From Streptacidiphilus jiangxiensis (GTDB lineage Bacteria; Actinomycetota; Actinomycetes; Streptomycetales; Streptomycetaceae): a stretch of 64,000 bases of DNA. Positions 1 to 64,000 of the stretch are shown piece after piece. The stretch's first letter is position 1; each line of letters opens with the position of its first letter. The translations under genes and the position numbers were made by a program. The notes under the pieces are model-generated. The model had not been told where the DNA came from, searched no databases, and was given only the letters and a program-made list of their open reading frames with translations. The stretch lies in NCBI RefSeq assembly GCF_900109465.1, contig NZ_FOAZ01000024.1, positions 1-64,000 on the forward strand. The letters run 5' to 3'.

Positions 1-22
1 ACCGCAGTACGCAGTACCACCC

Positions 23-97
23 GCGCGATTAGCTCAGCGGGAGAGCGCTTCCCTGACACGGAAGAGGTCACTGGTTCAATCCCAGTATCGCGCACCA
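23..97 (+). tRNA. tRNA-Val (anticodon GAC)
   Basis: The seven-base acceptor stem GCGCGAT at 23-29 pairs perfectly with ATCGCGC at 87-93. The anticodon arm CTTCC-CTGACAC-GGAAG gives anticodon GAC, which reads the valine codon GUC. A GGTTCAATCCC T-arm is present and the CCA end is encoded at 95-97. Confidence 0.96.
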
Positions 98-105
98 GAG
101 CAGGT

Positions 106-139
106 CAGAAGGGCCCCGACAGCTGTCGGGGCCCTTCTG
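106..139 (+). terminator. Perfect 34-bp hairpin terminator of tRNA-Val
   Basis: The sequence from 106 to 139 is a perfect inverted repeat with arms CAGAAGGGCCCCGACAG. It begins nine bases after the tRNA 3' end. There is no T tract, as is usual for actinobacterial terminators. It could also terminate minus-strand transcription from the small gene at 242-427. Confidence 0.85.
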
Positions 140-241
140 CATCCCCGCGAGGATGCGACAGAAAGTGCGGGCGGCGAGCCCGGTCAGCCCTCACCGACAG
201 ACCGGACCCGCCTCCCGCGGTCCTTGGAGATGCAGCGCGGC

Positions 242-427
242 TCAGTGGCCGATCAGCTGCACCATGGTGTTCGCCTGAAGGGCGAACTGGTGCCAACCCC
301 CGAAGGCGTAGGCGAGCAGCGCGGCGACAGGCAGCGCGATCGCGAGCGCGACCAAGGGGTTCCTGGTGCCCTCACCCGTCGGCCGACGCCGACGTGGCGG
401 GCGACTCCCGGTCTCCTGCATCGCCAT
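242..427 (-). CDS. Small single-pass membrane protein, unknown function (61 aa)
   Basis: The protein has a polar, arginine-rich N-terminus (four consecutive Arg near residue 11) followed by one hydrophobic segment at about residues 23-42. The C-terminus is short, probably extracytoplasmic, and ends LIGH. I chose the ATG at 427 because a GGGGGAG ribosome binding site lies six bases upstream. Longer in-frame starts at 460 and 445 have weaker sites. The positive charge before the membrane segment predicts the N-terminus inside. It is next to tRNA-Val and divergent from the protein kinase gene. I recognise no family with a known role; translation looks real but function is unknown. Confidence 0.6.
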   Translation of the reverse strand: MAMQETGSRPPRRRRPTGEGTRNPLVALAIALPVAALLAYAFGGWHQFALQANTMVQLIGH

Positions 428-826
428 AGCTGACTCCCCCATCCACCGTTTCGTCGTCATCGTCTCGTCATCCGCGTCTGGGCGCGGCGGGCCAAGATCC
501 TCGGGGGACGAGCGTCCTGCCCACCGCGCAACAACAACGTTAGGCGGCTGCTTGTTCCCGGTCGTCATGCCAACGCAGGGTCCTGTGGGCCGCCCCAGGG
601 AGGAGCCTCCGACCTGAGAAGTACTACCCCAGGTGGAGACCGCCCCGGGGAGCGTCTCAGGGTTGTCCCTGAGACGCCCGCGCGCCGTCCCGGCGGGCCG
701 CAAGGTGTTGCGTATCAGCACACCGGCTCGCGCAGTCCGTAAGCTGTCGTCCTGGCAATCGGCAATCCGTGCTCGGGCATGCCCAGCACACCCCCGGCGA
801 CGGGGACCTGACGGTGGGACGGCGAC
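428..826. other. Non-coding divergent intergenic region
   Basis: About 400 bases separate the small membrane protein from the kinase gene and should hold promoters for both. The open frames here are shadows without credible ribosome binding sites. I see a short direct repeat GGCAATC at about 756-770 upstream of the kinase, but no clear operator, riboswitch or RNA gene. Confidence 0.5.
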
Positions 827-3313
827 GTGACGAAGATGCGGCTCCGGCGCGAGGACCCGCGGCTCGTCGGGCCCTACCGCCTCACCCGCCGGCTCGGCGC
901 GGGCGGCATGGGTGTCGTCTTCCTCGGGTCGGACCGCAAGGGACAGAAGGTCGCGCTCAAGCTGATCCGGGCCGAGCTGGCCGAGGACTCGGAGTTCCGT
1001 ACCCGGTTCGCCCGCGAGGTCGCCGCCGCCGCGCGGATCCGGGGCGGCTGCATCGCCCGGCTGGTCTCCTCGGACATCGAGGCCGAGCGCCCGTGGCTCG
1101 CCACGGTGTACGTACCCGGCCCCTCGCTCTACAAGCGCGTCGGCGACGAGGGACCACTGCCCTGGGCGGAGGTGGCCGCGATCGGCTCGGCGCTGGCCGA
1201 CGGCCTCGCCCAGGTCCACGACGCGGGGGTCGTGCACCGCGACCTCAAGCCCTCGAACATCCTGCTCTCCCCCAAGGGCCCCCGGATCATCGACTTCGGC
1301 ATCGCCTGGTCCAGCGGCGCCAGCACGCTCACGCACGTCGGCACGGCGGTCGGCTCCCCCGGCTTCCTCGCGCCGGAGCAGGTGCGCGGCGTCTCCGTGA
1401 CGGGCGCGACGGACGTCTTCGCCCTCGGCAGCACCCTCGTCTACGCGGCGACCGGCGACACGCCCTTCGGTTCGGGCAGCTCCGAGGTGATGCTCTATCG
1501 GGTCGTGCACGAGGAGCCGGACCTGACGGGCGTTCCGGCCGCGCTCGCGCCGCTGATCCGCGCCTGCCTGGCCAAGGATCCGGCCGACCGGCCCACCCCG
1601 CTCCAGGTCCACGAGCGCCTGCACGACCTCGCGGTGCGCGGGGCGGCGATCGGGCGCAGCATCGCGCCCGCGCCGCACGCCGCGCGCGGCGGCGCGCCGG
1701 AGTACGGCGACGCGGGCCCGCACGGTGGGCCGGAGGGTCCTGCGCACGACGGATACGGCCGCGGCGGAGCGGAGCACCCCGACCGCAACGGTCCGGCGGG
1801 CGACCGTCGCGGCGCGGCTCCCGCGCACCCGCGGGTGTCTCCACGCGGTGGCGCGGCCACGCCGCGCCGCGCGGGCGGCCCCGGGAGTGGCGCGGCGGCC
1901 TTCCCGGCCGGTTCCCCCGGCGGTGGCGCCGACTCCTCCGGTGCGGGCCGGAGCGGACCGGGTTCCCGTCCGGTCGGCGCGGGCGGGAGCGGTGGACGTG
2001 CGGGCGCGCGGCCCGGCGAGGCTCCGCTCTCCCACGACCCGGGCGCGGCCCGGCGCCCCGCGCCAGGGCGACGTCCGCTGCCGCCGACGATGCGCGAGCC
2101 CGTCGAGGGGTTCGTTGCCGAGGGCCACGGCAGCGGTCGCAGGTCGGCCCCGGGCCAGCCGCCCCGCAGACCCGGCGATCCGGCACGGCGCGAGCCCTCC
2201 GAGGGGTTCGCCGCCGAGAGCCACGGCAGCGGCCGCCGGCCGGCCCCCGGCGAGCAGACCCGCCGACCCGCCGATCCCGCACGGCGCGAGCCCGTCGAGG
2301 GGTTCGCCGCCGAGAGCCACGGCAGCGGCCGCCGGCCCGCGCCGGGCGAGCAGACCCGCCGACCCGCCGATCCCGCACGACGTCCCCCCGTCGACGGATT
2401 CACCGGCGAGAGCCGCAGCGGTGGCCGCAGGCCGGCCCCCGGCGAGCAGCCGCGGCGTCCCGCGGCGGCGGGCGGCGCACGCACGCCCTCCCCGCGCCCG
2501 GCCCGCAAGCCGTCCGGCGCGCCCTCCCGCACCCCCGCACCGGGCCGCCCCGGCGGTCCCGCGGCGCGACGCCGGCTGCTGCGGCAGCGGCTGATCGTCT
2601 TCGTCACCGTGACGCTCGGGGTGGCCCTGGCCATCGCCACCGCGCAGGGCTGCGAGAACCGGACGGCCAAGGGCAGCGGCCCGGCGGGGTCGCCGCAGGG
2701 CGTCACCGCGTCCGCGGCGGCGCCGGTGTCGGCGCAGGACGCCTCGGCGGGGCTCACCGCGGTCGCCACGGGCGACGCGGCGGCCCAGGCGGTCGCGGCG
2801 GTGGACTGGGGTTCGCGCTCCTACCAGGACCCGGCCGACGGCTCGCGGATCGACCTGGCGAACGGTCACGGCACGGGCCCCGGTGCCCCGGTGACGCTCA
2901 CCACGGTGCTGCCCGCGCGCTACCAGGGCGACACGGCGGCCGTGGTCGTGCTGACCCGTCGGGACCGCGCCGTCCCCGAGGACATGATCGAGCTCTACCG
3001 GCTCCGCAGTGGTGCAGAACCGGTTCTGCTGGCCGCCCACGCCACCACCGGCGACCCCAACGGCACCAGTCTCTGGCTGATCCAGAACGGTGCCGTGCTG
3101 CGCGAGGAGCGCACCCCGCAGAGCGGCACCCGCACCGTCAGCACCACCCGTTACACGGTGGCCGCGAAGGGCACCATGACCGAGACCTGGCCCGGCACCG
3201 GCGCGGCCTCCGCGCCCGCGGCCCCGTCCGCCTCCGCCTCGGGCTCCCCCACCGCCTCGGCCTCCGCCCAGGCGCTCGGCGGACCGGCGACCCCCGGCCC
3301 GGGGATCGGCTGA
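827..3313 (+). CDS. Transmembrane Ser/Thr protein kinase (PknB/Hanks type)
   Basis: An 828-residue eukaryotic-like kinase. The catalytic domain (about residues 15-280) has the glycine loop GAGGMG at 24-29, ATP-binding Lys45 in VALKL, HRD with catalytic Asp139, DFG with Asp156, and an SPGFLAPEQ activation/P+1 segment. A Gly/Pro/Arg-rich cytoplasmic linker of roughly 300 residues follows, including four 32-residue tandem repeats (423-550). One membrane helix lies at about 589-608, then an outside domain of about 220 residues ending in an Ala/Ser/Pro tail. The outside part resembles no PASTA repeat, so a different stimulus or binding partner is likely. The GTG start at 827 follows a weak GGGACGG site; ATG at 836 is an alternative. 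The last 163 bp overlap the MerR gene on the other strand. Confidence 0.93.
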   Translation: MTKMRLRREDPRLVGPYRLTRRLGAGGMGVVFLGSDRKGQKVALKLIRAELAEDSEFRTRFAREVAAAARIRGGCIARLVSSDIEAERPWLATVYVPGPSLYKRVGDEGPLPWAEVAAIGSALADGLAQVHDAGVVHRDLKPSNILLSPKGPRIIDFGIAWSSGASTLTHVGTAVGSPGFLAPEQVRGVSVTGATDVFALGSTLVYAATGDTPFGSGSSEVMLYRVVHEEPDLTGVPAALAPLIRACLAKDPADRPTPLQVHERLHDLAVRGAAIGRSIAPAPHAARGGAPEYGDAGPHGGPEGPAHDGYGRGGAEHPDRNGPAGDRRGAAPAHPRVSPRGGAATPRRAGGPGSGAAAFPAGSPGGGADSSGAGRSGPGSRPVGAGGSGGRAGARPGEAPLSHDPGAARRPAPGRRPLPPTMREPVEGFVAEGHGSGRRSAPGQPPRRPGDPARREPSEGFAAESHGSGRRPAPGEQTRRPADPARREPVEGFAAESHGSGRRPAPGEQTRRPADPARRPPVDGFTGESRSGGRRPAPGEQPRRPAAAGGARTPSPRPARKPSGAPSRTPAPGRPGGPAARRRLLRQRLIVFVTVTLGVALAIATAQGCENRTAKGSGPAGSPQGVTASAAAPVSAQDASAGLTAVATGDAAAQAVAAVDWGSRSYQDPADGSRIDLANGHGTGPGAPVTLTTVLPARYQGDTAAVVVLTRRDRAVPEDMIELYRLRSGAEPVLLAAHATTGDPNGTSLWLIQNGAVLREERTPQSGTRTVSTTRYTVAAKGTMTETWPGTGAASAPAAPSASASGSPTASASAQALGGPATPGPGIG
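2093..2476 (+). repeat. Four 96-bp tandem repeats in the kinase linker
   Basis: Four consecutive 32-codon units encode variants of (R)EPxEGFxAExHGSGRR followed by PAPGEQTRRPADPAR. Units 2 and 3 are almost identical in protein and DNA; units 1 and 4 have diverged. The repeat is basic and proline-rich and lies between the catalytic domain and the membrane helix. Near identity of the central units suggests recent duplication and possible length variation between strains. Confidence 0.9.
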
Positions 3314-3675
3314 CCCAGGCTCTGCCCGTCCCGCTCCGTCGCGGCGATGGCGGCGCGGAGCGTGGCCCGAACCTGGTCGAGCTCGGCGGCGCGCTCGTCG
3401 AGGCGGACCAGCTGGCCGCGGAGCCGGTCCAGGACGCCCGGGCAGGCCCGCACCGAGCCGTCCTCCCGGCCACAGGGCAGGATCTGCCGGATCAGCGCCG
3501 TGGACAGGCCCGCCGCCAGCAGCGCGCGGATCCGGCGGACGGTCTCGTCGGCCCCCGGCGGGTAGTCGCGGTAGCCGTTCGGCAGGCGCTCGGAGGCGAG
3601 CAGCCCGACCCGCTCGTAGTAGCGCAACAGCCGCTCGCTGGTGCCCGTGCGTTCCGCCAGCTGCCCGATCCGCAT
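3151..3675 (-). CDS. MerR-family transcriptional regulator
   Basis: The N-terminus MRIGQLAERTGTSERLLRYY is a typical MerR winged-helix DNA-binding domain. It is followed by ERVGLLASERLPNGYRDY and a dimerisation coiled coil. A short CGREDGSVRACPGVLDRL segment with two cysteines lies at the usual effector/metal-binding position of the MerR fold, as in MerR regulators that sense metals or small molecules. The protein is 174 residues. Its last 50 or so residues are Ala/Glu/Pro-rich and are read antisense to the 3' end of the kinase gene, so this tail may be dispensable. The start ATG faces the amidohydrolase gene across a palindrome at 3703-3717, the probable autoregulatory operator. The effector cannot be told from sequence. 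Confidence 0.88.
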   Translation of the reverse strand: MRIGQLAERTGTSERLLRYYERVGLLASERLPNGYRDYPPGADETVRRIRALLAAGLSTALIRQILPCGREDGSVRACPGVLDRLRGQLVRLDERAAELDQVRATLRAAIAATERDGQSLGQPIPGPGVAGPPSAWAEAEAVGEPEAEADGAAGAEAAPVPGQVSVMVPFAATV

Positions 3676-3702
3676 GCCTGCCGCTCCCCCTCGCGCTTGA
3701 CC

Positions 3703-3717
3703 TTGACACGGTGTCAA
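3703..3717. promoter_or_regulatory. MerR-type operator between divergent genes
   Basis: TTGACAC-G-GTGTCAA is a perfect 7+1+7 palindrome in the 111-bp gap between the MerR gene and the amidohydrolase. TTGACC at 3698-3703 could serve as a -35 element for the rightward gene, with about 20 bases to a poor -10. The overlong spacer filled by a dyad is the classical geometry of MerR-activated promoters. Confidence 0.7.
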
Positions 3718-3786
3718 CGTTCGACACTGGGGCCCGCATGCCGCACCCCGCGGCGGTGACCGGTCCCGCCCTGCCAGGAGAATACG

Positions 3787-4572
3787 TTGATCATCGACGC
3801 CCACAGCCACGTCCACGCCCCGGTCGCCGACCACATCGCCCTGCTCGACGAGGCCGGGATCGACCGCGCGGTCCTTTTCGGCACCCGGCCGCATCCGGAG
3901 CGGGCAACGGATCTCGCCTCGTTCCGGCAGGAGATGGCGGTGCTCCACGAGACCGTCACCGGCACGGCCGTCGGCGCGGAGGTGTTCGAGGCGGCCCGGC
4001 AGGAGCTGGAGGCCGCGATCGCGGCGCACCCGGACCGGTTCATCGGCTTCGCCAAGGTGCGGCTGGACCTGCCGCCCGAGCAGGTCGCGGCGCAGGTCGA
4101 GCGGGACGTGGTCGGCCGGGGCTTCCGCGGCGTCGGGGAGCTGACCCCGCCGCCGGGCGGGGCCGCGCTGGTCGAGCCGGTGCTCGCCGCCGCCGCGGAC
4201 CACGGCGGGCTGCCGGTCGTCGTGCACGGCTACGCGCCCACCACGGCCGAGGACCTCGCCACGCTGGCCTCGCTGGCGCGGCGGCACCCGCGCGTCCCGT
4301 TGGTGATCAGTCAGCTCGGCGGACTCAACTGGCTGACCGCGATCGAGCTGGCCCGGGAGACGCCGAACCTGTACCTGGACCTGTCCACCGCCCCGGTGAT
4401 CCTCGCCGTTCGCCTGGCGGTCGCGGAGCTGCCCGACCGCGTGCTGTTCGGCTCGGACGCCCCCTACGGCGACCCCGTGCTCGCCCGGATGACCGTCGAG
4501 CGCGGGACGGAGCCGGGCGCGCTGCGCGACCGCGTGCTCGGCGGGACGCTCGCCGAGTTGCTCGGGCTGTGA
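3787..4572 (+). CDS. Amidohydrolase-2 family metal-dependent hydrolase
   Basis: A 261-residue TIM-barrel hydrolase. The first strand carries the metal-binding pair DAHSHVH (His6, His8). VVVHGYAP supplies a third histidine on a middle strand, and FGSDAPYG the C-terminal catalytic Asp. These are the hallmarks of amidohydrolase-related (AMDH2) enzymes that hydrolyse or decarboxylate small cyclic or aromatic substrates; the substrate is unknown. The start is TTG at 3787, supported by AGGAG seven bases upstream and by the protein beginning directly at the barrel strand MIIDAH. Divergence from the MerR gene across a MerR-like operator suggests the regulator controls it. Confidence 0.85.
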   Translation: MIIDAHSHVHAPVADHIALLDEAGIDRAVLFGTRPHPERATDLASFRQEMAVLHETVTGTAVGAEVFEAARQELEAAIAAHPDRFIGFAKVRLDLPPEQVAAQVERDVVGRGFRGVGELTPPPGGAALVEPVLAAAADHGGLPVVVHGYAPTTAEDLATLASLARRHPRVPLVISQLGGLNWLTAIELARETPNLYLDLSTAPVILAVRLAVAELPDRVLFGSDAPYGDPVLARMTVERGTEPGALRDRVLGGTLAELLGL

Positions 4573-4585
4573 GCCCTGTCCCGGT

Positions 4586-5389
4586 TCAGCCGCGAGTGGC
4601 GTAGAACGCCACCGCGGAGGCGGCGGCCACGTTGAGGGAGTCCACACCGTTGGACATGGGGATGGTGACCCACTCGTCCGCCGCCCGCAGGGCGGCCGTG
4701 CTGAGGCCGTTGCCCTCGGTGCCGAAGAGCAGCGCGACGCGGTCGTGTCGACGGGCCGCGAACTCGTCCAGCGAGACGGAGTTGTCCGCCAGGCAGAACG
4801 CCGCGATGGTGAAGCCCGCGTCGCGCAGCGCGGTCAGCCCGTCCGGCCAGGAGTCGAGGACGGCGTAGGGCAGACCGAGAGTCGCGCCCATCGACACCTT
4901 GACCGCCCGCCGGTAGAGCGGGTCCGCACAGCGCGGGCTGAGCAGGATCGCGTCGACGCCCAGCGCGGCGGCGTTGCGGAACGCGGCGCCGATGTTGGCG
5001 TGGTCGACGAGGTCCTCGAAGACCGCGACGCGGTGGGCGCCGACCAGGATGTCCTTGACGTCCGCGGCCGGCTTGCGCTGCATCGAGGCGAGGGCGCCGC
5101 GGTGCACGTGGTAGCCCGTCACCTGCTCGGCGACGGCGGGCGTCACCGCGTAGACGGGCGCCGGGACCTCGTCGATGACGTCCTTCATCTGGTCGATCCA
5201 CTTGGCCGAGAGCAGCATCGACCGCATCCGGTAGCCCGCGATCCGGGCACGCCGGATCACCTTCTCGCCCTCGGCGATGAACAGGCCCTCCTCCGGCTCG
5301 CGGCGGCGGCGCAGTTCCACGTCGGTGAGCGAGACGTAGTCGTGGAGGCGCGGGTCCTCCGGGTCCTCGATGGTGATGAGCTCGGCCAC
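4586..5389 (-). CDS. TrmH/SpoU-family RNA 2'-O-methyltransferase
   Basis: A 267-residue SPOUT methyltransferase. An N-terminal substrate-binding region (LFIAEGEKVIRRA) precedes the knotted catalytic domain. Its motifs are VFEDLVDHANIGAAFRNAAA (motif 1, with the catalytic Asn and Arg), LLFGTEGNGLS (motif 2) and IPMSNGVDSLNVAAASAV (motif 3). The family methylates a ribose in tRNA or 23S rRNA; which nucleotide is not evident. The GTG start has AGGAT upstream. The gene begins 23 bp after the cobA stop, so the two are probably cotranscribed, although the functions look unrelated. It converges on the amidohydrolase with only 13 bp between stops. Confidence 0.93.
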   Translation of the reverse strand: MAELITIEDPEDPRLHDYVSLTDVELRRRREPEEGLFIAEGEKVIRRARIAGYRMRSMLLSAKWIDQMKDVIDEVPAPVYAVTPAVAEQVTGYHVHRGALASMQRKPAADVKDILVGAHRVAVFEDLVDHANIGAAFRNAAALGVDAILLSPRCADPLYRRAVKVSMGATLGLPYAVLDSWPDGLTALRDAGFTIAAFCLADNSVSLDEFAARRHDRVALLFGTEGNGLSTAALRAADEWVTIPMSNGVDSLNVAAASAVAFYATRG

Positions 5390-5412
5390 GGGTCGATCCT
5401 GCCTGCTCCGGC

Positions 5413-6639
5413 TCAGCCTGCCAAGGCGACGACGTCGCCGATCACCACGATCGACGGCGGACGGATGCCCTCCGCCTCGACCGTCTCGGCGACGGTCGCG
5501 AGCGTCGCCCGCACCACGCGCTGCGCGGCGGTGGTGCCCTCCTGGATCACCGCGACCGGCGTCTCCGGCGCGCGGCCGCCCGCGACCAGCGCGGCGGAGA
5601 TGGCGCCGATCCGCTCCACGGCCATCAGCAGCACCAGGGTGCCGCGCATCTTCGCGGCCGCGTCCCAGTTGACCAGCGAGCGCGGGTCCTCCGGCGCGAC
5701 GTGCCCGGAGATGACGGTGAACTCGTGCGTCACACCGCGGTGGGTGACGGGGATCCCGGCGGCGGCCGGGACGCTGATGGAGCTGGAGATGCCCGGCACG
5801 ACGGTGACCGGTACGCCCGCCTCGGCGCAGGCGATCAGCTCCTCCATGCCGCGCCCGAAGACGTACGGGTCGCCGCCCTTGAGCCGGACCACGAACTTGC
5901 CCGCCCTGGCGTGCTCGATCAGCGCGTTGTTGATCGCCTCCTGCGCCATGTAGCGGCCGTAGGGGATCTTCGAGGCGTCGATCACCTCGACGTGCGGCGG
6001 CAGCTCGTCCAGCAGCTCGCGCGGGGCGAGGCGGTCGGCGACGACCACGTCGGCCTCGGCGAGCAGCCGGCGGCCCTTGACGGTGATCAGCTCCGGGTCG
6101 CCCGGCCCGCCGCCGACCAGGGCGACGCCGGCCGTGCGGCCGCGGTGGTGCGCGGCGAGGAGTGCGCCGTCGCGCACGCCGCTGACGATGGCGTCGCGCA
6201 GGGCGACGGAACGTCGCGGGTCACCGGAGAGCACCGCCACGACGGCCCCCTCGGCGCGCCCGCTCGCCGGGGTCCACGCCGTCGCCGCGGAGGCGTCGTC
6301 GCTGCGGGCGCAGAAGATGCGGCGCAGTTCGGCTTCGGCCGCGGCCTCCGCGTTCGTCTGCGGGTCCGAGGTGGCGATCATCACGTACCAGGCCTCGGCG
6401 AGGTCCCCGGCCTGGTAACCACGCTGCTCCCAGCGCAGCTCGCCGGCGTCCGCCATCGCCTGGACGGCGGGGGTGGTCCCGGGCGAGATCACCACGACGT
6501 CGGCCCCCGCGTTCAGCAGGGCCGGGAGCCGCCGCTGCGCGACGACGCCGCCACCGAGGACGACGACACGTCGTCCGGCAAGGCGCAGGCCTACCGGGTA
6601 CGGCGGGGTGGTGTCGTCGTCGAGCGGGGCGGTAGGCAT
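5413..6639 (-). CDS. cobA: Uroporphyrinogen-III C-methyltransferase with precorrin-2 dehydrogenase-like domain
   Basis: A 408-residue CysG-like fusion. The N-terminal part (about residues 15-150) is a NAD-binding fold, VVVLGGGVVAQRRLPALLNA, similar to the precorrin-2 dehydrogenase/ferrochelatase part of siroheme synthase. The C-terminal part (about 165-408) is a SAM-dependent uroporphyrinogen methyltransferase with GGGPGDPELITVKG, RLKGGDPYVFGRG and the VPGISS loop. It makes precorrin-2, the branch point for cobalamin and siroheme. ATG at 6639 was chosen over upstream in-frame codons because CCGGAG precedes it and longer versions would be read from the repeat at 6681-6786. It lies downstream of the bluB-cobT fusion and cobL on the same strand. 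Confidence 0.95.
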   Translation of the reverse strand: MPTAPLDDDTTPPYPVGLRLAGRRVVVLGGGVVAQRRLPALLNAGADVVVISPGTTPAVQAMADAGELRWEQRGYQAGDLAEAWYVMIATSDPQTNAEAAAEAELRRIFCARSDDASAATAWTPASGRAEGAVVAVLSGDPRRSVALRDAIVSGVRDGALLAAHHRGRTAGVALVGGGPGDPELITVKGRRLLAEADVVVADRLAPRELLDELPPHVEVIDASKIPYGRYMAQEAINNALIEHARAGKFVVRLKGGDPYVFGRGMEELIACAEAGVPVTVVPGISSSISVPAAAGIPVTHRGVTHEFTVISGHVAPEDPRSLVNWDAAAKMRGTLVLLMAVERIGAISAALVAGGRAPETPVAVIQEGTTAAQRVVRATLATVAETVEAEGIRPPSIVVIGDVVALAG

Positions 6640-6680
6640 CGGCACTCCGGAGAACTCTTTGAAGGGACGTGGGGAACACT

Positions 6681-6786
6681 CAGGGGCGCGGGGAACTGCG
6701 CGAGACACCACCGGCGCGCGGATGGCCCTGCTCGTTCGGCCAGCCAGCTTCGTCGGTGGCTTGTCGCGCAGTTCCCCGCGCCCCTG
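6681..6786. repeat. Palindromic intergenic repeat, copy 1
   Basis: The left arm CAGGGGCGCGGGGAACTGCG at 6681 and the right arm ending in CGCAGTTCCCCGCGCCCCTG at 6786 form a long inverted repeat. The inner segment contains GATGGCCCTGCTCGTTCGG. A GTGCAAC flank follows. The same element recurs at 12262, 18507, 21399 (degenerate) and 61635. It lies between cobA and the bluB-cobT gene. Confidence 0.9.
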
Positions 6787-6834
6787 GGTGGTGCAACTCA
6801 ATGTAAGTGCAGAAGCGATTCGTCCGGGGACGAG

Positions 6835-9800
6835 CTAGTGCTTCTCGGTGACGCCCGCCGAGTCGAAGGTCGCCACCTCGTGCATGGCCCGCGCCGCCGA
6901 CTGGACCAGCGGCAGAGCGAGCAGTGCGCCCGTGCCCTCGCCGAGGCGGAGGTCCAGGTCGATCAGCGGACGCAGACCGAGCTTGGCGAGAGCCGCCTTG
7001 TGCCCCGGCTCCGCCGAGCGGTGGCCGGCGATGCACGCCGCCAGGACCTCCGGCGCGATCGCCTTGGCGACGAGCGCCGCCGAACCGGCGATGACACCGT
7101 CCAGGATGACCGGCGTGCGCAGCGACGCCGCGCCCAGCAGGAAGCCCGCGATCGCGGCGTGCTCCAGGCCGCCGACCGCCGCCAGGACACCGATCGGGTC
7201 GGACGGGTCCGGGCGGTGCAGCTCCAGCGCCTGACGGATGATCGCGACCTTGCGGGCGTGCGTCTCGTCGTCGATGCCCGTGCCGCGGCCGGTGACGGCC
7301 GCCGGGTCCTCGCCGGTGAAGACGGAGATCAGCGCCGCCGCAGCGGTGGTGTTCGCGATGCCCATGTCGCCGGTGACCAGCGCCTTGTTGCCCGCGGCGA
7401 CCAGGTCGCGCGCGGTCTCGATGCCGACCTCCAGCGCCCGCATGGCCTCCTCGCGGGTCATCGCGGGGCCCTGCGTCATGTCGCCGGTGCCCGCGCGGAC
7501 CTTGCGCGGCAGCAGGCCGGTGGTACGGCCGGAGTCGAGCGCCGGGGGCAGCTCGGAGGCGACGCCCACGTCGACGACGCAGACCTCGGCGCCCAGCTGG
7601 TTGGCGAAGGCGTTGATGACCGCCCCACCCGCCAGGAAGTTGCCGACCATCTGCGCGGTGACCTCCTGCGGCCACGGGGTGACGCCCTGGGCGTGCACGC
7701 CGTGGTCACCCGCGAAGATCGCGACGCAGGCGGGCTCCGGGATCGGCGGCGGGCACTTGCGGCTCAGCCCGCACAGCTGCGCGGAGATTATCTCCAGCAT
7801 GCCCAGCGAGCCGGCCGGCTTGGTCATCCGCTTCTGGCGGTCCCAGGCCTCGCCGAGCGCCTTGGCGTCCAGCGGGCGGATGCCGCGCAGGGTCTCCTGG
7901 AGCACGCTGTGCGGCTCCTCGCCCGGCAGGGCGCGGCGGCCGTAGGTCTCCTCGTGGACCACCCAGGAGAGCGGGCGCTTCTTCGCCCAGCCGGCCTGCG
8001 CCAGCTCCGGCTCCTCCGGGAACTCGTCGACATAGCCGACGCAGAGGTAGGCGACGACCTCCAGGTGATCCGGCAGGCCGAGCTCGCGGACCAGCTCCAC
8101 CTCGTCGAAGAAGCTGACCCAGCCGACGCCCAGGCCCTCGGCCCGCGCGGCCAGCCAGAGGTTCTCGACCGCGAGGGCGGCCGAGTACGGCGCCATCTGC
8201 GGCTGGGTGTGGCGGCCGAGGGTGTGGCGGCCGCCGCGGGTGCGGTCGGCCGTGACCACGATGTTGACCGGGGTCTCCCGGATGGCCTCGATCTTCAGTT
8301 CCTTGAACTGCTTGGCGCGGCCCTTGGGGAGCGACTCGGCGTAGATGTCGCGCTGACGCTCGGCCAGCTCGTGCATCCTGGCGCGGGTCTTGGCGGAGCG
8401 GATGACGACGAAGTCCCAGGGCTGGGAGTAGCCGACGCTGGGCGCGGTGTGCGCGGCCTCCAGGACCCGGATCAGCACCTCGTGCGGGATCGGGTCGGAG
8501 CGGAAGCCGTTGCGGATGTCGCGGCGCTCGCGCATGACGCGGTGGACGGCCTCACGCATGTCCTCGTCGTAGCCGGGGGCGGCGTCGCCGAGCGGTTCTT
8601 CCGCGTTGGCAGCCTCCGCGTCCGCGTCGACGTCCGCCGCCGCGGACGGCTCGGACTGCCCGGTGACCGCGTGGGTCTCGGCGCCTTCGCCCGCGACGGC
8701 GGCCGGCTCGGCACCGGCCGCGACCGGCGCCAGGCCCGACGCCTCGGCGGCGACGGGCTCGGGGCCGATCGCGGTCTCCTGCTGCGGCGCCTCGGCGGAC
8801 GCGCCCGGCTGGGCCTCCTGCGACTCCGGCGCCTGCTCGACCACGACCTGATCCGCCACGTTCCCTGCCTCCACGTCCGACTCCACCGACGCCTCGACGA
8901 CCGGATCGGCCGACGCCCGCGCCTCCTGCTCCCCCACCGACGCTGCGGTCTCCTCGGCGGCCACCTCGTTCTCCGGTACGGCGACCGGCTCCACGACCTC
9001 GGCGATCGGCTCCGCCACGGCCTCGACGGGCTCGGTCGGCGCGGCGACCGGCTCGCCGGTCAGCACGCCCATACCCAGGGCGGTCTCCTCCGGCTGAACC
9101 GGGGTCCGGGCCGGGGCCTGGACCGGGGCCTGCGAGGGCGGGGCGATGAAGGCGGCGATGCGGGACGTCTGCGCGCCGTTGGCGCGGCCCTGCGGCGGGA
9201 CCACCGGCTCGGGCTCGCCCTCGGCCTCGGCGGCTCCGGGCTCGGCGAGGGCGACGGGCGTGGCCTCGGTCGCGACGACCGGCTCCATGACGAACGGCCC
9301 GGCGGCAGGCGCGGACGGCGCCTGGACGGCCTGCGGTTCGGCGGTCGGCTCGCCCTGGACCGGCGCCTGCTCGGCGGGGAGCTCGAGGCCTGGCTGCTCG
9401 GCGGCCGGCTGCGCCGCGACGACGGGCTCGAGCGGCGTGACCGGCTCGGTGGCGACGCTCGAGGCCGCGGCGACCGCGGCCTCGACCTGCGTGCTGGAGC
9501 CGCCCAACGTGCTGTCCGGGGACGGCATCTGCACGGGCACGGTAGCGGTGGCGGTGGCGGTGGCGGTGACCGTCGCGGCGACCGCGGACTGGTCCAGGTA
9601 CTCGGGCGCGCCGGGCATGACACCGACGGCGGCCGGGACGGGCACGACCGGAGTGGGGACGCCGTAGGGGGGCGTGCCGGACGGGAGCGGGCCGTTGCCG
9701 CCGTGGCTGCTCGGGCCGCGGTCGGCGAGGGAGCGGACCGGCACCTGGCCCGTCATCAGGGACGGGTCCGGGATGGGCGGACCGGCGTGCAGCGGGCGTC

Positions 9801-10611
9801 GCGGCGCCGTCCCGGCGACCGGCTCAGGGTCCGACTCCTGGACGGGCGCGGCCTCCGAGGCCGTCTCCGCCGTCTCCGCCACGGCGGGCACGGCGGGCTC
9901 GGGCTCGACGACGGGTGCGATCGGCGTGACCGGCACGGGGACGGCGGGCGGCTCGACCACGAGGCCGGCCGTGGCCGCGTACGGCTCGCTCGGGTAGGAC
10001 GGGGCCGCGTACGGGTCGACGGGCGCGCCCTCGGGGAAGCTTGCGACCGGGGCCGTCAGCGCGGAGTCGTCGACGGCGAGACCCGGCTGACCCAGCGAGG
10101 TGGGCAGCGGACCGGTCAACGGGTCGGTCAGCGGGTCGGTCAGCGGGTCGACGGCCAGGGACCCGTGCGGCGGCTGTGCGACGAGCGACTCACCCGTACC
10201 GGGAGGCGCCAACGGCGGCCACGAGGGCGCGGGCGGCTCGGCGTGCGCCGGGGCGTACATCGGCACACCCGGCTCGTAGGCGTTCTGCTCGTAGGGGGCC
10301 TGCTCGTAGGCGCCCTGGGGGAACGCGACCGGCGCGCCCGGGATGCCCGGCGCCACGGGAACGACGGGGGCCACCGGCGGGATCTGCCCCTGCGGGTACT
10401 CCTGACCGCGCGCGGCCTCGTTCCACGCGCCCTGCGGACCGGGCATGAGCAGCTCGTCCTCCTCCTCGTCGACCTCGTCGAGGAAGGTGTAAGCGGGCCG
10501 GACTCCCTGGGCCGCGCCCTGCTCGGCCGCGAACCCGTGGGGCTGCGGCACCTGCTCCGGCTCGACACCGGGGACCTGCCCCCCGAAGGGGACGTTGCCG
10601 GTCTCGCTCAT
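6835..10611 (-). CDS. cobT: BluB-CobT fusion with long disordered N-terminus
   Basis: A 1258-residue protein with two enzyme domains for the lower ligand of vitamin B12. Residues about 686-900 are a BluB-type nitroreductase (RRDIRNGFRSDPI, APSVGYSQPWDFVVIR, GLGVGWVSFF), which makes 5,6-dimethylbenzimidazole from reduced FMN. Residues about 900-1258 are CobT (GDHGVHAQGVTPWPQEVTAQ, GDMGIANTTAAAALI, and RLGEGTGALLALPL with the catalytic Glu), which makes alpha-ribazole phosphate. The first 680 residues are Pro/Ala/Val/Glu-rich with no recognisable fold, including threonine-alanine runs near 9540-9580. The ATG at 10611 has AAGGAG eight bases upstream. CobT enzymes are usually about 350 residues; this is over three times longer. 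Confidence 0.93.
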   Translation of the reverse strand: MSETGNVPFGGQVPGVEPEQVPQPHGFAAEQGAAQGVRPAYTFLDEVDEEEDELLMPGPQGAWNEAARGQEYPQGQIPPVAPVVPVAPGIPGAPVAFPQGAYEQAPYEQNAYEPGVPMYAPAHAEPPAPSWPPLAPPGTGESLVAQPPHGSLAVDPLTDPLTDPLTGPLPTSLGQPGLAVDDSALTAPVASFPEGAPVDPYAAPSYPSEPYAATAGLVVEPPAVPVPVTPIAPVVEPEPAVPAVAETAETASEAAPVQESDPEPVAGTAPRRPLHAGPPIPDPSLMTGQVPVRSLADRGPSSHGGNGPLPSGTPPYGVPTPVVPVPAAVGVMPGAPEYLDQSAVAATVTATATATATVPVQMPSPDSTLGGSSTQVEAAVAAASSVATEPVTPLEPVVAAQPAAEQPGLELPAEQAPVQGEPTAEPQAVQAPSAPAAGPFVMEPVVATEATPVALAEPGAAEAEGEPEPVVPPQGRANGAQTSRIAAFIAPPSQAPVQAPARTPVQPEETALGMGVLTGEPVAAPTEPVEAVAEPIAEVVEPVAVPENEVAAEETAASVGEQEARASADPVVEASVESDVEAGNVADQVVVEQAPESQEAQPGASAEAPQQETAIGPEPVAAEASGLAPVAAGAEPAAVAGEGAETHAVTGQSEPSAAADVDADAEAANAEEPLGDAAPGYDEDMREAVHRVMRERRDIRNGFRSDPIPHEVLIRVLEAAHTAPSVGYSQPWDFVVIRSAKTRARMHELAERQRDIYAESLPKGRAKQFKELKIEAIRETPVNIVVTADRTRGGRHTLGRHTQPQMAPYSAALAVENLWLAARAEGLGVGWVSFFDEVELVRELGLPDHLEVVAYLCVGYVDEFPEEPELAQAGWAKKRPLSWVVHEETYGRRALPGEEPHSVLQETLRGIRPLDAKALGEAWDRQKRMTKPAGSLGMLEIISAQLCGLSRKCPPPIPEPACVAIFAGDHGVHAQGVTPWPQEVTAQMVGNFLAGGAVINAFANQLGAEVCVVDVGVASELPPALDSGRTTGLLPRKVRAGTGDMTQGPAMTREEAMRALEVGIETARDLVAAGNKALVTGDMGIANTTAAAALISVFTGEDPAAVTGRGTGIDDETHARKVAIIRQALELHRPDPSDPIGVLAAVGGLEHAAIAGFLLGAASLRTPVILDGVIAGSAALVAKAIAPEVLAACIAGHRSAEPGHKAALAKLGLRPLIDLDLRLGEGTGALLALPLVQSAARAMHEVATFDSAGVTEKH

Positions 10612-10962
10612 GTCACTGGCTCCTTCCAGGGCCGCCTGGCGTCCATGGCACCGCGGTCAACGACCACGGCCACGGCACCCACCGTTCCGGTCCTCGCCTC
10701 ACTGCGACGGACCGGTGCAAACCCCGCCCGCCACAAAGAAGAACGACAGAACCGGGGCAACCGGCACGATCGCCCCGGCCACACCGGCATTCTTCCGTCC
10801 CATCAGGGGCCATGGCCAACGCGCACGCCCGCCGGTGCTGTGGCTTCCGCCACGTTGCGCCGAGCCCCTCGGGAACACGGCGTCAGCCTACCTGTCGTCA
10901 GTGACGCCGGGCGCCACGGTCTTGCGCCCTGGACGGAGCCGTAGCGGAGTGGTAGCCGCCGG
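10612..10962. other. Intergenic leader between cobL and bluB-cobT
   Basis: About 350 bases without a gene, in the minus-strand direction of the cobalamin genes. It contains a strong hairpin followed by T-rich sequence (10752-10778) and a small GGAA-loop hairpin at 10840-10853. I looked for the cobalamin riboswitch core and B12-box pattern on both strands and did not find it. Confidence 0.5.
10752..10778 (-). terminator. Probable terminator/attenuator between cobL and bluB-cobT
   Basis: On the minus strand CCGGGGC (10778-10772) pairs with GCCCCGG (10758-10752) around a 13-base loop and is followed by TTCTGTCGTTCTTCTTTG. It could end the cobL transcript, or act as an attenuator in the bluB-cobT leader. 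Confidence 0.5.
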
Positions 10963-12180
10963 TCAGACCCGGTCGCCCCAGAGCACCCAGCTCGGTGCGG
11001 CCGCGCCCAACTGCCCCTCCGCGTCCAGCGGGGAGGACTGAACCAGGCTCCCCTCGGCGCGGTAGCCGGACCGGGCGAAGGCGCGCCGGACCTCCTCCAG
11101 CTCCGCCGTGGTGCGCGGGAGCGCGACGATCCGCTCCGGGCGCCGGGTCAGGCAGGCCTGCAGCACGGCCGCGCCCTGGCGGACCAGGACGGTGTCCGGC
11201 TCGGGCAGGTCGGCCAGCACGCCGGGTGCGGTGCCGAGCACCGTCTGCACCTCGACGCCCGCGCGGCGGGCGTTGACATCGAGTCGGGCGCAGGCGTCCG
11301 GGTCGCGGTCCACGGCGATCACGGCCGCGCCGCAGCGAGCGGCGTCCACCGCGAGCGCGCCGTCGCCGGCGCCCACGTCCCACACCAGGTCCCCCGGCCG
11401 CGGCCCGAGCCGGGCGAGCACCAGGGCCCGGACGGGCACGGGCAGCTCGCGCGTCCCCGCCCCGGGCCCGATGGCCGGCTCAGAAGGCAGCGCCCACCCG
11501 CGTCCGGCCTTCCCGGGGAAGTCGACCGGCCGCCCCGCGAGCCACCCGGACGGCGGCAGCGGGCCGCCGTTGCCGGAGCCACCTATGACCAGCACGACGT
11601 TGGGGTCCCGCCACAGGTGGTCGGGAACCCGGTCGGAGGTCAGCACGGTGACGTTCTCCTCGGGCGCGCCGAGGGCCTCGCAGATCACGAAGGTGCGGTG
11701 GACGTCACGCATCATCAGCGCGAGCTCGGAGGGCCCGGCGCCGGGCGCGGTCAGCACGGCCACCTTGGGGTGGGCGCGGCACACGTTCACCGCGCGGCGC
11801 AGTCCGCCGCGCCCGTGGGTGGAGACGACCTGCGCGTCGTCCCAGGGCATGCCCGCCCGCGCGAACGCGGCGGCGACGGCGGAGACGGCCGGCAGCACCT
11901 CCAGTTCCAGCCCGTACTCGGGCCGGCGCAGGGTCCGCACGACTCCGAAGAATCCGGGGTCCCCGTCCGCGACGACCACCGCGGTCCCGCGGTGGTCCGC
12001 GATCCGCCGCGCGACGAGCTCCACGCTGCCGAGCGCCATGCGTTCCACGCCGGGCGCGAGGGTCAGCTCGCGCAGGGGCCCGGGAGAGGCGGCGACAAGG
12101 GTGGCGGCGTCGATCGCGGCCCTGGCGGAATCGCTGAGCGGCGAACCGTCCCAGCCGATCACGGTGACCCGGTCAGCCAT
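10963..12180 (-). CDS. cobL: Precorrin-6Y C5,15-methyltransferase (CbiE-CbiT fusion)
   Basis: A 405-residue bifunctional corrin-ring methyltransferase. The N-terminal half (about 1-210) is a tetrapyrrole methylase (CbiE), with VTVIGWDGSPL and VVVADGDPGFFGVVRTL. The C-terminal half (about 235-405) is a CbiT-type class I methyltransferase with the SAM motif VWDVGAGDGALAVDAA and AVDRDPDACARL. It methylates C5 and C15 and decarboxylates the acetate at C12. It is upstream of bluB-cobT on the same strand but separated by about 350 bp with a terminator-like hairpin. The remaining corrin-ring genes are not in the window. Confidence 0.94.
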   Translation of the reverse strand: MADRVTVIGWDGSPLSDSARAAIDAATLVAASPGPLRELTLAPGVERMALGSVELVARRIADHRGTAVVVADGDPGFFGVVRTLRRPEYGLELEVLPAVSAVAAAFARAGMPWDDAQVVSTHGRGGLRRAVNVCRAHPKVAVLTAPGAGPSELALMMRDVHRTFVICEALGAPEENVTVLTSDRVPDHLWRDPNVVLVIGGSGNGGPLPPSGWLAGRPVDFPGKAGRGWALPSEPAIGPGAGTRELPVPVRALVLARLGPRPGDLVWDVGAGDGALAVDAARCGAAVIAVDRDPDACARLDVNARRAGVEVQTVLGTAPGVLADLPEPDTVLVRQGAAVLQACLTRRPERIVALPRTTAELEEVRRAFARSGYRAEGSLVQSSPLDAEGQLGAAAPSWVLWGDRV

Positions 12181-12261
12181 GGCGGTCGCTCCGCACGTTT
12201 CCCCCCACAGTCGATTTCCAGCCGCGGACAGGCTAACCGCAGACGGTCACTTGCACCTACC

Positions 12262-12394
12262 TCGGGGGCGCGGGGCTCTGCTGACTTGCGGCTCTCTCGC
12301 GCGGGCGCGAGAAACCCACCCGAGGGGGATGGCCCTGTCCGCTCGGGATCTCAAGGCCCACGGTGGCTTGTCGCGCAGTTCCTCGCGCCCCTGG
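12262..12394. repeat. Palindromic intergenic repeat, copy 2
   Basis: The right arm GGTGGCTTGTCGCGCAGTTC...CGCGCCCCTGG ends at about 12394 and matches the other copies. The left arm has diverged, with an added CTCTCGCGCGGGCGCGAGA hairpin. The inner GGGGATGGCCCTGTCCGCTCGG is recognisable. TTGCAC precedes it. It lies between cobL and the GNAT gene and is about 30 bp longer than copies 1, 3 and 5. Confidence 0.85.
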
Positions 12395-12403
12395 GCTGAG
12401 CTC

Positions 12404-13024
12404 TCATCCCCAGTGCGGGTCGAGATCCTCCGGAAGCAGGCTCCAGACGATGAGGTCCGAGCGGGAGCCGTGTTCCGCGTCCGCGCCGCGGACGAGCCAG
12501 GCGTTGCGGAGGATGCCCTCGCTGATCGCGCCCAGCTTCTGGGCGACCAGCTGGGCCGCGGTGTTGCCCGCGGCCGTCCGCAACTCCAGGCGTTCGAACT
12601 TCTGGTCCTCGAAGAGCCAGCGGGCCACCGCATGCGTGATCTCCCCGGCGTACCCCTCGCCCCGGGCCCACGGCGCCGTGACGACCTGCAGCTCCGTGCT
12701 GCGCAGCCGCCAGTCCGTCGCGCGCAGGCGCACCGTGCCGACGAGACGCTGGGTCAGGAACTCCACCGCCGCCAGGGCAAGGCCGTCTCCGGAGACCCGC
12801 TGCCCCACCGACCGGCCCCGCACCCACGACTCCGCGTCCGCCACCGCGTACGGGTGCGGCACGGTGGTCCACTGGTGGACCAGCTCGTCGTTCATCATCT
12901 CCGCGAGGGAGGGGGCGTCGTCCAGGTCGAAGGCACGGAGCACCAGGCGATCGGTGTTGATCGTGATCTCCGGGAACGCCGGTGCGCATCCGGACGGCCC
13001 GGACGCCGCATCGCTGCTGCTCAT
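12404..13024 (-). CDS. GNAT-family N-acetyltransferase (RimJ/RimL-like)
   Basis: A 206-residue acetyltransferase of the Acetyltransf_3 type: TDRLVLRAFDLDDAPSL near the N-terminus, VGTVRLRATDWRLRSTEL in the middle, and the acetyl-CoA region WARGEGYAGEITHAVARWLF followed by ERLELRTAAGNTAAQLVAQKLG. Members acetylate N-terminal amines of proteins or small molecules; the substrate is unknown. I chose ATG 13024. A GTG at 13060 would extend the protein by 12 residues, but it lies inside the hairpin that probably terminates metNIQ. It is downstream of metQ on the same strand. Confidence 0.85.
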   Translation of the reverse strand: MSSSDAASGPSGCAPAFPEITINTDRLVLRAFDLDDAPSLAEMMNDELVHQWTTVPHPYAVADAESWVRGRSVGQRVSGDGLALAAVEFLTQRLVGTVRLRATDWRLRSTELQVVTAPWARGEGYAGEITHAVARWLFEDQKFERLELRTAAGNTAAQLVAQKLGAISEGILRNAWLVRGADAEHGSRSDLIVWSLLPEDLDPHWG

Positions 13025-13051
13025 GGAACGATCATGCTCCAGGGTGGGGGC

Positions 13052-13099
13052 CGCCGTCACCTCTTTGACTCGGCGTGCCGGGACGAGGAGGTGACGGCG
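13052..13099 (-). terminator. Terminator downstream of metNIQ
   Basis: CGCCGTCACCTC at 13052-13063 and GAGGTGACGGCG at 13088-13099 form a perfect 12-bp stem with a 24-base loop. It lies 28 bp after the metQ stop, between metQ and the GNAT gene, as expected for an operon terminator. Confidence 0.75.
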
Positions 13100-13126
13100 T
13101 GTGGGAGAACGAGGCTACTCGCTCCC

Positions 13127-13972
13127 TCAGAAGGCCGGAATGACCGCGCCCGAGAAGGTCTGGTCGATGTACTGCTTGACCTGCGGGGAGTGCAGCAGCT
13201 CGGCCAGCTTCTTGACGCGCGGGTCGTTCTGCTCGCCCTTCTTGACGGCGAGGATGTTGGCGTAGGGGTTGTCCTGCGCCTTCTCCAGCAGCAGCGCGTC
13301 CTTCTTCGGGTTCAGCTTGGCGTCGAGCGCGTAGTTTCCGTTGATGACGGCCGCGTCGACGTCGCTGAGGGTGCGCGGCAGCTGGGCCGCGTCGATCTCC
13401 TGGAACTTCAGGTGCTTGGGGTTGTCCGTGATGTCGTCCGGGGTCGCCTCGAGGCCGGCGCCGCTCTTCAGCTTGATCAGGCCGTTGGCCGCCAGCAGGT
13501 CGAGCGCGCGGCCCTCGTTGGTGGCGTCGTTCGGGACGGCGACGGTGGCGCCGTCGGCGAGGGCGGCGACGGACTTCACCTTGCTCGAGTACAGGCCCAG
13601 CGGCTCCAGGTGGACGGTCTCGACGGAGACGATGTCGGTGCCGTGGGTCTTGTTGAAGTCGTCCAGGTAGGGCTGGTGCTGGAAGTAGTTGGCGTCGGCG
13701 GAGCCGTCCTGGACCGCGGTGTTGGGCGTGACGTAGTCGGTCACGACCTTGACCTGCAGGTTCAGGCCGGCCTTGGCGGCCAGGTTCTTCTGGATGTACT
13801 CGAGGATCTGCGCGTGCGGGGTGGGGCTCGCGACGACGACCAGCGGCTTGCTCGCGTCGTTGGACGAGCTTCCGGAGGACGAGGTCGACGAGGAGGAGCC
13901 GCAGGCGGCCAGGGTGAGGGCCAGCGCGGAGGTCGCGAGGGTGGCGGTGGTGAACTTCACGGAGGTGCGCAC
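13127..13972 (-). CDS. metQ: Methionine ABC transporter substrate-binding lipoprotein
   Basis: A 281-residue NlpA/MetQ-family lipoprotein. The signal peptide ends in the lipobox LAAC with Cys24 as the acylated residue, followed by a serine-rich linker. The mature domain has VVVASPTPHAQILEYIQ, the YFQHQPYLDDFN segment, VAVPNDATNEGRAL, and VINGNYALDAKLNPKKDA, all characteristic of methionine-binding MetQ. It delivers L- or D-methionine to MetI/MetN at the membrane. The GTG start at 13972 is preferred because it gives the basic n-region MRTSVKF; a second GTG at 13960 is possible. It follows metI by 35 bp and is the last gene of the operon. Confidence 0.95.
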   Translation of the reverse strand: MRTSVKFTTATLATSALALTLAACGSSSSTSSSGSSSNDASKPLVVVASPTPHAQILEYIQKNLAAKAGLNLQVKVVTDYVTPNTAVQDGSADANYFQHQPYLDDFNKTHGTDIVSVETVHLEPLGLYSSKVKSVAALADGATVAVPNDATNEGRALDLLAANGLIKLKSGAGLEATPDDITDNPKHLKFQEIDAAQLPRTLSDVDAAVINGNYALDAKLNPKKDALLLEKAQDNPYANILAVKKGEQNDPRVKKLAELLHSPQVKQYIDQTFSGAVIPAF

Positions 13973-14007
13973 GAAAAGTGCCCTTCCAAAGAGTTGGTGC
14001 GGGTGGA

Positions 14008-14778
14008 TCAGACGCGGGTGGAGCCGGTGAGCTCCGGTTCCCGCGCGGGGGTCTCCGCGGCCTTGGGGGCGGCGGAAATCTGGGGGGTGACCCGGCGTCG
14101 GAACGTCCGGCGGGTGGCGGGTCGCTTGTGGTCGAGGCTGCGGGCGAGGCCCTCGCCGACCAGTTGGACGAGCGTCACGAGGACGACCAGCTCGGCCGCG
14201 ATGACCCACATGAAGGTGGTCTCGAAGCGCATGTAGCCGTAGTTGATGGCCAGGGTGCCGAGCCCGCCGCCGCCGACCGTGCCGGCCATGGCCGAGTAGC
14301 CGATCAGCGCGATGACGGTGGTGGTGAGCGACGAGACGAGCGCGGGCAGCGCCTCGGGCAGCAGGACCCTGCGGACGACCGTCCAGGTCGAGCCGCCCAT
14401 GGCCTGGACGGCCTCGACCAGTCCGCCGTCGACGTCGGCGACGGCGGTCTCGACGAGCCGGGCGAAGAAGGGGATCGCGCCGATGGCCAGCGGCACGGTC
14501 GCGGCCTGCCAGCCGAGCGTGGTCCCGACGACCCAGCGGGTGAACGGGATGATCGCCACGATCAGGATGACGAAGGGCAGCGAGCGCCCGACGTTCACGA
14601 CCGTGCCGACGGCCTTGTTGACCGGCGCGTTCTGCAGCAGGCCGTCGCGCCGGGTGAGCGCGAGCAACAGGCCGAGCGGGAGGCCGACCAGGACGGTGGC
14701 GAGGGTGGCCAGGCCGACCATCCACAGCGTCTCCTGGGTGGCCTGCACCAGCAGCGGCTGCATGTCGTTCCATCCCAT
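14008..14778 (-). CDS. metI: Methionine ABC transporter permease
   Basis: A 256-residue permease with five predicted membrane helices. The EAA loop EAVQAMGGSTWTVVRRVLLPEALP couples to the ATPase. The start ATG at 14778 overlaps the metN stop codon (TGATG) and is preceded by GGGAG inside metN, so translation is probably coupled. The in-frame upstream extension lies within the 3' end of metN and is not needed. The basic C-terminal tail ends in a Pro/Glu-rich stretch after the last helix. Confidence 0.95.
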   Translation of the reverse strand: MGWNDMQPLLVQATQETLWMVGLATLATVLVGLPLGLLLALTRRDGLLQNAPVNKAVGTVVNVGRSLPFVILIVAIIPFTRWVVGTTLGWQAATVPLAIGAIPFFARLVETAVADVDGGLVEAVQAMGGSTWTVVRRVLLPEALPALVSSLTTTVIALIGYSAMAGTVGGGGLGTLAINYGYMRFETTFMWVIAAELVVLVTLVQLVGEGLARSLDHKRPATRRTFRRRVTPQISAAPKAAETPAREPELTGSTRV

Positions 14779-15887
14779 CAGGCCGCTCCCTCGGCTCGTG
14801 CTCCGGCTCGGCTTCGCTCCGGCCGGGTGCCGACTCCGGTCGTGCCTCGCTGCGTCGACCCCCAACCTGCGCTGCGCCTCGACTCCGCACTCGCAATCAC
14901 CTCCACCTGGAGGCCCTGCTCGCGCAGGTAGCCGATCGGGACGACGTTCTCCTCGAAGCTGCCGGGCAGCGAGACGCGCATCCGGCCGACCTGGCGGCCG
15001 CCGACGGTCTCGACGGCGGCGCCGATGATGCTGACGTCGACGTTGTAGGTGCGGGCCAGCTGGGAGATGAACGGCTGGGCCGTCGCGTCGCCCTGGAAGG
15101 TGATGTCGACGACGGTGCTGCCCTGCAGCGGCTCGCCCTCGCCCAGCGGGAAGAGCTCGCGGGCGAGCTCGGAGCCGGGCTGCTCCAGCAGCTCGGTGAG
15201 TGTGCCGGACTCGACCACGCGGCCGGCCCGCATCAGCGCGGCGGAGTCGCAGACGGACTTGATGACGTCCATCTCGTGGGTGATCAGCAGGATGGTGAGG
15301 CCGAGCTGCCGGTTGAGGTCGCGCAGCAGTTGGAGGACGGAGCGGGTGGTCTCCGGGTCCAGCGCGGAGGTCGCCTCGTCGGAGAGCAGCACCTTGGGGT
15401 CGCCGGCCAGGGCGCGGGCGATGCCGACGCGCTGCTTCTGACCGCCGGAGAGCTGCGCCGGGTAGGCCTTGGCCTTGTCGGCGAGGCCGACCAGGTCCAG
15501 CAGCTCGGCGACCCTGGCGGCACGCTCGCGTCGCGTCAGGCCGCTGAGCTCCAGCGGCAGTTCGACGTTCTCGGCCACCGTGCGACGGGCGAGGAGGTTG
15601 AAGTGCTGGAAGACCATGCCGATGGAGCGGCGGGTCTCGCGCAGCTCGGCGGGCGAGAGCGCGGTCAGCTCGCGGCCGTCGACCCGGACGCTGCCGGAGC
15701 TGGGGCGCTCCAGCAGGTTGACGCAGCGGATGAGGGTGGACTTGCCGGCGCCGCTGGTGCCGACGACGCCGTAGACCTCGCCCTGGCGGACGTGCAGGTC
15801 GACTCCGTCGAGTGCGGCGATCTCCGGATTCGAGCCGGGGCGGCCCTGGGCGCGGTAGACCTTACGCAGGTCAGAGGTGGTGATCAC
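14778..15887 (-). CDS. metN: Methionine ABC transporter ATP-binding protein
   Basis: A 369-residue ATPase with Walker A GTSGAGKST (43-51), signature LSGGQKQRVGIARAL and Walker B VLLSDEATSALDP. A C-terminal NIL/ACT-like regulatory domain (about residues 260-335) is where MetN binds methionine for feedback inhibition. About 35 further residues (SRRSAGWGSTQRGTTGVG onward) are low complexity, Arg/Gly/Ala-rich and beyond the usual family length. They may be a late addition. The GTG start at 15887 has only a weak upstream site (GGAAAC), fitting control from the leader. A cysteine-rich leader ORF and a hairpin lie between promoter and start. Confidence 0.95.
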   Translation of the reverse strand: MITTSDLRKVYRAQGRPGSNPEIAALDGVDLHVRQGEVYGVVGTSGAGKSTLIRCVNLLERPSSGSVRVDGRELTALSPAELRETRRSIGMVFQHFNLLARRTVAENVELPLELSGLTRRERAARVAELLDLVGLADKAKAYPAQLSGGQKQRVGIARALAGDPKVLLSDEATSALDPETTRSVLQLLRDLNRQLGLTILLITHEMDVIKSVCDSAALMRAGRVVESGTLTELLEQPGSELARELFPLGEGEPLQGSTVVDITFQGDATAQPFISQLARTYNVDVSIIGAAVETVGGRQVGRMRVSLPGSFEENVVPIGYLREQGLQVEVIASAESRRSAGWGSTQRGTTGVGTRPERSRAGARAEGAA

Positions 15888-15911
15888 AGTGTTTCCGTGG
15901 GTCGGCGCGCG

Positions 15912-15929
15912 CAGCCGTCACTGCGGCTG
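15912..15929 (-). promoter_or_regulatory. Hairpin in metN leader, 3' of the leader ORF
   Basis: CAGCCG at 15912-15917 pairs with CGGCTG at 15924-15929 around a 6-base loop. It lies 24 bp upstream of the metN start and 73 bp beyond the leader ORF stop. It could be an attenuation structure or could control access to the weak metN ribosome binding site. Confidence 0.4.
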
Positions 15930-16002
15930 GTTCACGCGGGAAGGGTGTGCGGAACGGCCCGGAGCGAGGCTCGACGGGCGCGGTGGTGCTGGGCGGAAGG
16001 GC

Positions 16003-16044
16003 TCAGCAGCCGCACATTCGACAACAGCGCATCATGCTGCGCAT
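16003..16044 (-). CDS. Cysteine-rich leader peptide upstream of metNIQ (13 aa)
   Basis: A 14-codon ORF reads MRSMMRCCRMCGC-stop, with four Cys and four Met in 13 residues. It starts with ATG at 16044. CAGGTGG about ten bases upstream is a plausible ribosome binding site. It ends 115 bp before metN. A sulfur-amino-acid-rich ORF ahead of a methionine uptake operon is the expected architecture for translation-dependent attenuation: stalling at Cys (or Met) codons changes leader RNA folding. Poly-cysteine upstream ORFs regulating sulfur genes are known in mycobacteria. Whether this one acts in that way is inference. The peptide could also be a small metal- or thiol-reactive product. Confidence 0.65.
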   Translation of the reverse strand: MRSMMRCCRMCGC

Positions 16045-16100
16045 GCCACGACCACCTGCCGGCATCGCGCCGGTGATGTGGGTGTGCGTGGTCGTCGTCA

Positions 16101-16125
16101 TGGACCACAGTTAAACAGATGGTCC
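16101..16125. promoter_or_regulatory. Inverted repeat in the metNIQ promoter region
   Basis: TGGACCA (16101-16107) and TGGTCC (16120-16125) are inverted around an AT-rich core containing AGTTAAAC. On the minus strand TTGGGT near 16133-16138 and TTAACT near 16109-16114 could be weak -35/-10 elements, placing the start of transcription about 50 bases upstream of the leader ORF. Candidate repressor site; the regulator is unknown. Confidence 0.4.
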
Positions 16126-16214
16126 GCAGATCACCCAAAAGGGACGTTCACACTGTGAGACGACTCATGGGACGAAGGCCGGGAAACCGAAGGGGCGCCT
16201 GGGAGGACCGGGAT

Positions 16215-16255
16215 CGCGCCGCCCCGCGAACGTGGGGAGAGCCCGGGGCGGCGCG
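16215..16255 (-). terminator. Terminator of the second GNAT gene
   Basis: CGCGCCGCCCC at 16215-16225 and GGGGCGGCGCG at 16245-16255 form a perfect 11-bp stem with a 19-base loop, starting five bases after the GNAT stop codon. It should insulate metNIQ from upstream transcription. Confidence 0.8.
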
Positions 16256-16260
16256 AGACG

Positions 16261-16773
16261 TCACGCGATCGCGGCGAACCGGTCGAGCGCCGGTTCGGTC
16301 CGCTTCTCCAGCACGATGAAGCTGAGCTTGCTGTTGACCTCCTCCACCTGCGTCTGGCGGTAGCCGAGGCGCTGGTAGAGACGCAGGTTGCCGAGGCTGC
16401 GGTGCCCGGTGAACAGCCGGTACCCGACGATCACCGTGCCGTCGGCGGCGAGCTGCTGCTCCATCGCGCGCAGCAGCCGACTGCCGAGCCCGTGCCGCTG
16501 CATCCGCGGGTGGACCATCAGCCGGCCGATCCGGCCCACGCCGTCGTCGTCGACCCGACCGCGCACGCTGCCCACGATCTCGTCACCCAGTCGGGCGACC
16601 AGCACGTGATGCTCCTTCAGTTCCGACCGCATGCTGTCCAGCGTCTGGGTCAGCGGGTCGATGGACCAGTCGCCGTAGAGCTCGGCCTCGCCCTGGTAGC
16701 ACAGGAACTGCAGCTTCAGGATCCGCTCGGCGTCGTCCTCGGTGGCCACCGAGGTGGTCACGCTCATGCCCAC
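16261..16773 (-). CDS. GNAT-family N-acetyltransferase
   Basis: A 170-residue acetyltransferase with the standard GNAT core: VLVARLGDEIVGSVRGRV, IGRLMVHPRMQRHGLGSRLL (acetyl-CoA pyrophosphate loop, R/Q-x-x-G-x-G/A variant) and GNLRLYQRLGYRQTQ near the C-terminus. The GTG at 16773 is chosen because AGGGAGG lies about six bases upstream; ATG at 16767 is the alternative. The substrate is unknown. It is divergent from the FAD monooxygenase, and the shared region holds the palindrome at 16942. Confidence 0.87.
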   Translation of the reverse strand: MGMSVTTSVATEDDAERILKLQFLCYQGEAELYGDWSIDPLTQTLDSMRSELKEHHVLVARLGDEIVGSVRGRVDDDGVGRIGRLMVHPRMQRHGLGSRLLRAMEQQLAADGTVIVGYRLFTGHRSLGNLRLYQRLGYRQTQVEEVNSKLSFIVLEKRTEPALDRFAAIA

Positions 16774-16941
16774 GCGCGTCCTCCCTTTCTCGTGAGCCCG
16801 GTCGCGCGGGACTGAGGGGAGGCGACCGGGTTGCCCTGACCGGAGGTGTGGTCTGCCGGACGATCATGCGTCGTCAGCGGCAGACGTTCCAGTCCCCTTT
16901 ACCCATCGGCCCCCGGATTGCAACCTCCGCCCAGGGGCCTT

Positions 16942-16965
16942 GTAATTCATCGACTGATGAATTAC
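16942..16965. promoter_or_regulatory. AT-rich palindromic operator upstream of the FAD monooxygenase
   Basis: GTAATTCATC-GACT-GATGAATTAC is a perfect inverted repeat with 10-bp arms, strikingly AT-rich for this genome. TTCATC/GATGAA half sites are common in MarR-family operators. It lies 52 bp upstream of the monooxygenase start. No MarR or TetR gene is adjacent. Confidence 0.75.
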
Positions 16966-17016
16966 TGTCGGAACAGGTCGACACGGAGCACTCGGACAGC
17001 AATGGGGGAACACGCC

Positions 17017-18501
17017 ATGGACACCGCACTGAACACCACTCGGAACCTCGACTACGACGTCCTGGTCGTCGGCGCGGGGCCGACGGGCCTGCTGCTCGCG
17101 GGCGACGTGGCAGCCGCCGGGCTCCGGGTCGCCGTGCTGGAGCGGCGCGTCGAGGAGTCCCAGCTCACCCGGGCCTTCGCCGTCCACGCCCGCACCCTGG
17201 AGGAGCTCGACGCCCGCGGCCTGGCCGAGGAGCTGCTGGAGACCGGCGCGCGGCTGCAGAGCCTCAGCATCTTCGGCGCCGTCAAGGTCGACATGAGCAG
17301 GCTCCCGAGCCGGTTCCCCGAGCTGCTGATCACCCCTCAGTACCAGACCGAGCGGGTCCTGCTGCGCCGCGCCCTGGACGCCGGCGCCACCGTGCTGCGC
17401 GGCGCCGAGGTCACCGCACTACGCCAGGACGCGGACGGCGTCGAGCTCGACGCCCGGATCGACGGCCAGGTCGTCACCTACCGCGCGGCCTACGCCGTCG
17501 GCAGCGACGGCGTGCGCAGCACCGTGCGACAGCTGCTCGGCGTCGACTACCCGGGCGAGTCGGCGATCTCCTCCGTGATGCTGGCCGACGTGCAGCTGGA
17601 CACCACGCCGGAGGAGGTGCTGACCGTCGGCGCGAGCAAGGAGGGCTTCGCCTTCCTGGCGCCCTACGGCGACGGCTGGTACCGCATCCTCGCCTGGGAC
17701 CGCTCCGCTCAGCTCCCCGACTCGGCGCCGGTGGACTTCGACGCCCTGTGCCGCCTGGTCACCACGGTCCTCGGCAAGGACTACGGGCTGCGCGACCCCC
17801 GCTTCGTCTCGCGCTTCCACAGCGACGAGCGGCAGGCCACGACGTACCGGGTCGGCCGGGTCTTCCTGGCCGGGGACGCGGCGCACTGCCACTCCCCCGC
17901 AGGCGGCCAGGGCATGAACACCGGCCTGCAGGACGCCGCGAACCTCGGCTGGAAGCTGGTCGCGGCGGTGCGCGGCTGGGCGGCGCCCGGCCTGCTCGAC
18001 AGCTACCAGGCCGAGCGTCACCCCGTCGGCGCGCACGTCCTGCGGACCTCCGGGGGGCTGCTGCGGATCGCCATCGGCCAGTCCGCGCCACTGCGGCTCG
18101 CCCGCGCGCTGGCCAAGGCGTTCGGCCCGCACCTGACCCCGCTGGCCCGCCGCGGCGGCCTGGAGGTCTCCGGCATCTCCGTCTCCTACCGCGACCAGGC
18201 CCCCGCCGGCTCGCACCGCCTCGTCGGCGACCGCGCCGCGGACGTCCCGCTGGCCGCGGACCCGGACGACAAGGGCCCCACCCGCCTCTACGAGGCGCTG
18301 CGCGAGGGCCGCTTCGTCCTTGCCGGACCGAGCAGCGCCTCCCTCCCCGAAGACTGGTCCGACCGCGTCGTGTCGGCGACGGCCCCGAGCCTCACCCACG
18401 AGTGGGTCCTCGTCCGCCCGGACGGCTACGTGGCCTGGGCGGCCGACAACCCGTCCGCGGAGCAGCTCCAGGCGGGCCTGTCAGGTTGGCTCGGCGAGTA
18501 G
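17017..18501 (+). CDS. FAD-dependent aromatic hydroxylase-type monooxygenase
   Basis: A 494-residue class A flavoprotein monooxygenase (UbiH/PheA/MhpA-like). The N-terminal Rossmann motif is VLVVGAGPTGLLLAGDVAAA. GSDGVRSTVR is the DG region, and RVFLAGDAAHCHSPAGGQGMN the FAD ribityl-binding GD motif. A short thioredoxin-like C-terminal region follows. Such enzymes hydroxylate phenols or polyketides with NADPH and oxygen; the substrate is not inferable. ATG 17017 was chosen for the GGGGGAA site eight bases upstream; ATG 17002 is in frame but has no comparable site. The palindromic operator at 16942 suggests substrate-induced control. Confidence 0.92.
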   Translation: MDTALNTTRNLDYDVLVVGAGPTGLLLAGDVAAAGLRVAVLERRVEESQLTRAFAVHARTLEELDARGLAEELLETGARLQSLSIFGAVKVDMSRLPSRFPELLITPQYQTERVLLRRALDAGATVLRGAEVTALRQDADGVELDARIDGQVVTYRAAYAVGSDGVRSTVRQLLGVDYPGESAISSVMLADVQLDTTPEEVLTVGASKEGFAFLAPYGDGWYRILAWDRSAQLPDSAPVDFDALCRLVTTVLGKDYGLRDPRFVSRFHSDERQATTYRVGRVFLAGDAAHCHSPAGGQGMNTGLQDAANLGWKLVAAVRGWAAPGLLDSYQAERHPVGAHVLRTSGGLLRIAIGQSAPLRLARALAKAFGPHLTPLARRGGLEVSGISVSYRDQAPAGSHRLVGDRAADVPLAADPDDKGPTRLYEALREGRFVLAGPSSASLPEDWSDRVVSATAPSLTHEWVLVRPDGYVAWAADNPSAEQLQAGLSGWLGE

Positions 18502-18506
18502 CCCAT

Positions 18507-18611
18507 CAGGGGCGCGGGGAACTGCGCGACAAGCCACTGATGTGCGGTTGGTCCTCACCAGCAGGGCCGTCCGCACATCGTTGGTTGCTCGCGCGGTTCC
18601 CCGCGCCCCTG
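18507..18611. repeat. Palindromic intergenic repeat, copy 3
   Basis: Left arm CAGGGGCGCGGGGAACTGCG begins at 18507, six bases after the monooxygenase stop. The right arm ends CCGCGCCCCTG at 18611, followed by GTTGCACC. Its inner segment (ATGTGCGG ... GCAGGGCCGTCCGCACAT) is inverted relative to copies 1 and 5. It could serve as a bidirectional terminator between two convergent genes. Confidence 0.9.
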
Positions 18612-18624
18612 AACGTCGTTGCAC

Positions 18625-18891
18625 CTAGATGTCCGGGTTCAGCATCCGCCGCAGACAGGCCAGGCAGCGGGAACGCGTTGGCCCGATGCTGCCGCGCGGG
18701 ATGTTCAGGGTCTCGGCGAGCGAGCCGTAGTCCGCACCCGGGTCGTCAAGCTGCGCAGCCATCAGACGCGCACAGCGGGTGGGAAGGCGTGCGACCGCGG
18801 CGCGCAGCGCCGTCGCGCGCTCCCTGGCGAGGTGGCGGGCCTCCGGGCAGCCGCCCGGGCGGGGAAGCCGCAGGCCGACGGGGATCTCCAT
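18625..18891 (-). CDS. Sigma-70 region 4-like HTH protein, short or truncated
   Basis: An 88-residue protein. Residues about 38-85 (LPTRCARLMAAQLDDPGADY, then SLAETLNIPRGSIGPTRSRC) match the helix-turn-helix region 4 of ECF sigma factors, including the GSIGPTRxRCLxxLRR end typical of one actinobacterial group. Region 2, needed for core binding and -10 recognition, is absent and is not visible in the other frames upstream. It is thus either a stand-alone region-4 adaptor or the remnant of a larger sigma gene. It converges on the FAD monooxygenase, with repeat copy 3 between them. Confidence 0.6.
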   Translation of the reverse strand: MEIPVGLRLPRPGGCPEARHLARERATALRAAVARLPTRCARLMAAQLDDPGADYGSLAETLNIPRGSIGPTRSRCLACLRRMLNPDI

Positions 18892-19010
18892 GCGGGAGCA
18901 GACGCGCCCGGGCCCGGGGCCGACTCCCGCCGCAGTGCGGAATCACTCCGTCGGCGTACCGCTCTTCATCCAGTGATCAACGGAATGTAACCCGGGGACA
19001 GGTGCCCGCG

Positions 19011-19022
19011 TACCGATCGGTA
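19011..19022. promoter_or_regulatory. Palindrome at the plsC promoter
   Basis: TACCGATCGGTA is a perfect 12-bp palindrome of the TetR-operator type. It is centred about 20 bp upstream of TAGGAT (19035-19040), a good -10 element, so it covers the -35 position. The start codon lies 43 bp beyond the -10 box. Probable repressor or activator site for the acyltransferase gene. Confidence 0.55.
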
Positions 19023-19082
19023 ACAGAAGCGGACTAGGATCACCACATCCCGCGATCGAGCCTGGCCCACGACGGAGGCACG

Positions 19083-19820
19083 GTGTTCTACTGGACGCTC
19101 AAGAGGATCATTGTCGGCCCGCTGGTCCGCACGCTGTACCGGCCGCGGGTCACCGGCCTCGAGAACATCCCCGTGGACGGCCCCGCGATCATCGCGCCCA
19201 ACCACCTCTCCTTCTGCGACTCCGTGTTCCTGCCGCTGGCCGCGCCGCGACAGGTCCACTACGTGGCCAAGGAGGAGTACTTCATCGGCAAGGGCGTCAA
19301 GGGCCGGCTGATGGCGTGGTTCTTCACCGGCGTGGGCGCCGTTCCGGTGGACCGGAGCGGCGGGCGCGCGTCGATGGCGGCGATCGACACCGGGATGGCC
19401 CAGCTGAAGAAGGGTCGGCTCTTCGGCATCTACCCGGAGGGCACCCGCTCCCCCGACGGGCGGCTGCACCGCGGTCGCACCGGCGTCGCGCACCTCGCGC
19501 TCGCCAGTGGCGCGCCGGTGATCCCGGTCGGTCTGGTGAACACCGACCAGGTGCAGGCCAACGGCAGCATGCGCTGGCGTCGGCCGTTCCGGGTCCGCCC
19601 GGAGATCCACTTCGGCAAGCCGCTCACCTTCGAGCGGTACGAGGGGATGCAGCGCGACCGGTTCGTACTGCGGGCCGTGACGGACGAGATCGTCTCGGAG
19701 ATCCTGGCCCTGTCGGGCCAGGAGTACGTGGACATGTACGCCACCAAGGCCAAGCTGCTGGCCGCGAAGGCGGCCAAGCCGGCGGACCGGAACCGCGACG
19801 GCCTCAAGGACGCGGCGTAG
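19083..19820 (+). CDS. plsC: 1-acyl-glycerol-3-phosphate O-acyltransferase (PlsC family)
   Basis: A 245-residue membrane-associated acyltransferase with the catalytic NHLSFCD (NHx4D) motif at about residues 40-46, the glycerophosphate-binding YPEGTRSPDG, and VPVDRSGG between them. It transfers an acyl chain to lysophosphatidate in phospholipid synthesis at the inner face of the membrane. Related family members acylate other alcohols, so the exact acceptor is open. GTG start with GGAGG seven bases upstream. The 3' end overlaps the convergent ABM-domain gene by 17 bp. Confidence 0.93.
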   Translation: MFYWTLKRIIVGPLVRTLYRPRVTGLENIPVDGPAIIAPNHLSFCDSVFLPLAAPRQVHYVAKEEYFIGKGVKGRLMAWFFTGVGAVPVDRSGGRASMAAIDTGMAQLKKGRLFGIYPEGTRSPDGRLHRGRTGVAHLALASGAPVIPVGLVNTDQVQANGSMRWRRPFRVRPEIHFGKPLTFERYEGMQRDRFVLRAVTDEIVSEILALSGQEYVDMYATKAKLLAAKAAKPADRNRDGLKDAA

Positions 19821-20175
19821 CGGGCCCGGATGTGAACCCGTAGGAGCGCTCGACCTTGGCCACGTGCAGGGCGAACGACGCGTACCAGTGCTCGCGTCCG
19901 TACGCACGGGCCAGGGCGTGCTCCATGTGCTCCCGCCAGGCGGCGATCGACTCCTCGTCGCGCCAGTACGACACGGTGACCCCGAGGCCGTCCGCGCGCC
20001 GGGCGGCGTCGACCCCGAGGAAGCCGGGCTGATCGGCCGCCAGCTTCATCAGGCGGTCGTCCGTCTCCTGGTAGCCGTCGGGGCCGCCCTCCGCGGCGGC
20101 CCCGCTCAGCACGGCGGTGAACACCACGGCGTAGTAGGGCGGGGCGGGCAGCGAGGCGGGCGTGGGATCGGGCAC
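19804..20175 (-). CDS. Antibiotic biosynthesis monooxygenase (ABM)-domain protein
   Basis: A 123-residue ferredoxin-fold protein: YYAVVFTAVLSG, DDRLMKLAADQPGFLGVDAAR, VTVSYWRDEESIAAWREHMEH and ALARAYGREHWYASFALHVAKVER. The YW(x)3ES(I)xxW(R)xxxxH signature is typical of ABM/EthD-like proteins found in heme degradation and quinone or polyketide oxidation, some of which are cofactor-free. The GTG start has AGGAGG six bases upstream. Substrate unknown. Confidence 0.85.
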   Translation of the reverse strand: MPDPTPASLPAPPYYAVVFTAVLSGAAAEGGPDGYQETDDRLMKLAADQPGFLGVDAARRADGLGVTVSYWRDEESIAAWREHMEHALARAYGREHWYASFALHVAKVERSYGFTSGPATPRP

Positions 20176-20273
20176 GGAGCTCCTCCTACGGACGACAGCG
20201 TCTGTAACGTGTCGAACGATCTTGGAAGCGATCTCGTGCCCGACGCGAGGCCACCCCGCCCCCCACGCGACGG

Positions 20274-21386
20274 TCAGAGCCGGCGGAAGAGCGAGTTGAG
20301 CGACTTCACGGCGGTGTCGGCCAGATTGGTGAGTGCCTGGCCGAGCTCGTCCAGGTCCTCTGCGAGGGTGCTGGGCTCCGCCGAGGCCGAACTCCGCTGC
20401 TCCTGCTCGGCCTTGGACACGGCCGTCACGCCCCGGTAGCCGACCGGGCCCTCGTTGACACGCTGCGACCAGCCCTGGAAGGAACTCCCGTTCGGCGTCA
20501 GGCCGATGGACGCGGAACAGGCCCGTTGGTCGGTCCAGGAGACGCGGTCGAGACCGGAGTCGTCGCCGGTGGCGAGGTGGAGGGTGAGCGGCCCGCCCTG
20601 GTGCCAACGGCCGCCCCATCCCGCCTCAGTGGTGAAGCAGGCTGTCGTCGCCGGGTCGGCGTCGCCGGGGAAGGCCCGGCGGTCCGCCAGCGTGCCGCGC
20701 AGTTCGTACCAGCTGCCGTCCACGTCGCGGATGTGGCCGTAGAAGGTGTTCAGCTCCAGCGCGAAGCAGACCGACGCCTCGGCGCCGGAGCGGGCCCGCC
20801 AGTCGAGGCGGGACGGCATCGCCCCCTCGCCCGAGTCGATGTGCAGCCGCCAAGCCGCCGCCGGCTCCCACTGCTCCGCGCCGGGGGCGCGGCGGTCGGT
20901 GCGGTAGGTGAGCAGGGACGAGGCCACGGAGTCCGCGAGCCACGCGCGTTCGGCGGCATCCCGGTCCCAGACGGCCTCGGCGAACACGCGGTAGAGCCAC
21001 AGCTGCGTGCGCGCGTCGGGCGCGCTGCGCAGGGTCAGGGTGTTGGTCGCACCCGGGCGGAGCAGATCCGTCGGGACGGCGAAGGTGAGCTGCTGCGGAA
21101 GGTCGCCCCCGCCGGGTATGCGGAAGTCGGCGACGACCACCTTGGAGTTGACCGCGAGCTCCAGCGGCGCGTAGCCGGGCCGCGGCCCGAGCTTGGAGAC
21201 AAGCGCGCGGACCTTCACCGTCAGCTCGTCCTTGACGCCCTCCTTGGGCACCTCGAACTCCACGGTGACGGTCCCACCGGCGGTCACCGCGAAGTGGTCC
21301 CGGTCGAACCGGGCGCCGGCGCTGGTGACGACGGCGCCTCCCGCCCGGGGGACGGGAGAGGAGAACTCGACGAAGACAGGCTGCAC
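20274..21386 (-). CDS. Conserved-looking protein of unknown function with beta-rich domains
   Basis: A 370-residue soluble protein without signal peptide or membrane helix. The N-terminal half (about 10-150) looks like a beta-sandwich: AGGTVTVEFEVPKEGVKDEL, LELAVNSKVVVADFRIPGGG, then a Trp/Tyr-rich strand. The second half has WRARSGAEASVCFALELN, HIRDVDGSWYELRGTLADR and LHLATGDDSGLDRVSW. A heptad-like acidic helix (STLAEDLDELGQALTNLAD) closes the protein. I recognise no enzymatic motif; a carbohydrate- or lipid-binding role is only a guess. GTG 21386 has TTGGAG six bases upstream. A GTG at 21410 lies in the repeat and is less likely. Confidence 0.75.
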   Translation of the reverse strand: MQPVFVEFSSPVPRAGGAVVTSAGARFDRDHFAVTAGGTVTVEFEVPKEGVKDELTVKVRALVSKLGPRPGYAPLELAVNSKVVVADFRIPGGGDLPQQLTFAVPTDLLRPGATNTLTLRSAPDARTQLWLYRVFAEAVWDRDAAERAWLADSVASSLLTYRTDRRAPGAEQWEPAAAWRLHIDSGEGAMPSRLDWRARSGAEASVCFALELNTFYGHIRDVDGSWYELRGTLADRRAFPGDADPATTACFTTEAGWGGRWHQGGPLTLHLATGDDSGLDRVSWTDQRACSASIGLTPNGSSFQGWSQRVNEGPVGYRGVTAVSKAEQEQRSSASAEPSTLAEDLDELGQALTNLADTAVKSLNSLFRRL

Positions 21387-21398
21387 ACTCGACTCCAA

Positions 21399-21487
21399 GG
21401 GACGTTGCACGATCCAGGGCGCGGGGAACCACGCGGCCGACCACTTTAGGTGGATGACCTGCTCACCCCTGCATAGTGCAACGTCCC
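21399..21487. repeat. Palindromic intergenic repeat, copy 4 (degenerate)
   Basis: Outer arms GGGACGTTGCAC (21399-21410) and GTGCAACGTCCC (21476-21487) are perfectly inverted. Inside them CAGGGCGCGGGGAACC and TCACCCCTG recall the ends of the family but the central palindrome is decayed. It lies between the unknown gene and argH. Confidence 0.65.
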
Positions 21488-21495
21488 ACTGACAC

Positions 21496-22947
<1,452 letters not shown>

Positions 22948-22966
22948 TCACTCAGGGCGGATGGCA

Positions 22967-22996
22967 TAAGTATGCACGGCACCGTATGAAATTCAA
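22967..22996 (-). promoter_or_regulatory. argH promoter with ARG-box-like sequences
   Basis: On the minus strand TTGAAT (22996-22991), an 18-base spacer and TACTTA (22972-22967) form a good sigma-70-type promoter. AT-rich TGCATA-CTT-ATGC and TTGAATTTCATA stretches across it resemble arginine-repressor (ARG) box half sites, fitting ArgR (29502) control. Confidence 0.6.
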
Positions 22997-23018
22997 AAGC
23001 CGGGGTCGTCGGCCCCCC

Positions 23019-23720
23019 TCAGGCGAGCAGCCCCCGCAGGGCGCGCGTGACGATGCGGTCGAAGAGCTCGTCCGGCGACTTGGAGCCCTTCGACGGCCGT
23101 GCGTCGATCAGCGCCGCGGCCAGGTGGGGCTGCTCGCCGGTGGCCGCCACGTGCGCGAGGTAGAGCTGCTGGGCACGCCGCCACGGTGGCGGCTCCTCCG
23201 CGTCCTCCTGCTGGGCGAGTTGGGCCCGCACCAGAGAGGTGATCAGCGACATCAGCACCGAGACGCCCTCCAGCTTCTGCCGACCGCTCAGCGGCAGGTC
23301 GACGAGGGTGGCCAGGCAGCGGTCGAGAAAGCCCAGCGTGTGCGGCCCGACCGGGACGCTGCCGTTGAAGACGTCCAGCAGCCAGGGGTGCCGCAGGCAG
23401 ACACCGCGCGCCTGGCGCGCGAGGAGCAGCAGGTCGTCGAGCCAGGCGCGGCCACCGATGCCCTCGTAGGAGATCTCGGCGTTGACCCGGTCGACCATGA
23501 GCTCGATCAGCTCGTCGCGGGTGGTGACGTAGCGGTAGAGCGAGGCGGGCGCGGAGCCGAGCGACCGTGCGACGGCGCGCATCGTCACGGCGGCGAGCCC
23601 CTGCGCGTCGGCCAGTTCGACCCCGGTCTCGGCCAGGCGGTCGCGGTCGAACCCGGGGGCCGGTCCGCGTCCGGAGCGCTCCGGACGGAGCCAGATGCTG
23701 GTCTCAGACTGCTCGGGCAT
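23019..23720 (-). CDS. TetR-family transcriptional regulator
   Basis: A 233-residue regulator. The N-terminal HTH (about 25-75) reads RLAETGVELADAQGLAAVTM, RAVARSLGSAPASLYRYV and the recognition-end TTRDELIELMVD. The C-terminal ligand-binding part is Leu-rich and resembles the TetR_C group. The start ATG has GAAGGG about ten bases upstream. It diverges from the PEBP gene, and two copies of a CTGCGAAC...GCAG element lie in the 96-bp gap, so it probably represses both itself and that gene. The ligand is unknown. Confidence 0.9.
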   Translation of the reverse strand: MPEQSETSIWLRPERSGRGPAPGFDRDRLAETGVELADAQGLAAVTMRAVARSLGSAPASLYRYVTTRDELIELMVDRVNAEISYEGIGGRAWLDDLLLLARQARGVCLRHPWLLDVFNGSVPVGPHTLGFLDRCLATLVDLPLSGRQKLEGVSVLMSLITSLVRAQLAQQEDAEEPPPWRRAQQLYLAHVAATGEQPHLAAALIDARPSKGSKSPDELFDRIVTRALRGLLA

Positions 23721-23737
23721 CGACCGACCCTTCTTTT

Positions 23738-23756
23738 CTGCGAACGCCGTATGCAG
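23738..23756. promoter_or_regulatory. TetR operator candidate, copy A
   Basis: CTGCGAACGCCGTATGCAG shares its first eight bases and last four with copy B and has the same 19-bp length. Its ends CTGC/GCAG are inverted. It sits just upstream of the TetR ribosome binding site. Confidence 0.65.
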
Positions 23757-23775
23757 TACCTTAGTGGCATCACTA

Positions 23776-23794
23776 CTGCGAACAACGATCGCAG
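23776..23794. promoter_or_regulatory. TetR operator candidate, copy B
   Basis: CTGCGAACAACGATCGCAG has perfect 6-bp inverted ends (CTGCGA/TCGCAG). It is spaced 38 bp from copy A, which would put two dimers nearly on the same face of the helix. It lies immediately upstream of the PEBP ribosome binding site. Confidence 0.7.
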
Positions 23795-23816
23795 AACGAG
23801 GAGAGGGAACCGCACT

Positions 23817-24374
23817 GTGGCGATCATGGGACGGCTGCTCAAGAACAAGCGCGCCGGCGAGGAGCGGGTCGCCTGGTACCGCCCCAACCTGGGCGGGCCG
23901 GACACCCTGGAGCTGACCAGCGAGGCCTTCGAGCACGAGGCGAGCATGCCGCTGACCCACGCGGGCCGGCGCGCGGGAGGGGACAACACCTCCCCGGCGC
24001 TCACCTGGTCCCCCGCACCGGAGGGGACGGCCCAGCTGCTGCTGGTCTTCGAGGACCCCGACGTGCCGATGTCCAACCCCGCGGTGCACACCGTGGCGCT
24101 CATCGACCCGAAGCTCACGACGCTGCCCACCGGCGGGCTCGACAAGGGCAGCCCCGCGCAGGGCGTGCAGTTGCTGCGCTCCACCATGAGCAGCGGGTAC
24201 TTCGGCCCGGAGCCGATCAAGGGCCACGGCCCGCACCGGTACGTCTTCCAGCTCTTCGCGCTCGCCGAGCCGCTGGGCGACGACGCACGGCAGGCCCGGC
24301 CGCGGGCCCTCCTCGACGCCGTCGCGGGCCCGGTCCTGGCCCGCGGACGGCTCGACGGGATCTACGAGCGCTGA
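23817..24374 (+). CDS. YbhB/YbcL-type PEBP-like protein
   Basis: A 185-residue cytoplasmic phosphatidylethanolamine-binding-protein-like protein. The conserved ligand pocket motifs are GGDNTSPALTWSPAPEGTAQ, LVFEDPDVP, AVHTVALID and GHGPHRYVFQLFAL. Bacterial members bind small anionic or lipid ligands; physiological function is poorly known. The GTG at 23817 follows GAGGAGAGGG; ATG 23826 is an alternative. It is divergent from the TetR gene and probably under its control. Confidence 0.9.
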   Translation: MAIMGRLLKNKRAGEERVAWYRPNLGGPDTLELTSEAFEHEASMPLTHAGRRAGGDNTSPALTWSPAPEGTAQLLLVFEDPDVPMSNPAVHTVALIDPKLTTLPTGGLDKGSPAQGVQLLRSTMSSGYFGPEPIKGHGPHRYVFQLFALAEPLGDDARQARPRALLDAVAGPVLARGRLDGIYER

Positions 24375-24389
24375 GCGCTCGCGCGCAGG

Positions 24390-25574
24390 TCAGGCCAGCG
24401 CCTGGGCCAGGTCCTCGTACAGGTCCTCGACGTCCTCCAGGCCGACCGAGACACGCAGCAGCGACGGGTGCGGGCGGGCCTCCGGGGCGACGGGGCGGTG
24501 GGTCAGCGAGGCCGGGTGCTGGATCAGGGTGTCCACGCCGCCCAGCGAGACGGCGTGGGTGATCAGCCTGCAGCGCTCGGCCGCGCGGGCCGCCGCGTCG
24601 AAGCCGTCGCGCAGCGAGAAGGCGAGCACCGACCCGGGCAGCGACTGCTGGGTGCCGATCAGGCCGAGCGGGTCGCAGTCCGGCAGGCCCGGGTAGTAGA
24701 CGCGCTCGACGGACGGCTGGTCGGAGAGCCACAGGGCGAGCTTGCCCGCGCCCTCGGACTGGTGGCGCACCCGCAGCGGCAGCGTCTGCAGGCCGCGGTG
24801 GAGCAGGTAGGCGGAGAGTGGGTGCAGGATGCCGCCGGTGACGGCCCGCACCGGGCGGATCTTCTGCGCCCAGGCGTCGCTGGTGGCCACCACGCCCGCG
24901 AGGACGTCGCCGTGACCGCCGAGGTACTTGGTGGCGCTGTGGACCACGATCGTTGCGCCGTGGCGGATCGGCTGCTGCAACACCGGCGTGGCGAAGGTGT
25001 TGTCGACCAGCAGCGGCACGTCGCCGCAGCGGGCGGCCAGTGCGCCCAGGTCCACCAACTCCAGCGTCGGGTTGGCGGGCGTCTCGACGATCACCAGGCC
25101 GGTGTCCGGGCGGATCGCGGCGTCGACCTCCTCGGCCGTCGCCCAGGTGACCTCGGTGCCGAGCAGACCGGTGGCCAGCAGGTGGTCGGTGCCGCCGTAG
25201 AGCGGACGGACCGCGACGACGTGGCCCTTGCCCTCGGCGCGGGCGGCGAGCAGGCACGCGCTGATCGCGGCCATGCCGGAGGCGAACGCGACCGCCGCCT
25301 CCGCCCCCTCCAACTCGGCGAGCGCCTCCTCGAAGCGGGCCGTGGTGGGGTTCCACAGGCGCTGGTAGACGGCGCTGCCGCCCTCCGGGATCAGCCCGCC
25401 GGTGGCGAGCGCCTCATAGCTGTCACCGCCCGTTCCGACGCCCGGCAGCGGGTTGGTCGTCGACAGGTCGATCGGCGGGACGTGCACGCCCAGGCCGCGC
25501 AGGTCGGTGCGACCGGCGTGGACGGCACGCGTGTCACCGCGGGTCTGCGCTGACAAAGACTGGGCAGACAGCAT
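24390..25574 (-). CDS. Cys/Met-metabolism PLP enzyme (cystathionine gamma-lyase-like)
   Basis: A 394-residue fold-type I PLP enzyme of the transsulfuration family. Key motifs: YQRLWNPTTARFEEALAELE, the cofactor-binding SGMAA, VIVETPANPTLELVD, VDNTFATPVLQQP, and HSATKYLGGHGD with the Schiff-base Lys. SLGGVDTLIQHPASLTH closes the active site. The family includes cystathionine gamma-lyase and synthase, methionine gamma-lyase and O-acetylhomoserine sulfhydrylase, and sequence alone does not decide which. The ATG has GAGGAGG seven bases upstream. It diverges from an Lrp/AsnC regulator, a common pairing for amino-acid-degrading lyases, which slightly favours a catabolic lyase. Confidence 0.9.
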   Translation of the reverse strand: MLSAQSLSAQTRGDTRAVHAGRTDLRGLGVHVPPIDLSTTNPLPGVGTGGDSYEALATGGLIPEGGSAVYQRLWNPTTARFEEALAELEGAEAAVAFASGMAAISACLLAARAEGKGHVVAVRPLYGGTDHLLATGLLGTEVTWATAEEVDAAIRPDTGLVIVETPANPTLELVDLGALAARCGDVPLLVDNTFATPVLQQPIRHGATIVVHSATKYLGGHGDVLAGVVATSDAWAQKIRPVRAVTGGILHPLSAYLLHRGLQTLPLRVRHQSEGAGKLALWLSDQPSVERVYYPGLPDCDPLGLIGTQQSLPGSVLAFSLRDGFDAAARAAERCRLITHAVSLGGVDTLIQHPASLTHRPVAPEARPHPSLLRVSVGLEDVEDLYEDLAQALA

Positions 25575-25715
25575 GGGGAGTCCTCCTCGTCGAGGGCTGT
25601 GTGGTGCCGTGGGGTGACCCCAGGATGAAGATCTGGCCTGTTGGACGCCACACTTCCGCAGAAGATTCGGATCCGGCGCGTCGGACGGTGTACATGTTCG
25701 GAACCGGACGGCACG

Positions 25716-26195
25716 ATGGGCCCTGTGCCGAAGAATCCGCAGCCCGCCCTCGCGCCGGTCGACCGCGCCATCCTGCGTCTGCTCGCCGAGGACGCGCGGA
25801 TGCCGAACAACGCGATCGCCGAGGCGGTGGGCATCGCGCCCTCCACCTGCCTGGCGCGGATGCGGGCCCTGCGCGAACGCGGGGTCATCCGGGGTTTCCA
25901 CGCCGACGTCGACCCGGCCGCGCTCGGGCTCGGGATCCAGGCGATGATCGCGGTGCGGCTGCACGCCCACACCAAGGAGCGGATCTCCAGCTTCACCGCC
26001 GAGATCCCGCACCTGCCCGGCGTCGTCGCCGCGTACCACCTGGCCGGCGCCGACGACTACCTGCTGCACGTGGCCGTCCCGGACACCGACGCGCTACGCG
26101 ACTTCGTCCTGGACCACCTGACCGCGCACCCGGCCGTCGCCCACACCGAGACCAGTCTCATCTTCGGGCACATGCGCGGCGAAGCCGTCTCCTGA
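25716..26195 (+). CDS. Lrp/AsnC-family transcriptional regulator
   Basis: A 159-residue regulator. The N-terminal HTH has LAPVDRAILRLLAEDARMPN, NAIAEAVGIAPSTCLARMRA and LRERGVIRGFHADVDPAALG, and the C-terminal RAM domain senses the amino acid (AYHLAGADDYLLHVAVPD). ATG 25716 or GTG 25725 may start it; the ribosome binding site is weak in both. Upstream in-frame codons lie in the promoter region and are unlikely. It is divergent from the transsulfuration enzyme, whose expression it probably controls in response to a sulfur amino acid. Confidence 0.9.
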   Translation: MGPVPKNPQPALAPVDRAILRLLAEDARMPNNAIAEAVGIAPSTCLARMRALRERGVIRGFHADVDPAALGLGIQAMIAVRLHAHTKERISSFTAEIPHLPGVVAAYHLAGADDYLLHVAVPDTDALRDFVLDHLTAHPAVAHTETSLIFGHMRGEAVS

Positions 26196-26239
26196 CGACC
26201 ACTCTTGAGACCTGGTCCGGCTGCCGTCATCCTGTCGGC

Positions 26240-27667
26240 GTGACCTCAACTCTGGCCTCCGCCAAGGGAAACACACCCGAGCCCGCCGGCCCGCGCGGCC
26301 TGCCGTTGCTGGGCAACCTGCCGGCCCTGGCACGCGACCCGCTCGGCTTCTTCTGCCACCTGCGCGACACCTACGGCGACTGGGTCCCCTGGGCGATGGG
26401 GCCCAAGCCGTGCCTCTTCGTCTCCCGGCCCGAGGACGTCAACGAGCTCCTGGGCGGCGTCGAAACCACGTTCAGTCCCTCGGAGTTGGGCTGGGCGTTC
26501 CGACACGTCCTGGGCGACGGCGTGGTCACCAGCACCGGCGACGACTGGCGGCGCAAGCGCGCCCTGGTGCAGCCCTCGGTGCGGCCGCGCCAGGTCCGCT
26601 CCTACGCGACCACCATGGTCGAGTGCGCCGACGCCGCGGCGTCCCGCTGGCAGGACGGCCAACGCGTGGACGTGCAGCAGGAGATGACGGCTCTGACGCA
26701 ACGCGTGGCGGTGCGGACCCTGTTCGGCGTCGAGACCGCCGGGCGCGAGGAGACGATCGCGCGGGCCATGGCGGTCGCCCAGCAGGAGATCGGCGCGGAG
26801 CTGCGGGGGGCGACGATCTTCCTGCCGCCGTGGGTGCCCACCCCCGGCCGTCGCCGACTGCGGTCCGCCGTGGCGGAGTTGGACGCGGAGATCGCGCGGA
26901 TCATCGCCGAGCACCATGCCGCCGAGGCCGCGGGCGAGGAACGTGACGACCTGCTGAGCCGACTGCTCGCCGCACGAGACGAGGCGGGCGCGCCCCTCTC
27001 CGACCGCGAGCTGCGCGACGAGTCGATCACCCTCTACATCGGCGGCCACGAGACCACCTCGACGACCCTCACCTGGGCCTGGCACCTGCTCGCCGGCTCC
27101 CCCGAGGCCCGTGCCCGCCTCGACGCGGAGCTCACCGAGGTCCTCGACGGCGGCCGTCTGCCCGGCTTCGACGACTACGCGCGCCTGCCGTTCACCCAGG
27201 CGATCGTCAAGGAGTCGCTCCGCCTCTACCCGCCGATCTGGCTGATCACCGCGGTCGCCCGCGCCGGCGCGACCCTGGGCGGCCGGCCGGTCCCGGAGGG
27301 CACGACGGTCTGGTCGAGCCAGTGGTCCGTCCACCGCGACCCCAGGCTCTTCCCCGAGCCGGACGTCTTCCGCCCCGAACGCTGGGACCCGGACGCGCCC
27401 ACCCCCGTCCCGGACCACGCCTGGTTCCCCTTCGGCGGCGGCCCCCGCACCTGCCTCGGCACCCGCTTCGCCCTGGTGGAGGCGGCCCTCGTCCTCGCGA
27501 CCCTGGCGCAGCGCTGGCGGGTGGAGACCGACCCGGGCGAGGTCAAGCCCTTCACAGGCCTGACCCTGCAGCCGGCCCGCCCGATCGGCGCGACACTCCG
27601 GGCACTTCCACAGCCACGCCGGGCGCCGGAGACCCCGGAAACGAGCAGGGCGCCGGAGCAGGCCTAG
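26240..27667 (+). CDS. Cytochrome P450
   Basis: A 475-residue P450. The I-helix is YIGGHETTSTTLTW, the ExxR motif is Glu325-Arg328 in KESLRLYPP, the PERF-like region is FRPERWD, and the heme loop FPFGGGPRTCLGTRF has Cys405 as axial ligand. The layout resembles bacterial CYP102-like or fatty-acid/terpene P450s (LYPPIW after ExxR, WSVHRDPRLFPEPDVFRPERW) rather than macrolide hydroxylases. No ferredoxin or reductase gene is adjacent. The GTG at 26240 begins 45 bp after the Lrp stop with a weak ribosome binding site. The substrate is unknown. Confidence 0.94.
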   Translation: MTSTLASAKGNTPEPAGPRGLPLLGNLPALARDPLGFFCHLRDTYGDWVPWAMGPKPCLFVSRPEDVNELLGGVETTFSPSELGWAFRHVLGDGVVTSTGDDWRRKRALVQPSVRPRQVRSYATTMVECADAAASRWQDGQRVDVQQEMTALTQRVAVRTLFGVETAGREETIARAMAVAQQEIGAELRGATIFLPPWVPTPGRRRLRSAVAELDAEIARIIAEHHAAEAAGEERDDLLSRLLAARDEAGAPLSDRELRDESITLYIGGHETTSTTLTWAWHLLAGSPEARARLDAELTEVLDGGRLPGFDDYARLPFTQAIVKESLRLYPPIWLITAVARAGATLGGRPVPEGTTVWSSQWSVHRDPRLFPEPDVFRPERWDPDAPTPVPDHAWFPFGGGPRTCLGTRFALVEAALVLATLAQRWRVETDPGEVKPFTGLTLQPARPIGATLRALPQPRRAPETPETSRAPEQA

Positions 27668-27725
27668 CCGCGCCGAGGCCGCCGGAGGAGGCGCCGGGGG
27701 CGGCTGGGCACCCCCAGGGCAGGCC

Positions 27726-29435
27726 CTAAGGCGAGCCAGGGGGCGGAGGTGGAGGTCCCGGAGGTGAGTCGGGCGGCGGGGGTGAGTCGCGGGCCGGCGG
27801 CGGGGGTGGTGGGGCGTGGCCGGAGGGAGTGGGCCAGAAGACCGGTCGGCCGGCGGCCGACGGGAGGGCCCATTCCGGCCCGGGCGTCCGTGGGGCGGGC
27901 CCGCCGGGGCCCTGGTGGCGCGGCGTGCGTCGGGCCACCAGCAGGCCCGACGCGATGCTGAGACCGAGACCCAGCAGGGCCCCGAGCACGGCCAGGCGGG
28001 ACGCGGTCGTGAAGCTGTCCGGCGCCGCGGCCGACCAGCCGAGGTACGGGGCCAGGGCCAGGCCGCCGGAGAGCGTCCCGGCGACGGCGACGGTGACGAA
28101 CCCGCGCACCCCTGCGCGGTCCCTGGCCGGGCGGCTGGCGACGACCGCGCCGACCAGGGCCGCCGCCAGGAGCGCGCCGTAGAGCGCGAGGTCCGGCGCC
28201 TGGTACCCGGTGTACGCGTACCGCTCGACCAGCGCGAGCACGGCCAGCGCCGCGAGACCGGAGCCGGGGAGGTAGACGAACGGCCAGCCGTGGTCCAGCC
28301 GCCACTGGACGGCACGCCGGACGACCAGGCCGCAGACGCAGCCCCAGACCATGGCCAGCAGGTACTCCAGGCCGACCTGCCGGGCCAAGCCCGTCAGCGG
28401 CACCGGCTCCGCGGTGAGGCGCGTGCGGGGACGGCTCCAGTGCCCGGCCGCGTCGCGCACGAGCAGGCCGTCGGCCTGCTCGTCCACGAGGACCGCGAAC
28501 CCGCCGGGGACCGCCTGGACGACCAGGCCCCGCGCCCCGTATGCCGGCTCGTCGACGGCGTCCTGGAGGAAGCCGGGGTGGACGGACCGGGCTCGGTAGA
28601 GGCTCCGACCGGGGCTGAGCTGCCAGGCGTCGCGCCAGATGACCCCGCCGTCGGTGGTCTCCTCCACCAGCGGCTCGGACTGCGGCTCCGCACGGAAGCA
28701 GTGCAGCGGCGCCCCAGGCACGCACGCGGAGAGCGTCGCCATGGAGCCGGGTGGGATCTTCTCGCGCAGGGACGCCTTGTCGGTCCGCCAGGTGCGCCCG
28801 CCGTCGTCGGTGACCGCCTGGGGCAGCAGCGCGTCCTTGGCGCCCGTGGCGCTCTGGCCTGCGGGCACGAGGTAGACGTGCCCGTTCGCCACCGCCAGGG
28901 CCGGGAAGCGCTGGGCCGGGAGCGCCGAGGTGGCCGCGGTGCCGGCGACGAGCAGGGCGACCGCCACCAGTGCCCGCACCCGTCGGGCCCCCGCGGCCGG
29001 GACCGGACGGATCCGCGCCCGGCGCCAGGTGAGCCAGGCCAGGGCGAGGGCGGGCAGGGCGAGCAGATCGGTCGGGTCGGCGACCATCCGGGACGGGATG
29101 CCCGCCGACGACCAGAGCCGGGAGGCGAGTTCGGCACCCGCGGGCGAGGACTTGACCAGGACGAACCCCACGCCCGTGGTCAGCAGGGCGGCCAGCGCCT
29201 GGCGGTCGGAGCTGTGCCCACGGATCCAGGACAGGACCAGGGCCACCAGCGGTGGCGCGACCAGCATGCCGGCCAGGTCGCTGAGCTTGCCGCTCACCGG
29301 TCCAGGCCAAGTCTGCTTCAGTACGTGGTCGTTGACGACCAGCACGGCCAACGCTGCCAGCGTGCCCGGCCGGCCCGCCCAGGCGAGCGCGGCACCGGCC
29401 TGAAAGCGCCCTCTTCGGGCGTCGGCATCCCCCAT
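27726..29435 (-). CDS. Polytopic membrane protein with large extracytoplasmic loop, unknown function
   Basis: A 569-residue protein. About four hydrophobic helices lie in residues 10-170 (for example MLVAPPLVALVLSW). A soluble extracytoplasmic portion of about 200 residues (180-370) has beta-propeller-like blades: VANGHVYLVPAG, VTDDGGRTWRTDKAS and TTDGGVIWRDAWQLSPG, the last two resembling sialidase/BNR Asp-box repeats (S/T-x-D-x-G-x-x-W). Further helices follow, and a proline-rich tail ends the protein (PPPPPPARDSPPPPDS). It may sense or bind surface glycans; this is inference. ATG 29435 has TTGGGG upstream. It lies 66 bp downstream of argR on the same strand and converges on the P450. Confidence 0.8.
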   Translation of the reverse strand: MGDADARRGRFQAGAALAWAGRPGTLAALAVLVVNDHVLKQTWPGPVSGKLSDLAGMLVAPPLVALVLSWIRGHSSDRQALAALLTTGVGFVLVKSSPAGAELASRLWSSAGIPSRMVADPTDLLALPALALAWLTWRRARIRPVPAAGARRVRALVAVALLVAGTAATSALPAQRFPALAVANGHVYLVPAGQSATGAKDALLPQAVTDDGGRTWRTDKASLREKIPPGSMATLSACVPGAPLHCFRAEPQSEPLVEETTDGGVIWRDAWQLSPGRSLYRARSVHPGFLQDAVDEPAYGARGLVVQAVPGGFAVLVDEQADGLLVRDAAGHWSRPRTRLTAEPVPLTGLARQVGLEYLLAMVWGCVCGLVVRRAVQWRLDHGWPFVYLPGSGLAALAVLALVERYAYTGYQAPDLALYGALLAAALVGAVVASRPARDRAGVRGFVTVAVAGTLSGGLALAPYLGWSAAAPDSFTTASRLAVLGALLGLGLSIASGLLVARRTPRHQGPGGPAPRTPGPEWALPSAAGRPVFWPTPSGHAPPPPPPARDSPPPPDSPPGPPPPPPGSP

Positions 29436-29501
29436 GGACCCCAAGTGTCCGCCACGTTGATCACGACGCGGCCACACCGGGGTTGCGCCCGTGCAGAGAA
29501 C

Positions 29502-30041
29502 TCAGGACTGGGCGAGCCGCAGCAGGTACTGGGCCAGGTCCTGGCCGCCGTTCGGGTCGCGGCTGATGACCAGGACGGTGTCGTCGCCCGCGATGGTGCC
29601 GATGATCTCCTCCACGCCCGACTGGTCGATCGAGGAGGCGAAGAACTGCGCCGCCCCCGGCGGGGTGCGCAGGACGACGAGGTTGCCGGAGGCCGTCGCC
29701 GAGACGAGCAGCTCCGCTGCCAGGCGGGCCATCCGGGTCTCCGAGGCCGACTCCCCCATCGGGGCCAGCGGCGTCCGGTTGCCGCCCTCTGCCGGGACCG
29801 CGTAGATGAGGGCGCCGTCGGAGTTGCGGATCTTGACCGCGCCGAGCTCGTCCAGGTCACGCGAGAGCGTGGCCTGAGTGACCGTCAGCCCGTCGTCGGC
29901 GAGCAGCTTGGCGAGCTGGCTCTGGGAACGGACGGGCTGACGCGTCAGCAGCTCCACGATCCGTCGGTGGCGCGCCGTGCGCGTCTGCGGCAGTTGCGCT
30001 GCCGAGGACGTCGCCGGTGCGTCGCGATGGGGTTCGGTCAT
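29502..30041 (-). CDS. argR: Arginine repressor
   Basis: A 179-residue ArgR. The N-terminal winged helix reads [40 protein letters not shown] and [13 protein letters not shown]. The C-terminal hexamerisation and arginine-binding domain contains [15 protein letters not shown], whose acidic residues contact arginine. It represses arg biosynthetic genes when arginine is plentiful. It is the last gene of argCJBDR, 14 bp after argD. Confidence 0.96.
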
Positions 30042-30055
30042 GGAGCAAGTGTCCC

Positions 30056-31237
30056 TTACTTGATCGAGCGGAGCACACCCGGGAGGACCGCGAGCAGGGC
30101 GTCCACGTCCCGCTCGGTCACGATCAGTGGCGGGGCCAACCGGATGACGTCGGGGGCTGCGGCGTTCACCAGGAAGCCGGCCCGCTGCAGGGCCGCCTGG
30201 AGCTCACCCGCGACCGGACGGGTGAGCACGACACCGATCAGCAGACCGGCCCCGCGCACGTGGTCGACGAGGGGGTCGCCGAGGGCGGTGATCCCGGTCC
30301 GCAGCCGCTCGCCCACCTTGGTGACGTGGTCCAGCAGGCCCTGCTGCTCGATGGTGTCGAGGACGGCGTTCGCCGCCGCGCACACCACCGGGTTGCCGGA
30401 GAAGGTCGAGCCGTGGTGGCCGGGCTTGAACAGCTGCGCGGCGTCGCCGAAGGCGAGGGTCGCGCCGATGGGCAGGCCACCGCCGAGGCCCTTGGCCAGG
30501 GTGACCACGTCCGGGTCGACGCCCTCGGAGGCCTGGTACTGGAACCAGTGGCCGCAGCGGCCGATGCCGGTCTGGATCTCGTCCAGGATCAGCAGCGCGC
30601 CCTTGGCGCGGGTGATCTCCCGGGCCGCGAGCAGGTAGTCGTCGGGCGGGACGACGACGCCGTTCTCGCCCTGGATCGGCTCCAGGATGACCGCGGCCGT
30701 CTCCTCGGTGACGACGGCCCGCAGCGCCTCGACGTCGCCGTAGGGGACGTTGGTGACGTCGCCGGGCAGCGGGTGGAAGCCGTCCTGCTTCTTCGGCTGC
30801 GCGGTGAGCGCGAGCGCGCCCATGGTGCGGCCGTGGAAGGCGCCGAGTGCGGAGACCATGTGGGTGCGGCCGGTCAGCCGGGCCAGCTTGAAGGCGGCCT
30901 CGTTGGCCTCGGCACCGGAGTTGGAGAAGTAGACCCGCGCGTCCTCCCGGCCGCTCGCGGCGACGAGCCGCTCGGCGAGGCGGATCGAGGGCTCGGCCAT
31001 GAAGAGGTTGGAGACGTGGCCGAGGGTGCCGATCTGCTGCGTGACGGCGGCGACGATCGCCGGGTGCGCGTGACCGAGCGAGTTGACGGCGATGCCGCCG
31101 AGGAAGTCGGTGTAGCGCTTGCCCTCGGCGTCCCACACGTGCACGCCCTCGCCGCGGACCAGCGGCAGCCGCGGCGTGCCGAAGTTGTCCATCAGCGCGT
31201 GCTGCCAACGGGCCGTCAGATCACTGTTGTTCGTCAT
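30056..31237 (-). CDS. argD: Acetylornithine aminotransferase
   Basis: A 393-residue class III PLP aminotransferase with [16 protein letters not shown], the [14 protein letters not shown] acidic strand, and the Schiff-base Lys in [14 protein letters not shown]. It converts N-acetylglutamate semialdehyde to N2-acetylornithine. The start ATG overlaps the argB stop (ATGA), indicating coupled translation. Confidence 0.96.
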
Positions 31238-32184
31238 GCCAACCCCCCGGCCATCACGGTCGCTTCGATGTTGTCGGTCTCGGCGTCGGGCATGACCATG
31301 GTGCCGATGCCCTCGTCGGTGAAGATCTCCAGCAGCAGGCTGTGCTGGACCCGGCCGTCCAGGACGCGAGCCGTGCCCACACCCTCGCGCACCGCGCGCA
31401 GGCAGCCCTCCATCTTCGGCAGCATGCCGCTGGCCAGCGTGGGCAGCAGCTTCTCCAGCTCGGAGGCGGACAGCTGACTGATCACGTCGTCGGAGTTCGG
31501 CCAGTCGGCGTAGAGGCCCTCGACGTCGGTGAGGACCACGAGCATCTCGGCCTGGAGCGCCACCGCCATCGCGCTGGCGGCGGTGTCGGCGTTGACGTTG
31601 TAGACATGGCCGTCGGAGCCTCGCGCCACCGAGGAGATGACCGGGATCCGGCCGTCCTCGATCAGCGCCTTGACCGCGCCCGGGTTGACGTTGGCGATGT
31701 CGCCGACCAGGCCGATGTCGACCTGCTCGCCGTCGACCTCGGCGAAGCGCTTGATCGCCGTCATGGTGTGCGCGTCCTCGCCGGTCATGCCGACGGCGAA
31801 GGGGCCGTGCTCGTTGAGCAGTCCGACCAGGTCGCGCTGGACCTGGCCGGCCAGCACCATCCGGACCACGTCCATGGTCTCGGGGGTGGTCACCCGCAGG
31901 CCGTTGGTGAAGCTGGACTCCAGGCCCAGCTTGGCGAGTTGGGCGCTGATCTGCGGACCGCCGCCGTGGACGACGACCGGCCGCAGGCCGGCGTAGCGCA
32001 GGAACACGACGTCCTGCGCGAACGCGGACTTCAGCTGGTCGTCGACCATGGCGTTGCCGCCGAACTTGATGACGACGGTCTTGCCGTGGAAGCGCTCCAG
32101 CCACGGCAGGGCCTCGACGAGGGTGAGCGCCTTGGGGAGCGCGGTGTTGTTGCGGGCCTGTTCGCCCTTGGGTGCGATCTGCAC
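31234..32184 (-). CDS. argB: Acetylglutamate kinase
   Basis: A 316-residue amino-acid kinase with [14 protein letters not shown] (phosphate loop), [29 protein letters not shown] and a C-terminal GIGTMV. It phosphorylates N-acetylglutamate and in arginine-inhibited species is feedback-controlled. The long N-terminal helix (about 20 residues before the kinase core) is characteristic of the hexameric arginine-sensitive type. GTG start with AAGGAC upstream, 20 bp after the argJ stop. Confidence 0.96.
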
Positions 32185-32204
32185 GTCAGGTCCTTGGCTG
32201 GTGA

Positions 32205-34476
<2,272 letters not shown>

Positions 34477-34590
34477 TCAAGGTCCGCGAGGTGGGGTACG
34501 TGCCATATCTGCGGAATCGGCAGTGCGATCCCCGCCGAGTCAGTAGCGTTTCCTGCGCCCGAAGATCCCTGACCTGAGGCGGTCGACGCG

Positions 34591-35253
34591 ATGCCCACAC
34601 CTCGTTCCGTCCGCAACCGGTTCGTCGACGCGCCCGGCTCCGTCGGCGAGCGGCTCCGGACGGCCCGCTGGGAACGGTTCCGGCGCTGCTTCCCTCGGAT
34701 CGAGTCGATGCGGGTGGTGGATCTCGGCGGGACCGCGTCGATGTGGCTGCGCGCGCCGCTGCGCCCCAAGCACGTGCACCTGATCAACCTGGAGCCGCAC
34801 CCGGCCGAACTCCCGGACTGGATCACCGCGGAGAACGCCGACGTGACCGATCCGGCCGTCCGCGCCGGGCTGGGCGAGTACGACCTGGTCTTCTCCAACT
34901 CGACCATCGAGCACGTCGGCGGCCACAGCCAGCGGCAGCGGTTCGTCACCGCGGTCGAGGAGCTGGCCCCCCACCACTGGATCCAGACGCCCTACCGGTA
35001 CTTCCCGGTCGAACCGCACTTCCTCGCGCCCGGCTTCCAGTTCCTGCCGCTGGCCGCCCGCGCGCGTCTGGTGCGGCACTGGCCGCTCACCCACAGCCGG
35101 CCCGGCACGGCGGAGGAAGGACTGAACGCGGTGCTGAACATCGAGCTGCTGACCCGCGCCGAGATGCGCTACCTCTTCCCCCGTTCGGTGCTCACCTCCG
35201 AACGGGTCGCCGGCCTGACCAAGTCGCTGATCGCGGTCCGCACTCAGGCGTAG
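34591..35253 (+). CDS. SAM-dependent class I methyltransferase
   Basis: A 220-residue protein. Motif I is MRVVDLGGTASMWL with an acidic strand end HLINLEPHPAEL. Motif II is YDLVFSNSTIEHVGGHSQRQ, where SNSxIEH is typical of methyltransferases acting on sugars or small metabolites. Residues such as WIQTPYRYFPVEPHFL suggest a lipid or glycan acceptor, which is only a guess. GAGGCGG lies ten bases upstream of the ATG. It diverges from argC and overlaps the SDR gene by ten bases at its 3' end. Confidence 0.85.
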   Translation: MPTPRSVRNRFVDAPGSVGERLRTARWERFRRCFPRIESMRVVDLGGTASMWLRAPLRPKHVHLINLEPHPAELPDWITAENADVTDPAVRAGLGEYDLVFSNSTIEHVGGHSQRQRFVTAVEELAPHHWIQTPYRYFPVEPHFLAPGFQFLPLAARARLVRHWPLTHSRPGTAEEGLNAVLNIELLTRAEMRYLFPRSVLTSERVAGLTKSLIAVRTQA

Positions 35254-36071
35254 GCGCCGAGCGGGTCCTGATCGCCGTAGGTGCGCAGGCGCAGCGTGCG
35301 CGCGTCGCGCTCGCGGATGAGGTCGGCGTCGCGCAGCAGCGCGTCGAGGTCGTCCTGCCCGAGGTGGACGAAGCGGCCGTGGAGCGGGTCGAAGCGGCCG
35401 CGCGCCACATCGACCACGGTGCTGACCAGGTACGGGATGCTCCCCCAGTGCACCATGCCCTCGAACATCGCCATGCCGGCGGTCATGTCCGTGGCCACCG
35501 CGCCCGGGCTGATGTCCAGCAGGGTCACCCCGTGCGGGCGCAACGATTCTGCAAGGTTGTCGCTGAGCCGCAGCAGCGCCGCCTTCGAGGTCGCGTACGC
35601 CGAGTAGCGGCCGTCGGGGCGCAGGGCGAAACCGCTGTTGAGGTTGACCACCCGCCCGGCACCGCGCTGGACCATGCCGGGCAGCACGGAGCGCAGCAGA
35701 TTGAACGGGCCGCGCAGGTTCGTCTCCACCACCTGCCACCACTGCGTCTGGTCCGCCTCCCACAGCGGCACCTCGGCGCGGTCGACCTGACCGGCGTTGT
35801 TGACCAGCAGGTCGATCCGGCCCAGGTCGCGCTGGACGCTGTTGACCGCCGCCTTCACCTGCCCCGGATGTGCGACGTCCGCGGCGAACGCGACGCACTT
35901 CACACCGTGGCGTGCGCAGGCGCGCAGGGTGTCGGTGAGGGTGTCGCGGTGGCGGCCGAGCAGCCCCACGTTCATGCCCTCCTCGGCCAGTCCGAGGGCG
36001 ATCTCCCGCCCGATTCCCCGTCCGGCGCCCGTCACCAGCGCGGACTGCCCTTCCAGTGTCCGCAGGCCCAT
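35244..36071 (-). CDS. Short-chain dehydrogenase/reductase
   Basis: A 275-residue classical SDR with the cofactor motif TGAGRGIG (about residues 15-22), NNAG, and the catalytic triad NLNSG...YSAYATSK. The basic residue after the glycine motif (GRHRDTL) favours NADP. It has an extended C-terminal region (WGSIPYLVSTVVDVARGRFD onward). The substrate is unknown. GGGAGG lies just upstream of the ATG. It is divergent from the hydroxyacyl-CoA dehydrogenase. Confidence 0.88.
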   Translation of the reverse strand: MGLRTLEGQSALVTGAGRGIGREIALGLAEEGMNVGLLGRHRDTLTDTLRACARHGVKCVAFAADVAHPGQVKAAVNSVQRDLGRIDLLVNNAGQVDRAEVPLWEADQTQWWQVVETNLRGPFNLLRSVLPGMVQRGAGRVVNLNSGFALRPDGRYSAYATSKAALLRLSDNLAESLRPHGVTLLDISPGAVATDMTAGMAMFEGMVHWGSIPYLVSTVVDVARGRFDPLHGRFVHLGQDDLDALLRDADLIRERDARTLRLRTYGDQDPLGAYA

Positions 36072-36196
36072 GGCCCCGCCTCCCTCCCGGTTGGGTGTGA
36101 TTCGTCCGTTTCATCGTCGCCCGCCGTCGGCAGGTCCGGCGGCGGACACGCGGGCGGCCAGGAGGTAACGTCGGGCCGTTGCACTGAATTGAATGG

Positions 36197-36217
36197 AAGT
36201 CCTAGGACTTTAGGACT
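36197..36217. promoter_or_regulatory. Palindrome with extra half site upstream of the hydroxyacyl-CoA dehydrogenase
   Basis: AAGTCCTAGGACTT (36197-36210) is a perfect 14-bp palindrome followed at once by a third half site TAGGACT, so AGTCCTA and TAGGACT can also pair at wider spacing. It lies 30 bp upstream of the GTG start and is likely a promoter-proximal operator or the promoter itself. The cognate regulator is not evident. Confidence 0.65.
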
Positions 36218-36247
36218 CCTCGTCGAACGGAACTGGGGAAGCCACAC

Positions 36248-37105
36248 GTGAGCGACATCGCGCGAGTAGGAGTGGTCGGCTGCGGCCTGATGGGGTCCGG
36301 CATCGCGGAGGTCTTCGCGCGCTCGGGACTGGACGTCAAGGTCTCCGAGGCCACCGGCGAGGCGCTGGAACTGGGACGCACCCGCATCACCACCTCTCTC
36401 GACACCGCGGTCCGCCGCGGCAAGCTCAGCGAGGAGGACCGCGACGACGCGCTGTCCCGGATCTCCTTCACCACCGAACTGGCCGACTTCGCCGACCGCG
36501 ACCTGGTCGTCGAGGCCGTCGCCGAGCGCGAGGACATCAAGGTCGCGATCTTCGAGACGCTCGACCGCGTCGTCGAGCGGCGTGACGCGATCCTGGCGTC
36601 CAACACCTCCTCGATCCCGATCGTCAAGCTCGCCTCGGCCACCAGCCGGCCCGAGCAGGTGCTCGGCATCCACTTCTTCAACCCGGCACCGGTGCAGAAG
36701 CTCGTCGAGATCATCCCGACGCTCACCACCTCCGCGGAGACCGTCGCCCGCGCCGAGGCGTTCACCCGCGGGGCGCTCGTCAAGGACCCGATCCGCGCCC
36801 GCGACCGCGCCGGCTTCGTCGTCAACGCGCTGCTGGTGCCCTACCTGCTCTCCGCGGTCCGCATGTTCGAGTCCGGCATCGCCACGGCCGAGGACATCGA
36901 CAAGGGCATGGAGGCCGGCTGCGCCCACCCGATGGGCCCGCTGCGTCTGTGCGACCTGATCGGCCTGGACACCATCGTCTCCATCGCCGACTCGATGTAC
37001 GAGGAGTTCAAGGAGCCCCTGTACGCGGCCCCGCCGCTGCTGCAGCGCATGGTCGACGCGGGCCTGCTGGGCCGCAAGTCCGGCCGCGGCTTCTACCAGT
37101 ACTGA
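36248..37105 (+). CDS. 3-hydroxybutyryl-CoA dehydrogenase
   Basis: A 285-residue 3-hydroxyacyl-CoA dehydrogenase. The NAD fold VGVVGCGLMGSGIAEVFA, the His-containing GIHFFNPAPVQKLVEI catalytic segment, NTSSI, and a C-terminal domain with GAGCAHPMGPLRL-like EAGCAHPMGPLRLCDLIG define the family. It reversibly oxidises (S)-3-hydroxybutyryl-CoA in fatty-acid or butyrate/PHB metabolism and supplies reduced CoA units. GTG start with AACTGGGG upstream. The C-terminus GRKSGRGFYQY is standard, so the gene is complete. Confidence 0.94.
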   Translation: MSDIARVGVVGCGLMGSGIAEVFARSGLDVKVSEATGEALELGRTRITTSLDTAVRRGKLSEEDRDDALSRISFTTELADFADRDLVVEAVAEREDIKVAIFETLDRVVERRDAILASNTSSIPIVKLASATSRPEQVLGIHFFNPAPVQKLVEIIPTLTTSAETVARAEAFTRGALVKDPIRARDRAGFVVNALLVPYLLSAVRMFESGIATAEDIDKGMEAGCAHPMGPLRLCDLIGLDTIVSIADSMYEEFKEPLYAAPPLLQRMVDAGLLGRKSGRGFYQY

Positions 37106-37133
37106 GCGAGCACTGTCCGTACGCAAGATGTCG

Positions 37134-37201
37134 CAGAGCGTGCGCACAGGGGGGACTGCGGGCGTCCGGTTTCGGTACGCTTCCGGTGTGCACACGCTCT
37201 G
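37134..37201. repeat. Long inverted repeat between the dehydrogenase and a small membrane gene
   Basis: CAGAGCGTGCGCACA (37134-37148) and TGTGCACACGCTCTG (37187-37201) are inverted with one mismatch in 15, separated by 38 bases that include TTTCGGTACGCTTCC. It could be a terminator with a large loop, or paired operators around a promoter for the gene at 37220. Confidence 0.65.
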
Positions 37202-37219
37202 TCCGACCGCGGGACCGCT

Positions 37220-37423
37220 GTGGTGACCGCGGTCTGGTGCCTGCTGGCCGCCGTCTGTGTCGCCGGGGCCGTCCTCGTCACGCCGCGGCTGCGGGCGTGG
37301 AACCGGCGCAAGGCGGCCGAGCACGAGGCCTGGCTGAACGACATCCAGGCGGGCGACCGTGAGGTCAGCCTGATGGAGGAGATCCACCGGCGGCGCTCGC
37401 CGCAGCACGAGCGCCGCGAGTAG
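37220..37423 (+). CDS. Small membrane protein, unknown function (67 aa)
   Basis: One N-terminal hydrophobic segment (VWCLLAAVCVAGAVLV, about residues 4-22) is followed by a charged cytoplasmic-looking tail rich in Arg and Glu (LRAWNRRKAAEHEAWLND, EEIHRRRSPQHERRE). Two GTG codons start it in tandem. No known domain. It converges on the DUF1059 gene with 15 bp between stops. Confidence 0.65.
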   Translation: MVTAVWCLLAAVCVAGAVLVTPRLRAWNRRKAAEHEAWLNDIQAGDREVSLMEEIHRRRSPQHERRE

Positions 37424-37438
37424 TGGGAACGGTGGGGA

Positions 37439-37630
37439 TCAGGCGCCGGTCAGCGCCTCGTCCTTGAGGGCAGCGCGGATCTCGGTGCGGAGCTGCGGGG
37501 TGTCCGTCTCCCCGTGGACCGAGACGGCGTGTTCGGCGGCGGCGCGGACGACTTCCTCCTCCGCACCGGAGATGGTCAGCGTGCAGCCCGACTCGCTGGG
37601 AAAATCACGGCAGTCGGCAACCTTGCGCAT
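37439..37630 (-). CDS. DUF1059-family small protein
   Basis: A 63-residue protein, MRKVADCRDFPSESGCTLTI with SGAEEEVVRAAAEHAVSVHG, matches the small DUF1059 domain. Two cysteines and three acidic/His residues recur in the family, whose function is unknown. AGGAGAGGAGG lies just before the ATG, so expression looks strong. Confidence 0.82.
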   Translation of the reverse strand: MRKVADCRDFPSESGCTLTISGAEEEVVRAAAEHAVSVHGETDTPQLRTEIRAALKDEALTGA

Positions 37631-37693
37631 GGGATGCCTCCTCTCCTTGCTGCTCCCAGTATCGACCCGGGGGTCCGCCGCCGCCCGCAGGCG

Positions 37694-38569
37694 TCAGGCG
37701 GTGCGACCCTCCGCGACGTTCGGGTCGGGCCGCAGGCCGTCCAGCGGGTCGCCGGGGCCGCGCGGGTCCGGCGCGGGGACGAAGGTCAGCTGCACCATGC
37801 CGCGAGTGGTGCCCTCCGGCGGGTTGCCGGCCCGGTGCAGGCAGCGGGTGGTGTTGACGAAGGCGCCGTGGCCCGCGGGCGCGACGAACGGCACGACCCG
37901 CCGGGGGTCGTCCAACTGCCGTCGGGCCGGCCCCTTGGCCCAGCCCTGCCCGAGGAAGCCGCTGCGCATCAGGCGGCGGGTGCTCGGCACGGGGTGCAGC
38001 CGGAACGCCCCTCCCTCCGCGGTCACCCCCTCGCTGATCTGCACGAAGTACTTCAGCGTCGAGGTCGGATGCTGGTCGCAGTGCCAGAGGTTGCCGTAGT
38101 GGTGGAAGCCGCGTTCGTGCTCCGGGAGGTGGGCGATCCGCCACATCCGGACGTGCTGCACCCGCCACCGGCCGCCGTAGTAGGCGTCGAGCGCGCTCAG
38201 CACCGGGGCGTTCAGCAGCTCCCGCAGGACCGGGACCCGGTCCACCGGGTCGAGCACGTAGCGGACCGCGTCCTTGATCCGGCCGCCCATGTCGACGGTG
38301 ACCGTCGGGTCGTCGATGAGCTTCTCGTAGCCGGCCCGGACCTCCTCGATCAGGCCGGGGCGGTAGCCGGGGTCCAGCACGGCGAAGCCGTTCCGGTCGG
38401 CGGCGGTGGCCAGCGCGTGCCCGGCGGCGTCGGCGGGGACCGCCGGTACGGAGCGGGATCGCGCCAACACACGTTGCTGACCGCGGTTGTTCTCGTGCCA
38501 TGCGTCGTTGCCCCAGTAGAGCCGCGCCGCTTCCAGTGCCACCAGGCCCGGAATCCTGCCGTCCCCCAC
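37694..38569 (-). CDS. Phytanoyl-CoA dioxygenase-like Fe(II)/2OG oxygenase
   Basis: A 291-residue protein with the facial triad HxD in LWHCDQHP and a distal His in TTRCLHRAGNPP, followed by the 2-oxoglutarate-binding Arg in TTRGMVQLTF. This is the PhyH branch, which hydroxylates acyl-CoAs or secondary metabolites. The GTG at 38569 has GGGGGAGG five bases upstream and a promoter lies 25-60 bp further up. It faces away from the polysaccharide cluster, and a functional link is not shown. Confidence 0.82.
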   Translation of the reverse strand: MGDGRIPGLVALEAARLYWGNDAWHENNRGQQRVLARSRSVPAVPADAAGHALATAADRNGFAVLDPGYRPGLIEEVRAGYEKLIDDPTVTVDMGGRIKDAVRYVLDPVDRVPVLRELLNAPVLSALDAYYGGRWRVQHVRMWRIAHLPEHERGFHHYGNLWHCDQHPTSTLKYFVQISEGVTAEGGAFRLHPVPSTRRLMRSGFLGQGWAKGPARRQLDDPRRVVPFVAPAGHGAFVNTTRCLHRAGNPPEGTTRGMVQLTFVPAPDPRGPGDPLDGLRPDPNVAEGRTA

Positions 38570-38600
38570 CTGACCTCCCCCGTCTTTACTGGATCTCCAC

Positions 38601-38629
38601 AAGGTAGAGGCAGCGGACGAGACGATCAA
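38601..38629 (-). promoter_or_regulatory. Promoter of the PhyH-like gene
   Basis: On the minus strand TTGATC (38629-38624), a 17-base spacer and TACCTT (38606-38601) make a good sigma-70-type promoter. The start of transcription would be about 25 bases before the GTG. Confidence 0.6.
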
Positions 38630-38761
38630 TACCCCTGACAAGTAAGGTTTCTGACTCCCAAGCGGCCGTGCACAGGCAAGGACAAGCGGCTATCCAGCCC
38701 TTTTGAGCTGGCCTCAGAAGTGTTGTGGATCAGCCGAGTTCCGCAAATCGACGCCCGCCGG

Positions 38762-38771
38762 ACACATGTGT
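38762..38771. promoter_or_regulatory. Palindrome in the presumptive promoter of the polysaccharide cluster
   Basis: ACACATGTGT is a perfect 10-bp palindrome about 95 bp upstream of the first cluster gene, next to an AT-rich GCTTATTGTGTG. The 236 bases between 38630 and 38865 hold no gene. This is where the operon promoter should lie, but I cannot point to a convincing -35/-10 pair. Confidence 0.35.
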
Positions 38772-38865
38772 GCTTATTGTGTGGGCGTACGCTGCGTCGA
38801 GAACGCGGCCTTCTCTGCACGTCCCTCTCAGCACGTCCTGTCTCCCCGACGCGGTGAAGGACTTG

Positions 38866-40080
38866 ATGACCACCACACGCACCAAGGCCGTTGTCGCGGC
38901 CGAGACCGACCTTTCCGCGCTCCTGGACCGCCTGCTGCGGCTCGCCGAGACGGGACTGCCGGCCATGTACCGACCCGAGCGGAAGACCTTCGTCTTCACC
39001 CGGGCCGCCGTGACCCCGGCCGTGCTCGGCGCCGAGCCGCGGCTGGAGGACCGTGGCGAGAGCGTGCGCTACGCCGCCATCACCGTGCTGGGCGCCAAGC
39101 TGCTGCCCGAGGACCGGCAGCGGCCGATCTTCGGCGGCCTGACCGCGGCGGAGTACGCGGGCGTCCTGGTCGAACAGCTGCCCGGCGTCGGCAATCTCGG
39201 CGACGCCGCGCTGGTGACCTGGGCCGCCGCGGACACCCGCCACCCGAAGCTCGACGACGCGCTGGCCCGGCTCGCGGCGCTGGACGACCTCGACGAGGGC
39301 GCCGCACAGCCGCGCTACACCGTCGAGGCCGCCTGGGTGCTCTCCGCGCTCTGCGCAGCCCGCGGCCTGACCGACGCGACCGGTGTGGAACGCCGCCTGC
39401 AGACCGCCCGGGACCGCCTGCTGCGCGCCCGGCTCGGCGCCGGCCCGCTCTTCCCGCACGCGACCGGCCCCGGCCTGCTGCCCTGGTACCGGGCCCATGT
39501 GGGCTGCTTCGCCGACCAGACCTACCCGCTGCAGGCGCTCGCCCGGGCGCACGCGTCCACCGAGGGCGGCGACCCGGCCGCACTGGCCGCGGCCGACGCC
39601 TGCGCCGCCCGCATCTGCGAGCTCCAGGGCGAGGGCGGCCAGTGGTGGTGGCACTACGACGCCCGCCACGGCACGGTCGTCGAGGGTTACCCGGTCTACA
39701 GCGTCCACCAGCACGCGATGGCCCCCACCGCACTGCTCGACCTCACCGAGGCCGGCGGCGCGGACCACGGTGAGGCGATCCGGCGCGGACTGCGGTGGAT
39801 GACGCAGGTGCCGGAGCTGCGCGAGGCGCCGGGCGGCGGCACGCCCGAGCCGATGATCCACGACGACCTCGGGGTGACCTGGCGCAAGGTGTTCCGCGGC
39901 GACCCGCGCAAGGCCGTCCGCGCGGCACGCGGCGTGGGCAGCCTGCTCGTCCCCGGCCTGCGCCTGGAACCCCTGGAGCGGCTCTACCCGCCGGTCGCGC
40001 TGGACCGCGAGTGCCGTCCCTACGAGTTCGGCTGGATGCTGCACGCCTGGCTCGGCTCGCTCGACTCCCCTGAGAGGTAG
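38866..40080 (+). CDS. Alpha/alpha-toroid (terpene-cyclase-like fold) protein heading the polysaccharide operon
   Basis: A 404-residue soluble protein with repeating Ala/Leu-rich helices and one clear QW-type motif (QxxxGxW) in ELQGEGGQWWWHYDARHG. This motif and the helix pattern fit the six- or seven-hairpin barrel of squalene-cyclase/prenyltransferase and some glycan-active enzymes. The DxDD motif of class II terpene cyclases is not seen, so terpene cyclisation is unlikely. A role on an undecaprenyl-linked glycan or as a hydrolase/lyase would fit the location. ATG 38866 has AAGGAC eight bases upstream. It is 5 bp before the WecG-like gene. Confidence 0.7.
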   Translation: MTTTRTKAVVAAETDLSALLDRLLRLAETGLPAMYRPERKTFVFTRAAVTPAVLGAEPRLEDRGESVRYAAITVLGAKLLPEDRQRPIFGGLTAAEYAGVLVEQLPGVGNLGDAALVTWAAADTRHPKLDDALARLAALDDLDEGAAQPRYTVEAAWVLSALCAARGLTDATGVERRLQTARDRLLRARLGAGPLFPHATGPGLLPWYRAHVGCFADQTYPLQALARAHASTEGGDPAALAAADACAARICELQGEGGQWWWHYDARHGTVVEGYPVYSVHQHAMAPTALLDLTEAGGADHGEAIRRGLRWMTQVPELREAPGGGTPEPMIHDDLGVTWRKVFRGDPRKAVRAARGVGSLLVPGLRLEPLERLYPPVALDRECRPYEFGWMLHAWLGSLDSPER

Positions 40081-40085
40081 GGATC

Positions 40086-40880
40086 GTGACCGAACATCAG
40101 GGGCCGCCCCGGCGCCAGGTGCTGGGGGTCGGCATCGACCCGCTGACCCTGGCCCAGGCCGTCGAGGCGTGCGCGCGCGCCGCCGACGAGGGCCGCCGGC
40201 TGGAGGTGGGCGTCGTCAACGCCGCCAAGCTGGTCACCATGCGCAAGGACCCGCGCCTGGCCGACGCGGTCACCGGCTGCGACCTGGTGCTGGCCGACGG
40301 CCAGGCCGTGGTGTGGGCCGCCCGGCTGCTGCGCGCACCGCTCCCGGAGCGGGTGGCCGGGATCGACCTGTTCCAGCACCTGCTGGCGGAGGCCGAGCAG
40401 CGCGGCCTGTCGGTCTACTTCCTCGGCGCGCGGCGCGAGGCGCTCGACGCGATGCTGGCCAACCTGGCCGAGCGGCATCCGCGGCTGCGCGTGGCCGGCG
40501 CCCGGGACGGCTACTTCACCGATGCCGAGCAGTCGCAGGTCGCCGACGCGATCGCGGCCAGCGGCGCCCAGCTGCTCTTCCTCGGCATGACCTCGCCGAA
40601 GAAGGAGCTCTTCACCGCCGCCTACGGCGAGCGGACCGGCGTGCGGGTCGTCCACGGCGTGGGCGGCTCGTTCGACGTGCTCGCCGGGGTCACCCGCCGC
40701 GCGCCCGAGGTCTGGCAGCGCCTGGGCCTGGAGTGGCTCTACCGGGTGGCCCAGGAGCCGCGCCGGCTGGGCCGCCGCTATCTGGTCACCAACGTCCAGT
40801 TCGTGGCCATGACCGCGCGGGCGATGCTCGCGCGCACCGCAGAACCGTCGCAACCGCCGGCACCGGCAGGAGGTAACTGA
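40086..40880 (+). CDS. WecG/TagA/CpsF-family glycosyltransferase
   Basis: A 264-residue GT26 enzyme with GVVNAAKLVTMRKDP, the acidic LVLADGQAVVWAARLL, YFLGARREALDAML and the C-terminal PEVWQRLGLEWLYR...PRRLGRRYL signature. Family members transfer ManNAc (TagA), ManNAcA (WecG) or related sugars from UDP to a polyprenyl-diphosphate-linked GlcNAc, forming the first disaccharide of teichoic acid or enterobacterial common antigen. With the following two genes it predicts the same step here, possibly with ManNAcA. GTG start; the stop overlaps the next start as TGATG. Confidence 0.92.
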   Translation: MTEHQGPPRRQVLGVGIDPLTLAQAVEACARAADEGRRLEVGVVNAAKLVTMRKDPRLADAVTGCDLVLADGQAVVWAARLLRAPLPERVAGIDLFQHLLAEAEQRGLSVYFLGARREALDAMLANLAERHPRLRVAGARDGYFTDAEQSQVADAIAASGAQLLFLGMTSPKKELFTAAYGERTGVRVVHGVGGSFDVLAGVTRRAPEVWQRLGLEWLYRVAQEPRRLGRRYLVTNVQFVAMTARAMLARTAEPSQPPAPAGGN

Positions 40881-42166
40881 TGCGCGTGGTCGTGGTCGGT
40901 CAGGGGTACGTGGGGCTGCCGCTCGCGGTGCGGGCGGCCGAGGTCGGGCATGAGGTGATCGGGTACGACGTGGACGGCGGCCGGATCAAGCGGCTGGCGG
41001 CCGGCGAGTCCTACGTCGAGGACGTCTCCTCGGAGCGGCTGCGCGCCGTGCTCGCGTCCGGCGCCTACCGCGCGAGCGACGCCGCCCGCGACTGCGGCGG
41101 CTTCGACGTGGCCGTGGTGACCGTGCCCACCCCGCTGCGCGAGGGCGTGCCGGACCTCAGCTACATCGAGGAGTCGGCGCGCACCCTCAGCCGCTACCTG
41201 CGTCCCGGCGCGACGGTGGTGCTGGAGTCGACCACCTACCCGGGCACCACCCAGGACCTGTTCGGGCCGCTGCTGGAGGACGGCTCGGGCCTGGCCGCCG
41301 GGGCCGACTTCCACCTCGGGTACAGCCCCGAGCGGATCGATCCGGGCAACACCGTCTGGGGCTTCCAGCAGACGCCCAAGGTGGTCTCCGGTGTCGACGC
41401 CGCCTCCCGGGAGGCGGTCGCCTCCTTCTACGGCCAACTGGTCGACACCGTGGTGCCGGTGGCCTCCCCCAAGGAGGCCGAGCTGGCCAAGCTGCTGGAG
41501 AACACCTTCCGGCACGTCAACATCGCGCTCGTCAACGAGATCGCCATGTTCGCCCGCCACCTGGACATCGACGTGTGGCAGGCCATCGACGCGGCCGCGA
41601 CCAAGCCGTTCGGCTTCATGCGGTTCACCCCCGGCCCGGGGGTGGGCGGCCACTGCCTGCCGATCGACCCGTCCTACCTCTCCTGGCGGGTGCAGCGCGA
41701 ACTCGGCCAGAGCTTCCGCTTCGTGGAGCTCGCCAACGACATCAACAACCACATGCCCGAGTACGTGACCCGCCGCCTGATCGAGGCGTTCAACGCGCAG
41801 CGCCGCTCGGTCAACGGCTCGCGGATCCTGCTGCTCGGCCTCGCGTACAAGAAGAACACCGGCGACGCCCGGGAGTCGCCCGCGCTGCGCGTGGCCCGGC
41901 TCCTGCTCGACCTGGGCGCGGAGGTGCACGCCGCCGACCCGCACGTGGTCGAGCCGCCCGAGGTCGACGCGCGGCTCGCCCGCGTGGAGCTGACCGCCGA
42001 GGAGTTGGGCGCAGCCGACGCGGTGGTGGTGCTGACCGACCACGACAGCTTCGACTGGGAGCTGGTGCGCAGCCACGCCCGCTACGTGCTGGACTGCCGT
42101 CGCCGCCTGGCCGGTGACGCCGCCGCGGTGGACGCGGCGGCCGGTGCCGAGGTAGAGGTGCTCTGA
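40880..42166 (+). CDS. UDP-sugar 6-dehydrogenase (UDP-ManNAc dehydrogenase-type)
   Basis: A 428-residue dehydrogenase with the NAD motif VVVVGQGYVGLPLAVRAAE, the TTYPGTT segment, GYSPERIDPGN, and the catalytic Cys in GPGVGGHCLPIDPSYLSW. The SPERIDPGN and GHCxPxDPxxL combination is typical of WecC/WbpA/Ugd-type enzymes that oxidise C6 of UDP-N-acetylhexosamines. With WecB next door, UDP-ManNAcA is the likely product. ATG overlaps the preceding TGA and is preceded by GGAGG. Confidence 0.93.
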   Translation: MRVVVVGQGYVGLPLAVRAAEVGHEVIGYDVDGGRIKRLAAGESYVEDVSSERLRAVLASGAYRASDAARDCGGFDVAVVTVPTPLREGVPDLSYIEESARTLSRYLRPGATVVLESTTYPGTTQDLFGPLLEDGSGLAAGADFHLGYSPERIDPGNTVWGFQQTPKVVSGVDAASREAVASFYGQLVDTVVPVASPKEAELAKLLENTFRHVNIALVNEIAMFARHLDIDVWQAIDAAATKPFGFMRFTPGPGVGGHCLPIDPSYLSWRVQRELGQSFRFVELANDINNHMPEYVTRRLIEAFNAQRRSVNGSRILLLGLAYKKNTGDARESPALRVARLLLDLGAEVHAADPHVVEPPEVDARLARVELTAEELGAADAVVVLTDHDSFDWELVRSHARYVLDCRRRLAGDAAAVDAAAGAEVEVL

Positions 42167-42171
42167 GACTG

Positions 42172-43332
42172 ATGCGGATCGTCTGCGTGGTGGGGGCACG
42201 CCCCAACTTCATGAAGGTCAAGCCGGTGATGGACGCGCTGGAACAGCGCGGCGCCGAGGTCGTGCTCGTGCACACCGGCCAGCACTACGACCCGGCGATG
42301 AACGACGTCTTCTTCGCCGACCTCGGCATCCGGCGGCCGGACCGAAGCCTCGGCGTCGGCTCCGGCAGCCACGCCGAGCAGACGGCCCGGGTGATGACCG
42401 GGTTCGAGCCGCTGCTGGCCGAGGTCGCCCCCGACGCGGTGGTCGTCGTCGGCGACATCAACTCCACCGTGGCCTGCGCCCTGGTGACCGCCAAGGCCGG
42501 TCCACTGCTGGCACACGTCGAGGCGGGCCTGCGCAGCCGCGACTGGCGGATGCCGGAGGAGGTCAACCGCGTCGTCACCGACCGGCTCAGCGACTACCTG
42601 CTGGCCCCGTCCGAGGACGCGGTGGTCAACCTCCGCGCGGAGGGCTACCGCGAGGACCAGATCCACCTGGTCGGCAACGTCATGATCGACTCGCTGCTGG
42701 CGAACCTGCCGCGCGCCCGGGTGGGCGGCGCGCTGGAGCGCCTCGGTCTGCGGCCGGGCGCGTACGGCCTGGTGACGCTGCACCGGCCCGCCAACGTCGA
42801 CGACCCGGCCGTCCTGGCGGGCATGCTCAAGGCGCTCGGCGAGGTGGCGCAGCACTGTCCGCTGCTGCTGCCCGCGCACCCGCGCGCGGCCGACAAGCTC
42901 ACCGCGCTGGGGGTTCCCGAGGGGGTGCGGCTGGTGCCGCCCGCCGGCTACCTGGACTTCCTCGCGCTCCAGGCGTCCGCCCGGATCGTGCTGACGGACT
43001 CGGGCGGCATCCAGGAGGAGACCACGGCCCTGGGCGTGCCGTGTGTGACGCTGCGGGAGAACACCGAGCGGCCGATCACGGTCTCCGAGGGCACCAACGT
43101 CCTGGCGGGGGTGGAGCCCGAGGGGATCGTCCGCACCACGCTGGCGGTCCTGGCGGCTCCTCCGCCCGCGCGGCGCCCCGCGCTGTGGGACGGCCGGGCC
43201 GGTGAGCGGATCGCCGAGGTCCTGCTGACCGGCGGTCCCGCGGGCGGGCGTCCACGGCCCACCGACGTGGTGTCCGCCGACCCGCGGCCCGCCGACTCAC
43301 AGAATCAACCGGCGCAAAGCCCTCTCGTCTGA
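42172..43332 (+). CDS. wecB: UDP-N-acetylglucosamine 2-epimerase (non-hydrolysing)
   Basis: A 386-residue GT-B-fold epimerase. Motifs: VGARPNFMKVKPVMDAL, VLVHTGQHYDPAMND, GDINSTVACAL, HVEAGLRSRDWRMPEEVNR, VTLHRPANVDD, and TDSGGIQEETTALGVPCVTLRENTERPIT. It converts UDP-GlcNAc to UDP-ManNAc, the substrate for the dehydrogenase upstream. It lies 5 bp after that gene. The C-terminal 40 residues are Pro-rich and beyond the core. Confidence 0.95.
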   Translation: MRIVCVVGARPNFMKVKPVMDALEQRGAEVVLVHTGQHYDPAMNDVFFADLGIRRPDRSLGVGSGSHAEQTARVMTGFEPLLAEVAPDAVVVVGDINSTVACALVTAKAGPLLAHVEAGLRSRDWRMPEEVNRVVTDRLSDYLLAPSEDAVVNLRAEGYREDQIHLVGNVMIDSLLANLPRARVGGALERLGLRPGAYGLVTLHRPANVDDPAVLAGMLKALGEVAQHCPLLLPAHPRAADKLTALGVPEGVRLVPPAGYLDFLALQASARIVLTDSGGIQEETTALGVPCVTLRENTERPITVSEGTNVLAGVEPEGIVRTTLAVLAAPPPARRPALWDGRAGERIAEVLLTGGPAGGRPRPTDVVSADPRPADSQNQPAQSPLV

Positions 43333-43409
43333 TCACCAAAGCCCATAAGCTCGTTCGTCAGTCGCGTGTCCCCCGTAGCCGCCGACCGACCCACGGACAA
43401 GGAGACGGA

Positions 43410-44330
43410 GTGGACCTCGCCGAGATCGCGCGGGTCATGCGCAGACGCTGGTACGTCATGCTGCCGGGCCTGTTGCTGACGGGCGTGCTGGCGGCGGCGA
43501 TCATCGTCGTGCTGCCGCTGAAGTACCAGTCGCAGGCCACCGTCGAACTGCTCAACTCGCAGAAGGCGACGGTGCCCTTCGACGGCAACCCGTTCCTCAG
43601 CACGCAGACCTCGCTGACCGGCATGGCCGACAGCCTCGGCCGCAACCTGGACTCCGACGCGGCCAAGGCGGACCTCGCGAGCCGGGGCGTGACCGACACC
43701 TACAACGCGATGATCGCCGACAACGCGCAGGCACCGCTGATGTGGCTGTCCGTCACCGGCACCGACCAGGCCAAGGTGCTGGCGGAGGACACCACGCTGA
43801 CCGCGTACGCGGCCGAGCGGCTGCAGCAGTTCCAGACGCAGCAGAACGTCCCGGCGGACGCGGTGATCCGGATCGTCACCATCGTCGCGCCGCAGAGCCC
43901 GGTGGCACAGACCAAGACCCGGATCGAGTACACCGTCCTGGCCGGATTGGTCGGGCTCGCCCTGAGCCTGGCGGCGACCTTCTTCGTCGAGGCCCGCCGT
44001 CGTCCCCGCCGGGAGGACGAGGAGGCCGGGGCGGAGGAGGCGGACGAGGCAAACACCCCGGACTCGGCCATCGGCCCGGGCTCGAACTCCTCGGAGGCCG
44101 GGCCGGCGGGCGCCGGGCCGGCGGCGCCGCTCCGGCCGGAGCGCGAGACCGCCCGGATCCCGGCTCCGCCGGGCCCGGCTGCCGCAGCCATCCCCGTGCC
44201 CGAACCGGAAACCCAGCCGGATCCCGAAGCCGGGCTCGCACCGGAGAGCCCGACCGTCCAGCTGGCCGTCCTGCCCCCGTCCGGTACCGCGCCCGCGCCC
44301 GTCAAGCAGCGTTCCTCCTGGTTCGGCTGA
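43410..44330 (+). CDS. Wzz-like polysaccharide co-polymerase (chain-length determinant)
   Basis: A 306-residue membrane protein. Two helices (about 15-34 and 178-196) flank a periplasmic-type domain, with the cytoplasmic start MDLAEIARVMRRRWYVMLPG characteristic of Wzz proteins in actinobacteria. The C-terminal 100 residues are a Glu/Pro/Ala-rich cytoplasmic tail ending KQRSSWFG. No Walker motifs or Tyr cluster of a BY-kinase are seen. It probably sets chain length of the polymer. GTG start with AAGGAG upstream. It is a paralogue of 52528-54567 (N-terminal part) and 54666-55307, which share RRWY. Confidence 0.85.
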   Translation: MDLAEIARVMRRRWYVMLPGLLLTGVLAAAIIVVLPLKYQSQATVELLNSQKATVPFDGNPFLSTQTSLTGMADSLGRNLDSDAAKADLASRGVTDTYNAMIADNAQAPLMWLSVTGTDQAKVLAEDTTLTAYAAERLQQFQTQQNVPADAVIRIVTIVAPQSPVAQTKTRIEYTVLAGLVGLALSLAATFFVEARRRPRREDEEAGAEEADEANTPDSAIGPGSNSSEAGPAGAGPAAPLRPERETARIPAPPGPAAAAIPVPEPETQPDPEAGLAPESPTVQLAVLPPSGTAPAPVKQRSSWFG

Positions 44331-44369
44331 CCTTCGCCGGGCCCCGAGCCGCCCCCGAGGAGTCCCGCC

Positions 44370-45875
44370 ATGGACACCGCGCCCACGTACGCCGTGCCTG
44401 AGGACCCGCCCGCCGCGGAACCGCCCGCCCTCGGTACCCGGGTCCGCAACGCCGCCCGGTGGAGCCTGATCAACACCATGGTGATGCGACTCGGCAACTT
44501 CGCCGCCGGAGTCGTCCTGGCGCGCTTCGCGCTCGGCCCCGCCGCCTGGGGCGTGTACGGGGTGGCCCAGACGGTGCTGCTGGTGCTGCTGTCCGCCAAC
44601 GAGCTGGGCGTGGGCCTGGCCGTGGTGCGCTGGGACGGTGACGTGCGGCGCTTCGCGCCCACCGTGCTGACCCTGAGCACCCTGTCCAGCAGCCTCTTCT
44701 ATCTGGCCCTCTTCTTCGCCGCGCCGCACCTGGCGACCGCCCTGGGCTCCCCCGGTGCCACCGGCGTGCTGCGGGTGATGTCCCTGTGCGTGATCCTCGA
44801 CGGCGTCTCGCAGGTGCCCGCGGGCATCATGACCCGCGAGTTCGCGCAGGGCCGCCGGATGACCATCGACGCGCTCAACTTCGTGCTCAGCACGGCCGTG
44901 ACGCTGCTGCTGGCGTTCCGCGGGTGGGGCGCCATGAGCTTCGCCTGGGGCTCGGTCGTGGGCAACGTCGCGGCGCTGGTCGGCTCGGTGCTGGCGGCGC
45001 CCGGCTCGCTCCGCTTCGGCTGGGACAGCGGCCAGGCGCGGGCGCTGCTGCGCTTCGGCCTGCCCCTGGCGGGGGCCAGCCTGCTCACCCTCGGGGTGCT
45101 GAACGTCGACACCATCGTGGTCGGCTCCACCCTCGGCAAGGTGCAACTCGGTTTCTACGTCCTGGCGTTCAACATCTCCGGCTGGCCGGTGCGGATCATC
45201 TCCGAGGCCGCCCGCCGGGTCTCCTTCGCCGGCTTCTCCCGGCTCGCGTCCTCGCCGCAGGCGCTGGCGCAGGGCTTCGGACGGGCGCTGGCCGTGCTGG
45301 TCACCGGCAGCGTGCCGCTGTGCGTGCTGCTGGCCGTGCTGGCCGGCCCGCTGATCCACCTGGTCTACGGCGGCCGCTGGCTGCCCGCGGCCGCCGCGCT
45401 GCCGTGGCTGATGGCGCTGGGCCTGGTACGCATCGGCTGCGAACTGGCCTACGACTGCCTGGTGGCGATCGGACGGCGGCGGCTGCTCATCCTCACCCAG
45501 GGGCTGTGGCTGGCGGCGCTCGTGCCGGTGCTGGCCGCCGGGGCGCACCTGCGCGGCATCGTCGGCGTCTCCGAGGGCCACGTCCTGGTCGCGGCGGGCG
45601 TGGTGGTGCCGGTGTTCACGGTGGGCCTGGCCCGCAGCGGGATCACCCCGCGCTCCCTCGCCCGCGCCTGCGCCTGGCCGTTCGTGGCCGGTGCGGTCAT
45701 GGCCGCCGTGACGTGGGCGCTGCACGGCCTGCTCGGCGACGGTCTGCTTGCGCTGGTGGCGACGGGTGTCGTCGCCATGGCCGTCTACCTCGTCTGCGTC
45801 CTGCCGAGCGGCAAGCGGTTGCGCGGGATCGAATCGGCCCACGGCCGGCACGCCCGGCCGTGGCGGGGAAGGTGA
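44370..45875 (+). CDS. Wzx-type polysaccharide flippase (PST/MATE-like)
   Basis: A 501-residue protein with about 12-14 membrane helices. NAARWSLINTMVMRLGNFAA and VLARFALGPAAWGVYGVAQ at the N-terminus fit the polysaccharide-transport family that moves undecaprenyl-linked oligosaccharide across the membrane. FGLPLAGASLLTLGVLNVDT is the mid-protein duplication typical of the family. The preceding ribosome binding site is GAGGAG. The stop is only 5 bp from the next start. Its polymerase partner is probably the Wzz-Wzy fusion at 52528. Confidence 0.9.
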   Translation: MDTAPTYAVPEDPPAAEPPALGTRVRNAARWSLINTMVMRLGNFAAGVVLARFALGPAAWGVYGVAQTVLLVLLSANELGVGLAVVRWDGDVRRFAPTVLTLSTLSSSLFYLALFFAAPHLATALGSPGATGVLRVMSLCVILDGVSQVPAGIMTREFAQGRRMTIDALNFVLSTAVTLLLAFRGWGAMSFAWGSVVGNVAALVGSVLAAPGSLRFGWDSGQARALLRFGLPLAGASLLTLGVLNVDTIVVGSTLGKVQLGFYVLAFNISGWPVRIISEAARRVSFAGFSRLASSPQALAQGFGRALAVLVTGSVPLCVLLAVLAGPLIHLVYGGRWLPAAAALPWLMALGLVRIGCELAYDCLVAIGRRRLLILTQGLWLAALVPVLAAGAHLRGIVGVSEGHVLVAAGVVVPVFTVGLARSGITPRSLARACAWPFVAGAVMAAVTWALHGLLGDGLLALVATGVVAMAVYLVCVLPSGKRLRGIESAHGRHARPWRGR

Positions 45876-45880
45876 ACCCG

Positions 45881-47047
45881 ATGCGCAAGAACACCCACAG
45901 GACTGCACCGGCACCGGCAGGCCGGTCCGGCCCACGGCGCACTGCCGTGCGGGTGCTGCTGGCGGTCCTGGGCCTGGTCCTGTTACTGGTGGTGGCCGAC
46001 GCCCTCGGCGCCCACCTGGACGAGCACAGCAGCGCGAACTGCCCGACGGGTGACGCGTCGGTCTGCGGTTCCAGACCCTCCGGCGGGACGCCCGGGAGCG
46101 GCGCGGCGACGGCCACGGGCCGTGCCACACCGTCGGCGCGCGCCTCCGGGTCGACCTCCGCGTCGCCCTCCGGCTCGGCGCGCGCGTCGCAGACGCCCGG
46201 CGGGTCCGACGCGGCCACCGGCGGCCCCACCGGCCCCTGCTCCTCACCGGCCGCGTGCGGCTTCCCGACCTCCGCGACCACCGGTCCGCGCAGTACGCCG
46301 GGCAACCGGCAGAGCGGCAACATCACCATCCGCACGGACGGCACGGTGATCAGCGGTTGGGACCTCACCGGCTCCCTCGACATCTACGCCAACGACGTCA
46401 CCGTCGTCGACAGCAGCATCACCTCCACCAACTGGTGGGGCGTCAACCTGCGTTCGGGCTACCACGGGCTGCGCGTGCTGCACAGCCGGATCACCGGCGT
46501 CCCCGGCAAGGGGCTCGACAACGGCGGTGAGGACTACGCGGTGTCCAACATGGGCACCAGCTCCGTCGAGGTCGGCTGGAGCGACATCTCCGTCTTCGGC
46601 GACGCGCTGTCCATGGGCCAGGGCGACCTGCATGACAACTACGTCCACGACCTCGCGCCGTTCGTCAACCTGAGCGGCCAGTGGCAGCACCTCGACCCGG
46701 TGATCAGCGACGGCGGCGGCGCCGGGGAGCTGGTGATCCGCCACAACACGCTGCTCGACGAGGCCACCGTCGAACGCGGCGCCTCCGCGGCCGTCGGCCT
46801 CTACCCCGACACCGGCACCGTCAACAACGCGCTCGTGGACAGCAACTGGATAGCGGGCGGCGCCTACGCCCTCTACGGCGGCGGGCCCGGCTCGACCGGC
46901 ATCCGGGTCACCCACAACATCTTCTCCGACCAGTTCCACCCCGCCTGCGGCACCTACGGCATCGTCGCCTACTGGAACGCGGGCGGCACGGGCAACCTCT
47001 GGGCGGACAACACCACCGCACAAGGGAAGCCGGTGACGCCCCAGTGA
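45881..47047 (+). CDS. Membrane-anchored parallel beta-helix protein (contains a TTA codon)
   Basis: A 388-residue protein. An N-terminal signal anchor (VLLAVLGLVLLLVVADAL, about 24-43) is followed by a Ser/Thr/Gly-rich linker and a right-handed parallel beta-helix of about 230 residues. The turns read SGNITIRTDGTVISGWDLTG, IYANDVTVVDSSITS and VRVTHNIFSDQ-like strands. This fold is common in glycan-modifying or -binding surface proteins (pectate-lyase/right-handed helix families). Leu codon 35 is TTA (45983-45985), the only one I found in the window. ATG 45881 has GGGGAAGG eight bases upstream. It overlaps the GT2 gene by GTGA. Confidence 0.82.
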   Translation: MRKNTHRTAPAPAGRSGPRRTAVRVLLAVLGLVLLLVVADALGAHLDEHSSANCPTGDASVCGSRPSGGTPGSGAATATGRATPSARASGSTSASPSGSARASQTPGGSDAATGGPTGPCSSPAACGFPTSATTGPRSTPGNRQSGNITIRTDGTVISGWDLTGSLDIYANDVTVVDSSITSTNWWGVNLRSGYHGLRVLHSRITGVPGKGLDNGGEDYAVSNMGTSSVEVGWSDISVFGDALSMGQGDLHDNYVHDLAPFVNLSGQWQHLDPVISDGGGAGELVIRHNTLLDEATVERGASAAVGLYPDTGTVNNALVDSNWIAGGAYALYGGGPGSTGIRVTHNIFSDQFHPACGTYGIVAYWNAGGTGNLWADNTTAQGKPVTPQ

Positions 47048-47853
47048 ACGCGACCAGGAAGCTGGTGCGGGCTCCCTGGGAGCTCGCCAAGTGGCTGTTC
47101 GGCTGGCACGTCCTGTACGAGTGGCGCAACCGGGTCCTGCTCGGCCACACGGCCCGGGCGCTGCGCCGCACCGAGGACGCCGAGGTCGGCCGGCTGGACC
47201 GGGCGGCCGCCGAGGCGCGGCCGCGCGCGCTGGTCGCCACCGTGATCGCCACCTACCGGCGGCCCGAGGCGCTGCGTGCCGCCGTCTCCTCCGCGCTCGC
47301 GCAGACCGTCACGGACCAGGTCGTGATCGTCGTCGACGACGGCGCCGGGCTGCCGGACCTGCCGGACGACCCGCGGCTCGTCGCCGTCTCGCTGTCGCAC
47401 AACATCGGCATCGCCGGGGTGGTGCGCAACGTCGGCATCCGGCTCACCGACTCCCGGTTCGTCGCCTTCCTCGACGACGACAACCTCTGGGAGCCGGACC
47501 ACCTGGAGGTGGCCCTCGCCGCGTTGACCGCCCGGGGCGGGCCGGACGCCGTCTACACCGCGTTGCGCCGGGTCCTGCCGGACGGCACCGAGAGGGACGT
47601 GCTGTCGGTGCCCTACGACCGGCGCCTCGCCACGCGCAAGGCGTTCCTCGACACCAACGCCTTCGTGGCGCGGCGCACGCCCGCGCTGCGGTTCAGCCGG
47701 ATCCGCCGCACGCCGGAGGTCCTGCCCAGGGAGGACTGGGAGCTGATCCACCGCTACGCCCGCCACCACCGGGTCGTCCACGTCCCGCAGGTGACGGTTC
47801 GTTATCTGACCAACCCCAGCAGCTACTACACGGAATGGCAGAGCCAGCCATGA
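47044..47853 (+). CDS. Family 2 glycosyltransferase
   Basis: A 269-residue GT-A enzyme. ATVIATYRRPEALRAAVSSAL opens the nucleotide-binding fold, VIVVDDGAG gives the first acidic strand, and FLDDDNLWEPDHLEV the DxD metal site. About 55 basic and hydrophobic residues precede the fold and may attach it to the membrane. The sugar is unknown. The GTG start overlaps the beta-helix stop and its own stop overlaps the next ATG, so the genes are translationally coupled. Confidence 0.9.
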   Translation: MNATRKLVRAPWELAKWLFGWHVLYEWRNRVLLGHTARALRRTEDAEVGRLDRAAAEARPRALVATVIATYRRPEALRAAVSSALAQTVTDQVVIVVDDGAGLPDLPDDPRLVAVSLSHNIGIAGVVRNVGIRLTDSRFVAFLDDDNLWEPDHLEVALAALTARGGPDAVYTALRRVLPDGTERDVLSVPYDRRLATRKAFLDTNAFVARRTPALRFSRIRRTPEVLPREDWELIHRYARHHRVVHVPQVTVRYLTNPSSYYTEWQSQP

Positions 47854-48518
47854 GCCCGCAAGTGGTCCACAACGTGTCGTTCCACGGGGTCGGCGCCCCG
47901 GGCCCGGAACGCGAACCCGGCGAGCACGACTACTGGGTGAGCCGGGACTCCTTCCTGCGCATCCTGGACGCGTGCGCGGCCCGGCCCGAGGTCCGGCTCA
48001 GCTTCGACGACGGCAACGAGTCCGACGTGGCGATCGCGCTGCCCGCGCTCGTCGAGCGCGGCCTGACGGCCGACTTCTTCGTCATCGCGGGCCGGATCGA
48101 CACCCCCGGCAACGTCTCCGCCGAGGGGGTGCGCGCGCTCGTCGCGGCCGGCATGGGCGTCGGCACCCACGGCCTGGGCCACCGGGCCTGGCCCGACGTC
48201 CCCGACACCGAGCTGCGCGCCGAGCTCACGGACGCGCGGACGGCGATCGCCGAGACCGCCGGACGCCCGGTCGACAGCGCCGCCTGCCCGTTCGGCGCCT
48301 ACGACCGACGGATACTCGGGCGCCTGCGCGCGCTCGGCTACCGCCGCGTCTACACCAGCGACCGCCGCCCGGCGGCGGGCGAGGCCTGGCTGCAGGCCCG
48401 CTTCAGCGTCCTGGCCACGGACACTGTCGACTCCTTCCGCACCGCGGTGTTCGCGCACCGCGGCCCGGCCCGGCGTCTGCGCGACACCGCGGTCGGCGCG
48501 GTCAAGCGGTGGCGGTGA
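47850..48518 (+). CDS. Polysaccharide deacetylase (NodB/CE4)
   Basis: A 222-residue enzyme with the NodB motifs SFDDGNESD (catalytic Asp and metal-binding Asp) and GTHGLGHRAWPDV (metal His pair), followed by ACPFGAYDRRILGRLRALGY. No signal peptide is present, so it may act on a lipid-linked precursor at the cytoplasmic face. It removes acetyl groups from GlcNAc- or ManNAc-type residues. Start and stop overlap the neighbours. Confidence 0.9.
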   Translation: MSPQVVHNVSFHGVGAPGPEREPGEHDYWVSRDSFLRILDACAARPEVRLSFDDGNESDVAIALPALVERGLTADFFVIAGRIDTPGNVSAEGVRALVAAGMGVGTHGLGHRAWPDVPDTELRAELTDARTAIAETAGRPVDSAACPFGAYDRRILGRLRALGYRRVYTSDRRPAAGEAWLQARFSVLATDTVDSFRTAVFAHRGPARRLRDTAVGAVKRWR

Positions 48519-49729
48519 GCTGGATGCAACGTCCCGAGGGACCCGCCTCGCCCCAGCCGCCCACGGCTTCGCCGCCCGGCACCGGGAACGCCGCCCGACA
48601 GGGCCCGGTGCTGATCGGGTTCGCCGACGCCCTCGCCGCGCCCGAGTCCGCGTTCTGCCTCGCCGAGCACGGCTATCGTGTGGTGGCCTTCGCCCGGCGG
48701 GGCAGCAGGCCCGCGCTCGCGGCCAGTCGGCGCGTCGCGATCGTCGAGGTGACGGCGCCCGAGATCGACGCCGACGCGTGCGTCCGCGACATCGCCGAGG
48801 CGGTGGCCCGGCATCGCCCTGTCGCGGTGCTGCCGCTCGACGACCACGCTCTGTGGGCCTGCGCCCGCAAGGACCTGACGGTGCCGCTGGCCGGGCCGAC
48901 GGGTGAGGGGGCCCGGTTCGCGCTCGACAAGCGCGAGCAGATCGCCGCCGCGCAGGCGGCGGGTCTTGCGGTGCCCGGCCGGGACGCCGGGGCGGGCCCG
49001 TGGATCGTGAAGCCCGCGCTCGCCGTCGTCGAGCACGAGGGCCGACTGCTGCGCCCGACCGGCGCACTCGCCCGCGACGAGGGCGAGATCGAGGCGCTCA
49101 GCGCCCGGATCGACGGGCCGGTGCTCGTCCAACGGGCCGTCACCGGGGTCGGCGAGGGCGTCTTCGGGTTCGCCACCGCCTCGGGCGTGCACGCCTGGAG
49201 CGGCCACCGGCGGATCCGGATGATGAACCCGCGCGGCTCGGGGTCGAGCGCCTGCCGGTCGGCCCCCGTGCCGGAGCCGCTGCGCGCCGCCGCGGAGCGG
49301 CTGGTCGAGGGGATCGGCTGGCGCGGGCTGTTCATGGTCGAGCTGCTGCGCGACCCCGACGGCACGGCCTGGTTCATGGAGGTCAACGGCCGCGCCTGGG
49401 GCAGCATGGCGCTGGCGGTGCGGCGCGGTTACCCCTACCCGGTCTGGGCGGTCCGCCAGGCGCTCGAACCGGGCTACGTCCCCGAGGCACCCGACGCCGC
49501 GCCCGACCTGCTCTGCCGCCACCTCGGCCGCGAGCTCGTGCACCTCGCCGCGGTCCTGCGCGGCCCCTCCGGCGCCGATTCCGGACGCTGGCCCGGCCGG
49601 GCCGAGACCCTCCGGGCCGTGCTCCCCCGCCGCGGCGACCGCTGGTACAACTGGCGCCGCGGCGAGGCGGGCGTCTTCATCCGCGACACGTACGAGACGG
49701 TCGCCGGGCAGATCAGGAGTCACACGTGA
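48515..49729 (+). CDS. ATP-grasp family ligase
   Basis: A 404-residue protein. An N-terminal Rossmann-like region (LIGFADALAAPESAFCLAEHG) resembles the carbamoyl-phosphate-synthase-like fold. It is followed by the ATP-grasp core: FALDKREQIAAAQAAGL, WIVKPALAVVEHEGRL and the metal-binding FMVELLRDPDGTAWFMEVNGRAWGS. ATP-grasp enzymes activate a carboxylate as acyl phosphate for attack by an amine or thiol. In this context it could amidate a uronic acid or attach an amino acid; the substrates are not identifiable. GTG 48515 overlaps the deacetylase stop. Confidence 0.85.
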   Translation: MSWMQRPEGPASPQPPTASPPGTGNAARQGPVLIGFADALAAPESAFCLAEHGYRVVAFARRGSRPALAASRRVAIVEVTAPEIDADACVRDIAEAVARHRPVAVLPLDDHALWACARKDLTVPLAGPTGEGARFALDKREQIAAAQAAGLAVPGRDAGAGPWIVKPALAVVEHEGRLLRPTGALARDEGEIEALSARIDGPVLVQRAVTGVGEGVFGFATASGVHAWSGHRRIRMMNPRGSGSSACRSAPVPEPLRAAAERLVEGIGWRGLFMVELLRDPDGTAWFMEVNGRAWGSMALAVRRGYPYPVWAVRQALEPGYVPEAPDAAPDLLCRHLGRELVHLAAVLRGPSGADSGRWPGRAETLRAVLPRRGDRWYNWRRGEAGVFIRDTYETVAGQIRSHT

Positions 49730-50463
49730 CGCAGTCGAGGCGCGTCCGCGCCGCCGCCCACATCCACTCGGAGTGGTCCGACGACGCGGCGTGGCCACTG
49801 GAGAAGCTGGTCGAGTCGTTCCGGCGCCGGCGGGTGGACGTGCTGCTCATGTGCGAGCACAGCAGGGGCTTCAGCAACGCCAAGTGGTCCCGGTACGTCG
49901 AGGCGTGCGCCCGGGCGAGCACGCCCGAGGTGCTGGTCGTACCGGGCCTGGAGTACAACGACGCCGACAACGTGGTGCATGTCCCCGTCTGGGGCGAGGT
50001 GCCGTTCCTGGGCGAGACCCCGGAGATCGCGGAGGTGCTGACGCGGGCGGAGGCCGAGCAGGGCATCGCGGTCTTCGCGCACCCCTGGCGCCGGGACGCC
50101 TGGCGGCGGTTCGACCCTCAGTGGGCCAAGCACCTGACGGCGGTGGAGGTGTGGAACCGCAAGTACGACGGCTGGGCGCCGAACCGCCGGGCGCTGGCCC
50201 TGCGGGAGGAGTTGGGCGTGCCGGGCTTCGTGTCACTGGACTTCCACACCGCCCGGCAGTTCTTCCCGCTCGCCATGGAGCTCACCCTCGACGGCGCGAC
50301 CACCCGGCAGACGGTGGAGTCCGCCCTCCGCGAGGGCCACTTCGAGGCTCTCGCCTTCAGCCGCAGCGCGCTGCGCCTCGCCTCCGGTGCGACGGGCACG
50401 GTGCTGGCCGCGGCCGAGCTCCTGCGCGGGGTCGCGGCCAAGGCGCTCCGAGGCTTCCGGTAG
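49726..50463 (+). CDS. PHP-domain metal-dependent hydrolase/phosphoesterase
   Basis: A 245-residue PHP protein. Metal ligands are present in order: AHIHSEWSDDA, MCEHSRGF, VPGLEYN, FAHPWRRDAW and SLDFHTARQF. Family members hydrolyse phosphate esters or phosphorylated tyrosine (CpsB-type) among others. A CpsB-like phosphatase controlling the Wzz machinery is conceivable, but no BY-kinase is seen here. Overlaps the ATP-grasp gene by four bases; AGGAG upstream. It is the last gene of the continuous operon. Confidence 0.88.
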   Translation: MTQSRRVRAAAHIHSEWSDDAAWPLEKLVESFRRRRVDVLLMCEHSRGFSNAKWSRYVEACARASTPEVLVVPGLEYNDADNVVHVPVWGEVPFLGETPEIAEVLTRAEAEQGIAVFAHPWRRDAWRRFDPQWAKHLTAVEVWNRKYDGWAPNRRALALREELGVPGFVSLDFHTARQFFPLAMELTLDGATTRQTVESALREGHFEALAFSRSALRLASGATGTVLAAAELLRGVAAKALRGFR

Positions 50464-50549
50464 GCCGCCCACTGCCGAGGACCACAAGCCGATCAAGAAA
50501 CCGTCTATGGTGATCCGGCAGATCAGGATCCAACACGGGGGAAGCGGTT

Positions 50550-51305
50550 GTGGTCAGAACACATGAGATCGAGCTCTACGCGAGTGCGGCGGTCGTGTTC
50601 GGGGCGGGCAAGCCGCTCCTGACGGCGTTGTCGGGGACCCGCCGCGAGCAACGGAGCCCGGTGCAGATCATGTCGGCGATCTGGGGCCGCAAGCCGTGGG
50701 TCACGGCCGTCGTCCTGGTGACGATGCTGGTGATGATCGCCCTCCAGTACACCGTGCCCGGCCTGTCCGACCACCTGACGCGGCAGCCCGGCGCGCTCCA
50801 GGACGGCCAGGGGTGGCGCGTGATCACCGCGCTGTTCATCCAGTCCTCCGGACTGGTGCAGATCGTCGTGAACGTGCCCGCGTTGGCGGTGGCCGGTCCG
50901 ATCGCCGAGCGGGTGTTCGGCCGCGTGCGCTGGCTGCTGATCTACTTCGGCAGCGGCGTGGTCGCCAACATCGCGAGCGAGGAGGGCTGGAGCCCGCACG
51001 GCGGCGGCAACTCCGTCGCGATCTGCGGGCTCGTCGGCGCCCTCGCCGCGACCTGTCTGCTGCGCGCCGACCGGATCGGCCCCGCCCCTGTCCACGCCCC
51101 GCAACGGATCCGGCTGCTGGCACTCGCCGTCCCGGCGGCCGGGGTGTTCCTCTGCGCGATCCGGAACAACCACGGCGCAGGCCTGCTCACCGGCTGCGCA
51201 CTCGGCCTGGTCATCGCCGCCGCGTGGCCCGGCTCCCTGCGCCTGGACGCGGCACCGGCCGTGGCGGAGCGGAACCTGACGCCCGAGGTCCTGGCAACGC
51301 GCTGA
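50550..51305 (+). CDS. Rhomboid-family-like membrane protein
   Basis: A 251-residue protein with about six membrane helices. WRVITALFIQSSGLVQIVVN resembles the first rhomboid helix region; GGGNSVAICGLVGALAAT is in the position of the catalytic GxSx motif, and RNNHGAGLLTGCALGL provides the histidine helix. Ser in NSVAICG and His in NNHGAG could form the Ser-His dyad, although the usual GxSG is changed. It may thus be an active or degenerate intramembrane protease. GTG start with GGGGGAAG upstream. It lies 86 bp after the PHP gene and could be a separate unit. Confidence 0.72.
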   Translation: MVRTHEIELYASAAVVFGAGKPLLTALSGTRREQRSPVQIMSAIWGRKPWVTAVVLVTMLVMIALQYTVPGLSDHLTRQPGALQDGQGWRVITALFIQSSGLVQIVVNVPALAVAGPIAERVFGRVRWLLIYFGSGVVANIASEEGWSPHGGGNSVAICGLVGALAATCLLRADRIGPAPVHAPQRIRLLALAVPAAGVFLCAIRNNHGAGLLTGCALGLVIAAAWPGSLRLDAAPAVAERNLTPEVLATR

Positions 51306-51550
51306 GTCTCAGTGCGGAGGCTCCGGAAGATCATCCCCCAGGTGATTGTCGGCACAGGTCAGAGCGCTGCGCAGGGCACGCACGCTAGGGGTCCGTCGTG
51401 CCACGTTCAAGGGCCGGACCGAACACCAACCGATCGGCGGGGGACATCTTCCAGACAAGCGAACCGAGCCTGGCCGAAATCGGACGCCGCTGCCGCGACC
51501 AGGGCAAACACCGAGGTCGCGGCGGGCGCTGTGAGGCCTGCCCGGCTCCC
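51306..51550. other. Non-coding gap between convergent genes
   Basis: About 245 bases lie between the rhomboid-like gene and the minus-strand GT2. I see no gene, no strong hairpin and no repeat here. Confidence 0.4.
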
Positions 51551-52531
51551 TCAGGGGCCGGGCTTCTCCGCGAGGCGGCGGGAGCTGAGCAGCGCACGGG
51601 CGGCGGCGCGGCTGGCCTCGCGGCCGAGCGCGGCGCGGGAGAGCTCCCGCAGCAGTACCGCGGCGCGGAACGCCGTGGTGGCCGCGGCACCGTGGCGGAG
51701 CCGGTACAACCGCACCCGGTTGAGGGTGAGCAGCGTGAACAGCCGGGGCGAGACCCGGGAGTCGCCCCCGAGGTGGACCGCGGCCGCGGCTGGCGCCAGG
51801 CAGGTGACGTAGCCGCGGTCACGGGCCCGCAGGCAGTACTCGGTCTCCTCCGAATAGAGGAAGAACGACTCGTCCCACGGCCCGCACGCGTCCAGGCAGC
51901 TCTGTGACATCACCATCAGCGCGCCGCCGGCCCAGTCCGCCCGGGTGGGGCGGGTGTACGCGGCCGGGTCGGTGATCATCTCGCCCCAGCGGGGGAAGCG
52001 GCCGGCGCGGCGGTTGCCGAGCACGGCCTCGCCGAACGCCGTGGCCACGCTGGCCTCGCGGCGCAGCGAGGGGAAGACCGACCCGTCCTCCTCGAGCAGC
52101 ACCGGCACGGCGATGCCGGTACGCGACCCGTCCGGTTGGGGCGTGTCCAGGGCCTCGACGAGGGTGCGGGCGCAGCCGGGGCGCATCCGCACGTCGGGGT
52201 TGGAGATCAGCACCGCCCGGGTGGTGGCGCGGTCGCAGGCGGCCAGGGCGGCGTTGATGCCGGCGGCGTATCCGGCGTTGCGGCCGGTCTGGACGACCTG
52301 GGCGTCGGGGGCCAGCTCGTGCAGCACGGCGACGGTGTCGTCGGCGGAGGCGTTGTCCGCGACGACGACGCGCCAGTCGTCGACGCCGTCCATCCCCTCC
52401 GCGAGCGAGGCCAGGAACCCGGGGAGCACCGCTGCACTGTTCCAGGTCACCGCGATCACGACCACCTGCCCGCCGACCGCGCCGGCGGGCGCCGCCACGG
52501 GGACGGCGGAGGACTGCTGGTCGAGGGTCAT
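51551..52531 (-). CDS. Family 2 glycosyltransferase (rhamnosyltransferase-like)
   Basis: A 326-residue GT-A enzyme: VVVIAVTWNSAAVLPGFLAS, VVVADNASADDTVAVL and the long PDVRMRPGCARTLVEAL, with DWAGGALMVMSQSCLDACG, the acceptor region GPWDESFFLYSEETEYCLRAR and a C-terminal Arg-rich region. FFLYSEETEYCLRAR is typical of rhamnosyltransferase/WcaA-type GT2s. The sugar is unknown. The start overlaps the upstream Wzz-Wzy gene (ATGA), so they are coupled. Confidence 0.9.
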   Translation of the reverse strand: MTLDQQSSAVPVAAPAGAVGGQVVVIAVTWNSAAVLPGFLASLAEGMDGVDDWRVVVADNASADDTVAVLHELAPDAQVVQTGRNAGYAAGINAALAACDRATTRAVLISNPDVRMRPGCARTLVEALDTPQPDGSRTGIAVPVLLEEDGSVFPSLRREASVATAFGEAVLGNRRAGRFPRWGEMITDPAAYTRPTRADWAGGALMVMSQSCLDACGPWDESFFLYSEETEYCLRARDRGYVTCLAPAAAAVHLGGDSRVSPRLFTLLTLNRVRLYRLRHGAAATTAFRAAVLLRELSRAALGREASRAAARALLSSRRLAEKPGP

Positions 52532-54567
52532 CGCGTGGCCTCCAGAACGGGCGCGGGTGCGGTTTCGCGCGCGGGTGCGGGTGCGGGTTCAGGCTCGGGA
52601 GTCGGGCGCCGGGCCGCCCGCTCTGCTGCCTCCTCGCGGCGCAGGAAGCCGAGGTGGCTGCCGCCCGTGCCGATGGTGAGGAAGAAGATGCCGGCGAACA
52701 TCGGGAAGCTGAGCGCGTCGAACGTCGCGCTGATGACGAGGGTGACCACGGCGGTGGCGAGGTAGGCCTGGCCGAGCTCACGGTCGGCGTCGCTGCGGGC
52801 CAACCGCCGGATCGCGCCGCCCTGGTGGATGCCGGTGAAACCGAGCACGAGGAGTGCGGCCACGCCCATCGCACCCATCTCGGCCGCGATCAGCATCCAC
52901 TGGTTGTCGGTGAAGAAGTACAGGTCCGGTGTGAAGGTGCCGAAGCCCCGTCCGAACAGCGGGCGTTGCTCCAGGTAGGGCACGATCTCGGCGTACTTGA
53001 CGGTGCGGGTCTGGGTGCTGCTGTCGGAGTTGCTGAGGAACGAGCTGAACAGGTTGGTCAGCGTCCCGATCAGACCTGGGATGATCATCTTGAACGCCCC
53101 GACCGCGCCCAGCAGCACCCCGATCGCGGTCCAGCGCCGCTGCGGCTTCCACCGCGGCAGCATCACCAGCAGCACCAGCGCCACGCCGATGATCGACGTG
53201 CGCGAGACGGTCAGCGGCAGCGCGCCGCCGATCAGCGCGGCCGGGAGCCAGCGCCGCAGTCTCCCACCCGACCGGTTCGGATCCAGCGCCTGCTGGATCG
53301 CGAAGGGCAGCAGAATGGCCAGCATCCCGCCGAACTCCAGCGGTTGGGCGGTCGTCGACCGGGGGCGGACGAAGTCGCCCCGGTTCATCGCCTCGATGCC
53401 GGAGACGCTGGTGTGCAGGCCGGGGATCTGGATCGAGTCGGCGATGTTGCTGCCGGAGAAGAAGTCGTAGAAGCCGATCGCGGCCACCACGGCGCCGATC
53501 ACGACCAGGCGGCGCATCAGCACCTCCAGCCGGGCGCGGTCCTGGATCCCGGCCGTGGTCAACACCACCAGTCCGACCCAGACCAGCAGCGCGATCACGC
53601 CCCGGTCCGCCCCGAGTTGTTCCTCGTGCGAGCTGTCCCGGGAGGCGTCGGCGATGTAGCTGAGCAGCACGGCCGCCGCGAGCACGCACATGGCCAGTCG
53701 CGCCGAACGGGTGCCGGCCGGGGCGGTGATCCGGCCGCCGAGCCAGGAGGCGAGGAACCACAGCAGCCCGAGCAGGGCGAAGACGTTGGCGGGCGTCCCC
53801 ACGCCGCCGAGCGCGGGCACGGCCAGGTTCGAGGGGATGAACAGGGCCAGGTACAGGTAGACCGTCAGCACCGCGGTCGCGTCCAACGGGCGGTGCAGCA
53901 GCCCGCGTCGACGCCGGGCCGGTGCGGGCCGGGTCCGCTCCCCCACGCCACCGCGCCAACGACGGGCGCGGGCGACGGCGTCCACCACGAAGCAGAGCAG
54001 GAACCCGCCGGCGAAGCCGACGATGATTGTTCCCGCCACGTCCTGGATCTTCGTCTTCAGCTGGGACACCGGTTGCTGCGGCAGCACGACCGGCGTCGAG
54101 GTCACCTGGAACGCCGCGGGCACGCCCGCCTGGAGCTGGAGCGCACGCAGCTGCTGGCCGGCGAACCGGGTCAACGTGGCCGTCTCGTCCAGCACCCGGG
54201 TGCGGCCGACGCCGGTCACGCTCAGGGTCAGCAGCGGCCCGGGGGCGTCCACGGCGAAGCCCACCTTGTAGGTGTCGGTGACGCCCAGCTCCTGCAGGGA
54301 GCGGGCCGCGTCGGCGGACTGCAGGGTGCGGATCAGCACGTCGGCGGTGACGATCAGCGGTCCGCCGGCGTTGGCGATCGGATTGCCGAACGTCGGAGCC
54401 AGCTTGGCGACACCGGTGGAGTCGAGCAGGCTGATGGAACTCTCGGAGGAGTAGCTGACCGGGACCGTCCGGTACAGGTAGCCTCCCGCCAGCAGGCTGA
54501 ACACGCAGATCGGCACCATCAGGTACCAGCGCCGGCGCAGGGTCGCCAGGATCTCGGCCAGGCTCAC
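52528..54567 (-). CDS. Fused Wzz-type co-polymerase and O-antigen polymerase/ligase (Wzy/WaaL-like)
   Basis: A 679-residue protein. The N-terminal ~205 residues are a complete Wzz module: MSLAEILATLRRRWYLMVPI, periplasmic-type domain, and a second helix (IIVGFAGGFLLCFVVDAV). From about 230 to 630 follow ten or more helices with the Wzy_C/O-antigen-ligase signature in the large loop: RTVKYAEIVPYLEQRPLFGR and GFGTFTPDLYFFTDNQWMLI. The C-terminus is Pro/Ala/Glu-rich. Polymerase and chain-length regulator in one chain is unusual. The gene lies upstream of the GT2 at 51551, divergent from the third Wzz-like gene. Confidence 0.88.
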   Translation of the reverse strand: MSLAEILATLRRRWYLMVPICVFSLLAGGYLYRTVPVSYSSESSISLLDSTGVAKLAPTFGNPIANAGGPLIVTADVLIRTLQSADAARSLQELGVTDTYKVGFAVDAPGPLLTLSVTGVGRTRVLDETATLTRFAGQQLRALQLQAGVPAAFQVTSTPVVLPQQPVSQLKTKIQDVAGTIIVGFAGGFLLCFVVDAVARARRWRGGVGERTRPAPARRRRGLLHRPLDATAVLTVYLYLALFIPSNLAVPALGGVGTPANVFALLGLLWFLASWLGGRITAPAGTRSARLAMCVLAAAVLLSYIADASRDSSHEEQLGADRGVIALLVWVGLVVLTTAGIQDRARLEVLMRRLVVIGAVVAAIGFYDFFSGSNIADSIQIPGLHTSVSGIEAMNRGDFVRPRSTTAQPLEFGGMLAILLPFAIQQALDPNRSGGRLRRWLPAALIGGALPLTVSRTSIIGVALVLLVMLPRWKPQRRWTAIGVLLGAVGAFKMIIPGLIGTLTNLFSSFLSNSDSSTQTRTVKYAEIVPYLEQRPLFGRGFGTFTPDLYFFTDNQWMLIAAEMGAMGVAALLVLGFTGIHQGGAIRRLARSDADRELGQAYLATAVVTLVISATFDALSFPMFAGIFFLTIGTGGSHLGFLRREEAAERAARRPTPEPEPAPAPARETAPAPVLEATR

Positions 54568-54665
54568 CGTCGCTCCTCCCCCCGGAACTCCCGATCAGCC
54601 TCATCGATCACCTGGTGTGTGGTCAAGTGGGGCTGGCAGTATCGTCCCTGACGGAAGGACAGTCC

Positions 54666-55307
54666 GTGTCGCCCGAAGCGTTCGTCGGCGCCCTGCTGCG
54701 GCGTTGGTACGTGCTGCTGCTCGCGCTGCTGCTGACCGCGGCGGGCGCCTACCACGTGCTGAAGCCCACGCTCGTCTACCGGGCCTCGGCAGTGGTCGTG
54801 CTGAAGCCGCCGGTGACCGGCACCCAGCCGAACCAACTGGCCAACCTCCAGCCCACCTTGGCGACGGTCTCCTACGACGTGGTGCAGCAGCTCGGGACGC
54901 CCGCAGGCAAGGCGGAGCTGGCGGCGGCGGGCGTCCGCGGCACGTACACCATGGCGCCGCGCAACAGCGGCACCAACGCCACGCCGCAGTACCTGATCCC
55001 GTCGCTGCAGATCACTGCCGACGCGGCGGACCCGACGGCGGCGGACGCCGTGGCACAGCGCGTCATCGACGTCTACACGGCCCACATCACGGCCCTGCAG
55101 GACAGTGAGCACGTGGCGACGCGGGCCCGGATGACGGTCTCGGTGCTGGTGCCGCCCAACGCCGGGCTGCTCAGCGGCACCAAGAGCCGCGGCCTGGTGG
55201 GCGTGGCCCTGCTGGGCGCGTTCGGCGGCACGGCGGCGGCGCTGTGGACGGACCGCTGGCTGCAGGGTCGAGCGGGGCGGCGTCGCCCCGCGCCCGTACC
55301 CGCCTGA
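54666..55307 (+). CDS. Wzz-like chain-length determinant
   Basis: A 213-residue protein with VSPEAFVGALLRRWYVLLLA at the N-terminus, a first helix at about 12-32, a periplasmic-type domain (QLANLQPTLATVSYDVVQQL) and a second helix (GLVGVALLGAFGGTAAAL). The GTG at 54666 follows GGAAGGAC. An in-frame ATG at 54615 would add a hydrophilic stretch and is less likely. It shares RRWY with the other two Wzz modules. No kinase domain is seen. It is divergent from the Wzz-Wzy fusion and converges on a GT2 gene. Confidence 0.8.
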   Translation: MSPEAFVGALLRRWYVLLLALLLTAAGAYHVLKPTLVYRASAVVVLKPPVTGTQPNQLANLQPTLATVSYDVVQQLGTPAGKAELAAAGVRGTYTMAPRNSGTNATPQYLIPSLQITADAADPTAADAVAQRVIDVYTAHITALQDSEHVATRARMTVSVLVPPNAGLLSGTKSRGLVGVALLGAFGGTAAALWTDRWLQGRAGRRRPAPVPA

Positions 55308-55333
55308 GGGCTCGCTCGACGGCCGGGGCGCGC

Positions 55334-56380
55334 TCACAGGCCCCGGCGCTTCCAGGACTGCCACCACAGCCACTCGCGGCCCCGCTCGTAGACCGCGGAC
55401 AGCACCAGCGGCTGCAGGTACGGCATGGCCGTGGTGCCGATCCGTCGGCGCAGCCGCAGCGCACGGAACTCCGGGAGCGCCTCGGCGTCCGGGGTGCAGG
55501 CACGGGCGAAGTCGACCAGCTCGTCGACGGGGACCGCGTCGGTGCGGCCGCGGTCGTAGGCGCGGTAGGCGCGGCGCAGCGCGTGGCGGGCCAGGCGGCG
55601 GTGGACGATCTCGCCCAGGCGGTCGGCGTCGGGGAGCCGGTCGCCGCACTTGGCCAGGGCGGATTCGTAGGCGACCAGGCGCTGGCGCAGGTCGTCCAGC
55701 TGGCCGCCGAAGTCGGTGGTGGACATGTTCTGGCCGTGGACGCGGTAGTAGGCCTGGTCCGCGCCGCTGACGTAGCCGACGTCGGCGTGCGCGGCGAGCC
55801 GCATCCACATCTCGATGTCGCCGGCGTGCGGCAGCTCGGGGTCGTAACCGCCGATCCTGCGTTGCAACGAGGTGCGCACGACCACTTCGGGCGAGGTGAT
55901 GCAGCCGGTGCCCTCGCGGAAGCGCCGCTCCAGCCACCAGTGGCCGGGGTAGACGACCTGCCCGCCGGTGCCCGTGCGGGCGGCCGGCAGCGGGCGGCCG
56001 TGCTGGAAGTGGATCGGGCGGCCGTAGCAGAAGCCCGCCTCGGGGTGGGCGTCGAGCAGCGCCGCGGCGCGGGTCAGCGCGCCGGGGACGAGACGGTCGT
56101 CGGCGGACAGCAGGGCGCAGTAGTCGCCGTCGGCCCACTCCAACAGGCCCTCGTTGTAGGTGGCGATGTGGCCGCGGTTGCGCTCGTGCACCCGGACCTC
56201 GATCCGGTCGTCCTGGGCGGCGAGCTTGCGGGCGGCCTCGGCGGAGTCGTCGGGTGAGGCGTCGTCGATGATCAGGACCCTGACGTCGACGCCGGGCTGC
56301 TCGTCGAGCACGCTGCGGACGCAGTCCTCCAGGTAGTGGCCGTATTTGTAGCAGGGGATGACGACGCTGACGCTGCTCAT
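55334..56380 (-). CDS. Family 2 glycosyltransferase
   Basis: A 348-residue GT-A enzyme. SVVIPCYKYGHYLEDCVRSV, VLIIDDASPDDSAEAARKL, NRGHIATYNEGLLEWADGDY and LLSADDRLVPGAL (DxD-type) are the core motifs. GAGDIEMWMRLAAH-like PHAGDIEMWMRLAAHAD contributes the acceptor site, with a Trp-rich C-terminus (REWLWWQSWKRRGL). Sugar and acceptor unknown; it belongs to the same polysaccharide locus. Confidence 0.92.
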   Translation of the reverse strand: MSSVSVVIPCYKYGHYLEDCVRSVLDEQPGVDVRVLIIDDASPDDSAEAARKLAAQDDRIEVRVHERNRGHIATYNEGLLEWADGDYCALLSADDRLVPGALTRAAALLDAHPEAGFCYGRPIHFQHGRPLPAARTGTGGQVVYPGHWWLERRFREGTGCITSPEVVVRTSLQRRIGGYDPELPHAGDIEMWMRLAAHADVGYVSGADQAYYRVHGQNMSTTDFGGQLDDLRQRLVAYESALAKCGDRLPDADRLGEIVHRRLARHALRRAYRAYDRGRTDAVPVDELVDFARACTPDAEALPEFRALRLRRRIGTTAMPYLQPLVLSAVYERGREWLWWQSWKRRGL

Positions 56381-56495
56381 GTCGGAGGGGCCAATCCCCG
56401 GGCGGCGGGGAGCTCGGCACGAGGGCCGTGCTCCCCGCCGCCCGGTGGGTCGGAACGGACGGGAACGGTGGTGCGGTCGATCTGTCGGCGCTGGA

Positions 56496-59400
56496 TCAGA
56501 TCAGGGTGGGCAGCCCGATCGGCGGCTGGACCCGCCCCGGAACCTGGTAGGCGAACCGCGTGAACGGCGGGAACGTCACCGTGTTGGTGGCCGGGTGGTG
56601 CGGCAGGTGCGGGCGCGGGTAGCCGGTGTGCAGCAGCCACGTCCGGGTGGTCAGCACGTGGCCGTGCTGGTCCGCCGCGGTGAGGGTGATCCGGTAGACG
56701 ACCCCGTAGGCCAGCGGTCCGGTGGGCCGAAGGCTGACCTGGTGGGTGGCCGGGTCGTACCCGATGAGCGCGGTGTAGCTGTCGTCGTCCGGCCAGTCGC
56801 CGACGGACGGGGTGGTGCTGATGTCCGCGTCGAGGTGCGCCGCATCGGTGGCGGCGGGCAGGGTCGCGGTGAGCGGGTGCGTCGCGTCCACGATCCGGTT
56901 GGGCCCGGTGGTGGTCGCGCCCCGGCCGGAGCCGGACAGCGGCGAGGCGGACAGCACCAGTCCCCCGGGCGCCGGGGTCGTGAGCGGGGCCACCTTTCCG
57001 GCCAGTGCCGTCCGGGCCGCCGCGCCCGTGGTGCCGCTCGGCGAGAACAGCGGACTGACCCAGTAGTTCGCCGAGCCGGACGAGCCGGTCGGGAACGCGG
57101 AGGTGCTGCCGTACTGGTAGACGCCGTTGGGCGCGCCGCTCGCGTCCGCCGGGGCCGTCAGCGGGTAGGCCAGGTGGGCTCCGCCGAAGTAGCCCTCGTT
57201 GACGGCGTAGTTGCCGTTGGGGGCGTGGTAGGAGACCAGGTAGGTGGTGTTGGCGCTGATCGCGACCGGGGTCGCGAAGGTCAACGTCTGCCAGCCCGAG
57301 GCGGTCTCGTTGGTGAAGGTGCCGCTCGCCAGCAGCTGGCCGGAGGACGACCAGAGGCTGCCGGTGTGGGTGCCGGTGTTGCCGGTGCCCTTGTAGAAGG
57401 TGACGCCGGTGACGTTGCCGGCCACCGCGGACTGGAAGCGGGCGCCCAGCTCCAGGGAGTTCGGGTCACCGGTGGTGTCCGTGGTGCCCGGGACGGTGGT
57501 GCTCGGCCACAGTGCGCAGGGGCAGTTGGTGGCCGGCGGCGTCGCGCTGGTGGTGAAGGTCCAGGTGACCGGGGCGGTCATGGCGTTGCCCCACAGGTCG
57601 GACACCTGCACCGAGGCGGTGTAGACGGTGTTCAGCGCGAGCTGCGTCGACGGGGTGAACGTCGCCACGTTGCCGGAGGTCACCGCCGCGGTGCCCGGGA
57701 CGGTCGCACCGCTCGGGTCCTTGAGGGTGAAGGTCAGCGTGCTCTGGTCGATGCTCTCGTTGAACGTGGCCGACACCGGGCTGGTGATGGAGACGCCGGT
57801 GGCGCCGGAGGTGGGCGACTGGGCCGTCACCGACGGCGGCGTGGTGCTGGCCGTCGAGGTGTCGAGCACCACGTCCACCCAGTAGTTGCTGCCGCTCGAC
57901 GCCGTCGACGGGAAGGCGCTGGTCGAGCCGTAGTGGTAGACGCCGTTGGCACCGGAGGCGCCGCCGCTCTGCAGCTCGGTCAGCGGCGCCAGACCGGCAC
58001 CCTGGTTGCTGAAGTAGCCGCCGTCGTAGGAGTAGCCGCCGCTGGGTGCGAAGTAGGAGGCGACGTAGGTGGTGTTGGTCTTGACCGGGACCGGGGAGGC
58101 GAAGTTCAGCTGCTGCCAGCCGGACGCGGTCTCGCCGCTGAAGGTGCCGGTGGCCAGCAGCTGGCCGGAGGCGGTCCACAGGTTGCCGACGTGGGTGCCG
58201 GTGTTGGCGGTGGACTTGTAGAAGCGCACCGCAGTGATCGAACCTGGGCTGCTCGTCTGGAACTTGACGCCCAGCTCGACCGCGCTGCCGTCACCCGCGT
58301 TGACCGTGCCGGGCACGGAGTTGGCGGGGAAGACGGTGCACGGGCACTGCTGCGGGCCGACGGTGAGCGGCACCGAGGCCACCGCGCCGATGTTGGCGCT
58401 GTCGTCCTCGGCACGGACCTGGATCTGGGTCGAGCCCTGCGCGGTCGGCGTCCAGGTGTAGCTCCAGGACGTGAGACCGGTGGCCGGGTTCCAGGTGGTG
58501 CCGCCGTCGGTGGAGACCTCGACGCGGGCGACGACGCCCGCGCCGTTGTCCGCGGCCGTACCGCTCACCGTGACCGGCTTGAGCGCCGGAACGGTGCTGC
58601 CGGAGGCGGGGCTGGTGACCGTGACGGTCGGGCCGACCGTGTCGGTCGAGGCGGTCGCCGCGACCAGGTTGCTCTGCAGGGTCAGCGGCTGCAGGCCCAT
58701 GTCGGCCAGGATGTTGACGGTGGCCTGCTGCATCCGCGCGTCCGCGGTGACCGTCGGCGTGCCGGTGCTCGGGACGTTGGTCAGACCCCAGGACCACTGG
58801 ACGGTGCCGGAGCCGAAGACGAGCGCGTGCGAGGTCGGGTCGCGGAACTCGACCAGGCTGTGGGTGGCGGTGCCGTTGCCGTAGTTGTTGCCCCAGTCCT
58901 CGCGCAGCGTCCCGTTCTCGACGTCGACCGTGGTGGAGGACATGTCGATCTCACCGCTGGGTCGGCTGGCGTCGGCCACGTCGCTGTCCCACTCGTAGCC
59001 GAGCGTCCCGGTCGGGAAGACGGCCGTCTGGGAGGGTGTGAGGCTCGCGACCGAGGTGTTGCGCCACAGGCGCATCCTCGCGTAGCTGCCCGGCACCGTG
59101 ATGGCGTCGCTGCGATAACCGTTGACCTGGAACAGCGAGCCGGTCAGCTCGTTCTCCGGCTCGTAGGACTGGTTGTACTTGGCGCTGGCCGGGTCCATCC
59201 AGGTGCCGGTCCAGGTGCCGCTGGGGTCTGCCACGCCGTCCGGGGTGGCGAACTCCAGCTTGGTCATCTTGTAGCAGACCAGCGTCCGGTTGGGCGTGTT
59301 CGTCCCGTCGACGCTGGGCGCGAGCCTGGTCTTCCAGAAGACCTCGTTGCCGCTGAAGAAGGCCTCGTTGACGCCCGCCTTGCGGGCGGCCAGCACGTTG

Positions 59401-60314
59401 TCCCACTGGGACTGGTTCCAGTACTCGTCGTGGCCGGAGGACATGAAGACCTTGTGGTTCAGCAGCAGTGAGCCGTTGGTGGACACGTCCAGCCCGGAAA
59501 GGTAGCTGACGTCGTATCCGTTCTCCTCCAGCCAGGAGATCATCTCGAACTCCGAGCCGTAGACGCCGTTGTCGCCGCCGATGTCCAAGGGCCGGTTGTA
59601 GCTGACCTGGTAGGCGCGGCCGTCGGGCGCGGGCCCGTTGCCCTGGTAGAGGTTCTGGCCGCCCCACATGTTGTAGGCCTGCCAGGTCTCGTCGGAGGTC
59701 TGCACGACCAGGTTCGAGTGGCTGGAGTCGTCGCGGACCACGAACGGGTAGGGCATCAGCCCGTTGCCGTCGGTCTGGTCGAAGTTGGCGATGTAGAGAC
59801 CGGAGACGGCGTCGCTGGGCACCGTCCAGCTCACCGTGACCGGCCAACTGCCGCAGTCCACCAGACCGGTGGTGCTGTTGGTGGCACAGGAGGCGGCCTT
59901 GGTCGTGTAGTTCGCCGGGTAGGTCTGCGCGGCCTGGGCGGTCGTGGACATCTCCCGCGCGCCGTCACCGCCGTAGTAGCCCAGCCGGTAGATCTCGACG
60001 TGGTACGAGACCGGCGACTGGATCTTGAACTGTATGGTGGCGCCCGGCGTGACGCTCTCCTGGGTGGAGAAACCCTCGATGTCCCCCCAGGCGTTGGGTG
60101 AGAACCAGTCGGACATCGGCGTGCCCGGCTTGGAGTTCTCGCAGACGACCGGGTTGGAACCGGTCCCGCACGGATCGGTGGCCGCATGGGCGGCGGTACC
60201 GGTGGTGAAGGGCAGGAGCAGTCCGGCGAGCACGGCGAGTACGCCGAGCAGGCCGAGGCGGACGCGGGAGCGACGTGACGCGGAGTGGTCGCGGGTCGGA
60301 ACGGAACTCTTCAT
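56496..60314 (-). CDS. Large secreted multidomain protein (DMFase-like beta-subunit domain, DUF4082, Big_5-like Ig)
   Basis: A 1272-residue exported protein. The Sec signal peptide ends at about residue 44 (TAAHA-ATD). The N-terminal ~500 residues resemble the C-terminal domain of the N,N-dimethylformamidase beta subunit (YRLGYYGGDGAREM, SGHDEYWNQSQWDNV). An Ig-like domain follows (about 570-640), then two DUF4082-like modules (about 655-818 and 930-1085) with CPCTVFP/CPCALWP starts and FYKSTANTGTHVGNLW, separated by a SbsA-like Big_5 domain (TFNESIDQSTLTFTLKD). Similar chains occur in actinobacterial surface proteins with poorly understood catalytic function. It may act on or display the nearby polysaccharide. 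No LPxTG or membrane anchor is seen at the C-terminus. Confidence 0.85.
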   Translation of the reverse strand: MKSSVPTRDHSASRRSRVRLGLLGVLAVLAGLLLPFTTGTAAHAATDPCGTGSNPVVCENSKPGTPMSDWFSPNAWGDIEGFSTQESVTPGATIQFKIQSPVSYHVEIYRLGYYGGDGAREMSTTAQAAQTYPANYTTKAASCATNSTTGLVDCGSWPVTVSWTVPSDAVSGLYIANFDQTDGNGLMPYPFVVRDDSSHSNLVVQTSDETWQAYNMWGGQNLYQGNGPAPDGRAYQVSYNRPLDIGGDNGVYGSEFEMISWLEENGYDVSYLSGLDVSTNGSLLLNHKVFMSSGHDEYWNQSQWDNVLAARKAGVNEAFFSGNEVFWKTRLAPSVDGTNTPNRTLVCYKMTKLEFATPDGVADPSGTWTGTWMDPASAKYNQSYEPENELTGSLFQVNGYRSDAITVPGSYARMRLWRNTSVASLTPSQTAVFPTGTLGYEWDSDVADASRPSGEIDMSSTTVDVENGTLREDWGNNYGNGTATHSLVEFRDPTSHALVFGSGTVQWSWGLTNVPSTGTPTVTADARMQQATVNILADMGLQPLTLQSNLVAATASTDTVGPTVTVTSPASGSTVPALKPVTVSGTAADNGAGVVARVEVSTDGGTTWNPATGLTSWSYTWTPTAQGSTQIQVRAEDDSANIGAVASVPLTVGPQQCPCTVFPANSVPGTVNAGDGSAVELGVKFQTSSPGSITAVRFYKSTANTGTHVGNLWTASGQLLATGTFSGETASGWQQLNFASPVPVKTNTTYVASYFAPSGGYSYDGGYFSNQGAGLAPLTELQSGGASGANGVYHYGSTSAFPSTASSGSNYWVDVVLDTSTASTTPPSVTAQSPTSGATGVSITSPVSATFNESIDQSTLTFTLKDPSGATVPGTAAVTSGNVATFTPSTQLALNTVYTASVQVSDLWGNAMTAPVTWTFTTSATPPATNCPCALWPSTTVPGTTDTTGDPNSLELGARFQSAVAGNVTGVTFYKGTGNTGTHTGSLWSSSGQLLASGTFTNETASGWQTLTFATPVAISANTTYLVSYHAPNGNYAVNEGYFGGAHLAYPLTAPADASGAPNGVYQYGSTSAFPTGSSGSANYWVSPLFSPSGTTGAAARTALAGKVAPLTTPAPGGLVLSASPLSGSGRGATTTGPNRIVDATHPLTATLPAATDAAHLDADISTTPSVGDWPDDDSYTALIGYDPATHQVSLRPTGPLAYGVVYRITLTAADQHGHVLTTRTWLLHTGYPRPHLPHHPATNTVTFPPFTRFAYQVPGRVQPPIGLPTLI

Positions 60315-60448
60315 GGATTCCCCGGGGTACAGCAGTTCGTGCGGCGAAACGCGGAGGCGGCGTCAGGGCCCTGACGCCGACCGCGTGATGACGACGCCTC
60401 CCGGCGTCGCGTGACCAGTTCTCCTCGATGAGCCGTGCGGTGGTGCGC

Positions 60449-60475
60449 TTCTTGCGTTTCTTGCGTTTCCTGCGG
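60449..60475. repeat. Three 9-bp tandem repeats upstream of the secreted protein gene
   Basis: TTCTTGCGT-TTCTTGCGT-TTCCTGCGG occurs within the 185-bp gap between the secreted protein and the aminotransferase. CCGTGCGGAGGTG-type segments flank it on both sides. Repeated binding sites or replication slippage are possible. No gene is seen here. Confidence 0.6.
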
Positions 60476-60499
60476 AGGTGCCGTGCGGAGGTGCGCCCG

Positions 60500-61615
60500 T
60501 CAGCCCAGTACGCCGGCCAGCGCGTCCACGACGCGCTGCTGCTGGTCGGCGGTGAGGTGCGGGTGGAGCGGGAGCGAGAGGATCTCCTCGGCGGCCCGCT
60601 CGGCCTGCGGGAAGGAACCGCGCCCGTGGCCCAGGTGGGCGAAGGCGTCGGTGAGGTGGACCGGTGTCGGGTAGTGGATCCCCGCGCCGATCCCGGCGGC
60701 GTTCAGCTTGCCCACGACCGCGTCCCGGTCGGCGCCGGGAACCCGCACCACGTAGAGGTGCCAGACGTGCGCCTCGCCCTCGCCGACACCCGGCAGCACG
60801 ACCCGCCCGGCGGCCGCGAGGTCCGCCAGCAACTCCTGGTAGCGGACGGCCGCGTCCCGGCGCGCCTGGTTCCACGCGCCGAGCCGGGCGAGCTTCGCGC
60901 GCAGCACGACGGCCTGGAGGCCGTCCAGACGGCTGTTGAAGCCGGCGATGTCGTGGCGGTACTTGACCGTGCTGCCGTGGTTGGCCAGCGACCGGACGGT
61001 GGCGGCGAGCTCGGCGTCGTCGGTCAGCACGGCCCCCGCGTCGCCGTAGGCACCGAGGTTCTTGCCCGGGTAGAAGCTCGTCGCCGCGATCCCGCCGGAG
61101 CCCGGCGTGCGCCCGTCCCGGGTGGCGCCCTGGCTCTGCGCCGCGTCCTCCACGACCCTGACGTGGGACGGCAGCGCGGCGGCGAGCCCAGCGACGGGCG
61201 CGAGCAGTCCGTACAGGTGCACCGGCACGACGGCTCGGGTGGCCGCGGTCACGGCCGCCAGGGCCGCGTCCGGGTCGATCAGGTAGCTGTCGGGCAGGCA
61301 GTCGACCAGCACGGGCCTGGCGCCGAGGCGCGCGGTGGCCCCGGCGGTGGCGATGAAGGTGTTCGCGGGAAGCACGACCTCGTCCCCGGCCTGGACGCCC
61401 ACCGCCCGCAAGGCGAGCTCCACGGCGTCCGTCCCGTTGGCCACGCCCACGCAGTGGGCGACGCCCCCGAACGCGGCGTACTCCCGCTCGAACGCGGCGA
61501 CTTCCTCCCCACCGACGAACGCGGTGCGCGCCAGCACACGATCGAACCCGGTGCGGATCTCGTCGGCGATCTCCGCGTGCGCGGCGGCGAGGTCGACGAG
61601 GGGGATCTGGTCCAT
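60500..61615 (-). CDS. DegT/DnrJ/EryC1-family sugar aminotransferase
   Basis: A 371-residue PLP enzyme that introduces an amino group onto a keto-sugar nucleotide. NGTDAVELALRAVGVQAGDE, LPANTFIATAGA, VVEDAAQSQGA and the Schiff-base Lys in SFYPGKNLGAYGDAGAV are diagnostic; RHDIAGFNSRLDGLQAVVL matches the family. The gene is one of two DegT members in the locus. Repeat copy 5 precedes its start. Sugar product unknown. Confidence 0.93.
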   Translation of the reverse strand: MDQIPLVDLAAAHAEIADEIRTGFDRVLARTAFVGGEEVAAFEREYAAFGGVAHCVGVANGTDAVELALRAVGVQAGDEVVLPANTFIATAGATARLGARPVLVDCLPDSYLIDPDAALAAVTAATRAVVPVHLYGLLAPVAGLAAALPSHVRVVEDAAQSQGATRDGRTPGSGGIAATSFYPGKNLGAYGDAGAVLTDDAELAATVRSLANHGSTVKYRHDIAGFNSRLDGLQAVVLRAKLARLGAWNQARRDAAVRYQELLADLAAAGRVVLPGVGEGEAHVWHLYVVRVPGADRDAVVGKLNAAGIGAGIHYPTPVHLTDAFAHLGHGRGSFPQAERAAEEILSLPLHPHLTADQQQRVVDALAGVLG

Positions 61616-61634
61616 GGGGCGGAACTCCTGTCTT

Positions 61635-61740
61635 CAGGGGCGCGAGGAACTGCGCGAGAAACCACTGACGTGCGGATGGCCCTGCTCGTTCGGTGCGCTA
61701 CGTAGGTGGGTGGCCTGTCGCGCAGTTCCCCGCGCCCCTG
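61635..61740. repeat. Palindromic intergenic repeat, copy 5, overlapping the NeuD-like gene
   Basis: Left end CAGGGGCGCGAGGAACTGCG at 61635, right end CGCAGTTCCCCGCGCCCCTG at 61740, then GTTGCAACTCG. The inner GTGCGGATGGCCCTGCTCG is almost identical to copy 1. The last codons of the upstream NeuD-like gene (from 61698) lie inside it. Confidence 0.9.
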
Positions 61741-62408
61741 GCGAGTTGCAACTCGTTCAGAGCTCCGTCAGGAACCGACCGAAGCTTCCGCGCCGGACTT
61801 CCGATCCAGACCTCGCCCGGCGGCAGGTCCTCCAGGAGGAGCGCGCCCATCCCCAGTTGGGACCAGGCGCCGACGCTCACCCCCTCGCGGACCAGCGCGC
61901 CGGCGCCCACGTACGCGCCCTCGCCGACCCGCACCCCGCCACCGAGCCGGACACCCGACGTGAGCGTGGCGAAGTCCCCCACCACGTCGTCGTGCGTCAG
62001 CACGACCTGAGGCATGACCGCCACGTGCGCCCCCACCCGCACCGACGCGGTCAGCGCGCACTGCGCCAACAGCACCGAGCCCGGGCCGATCTCCGCGCTC
62101 TCCGCCACCGACGCGGAGGGATGCACGACCGTGCCGTACCGCTGCTCCGGCAGCCCGAGACGGCGGACCAGGCGGGCACGGCCCGCCCAGTCGCGCGGGT
62201 TGCCGACGCAGACCACGACCGGTGCCTCCGGATACGCGTGCACCAGCTCGCTGCCGCCCAGCACCGGGAGCCCGTCGACCTCCGTGCCCTGGCGGGCGGG
62301 GTCGTCGTCGAGGTGGCCGAGGACCGCGTCGGGGCCGTTCGCGGCGCGTGCGACCTGCGCGGTCTCCCGCGCGAAGCCGCCCGCCCCGACGATCAGCAGC
62401 CCCTTCAC
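61698..62408 (-). CDS. NeuD-like sugar O/N-acyltransferase
   Basis: A 236-residue left-handed beta-helix transferase. An N-terminal Rossmann-like nucleotide-binding half (LLIVGAGGFARETAQVARAA, VVVCVGNPRDWAGRARL) is followed by hexapeptide repeats (VHPSASVAESAEIGPGSVLL, VGAHVAVMPQVVLTHDDVVG, LGGGVRVGEGAYVGAGALVR). Such enzymes (NeuD/PglD type) acetylate amino sugars in glycan precursors, consistent with aminotransferases on both sides. The GTG start overlaps the DegT-2 stop. The C-terminal ~15 residues (QLARGAGNCATGHPPT) are encoded by repeat copy 5; without it the protein would end after the hexapeptide core. Confidence 0.92.
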   Translation of the reverse strand: MKGLLIVGAGGFARETAQVARAANGPDAVLGHLDDDPARQGTEVDGLPVLGGSELVHAYPEAPVVVCVGNPRDWAGRARLVRRLGLPEQRYGTVVHPSASVAESAEIGPGSVLLAQCALTASVRVGAHVAVMPQVVLTHDDVVGDFATLTSGVRLGGGVRVGEGAYVGAGALVREGVSVGAWSQLGMGALLLEDLPPGEVWIGSPARKLRSVPDGALNELQLARGAGNCATGHPPT

Positions 62409-63553
62409 CGGCGCACCTCGCGGGCCAGCGCCGCGACCACACGGTCCTGCTGCTGCTCCGTCATGGTGTGGAAGAGCGGCAGGATCAGCGAGTCGCGGGT
62501 GATCCGCTCGGTGACGGGCAGGTCGGCCCGCGGGTGGTCGGCGTAGGCGGGTTCGAGGTGGGCGGCCATGATGCCGCGCCGCGCGGAGATCCCGGCCTCG
62601 GCGAGGCCGGCCAGCACCGCGTCGCGGCCCTGCGGCCAGCCGTCCTCGGGCAGCACCCAGTAGGACTGGAACGTGGTCGTGCCGTGGGCCGGGTCGCGGA
62701 CCGGGCGCAGCCCCGGGGCCTCGGCCGCGAGCAGCGCGTCGTAACGCGCGGCAAGCGCCCGCCGGCGCGTGACGACCTCGTCGAGCCTGCCGAGCTGGAC
62801 CAGGCCCACCGCGGCCTGGATGTCCGTCATCCGGTAGTTGAAGCCGACCTCCAGGTACTGCTCCAGCACCGGCGTGCGGCTGGCGTGGCGTTCGGCCGCG
62901 GAGGCGTTCATGCCGTGCTCGCGCAGCCGCCGCAGGCGGGCCGCGACCTCGGGGTCGTCCGTGGTGACCATGCCGCCCTCGCCGGTGGTGATCACCTTGC
63001 GCGGGTGGAAGGACCAGGCGGCGAGCAGGGCGCCCGCGCCGACGGGGCCGCCGGCGACGGTCGCGCCGATCGCGCAGGCCGCGTCCTCCACGACCGCGAC
63101 GTCCCACTGCGCGCACGCCTTCCGCACGCTCTCGACGTCGGCGGGGACGCCGCCCTGGTGGACCAGGACGACGGCGCGGGTGCGTTCGCTGCGCACGGCC
63201 GCGATCGTCTCGGCGGTCAGGTTGCCGGTGGCCGCCTCCACATCCGCGAAGACGGGCTCCGCGCCCACGTAGCGGACCGCGTTGGCGGTGGCGATGAAGG
63301 ACAGCGACGGCACCACCACCTCGTCCCCGGGGCCGATCCCGAGTGCGACCAGGCACAGGTGCAGCGCCGTGGTGCACGAGCTGACGGCGACGCCGTGCGC
63401 GGCGCCGACCCGCTCCGCGAAGGCCTGCTCGAACGCGGCGACGCGGGGACCCTGCGCGACCCAGCCGGAGCGGACCGCCTCGGCGGCTGCCTGCGCCTCC
63501 TCCTCGCCGAGCCACGGCACCATGACCGGGATCCGGTCCTCCGTCGCGCTCAT
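62405..63553 (-). CDS. DegT/DnrJ/EryC1-family sugar aminotransferase (second copy)
   Basis: A 382-residue PLP aminotransferase with VSSCTTALHLCLVALGIGPG, VPSLSFIATANAVRYVGAEP, VVEDAACAIGA and the Schiff-base Lys in SFHPRKVITTGEGGMV; NYRMTDIQAAVGLVQL closes the family pattern. SFHPxKxxTTGEGG is typical of amino-sugar enzymes such as PseC/PglE/ArnB. It probably feeds the NeuD-like acyltransferase. ATG 63553 overlaps the epimerase stop (ATGA); the stop overlaps the NeuD-like start (GTGA). Confidence 0.93.
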   Translation of the reverse strand: MSATEDRIPVMVPWLGEEEAQAAAEAVRSGWVAQGPRVAAFEQAFAERVGAAHGVAVSSCTTALHLCLVALGIGPGDEVVVPSLSFIATANAVRYVGAEPVFADVEAATGNLTAETIAAVRSERTRAVVLVHQGGVPADVESVRKACAQWDVAVVEDAACAIGATVAGGPVGAGALLAAWSFHPRKVITTGEGGMVTTDDPEVAARLRRLREHGMNASAAERHASRTPVLEQYLEVGFNYRMTDIQAAVGLVQLGRLDEVVTRRRALAARYDALLAAEAPGLRPVRDPAHGTTTFQSYWVLPEDGWPQGRDAVLAGLAEAGISARRGIMAAHLEPAYADHPRADLPVTERITRDSLILPLFHTMTEQQQDRVVAALAREVRR

Positions 63554-64000
63554 CGCCCGGCCTCCTGCGCGTCGCGCTCGCGCTCGCCACGCCACCAGGC
63601 GACCAGGTCCGACAGACCGGTCCGCAGGTCGATCTCGGCGCGGAAGCCGAGCCGCTGCGCCGCGTTCTCGACCTCGGCGAGCCGCCGGGTCACCCCGTTG
63701 ACGGCACGGGCCGGGCCGTGGACGGGGGCGAGGTCCGAGCCCATCGCCTCCAGCAGGCCCTGCGCGAGCTGGAGCAGGCTGGTCTCGCTGCCGCTGGCGA
63801 CGTTGAACACCTCGTCGGTCAGCTCCGACTCCGCGGCCAGCAGGTTGGCACGGGCGATGTCGCGGACGTCGACGAAGTCCATGGTCTGGGTGCCGTCGCC
63901 GAGGATCAGCGGCGGCTCGCCGGCCTCGATCCGCTCCATCCAGCGGATCAGCACCTCGGTGTAGAGGCCGTGGATGTCCATCCGCGGGCCGTAGACGTTG
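63550..64000 (-). CDS. NAD-dependent sugar epimerase/dehydratase, 5' truncated by the window edge
   Basis: Only the last 150 or so codons are present. The frame reads NVYGPRMDIHGLYTEVLIRW, then FVDVRDIARANLLA (family-conserved) and a C-terminal domain FNVASGSETSLLQLAQGLLE. This is typical of extended SDRs such as dTDP-glucose 4,6-dehydratase or UDP-glucose epimerase. The active-site YxxxK and the cofactor motif lie beyond the edge, so the activity is undetermined. It overlaps DegT-2, and the four genes form one operon. It is probably the 4-keto or epimer source for the aminotransferases. Confidence 0.88.
   Translation of the reverse strand, partial: NVYGPRMDIHGLYTEVLIRWMERIEAGEPPLILGDGTQTMDFVDVRDIARANLLAAESELTDEVFNVASGSETSLLQLAQGLLEAMGSDLAPVHGPARAVNGVTRRLAEVENAAQRLGFRAEIDLRTGLSDLVAWWRGERERDAQEAGR

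Follow-up and report, generated by a model that had tools for sequence, protein, structure and literature searches.

The closest described counterpart of the leader treated here is metL (SLIV_29928), which precedes metNIQ in Streptomyces lividans TK24, was reported, on the basis of RNA-seq, to be leaderless and was described as rich in methionine and threonine, with its termination unclear (PMC8079986). Related short reading frames are the leaderless polycysteine ORFs of mycobacteria, which are Cys-rich near their stop codon and lie ahead of sulfur genes (PMC9031893, PMC9094748), and candidates for which are listed in PMC4633059. A survey from 2005 presented Cys leader peptides at mycobacterial cys operons and at cbs of P. 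acnes and B. longum and, in its accessible portions, no conserved RNA structure ahead of actinobacterial methionine operons (PMC1262725).

The window, a stretch of 64,000 nucleotides from Streptacidiphilus jiangxiensis, carries a leader of this kind directly upstream of metNIQ and on the same strand. As far as the accessible text of these reports goes, it resembles metL in its place before metNIQ, its presumably leaderless start and the lack of a typical Rho-independent terminator, and its end CCRMCGC can be likened to the C-terminal ending CMCRRMC of metL; the N-terminus and the precise CCRMCGC end are different, and the GCCCCGAA hairpin described below is missing (PMC8079986). With the mycobacterial polycysteine ORFs it shares the presumed leaderless character, the cysteines near the stop and the sulfur genes that follow, but its run mixes Cys, Arg, Met and Cys codons, the genes downstream encode a methionine transporter, and the spacer among the related loci measures 96-359 nt (PMC9031893, PMC9094748). 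The Cys leader peptides of the 2005 survey likewise have Cys codons near the stop and no terminator hairpin that was found, but belong to other genes (PMC1262725). The LEU element of actinobacterial leuA is similar in its leader codons, in a possible pseudoknot and in control codons that might pair close to the ribosome binding site; it differs in amino acid and sequence, and for the present leader such a pairing at the ribosome binding site is no more than a candidate (PMC1262725). The Streptomyces trp and leuS attenuators also hold their control codons within a short leader, but no terminator-like site was seen here (PMC1262725, PMC8079986).

The leader itself is already published as S. lividans metL, in an account whose accessible text does not treat conservation, RNA structure and Cys codons (PMC8079986). 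In the open-access literature, covered as titles, beginnings of abstracts and passages, no description was found of its spread, its Cys codons, the constraint at the RNA level, the junction or the hairpin. The locus would offer a defined and testable control of methionine uptake in actinobacteria, antibiotic producers included, together with a leader ORF which appears to be maintained at the level of nucleotides and not as a peptide, and an additional RNA motif without a match among the families of Rfam 15.

The leader and the metNIQ genes

The initial annotation had described a 13-codon ORF with its own ribosome binding site at 16003..16044 of the minus strand, on which all features given below are located. 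It reads ATG CGC AGC ATG ATG CGC TGT TGT CGA ATG TGC GGC TGC TGA (16044-16003) and has four Cys and four Met codons, its own ATG counted. While its sequence, position and Cys/Met codons were confirmed, the start codon and the attached ribosome binding site were not: the conserved start is an in-frame ATG at 16101, 57 nt upstream, in favour of which the ATG at 16044 was dropped. The Shine-Dalgarno sequence proposed for 16044 would therefore fall inside the ORF, and the 13 codons form the C-terminal part of a longer, metL-type upstream ORF (uORF; 16003..16101) of 32 codons, MTTTTHTHITGAMPAGGRGMRSMMRCCRMCGC, with the stop TGA. Its ATG is placed 7 nt after the -10 box TTAACT (16109..16114) of a presumed leaderless promoter, and because of this spacing the window leader is probably translated without a 5' leader. 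Scored with a hexamer list drawn up after the sequences had been seen, 87 of 92 loci have a -10-like hexamer that ends 6 or 7 nt upstream of the leader ATG; a single further offset was seen within the 40 nt inspected. The window leader thus has the -10 box 6-7 nt 5' of the AUG and the ending C-R-M-C-x-x-stop that mark the metL type. Sequence, codon counts and pattern matches delimit a putative control-codon run, TGT TGT CGA ATG TGC GGC TGC, at 16006..16026.

The GTG-started metN (14778..15887) begins 115 nt downstream of the uORF stop; TIGR02314 was its best match with 383.1 bits, below the cut-off of 499.7, and the MetN of the window has an additional C-terminal tail. It is followed by metI (14008..14778; NF008049, 218.6 bits, above the cut-off of 212) and the lipoprotein gene metQ (13127..13972; PRK11063 and TIGR00363, both under cut-off). 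As the stop TGA of metN and the start ATG of metI share one base (14778-14780), these two genes are probably coupled. The ribosome binding site of metN is weak, as had been noted initially, and was read from the sequence as ACGGAA (15893..15898). Among 92 loci ACGGA occurs up to 19 nt from the metN start in 62, and GGA in all.

From relatives 136 stretches upstream of metN were taken; a metN start was found in 133, and the three lacking it (L063, L141, L142) were dropped. The leader is present in 89 of the 90 loci of the window's order (88 by a length-limited test, plus L062). Outside the order it is clear in three of 25 loci of one family (f19; L112-L114) and in none of 19 further loci. A looser test was passed by six of these 44 loci, clearly by the same three, and by none of the 44 on the reverse strand. 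L059 retains only the last codons, RMCRMCA before the stop, ahead of metN, and its promoter and the more 5' portion of its leader seem to have been replaced; this locus was omitted from most counts, yet is among the 92 loci of the hexamer count. L062, with a longer leader past the length limit of the hexamer count, enters the frame count only.

When the leader was located by nucleotide landmarks only, namely the -10 box with its AUG and the CGA-AUG of the control codons, a list likewise compiled after inspection of the sequences, all 92 loci that have both carry them in a single reading frame, which is open and reaches a stop soon afterwards; L059 has neither landmark and was left out. The distance from AUG to CGA-AUG takes 11 values between 66 and 135 nt, all of them multiples of three. 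This conservation of the frame is the main sequence-based evidence that the leader is translated. When the end of the leader was searched as an exact pattern in the genomes of 84,980 species, 37 stretches matched, 35 of them before metN: in 34 metN lies within 700 nt, in one (L189) it runs off the stretch, and two are unrelated. The expected conservation of the ORF ahead of metN in relatives was thereby borne out. Three Glycomyces, whose leaders end in CCRMCAC, and one Candidatus Stackebrandtia keep the same leader ending although their N-termini are unrelated; this suggests that it is the last codons of the leader that do the work.

Within the genus Streptacidiphilus metN was found in seven of 14 genomes by a match to the C-terminal part of MetN. 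The leader end, with up to two mismatches allowed, occurs in six of the seven genomes with metN and in none of the seven without; the seventh metN-bearing genome has the variant ending MCCRMCFGC (G004), and one extra match with two mismatches came from G006 (L163). The genomes in which metN was not matched (G001, G003, G005, G007, G009, G011 and G013, of which G007 is 76% complete) suggest a patchy distribution of methionine uptake. Leader start, control codons and stop are all kept in the Streptacidiphilus loci.

Several relatives (L015, L017, L018, L023-L026, L031, L033, L044, L112-L114), but not the window, have another small ORF between uORF and metN, whose last residues before the stop resemble RCRLAHDPQPPGTRC or HLLSHAPYPPGTC. 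Matches to a PPG ending numbered 16 in 92 loci, 13 of them like this ORF, and none on the reverse strand. Because of the PPG near the stop, the sequences suggest a further leader peptide, which might possibly stall.

Constraint on codons, nucleotides and RNA structure

Comparison of the loci establishes, at the level of sequence, the spacing of the promoter, the frame, the control codons, the constraint on the RNA, the Streptomyces-type structure and the link to metN. The comparison of synonymous with non-synonymous changes proposed in the initial annotation speaks against conservation of the peptide as such. Measured against the commonest codon, 33 Streptomyces-type leaders of the same length differ synonymously in 14 cases and non-synonymously in 104, as compared to 154 and 80 cases in metN codons 2-28 of the same species; five equal-length Streptacidiphilus leaders yielded 0 and 7, respectively. 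With synonymous differences few and non-synonymous ones many, the nucleotides including the free third positions are held and the amino acids drift. The codon 5' of the last ATG is the rare CGA in 89 of 91 leaders. Of the Arg codons in these 91 leaders 94 of 379 are CGA, compared with 55 of 1729 in metN of the same loci; for TGT the figures are 189 of 324 Cys codons in the leaders and 2 of 143 in metN. Counted from the stop, Met at -4 (84 of 91 leaders) is more constant than Cys at -3 or at -6 (70 of 91 each), Cys at -3 being missing from 21.

A structure alignment of 43 out of 52 candidate Streptomyces-type leaders (A3; nine were left out, mostly for long insertions) yielded a three-way junction within the ORF and a hairpin after the stop, together 31 pairs with 91.8% of the cells paired. 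Seven pairs show double changes. Not one of 500 shuffles attained the paired fraction, the double changes or the covariation score; further pair types, by contrast, were no more numerous than in shuffled alignments, 368 of 500 reaching their number. RNAalifold on a mixed set of 41 of the 91 leaders returned 6 pairs only, because the subgroups of leaders differ. The post-stop hairpin, CTCGC-GCCCCGAA-GCGAG, is found in 65 of 91 loci directly after the leader stop (for example L082:686-809); its stem varies to CCCGC/GCGGG, and to GCCGC/GCGGC in Glycomyces and Stackebrandtia, and the loop stays the same except in L112, where A replaces G, and in L016 and L114, which have one additional C. An alignment of 18 distinct 20-nt forms (A5; the two 21-nt forms from L016 and L114 were dropped) had a covariation score reached by 0 of 500 shuffles and a count of double-change pairs reached by 50 of 500. 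In four loci of the same order (L036, L038, L048, L049) the GCCCCGAA hairpin is replaced by small hairpins which start at the stop codon and vary in their pairs (GAGTC/GACTC, GAGGC/GCCTC).

A pseudoknot of GGGY with the GCCCCGAA loop is possible. The aligned GGGY-loop pairs were 81.4% formed, the misses falling in rows with the stop shifted by one base, and GAGGGY follows the stop in all 65 loci with the hairpin and also in seven of 26 without. The combined pattern of GAGGGY and GCGCCCCGAAGC gave 38 matches in 61 genomes, of which, judged by their coordinates, 29 lie at metN and nine elsewhere; these nine do not have the CTCGC or CCCGC arm, so that in the 61 genomes the stem occurs only at metN loci. 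A covariance model of the Streptomyces-type RNA (R1) had matches with E no higher than 0.1 in 43 of the 61 genomes. The 20 best matches for which the locus was available are each followed by metN; several of the weak matches (E 0.01-0.1) are located at other sites.

The Streptomyces-type junction and GCCCCGAA hairpin were not found in the window, where R1 scored 11.7 bits (E 0.24, third among the window matches), and its own genome yielded no match; the hairpin is absent from all seven Streptacidiphilus loci. The predicted folds of this genus have other elements in common. The first is a stem within the uORF of ACGACCAC (16095-16088) with GTGGTCGT (16055-16048), the counterpart of which covaries in Streptomyces-type leaders. 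It encloses an inner hairpin CCGGC-GCGAT-GCCGG (16059..16073), and near the stop a further hairpin TGCTG ... CAGCA (15987..16008) is predicted. A long-range helix would join TGTGCGG of the control codons (16016-16010) to CCGCACA (15952-15946), which is present in six of the seven loci. Two more hairpins follow, GCCCG-TC-GAGC-CTC-GCTC-CGGGC (15957..15979) and one directly 5' of the metN ribosome binding site (15906..15938), which has no terminator-like site and includes the hairpin that was initially annotated at 15929-15912 and indeed reads CAGCCG-CAGTGA-CGGCTG. Compared with shuffles, the window uORF taken by itself shows no unusual stability (z +0.94) and the region as a whole only a slight gain (z -1.24); a 71-nt piece from the control codons to CCGC folds better (z -2.42, 3/200). 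With a stalled ribosome the alternative fold predicted for the window differs from the consensus fold of the genus.

Mode of control

Taken together, the spacing of the promoter, the reading frame, the codons and the constraint on the RNA agree with a uORF that senses sulfur amino acids through the position of the ribosome. That it is a ribosome-mediated, sulfur-amino-acid-sensing attenuator of metNIQ is the preferred reading, to which a probability of about 0.68 is assigned from the sequence comparison. Of the initial interpretation this retains a conserved, translated Cys/Met leader with no riboswitch match; start and Shine-Dalgarno sequence, conserved peptide and direct coupling were given up. 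Transcription would begin at the AUG of the leaderless uORF, which ribosomes would translate and whose RNA is able to fold. If Cys-tRNA or Met-tRNA ran low, a translating ribosome would wait on TGT TGT CGA ATG TGC GGC TGC before the stop, and its position would set the pairing of the control-codon RNA with the RNA after the stop and hence switch metNIQ on or off. The usual footprint of a ribosome reaches about 15 nt beyond the P-site codon. Judged from this footprint, a ribosome on the Cys before CGA would leave the post-stop RNA free and one at the stop would cover GGGY. Stalling of the ribosome, the step at which metNIQ is controlled and higher expression when sulfur is scarce are inferred.

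As to the output step, a slight preference goes to termination of the Rho type within the C-rich spacer, with control of metN initiation nearly as likely. In 89 of 90 loci the excess of C over G is greater in the spacer than in the DNA further upstream, which was counted for Rho; the Glycomyces spacer between uORF and metN, with 64 nt, is short for Rho and speaks against it as a general answer. The predicted accessibility of the metN Shine-Dalgarno sequence hardly changed with the place of the ribosome, being 0.475 free and 0.455-0.467 with a late ribosome in 91 loci, and 0.457 to 0.495 in the seven Streptacidiphilus loci; this near constancy speaks against a ribosome-dependent sequestration of the Shine-Dalgarno sequence. 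A classical transcription attenuator was discarded, as a simple scan of the window from 15800 to 16300 detected no intrinsic terminator with a U-tract. TTTT occurs in nine of 91 spacers.

More tentatively, and with odds clearly against it, the leaderless ORF might double as a structured sensor RNA for both Cys and Met, its first codons forming the three-way junction. TGT CGA ATG TGY would then be stalling signals and pairing strands at once, the GCCCCGAA hairpin with a GGGY pseudoknot just after the stop would read the position of the ribosome, and the element would have been preserved across the range from Streptomyces to Glycomyces, while Streptacidiphilus would have rebuilt it using different hairpins.

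Among alternatives to the ribosome-mediated attenuator, translational control of the type of the leuA LEU element, in which the control codons pair beside the metN Shine-Dalgarno sequence unless covered by a ribosome, is unlikely. In Streptomyces the complement of TGTCG-AAT-GTGCGC, namely GCGCAC-T-CGACA, lies immediately 5' of the Shine-Dalgarno sequence, and about 5 or more such pairs are expected in 31 of 41 free-state ensembles. However, a test in which control codons and ribosome binding sites were swapped was null (own pairing better in 42 of 91), the mean z was -0.9 over 91 loci with 24% at p below 0.05 and the Streptacidiphilus relatives of the window near zero, an uncompensated C-A mismatch occurs in 12 loci, and the insensitivity of accessibility to ribosome place described above weighs in the same direction.

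It is quite improbable that the mRNA 5' end is chiefly a ligand-binding RNA, a riboswitch through which the ORF passes and whose peptide matters little. The scarcity of synonymous changes in the leader, set against metN codons 2-28, and the three-way junction together with a hairpin of almost invariant loop would suit it. A frame held in 92 of 92 loci at 11 spacings, a promoter position which suits a leaderless AUG, and the Cys/Met ending that Glycomyces keeps despite an unrelated N-terminal part are arguments against it, as is the lack of an Rfam match. Over the whole window a tRNA was the sole Rfam match above gathering score; a relaxed scan of the leader region gave three sub-threshold matches, two to mir-486 and one to COG3860 RNA, which are taken as chance, and in ten related loci nothing matched the leader element. 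A known riboswitch was therefore rejected as identity of the leader, and the initial statement that there is no SAM riboswitch holds for these scans.

Direct translational coupling, as with the leaderless Cys-rich ORFs of mycobacteria, has very little probability left, although both kinds of leader are leaderless and Cys-rich and cysteine-dependent attenuation has been reported for mycobacteria (PMC9031893). In the coupled mycobacterial uORFs the stop overlaps or abuts the next start; from uORF stop to metN start there are 96-359 nt in 91 loci and 115 nt in the window, and the mycobacterial model invoked at first does not fit. A chance ORF without function is practically refuted by conservation, position and frame, even if the CRMC-coding pattern is barely commoner in the window's own genome than a control (12 versus 7 matches); one of these 12 matches, the one at metN, ends a short leader-like ORF.
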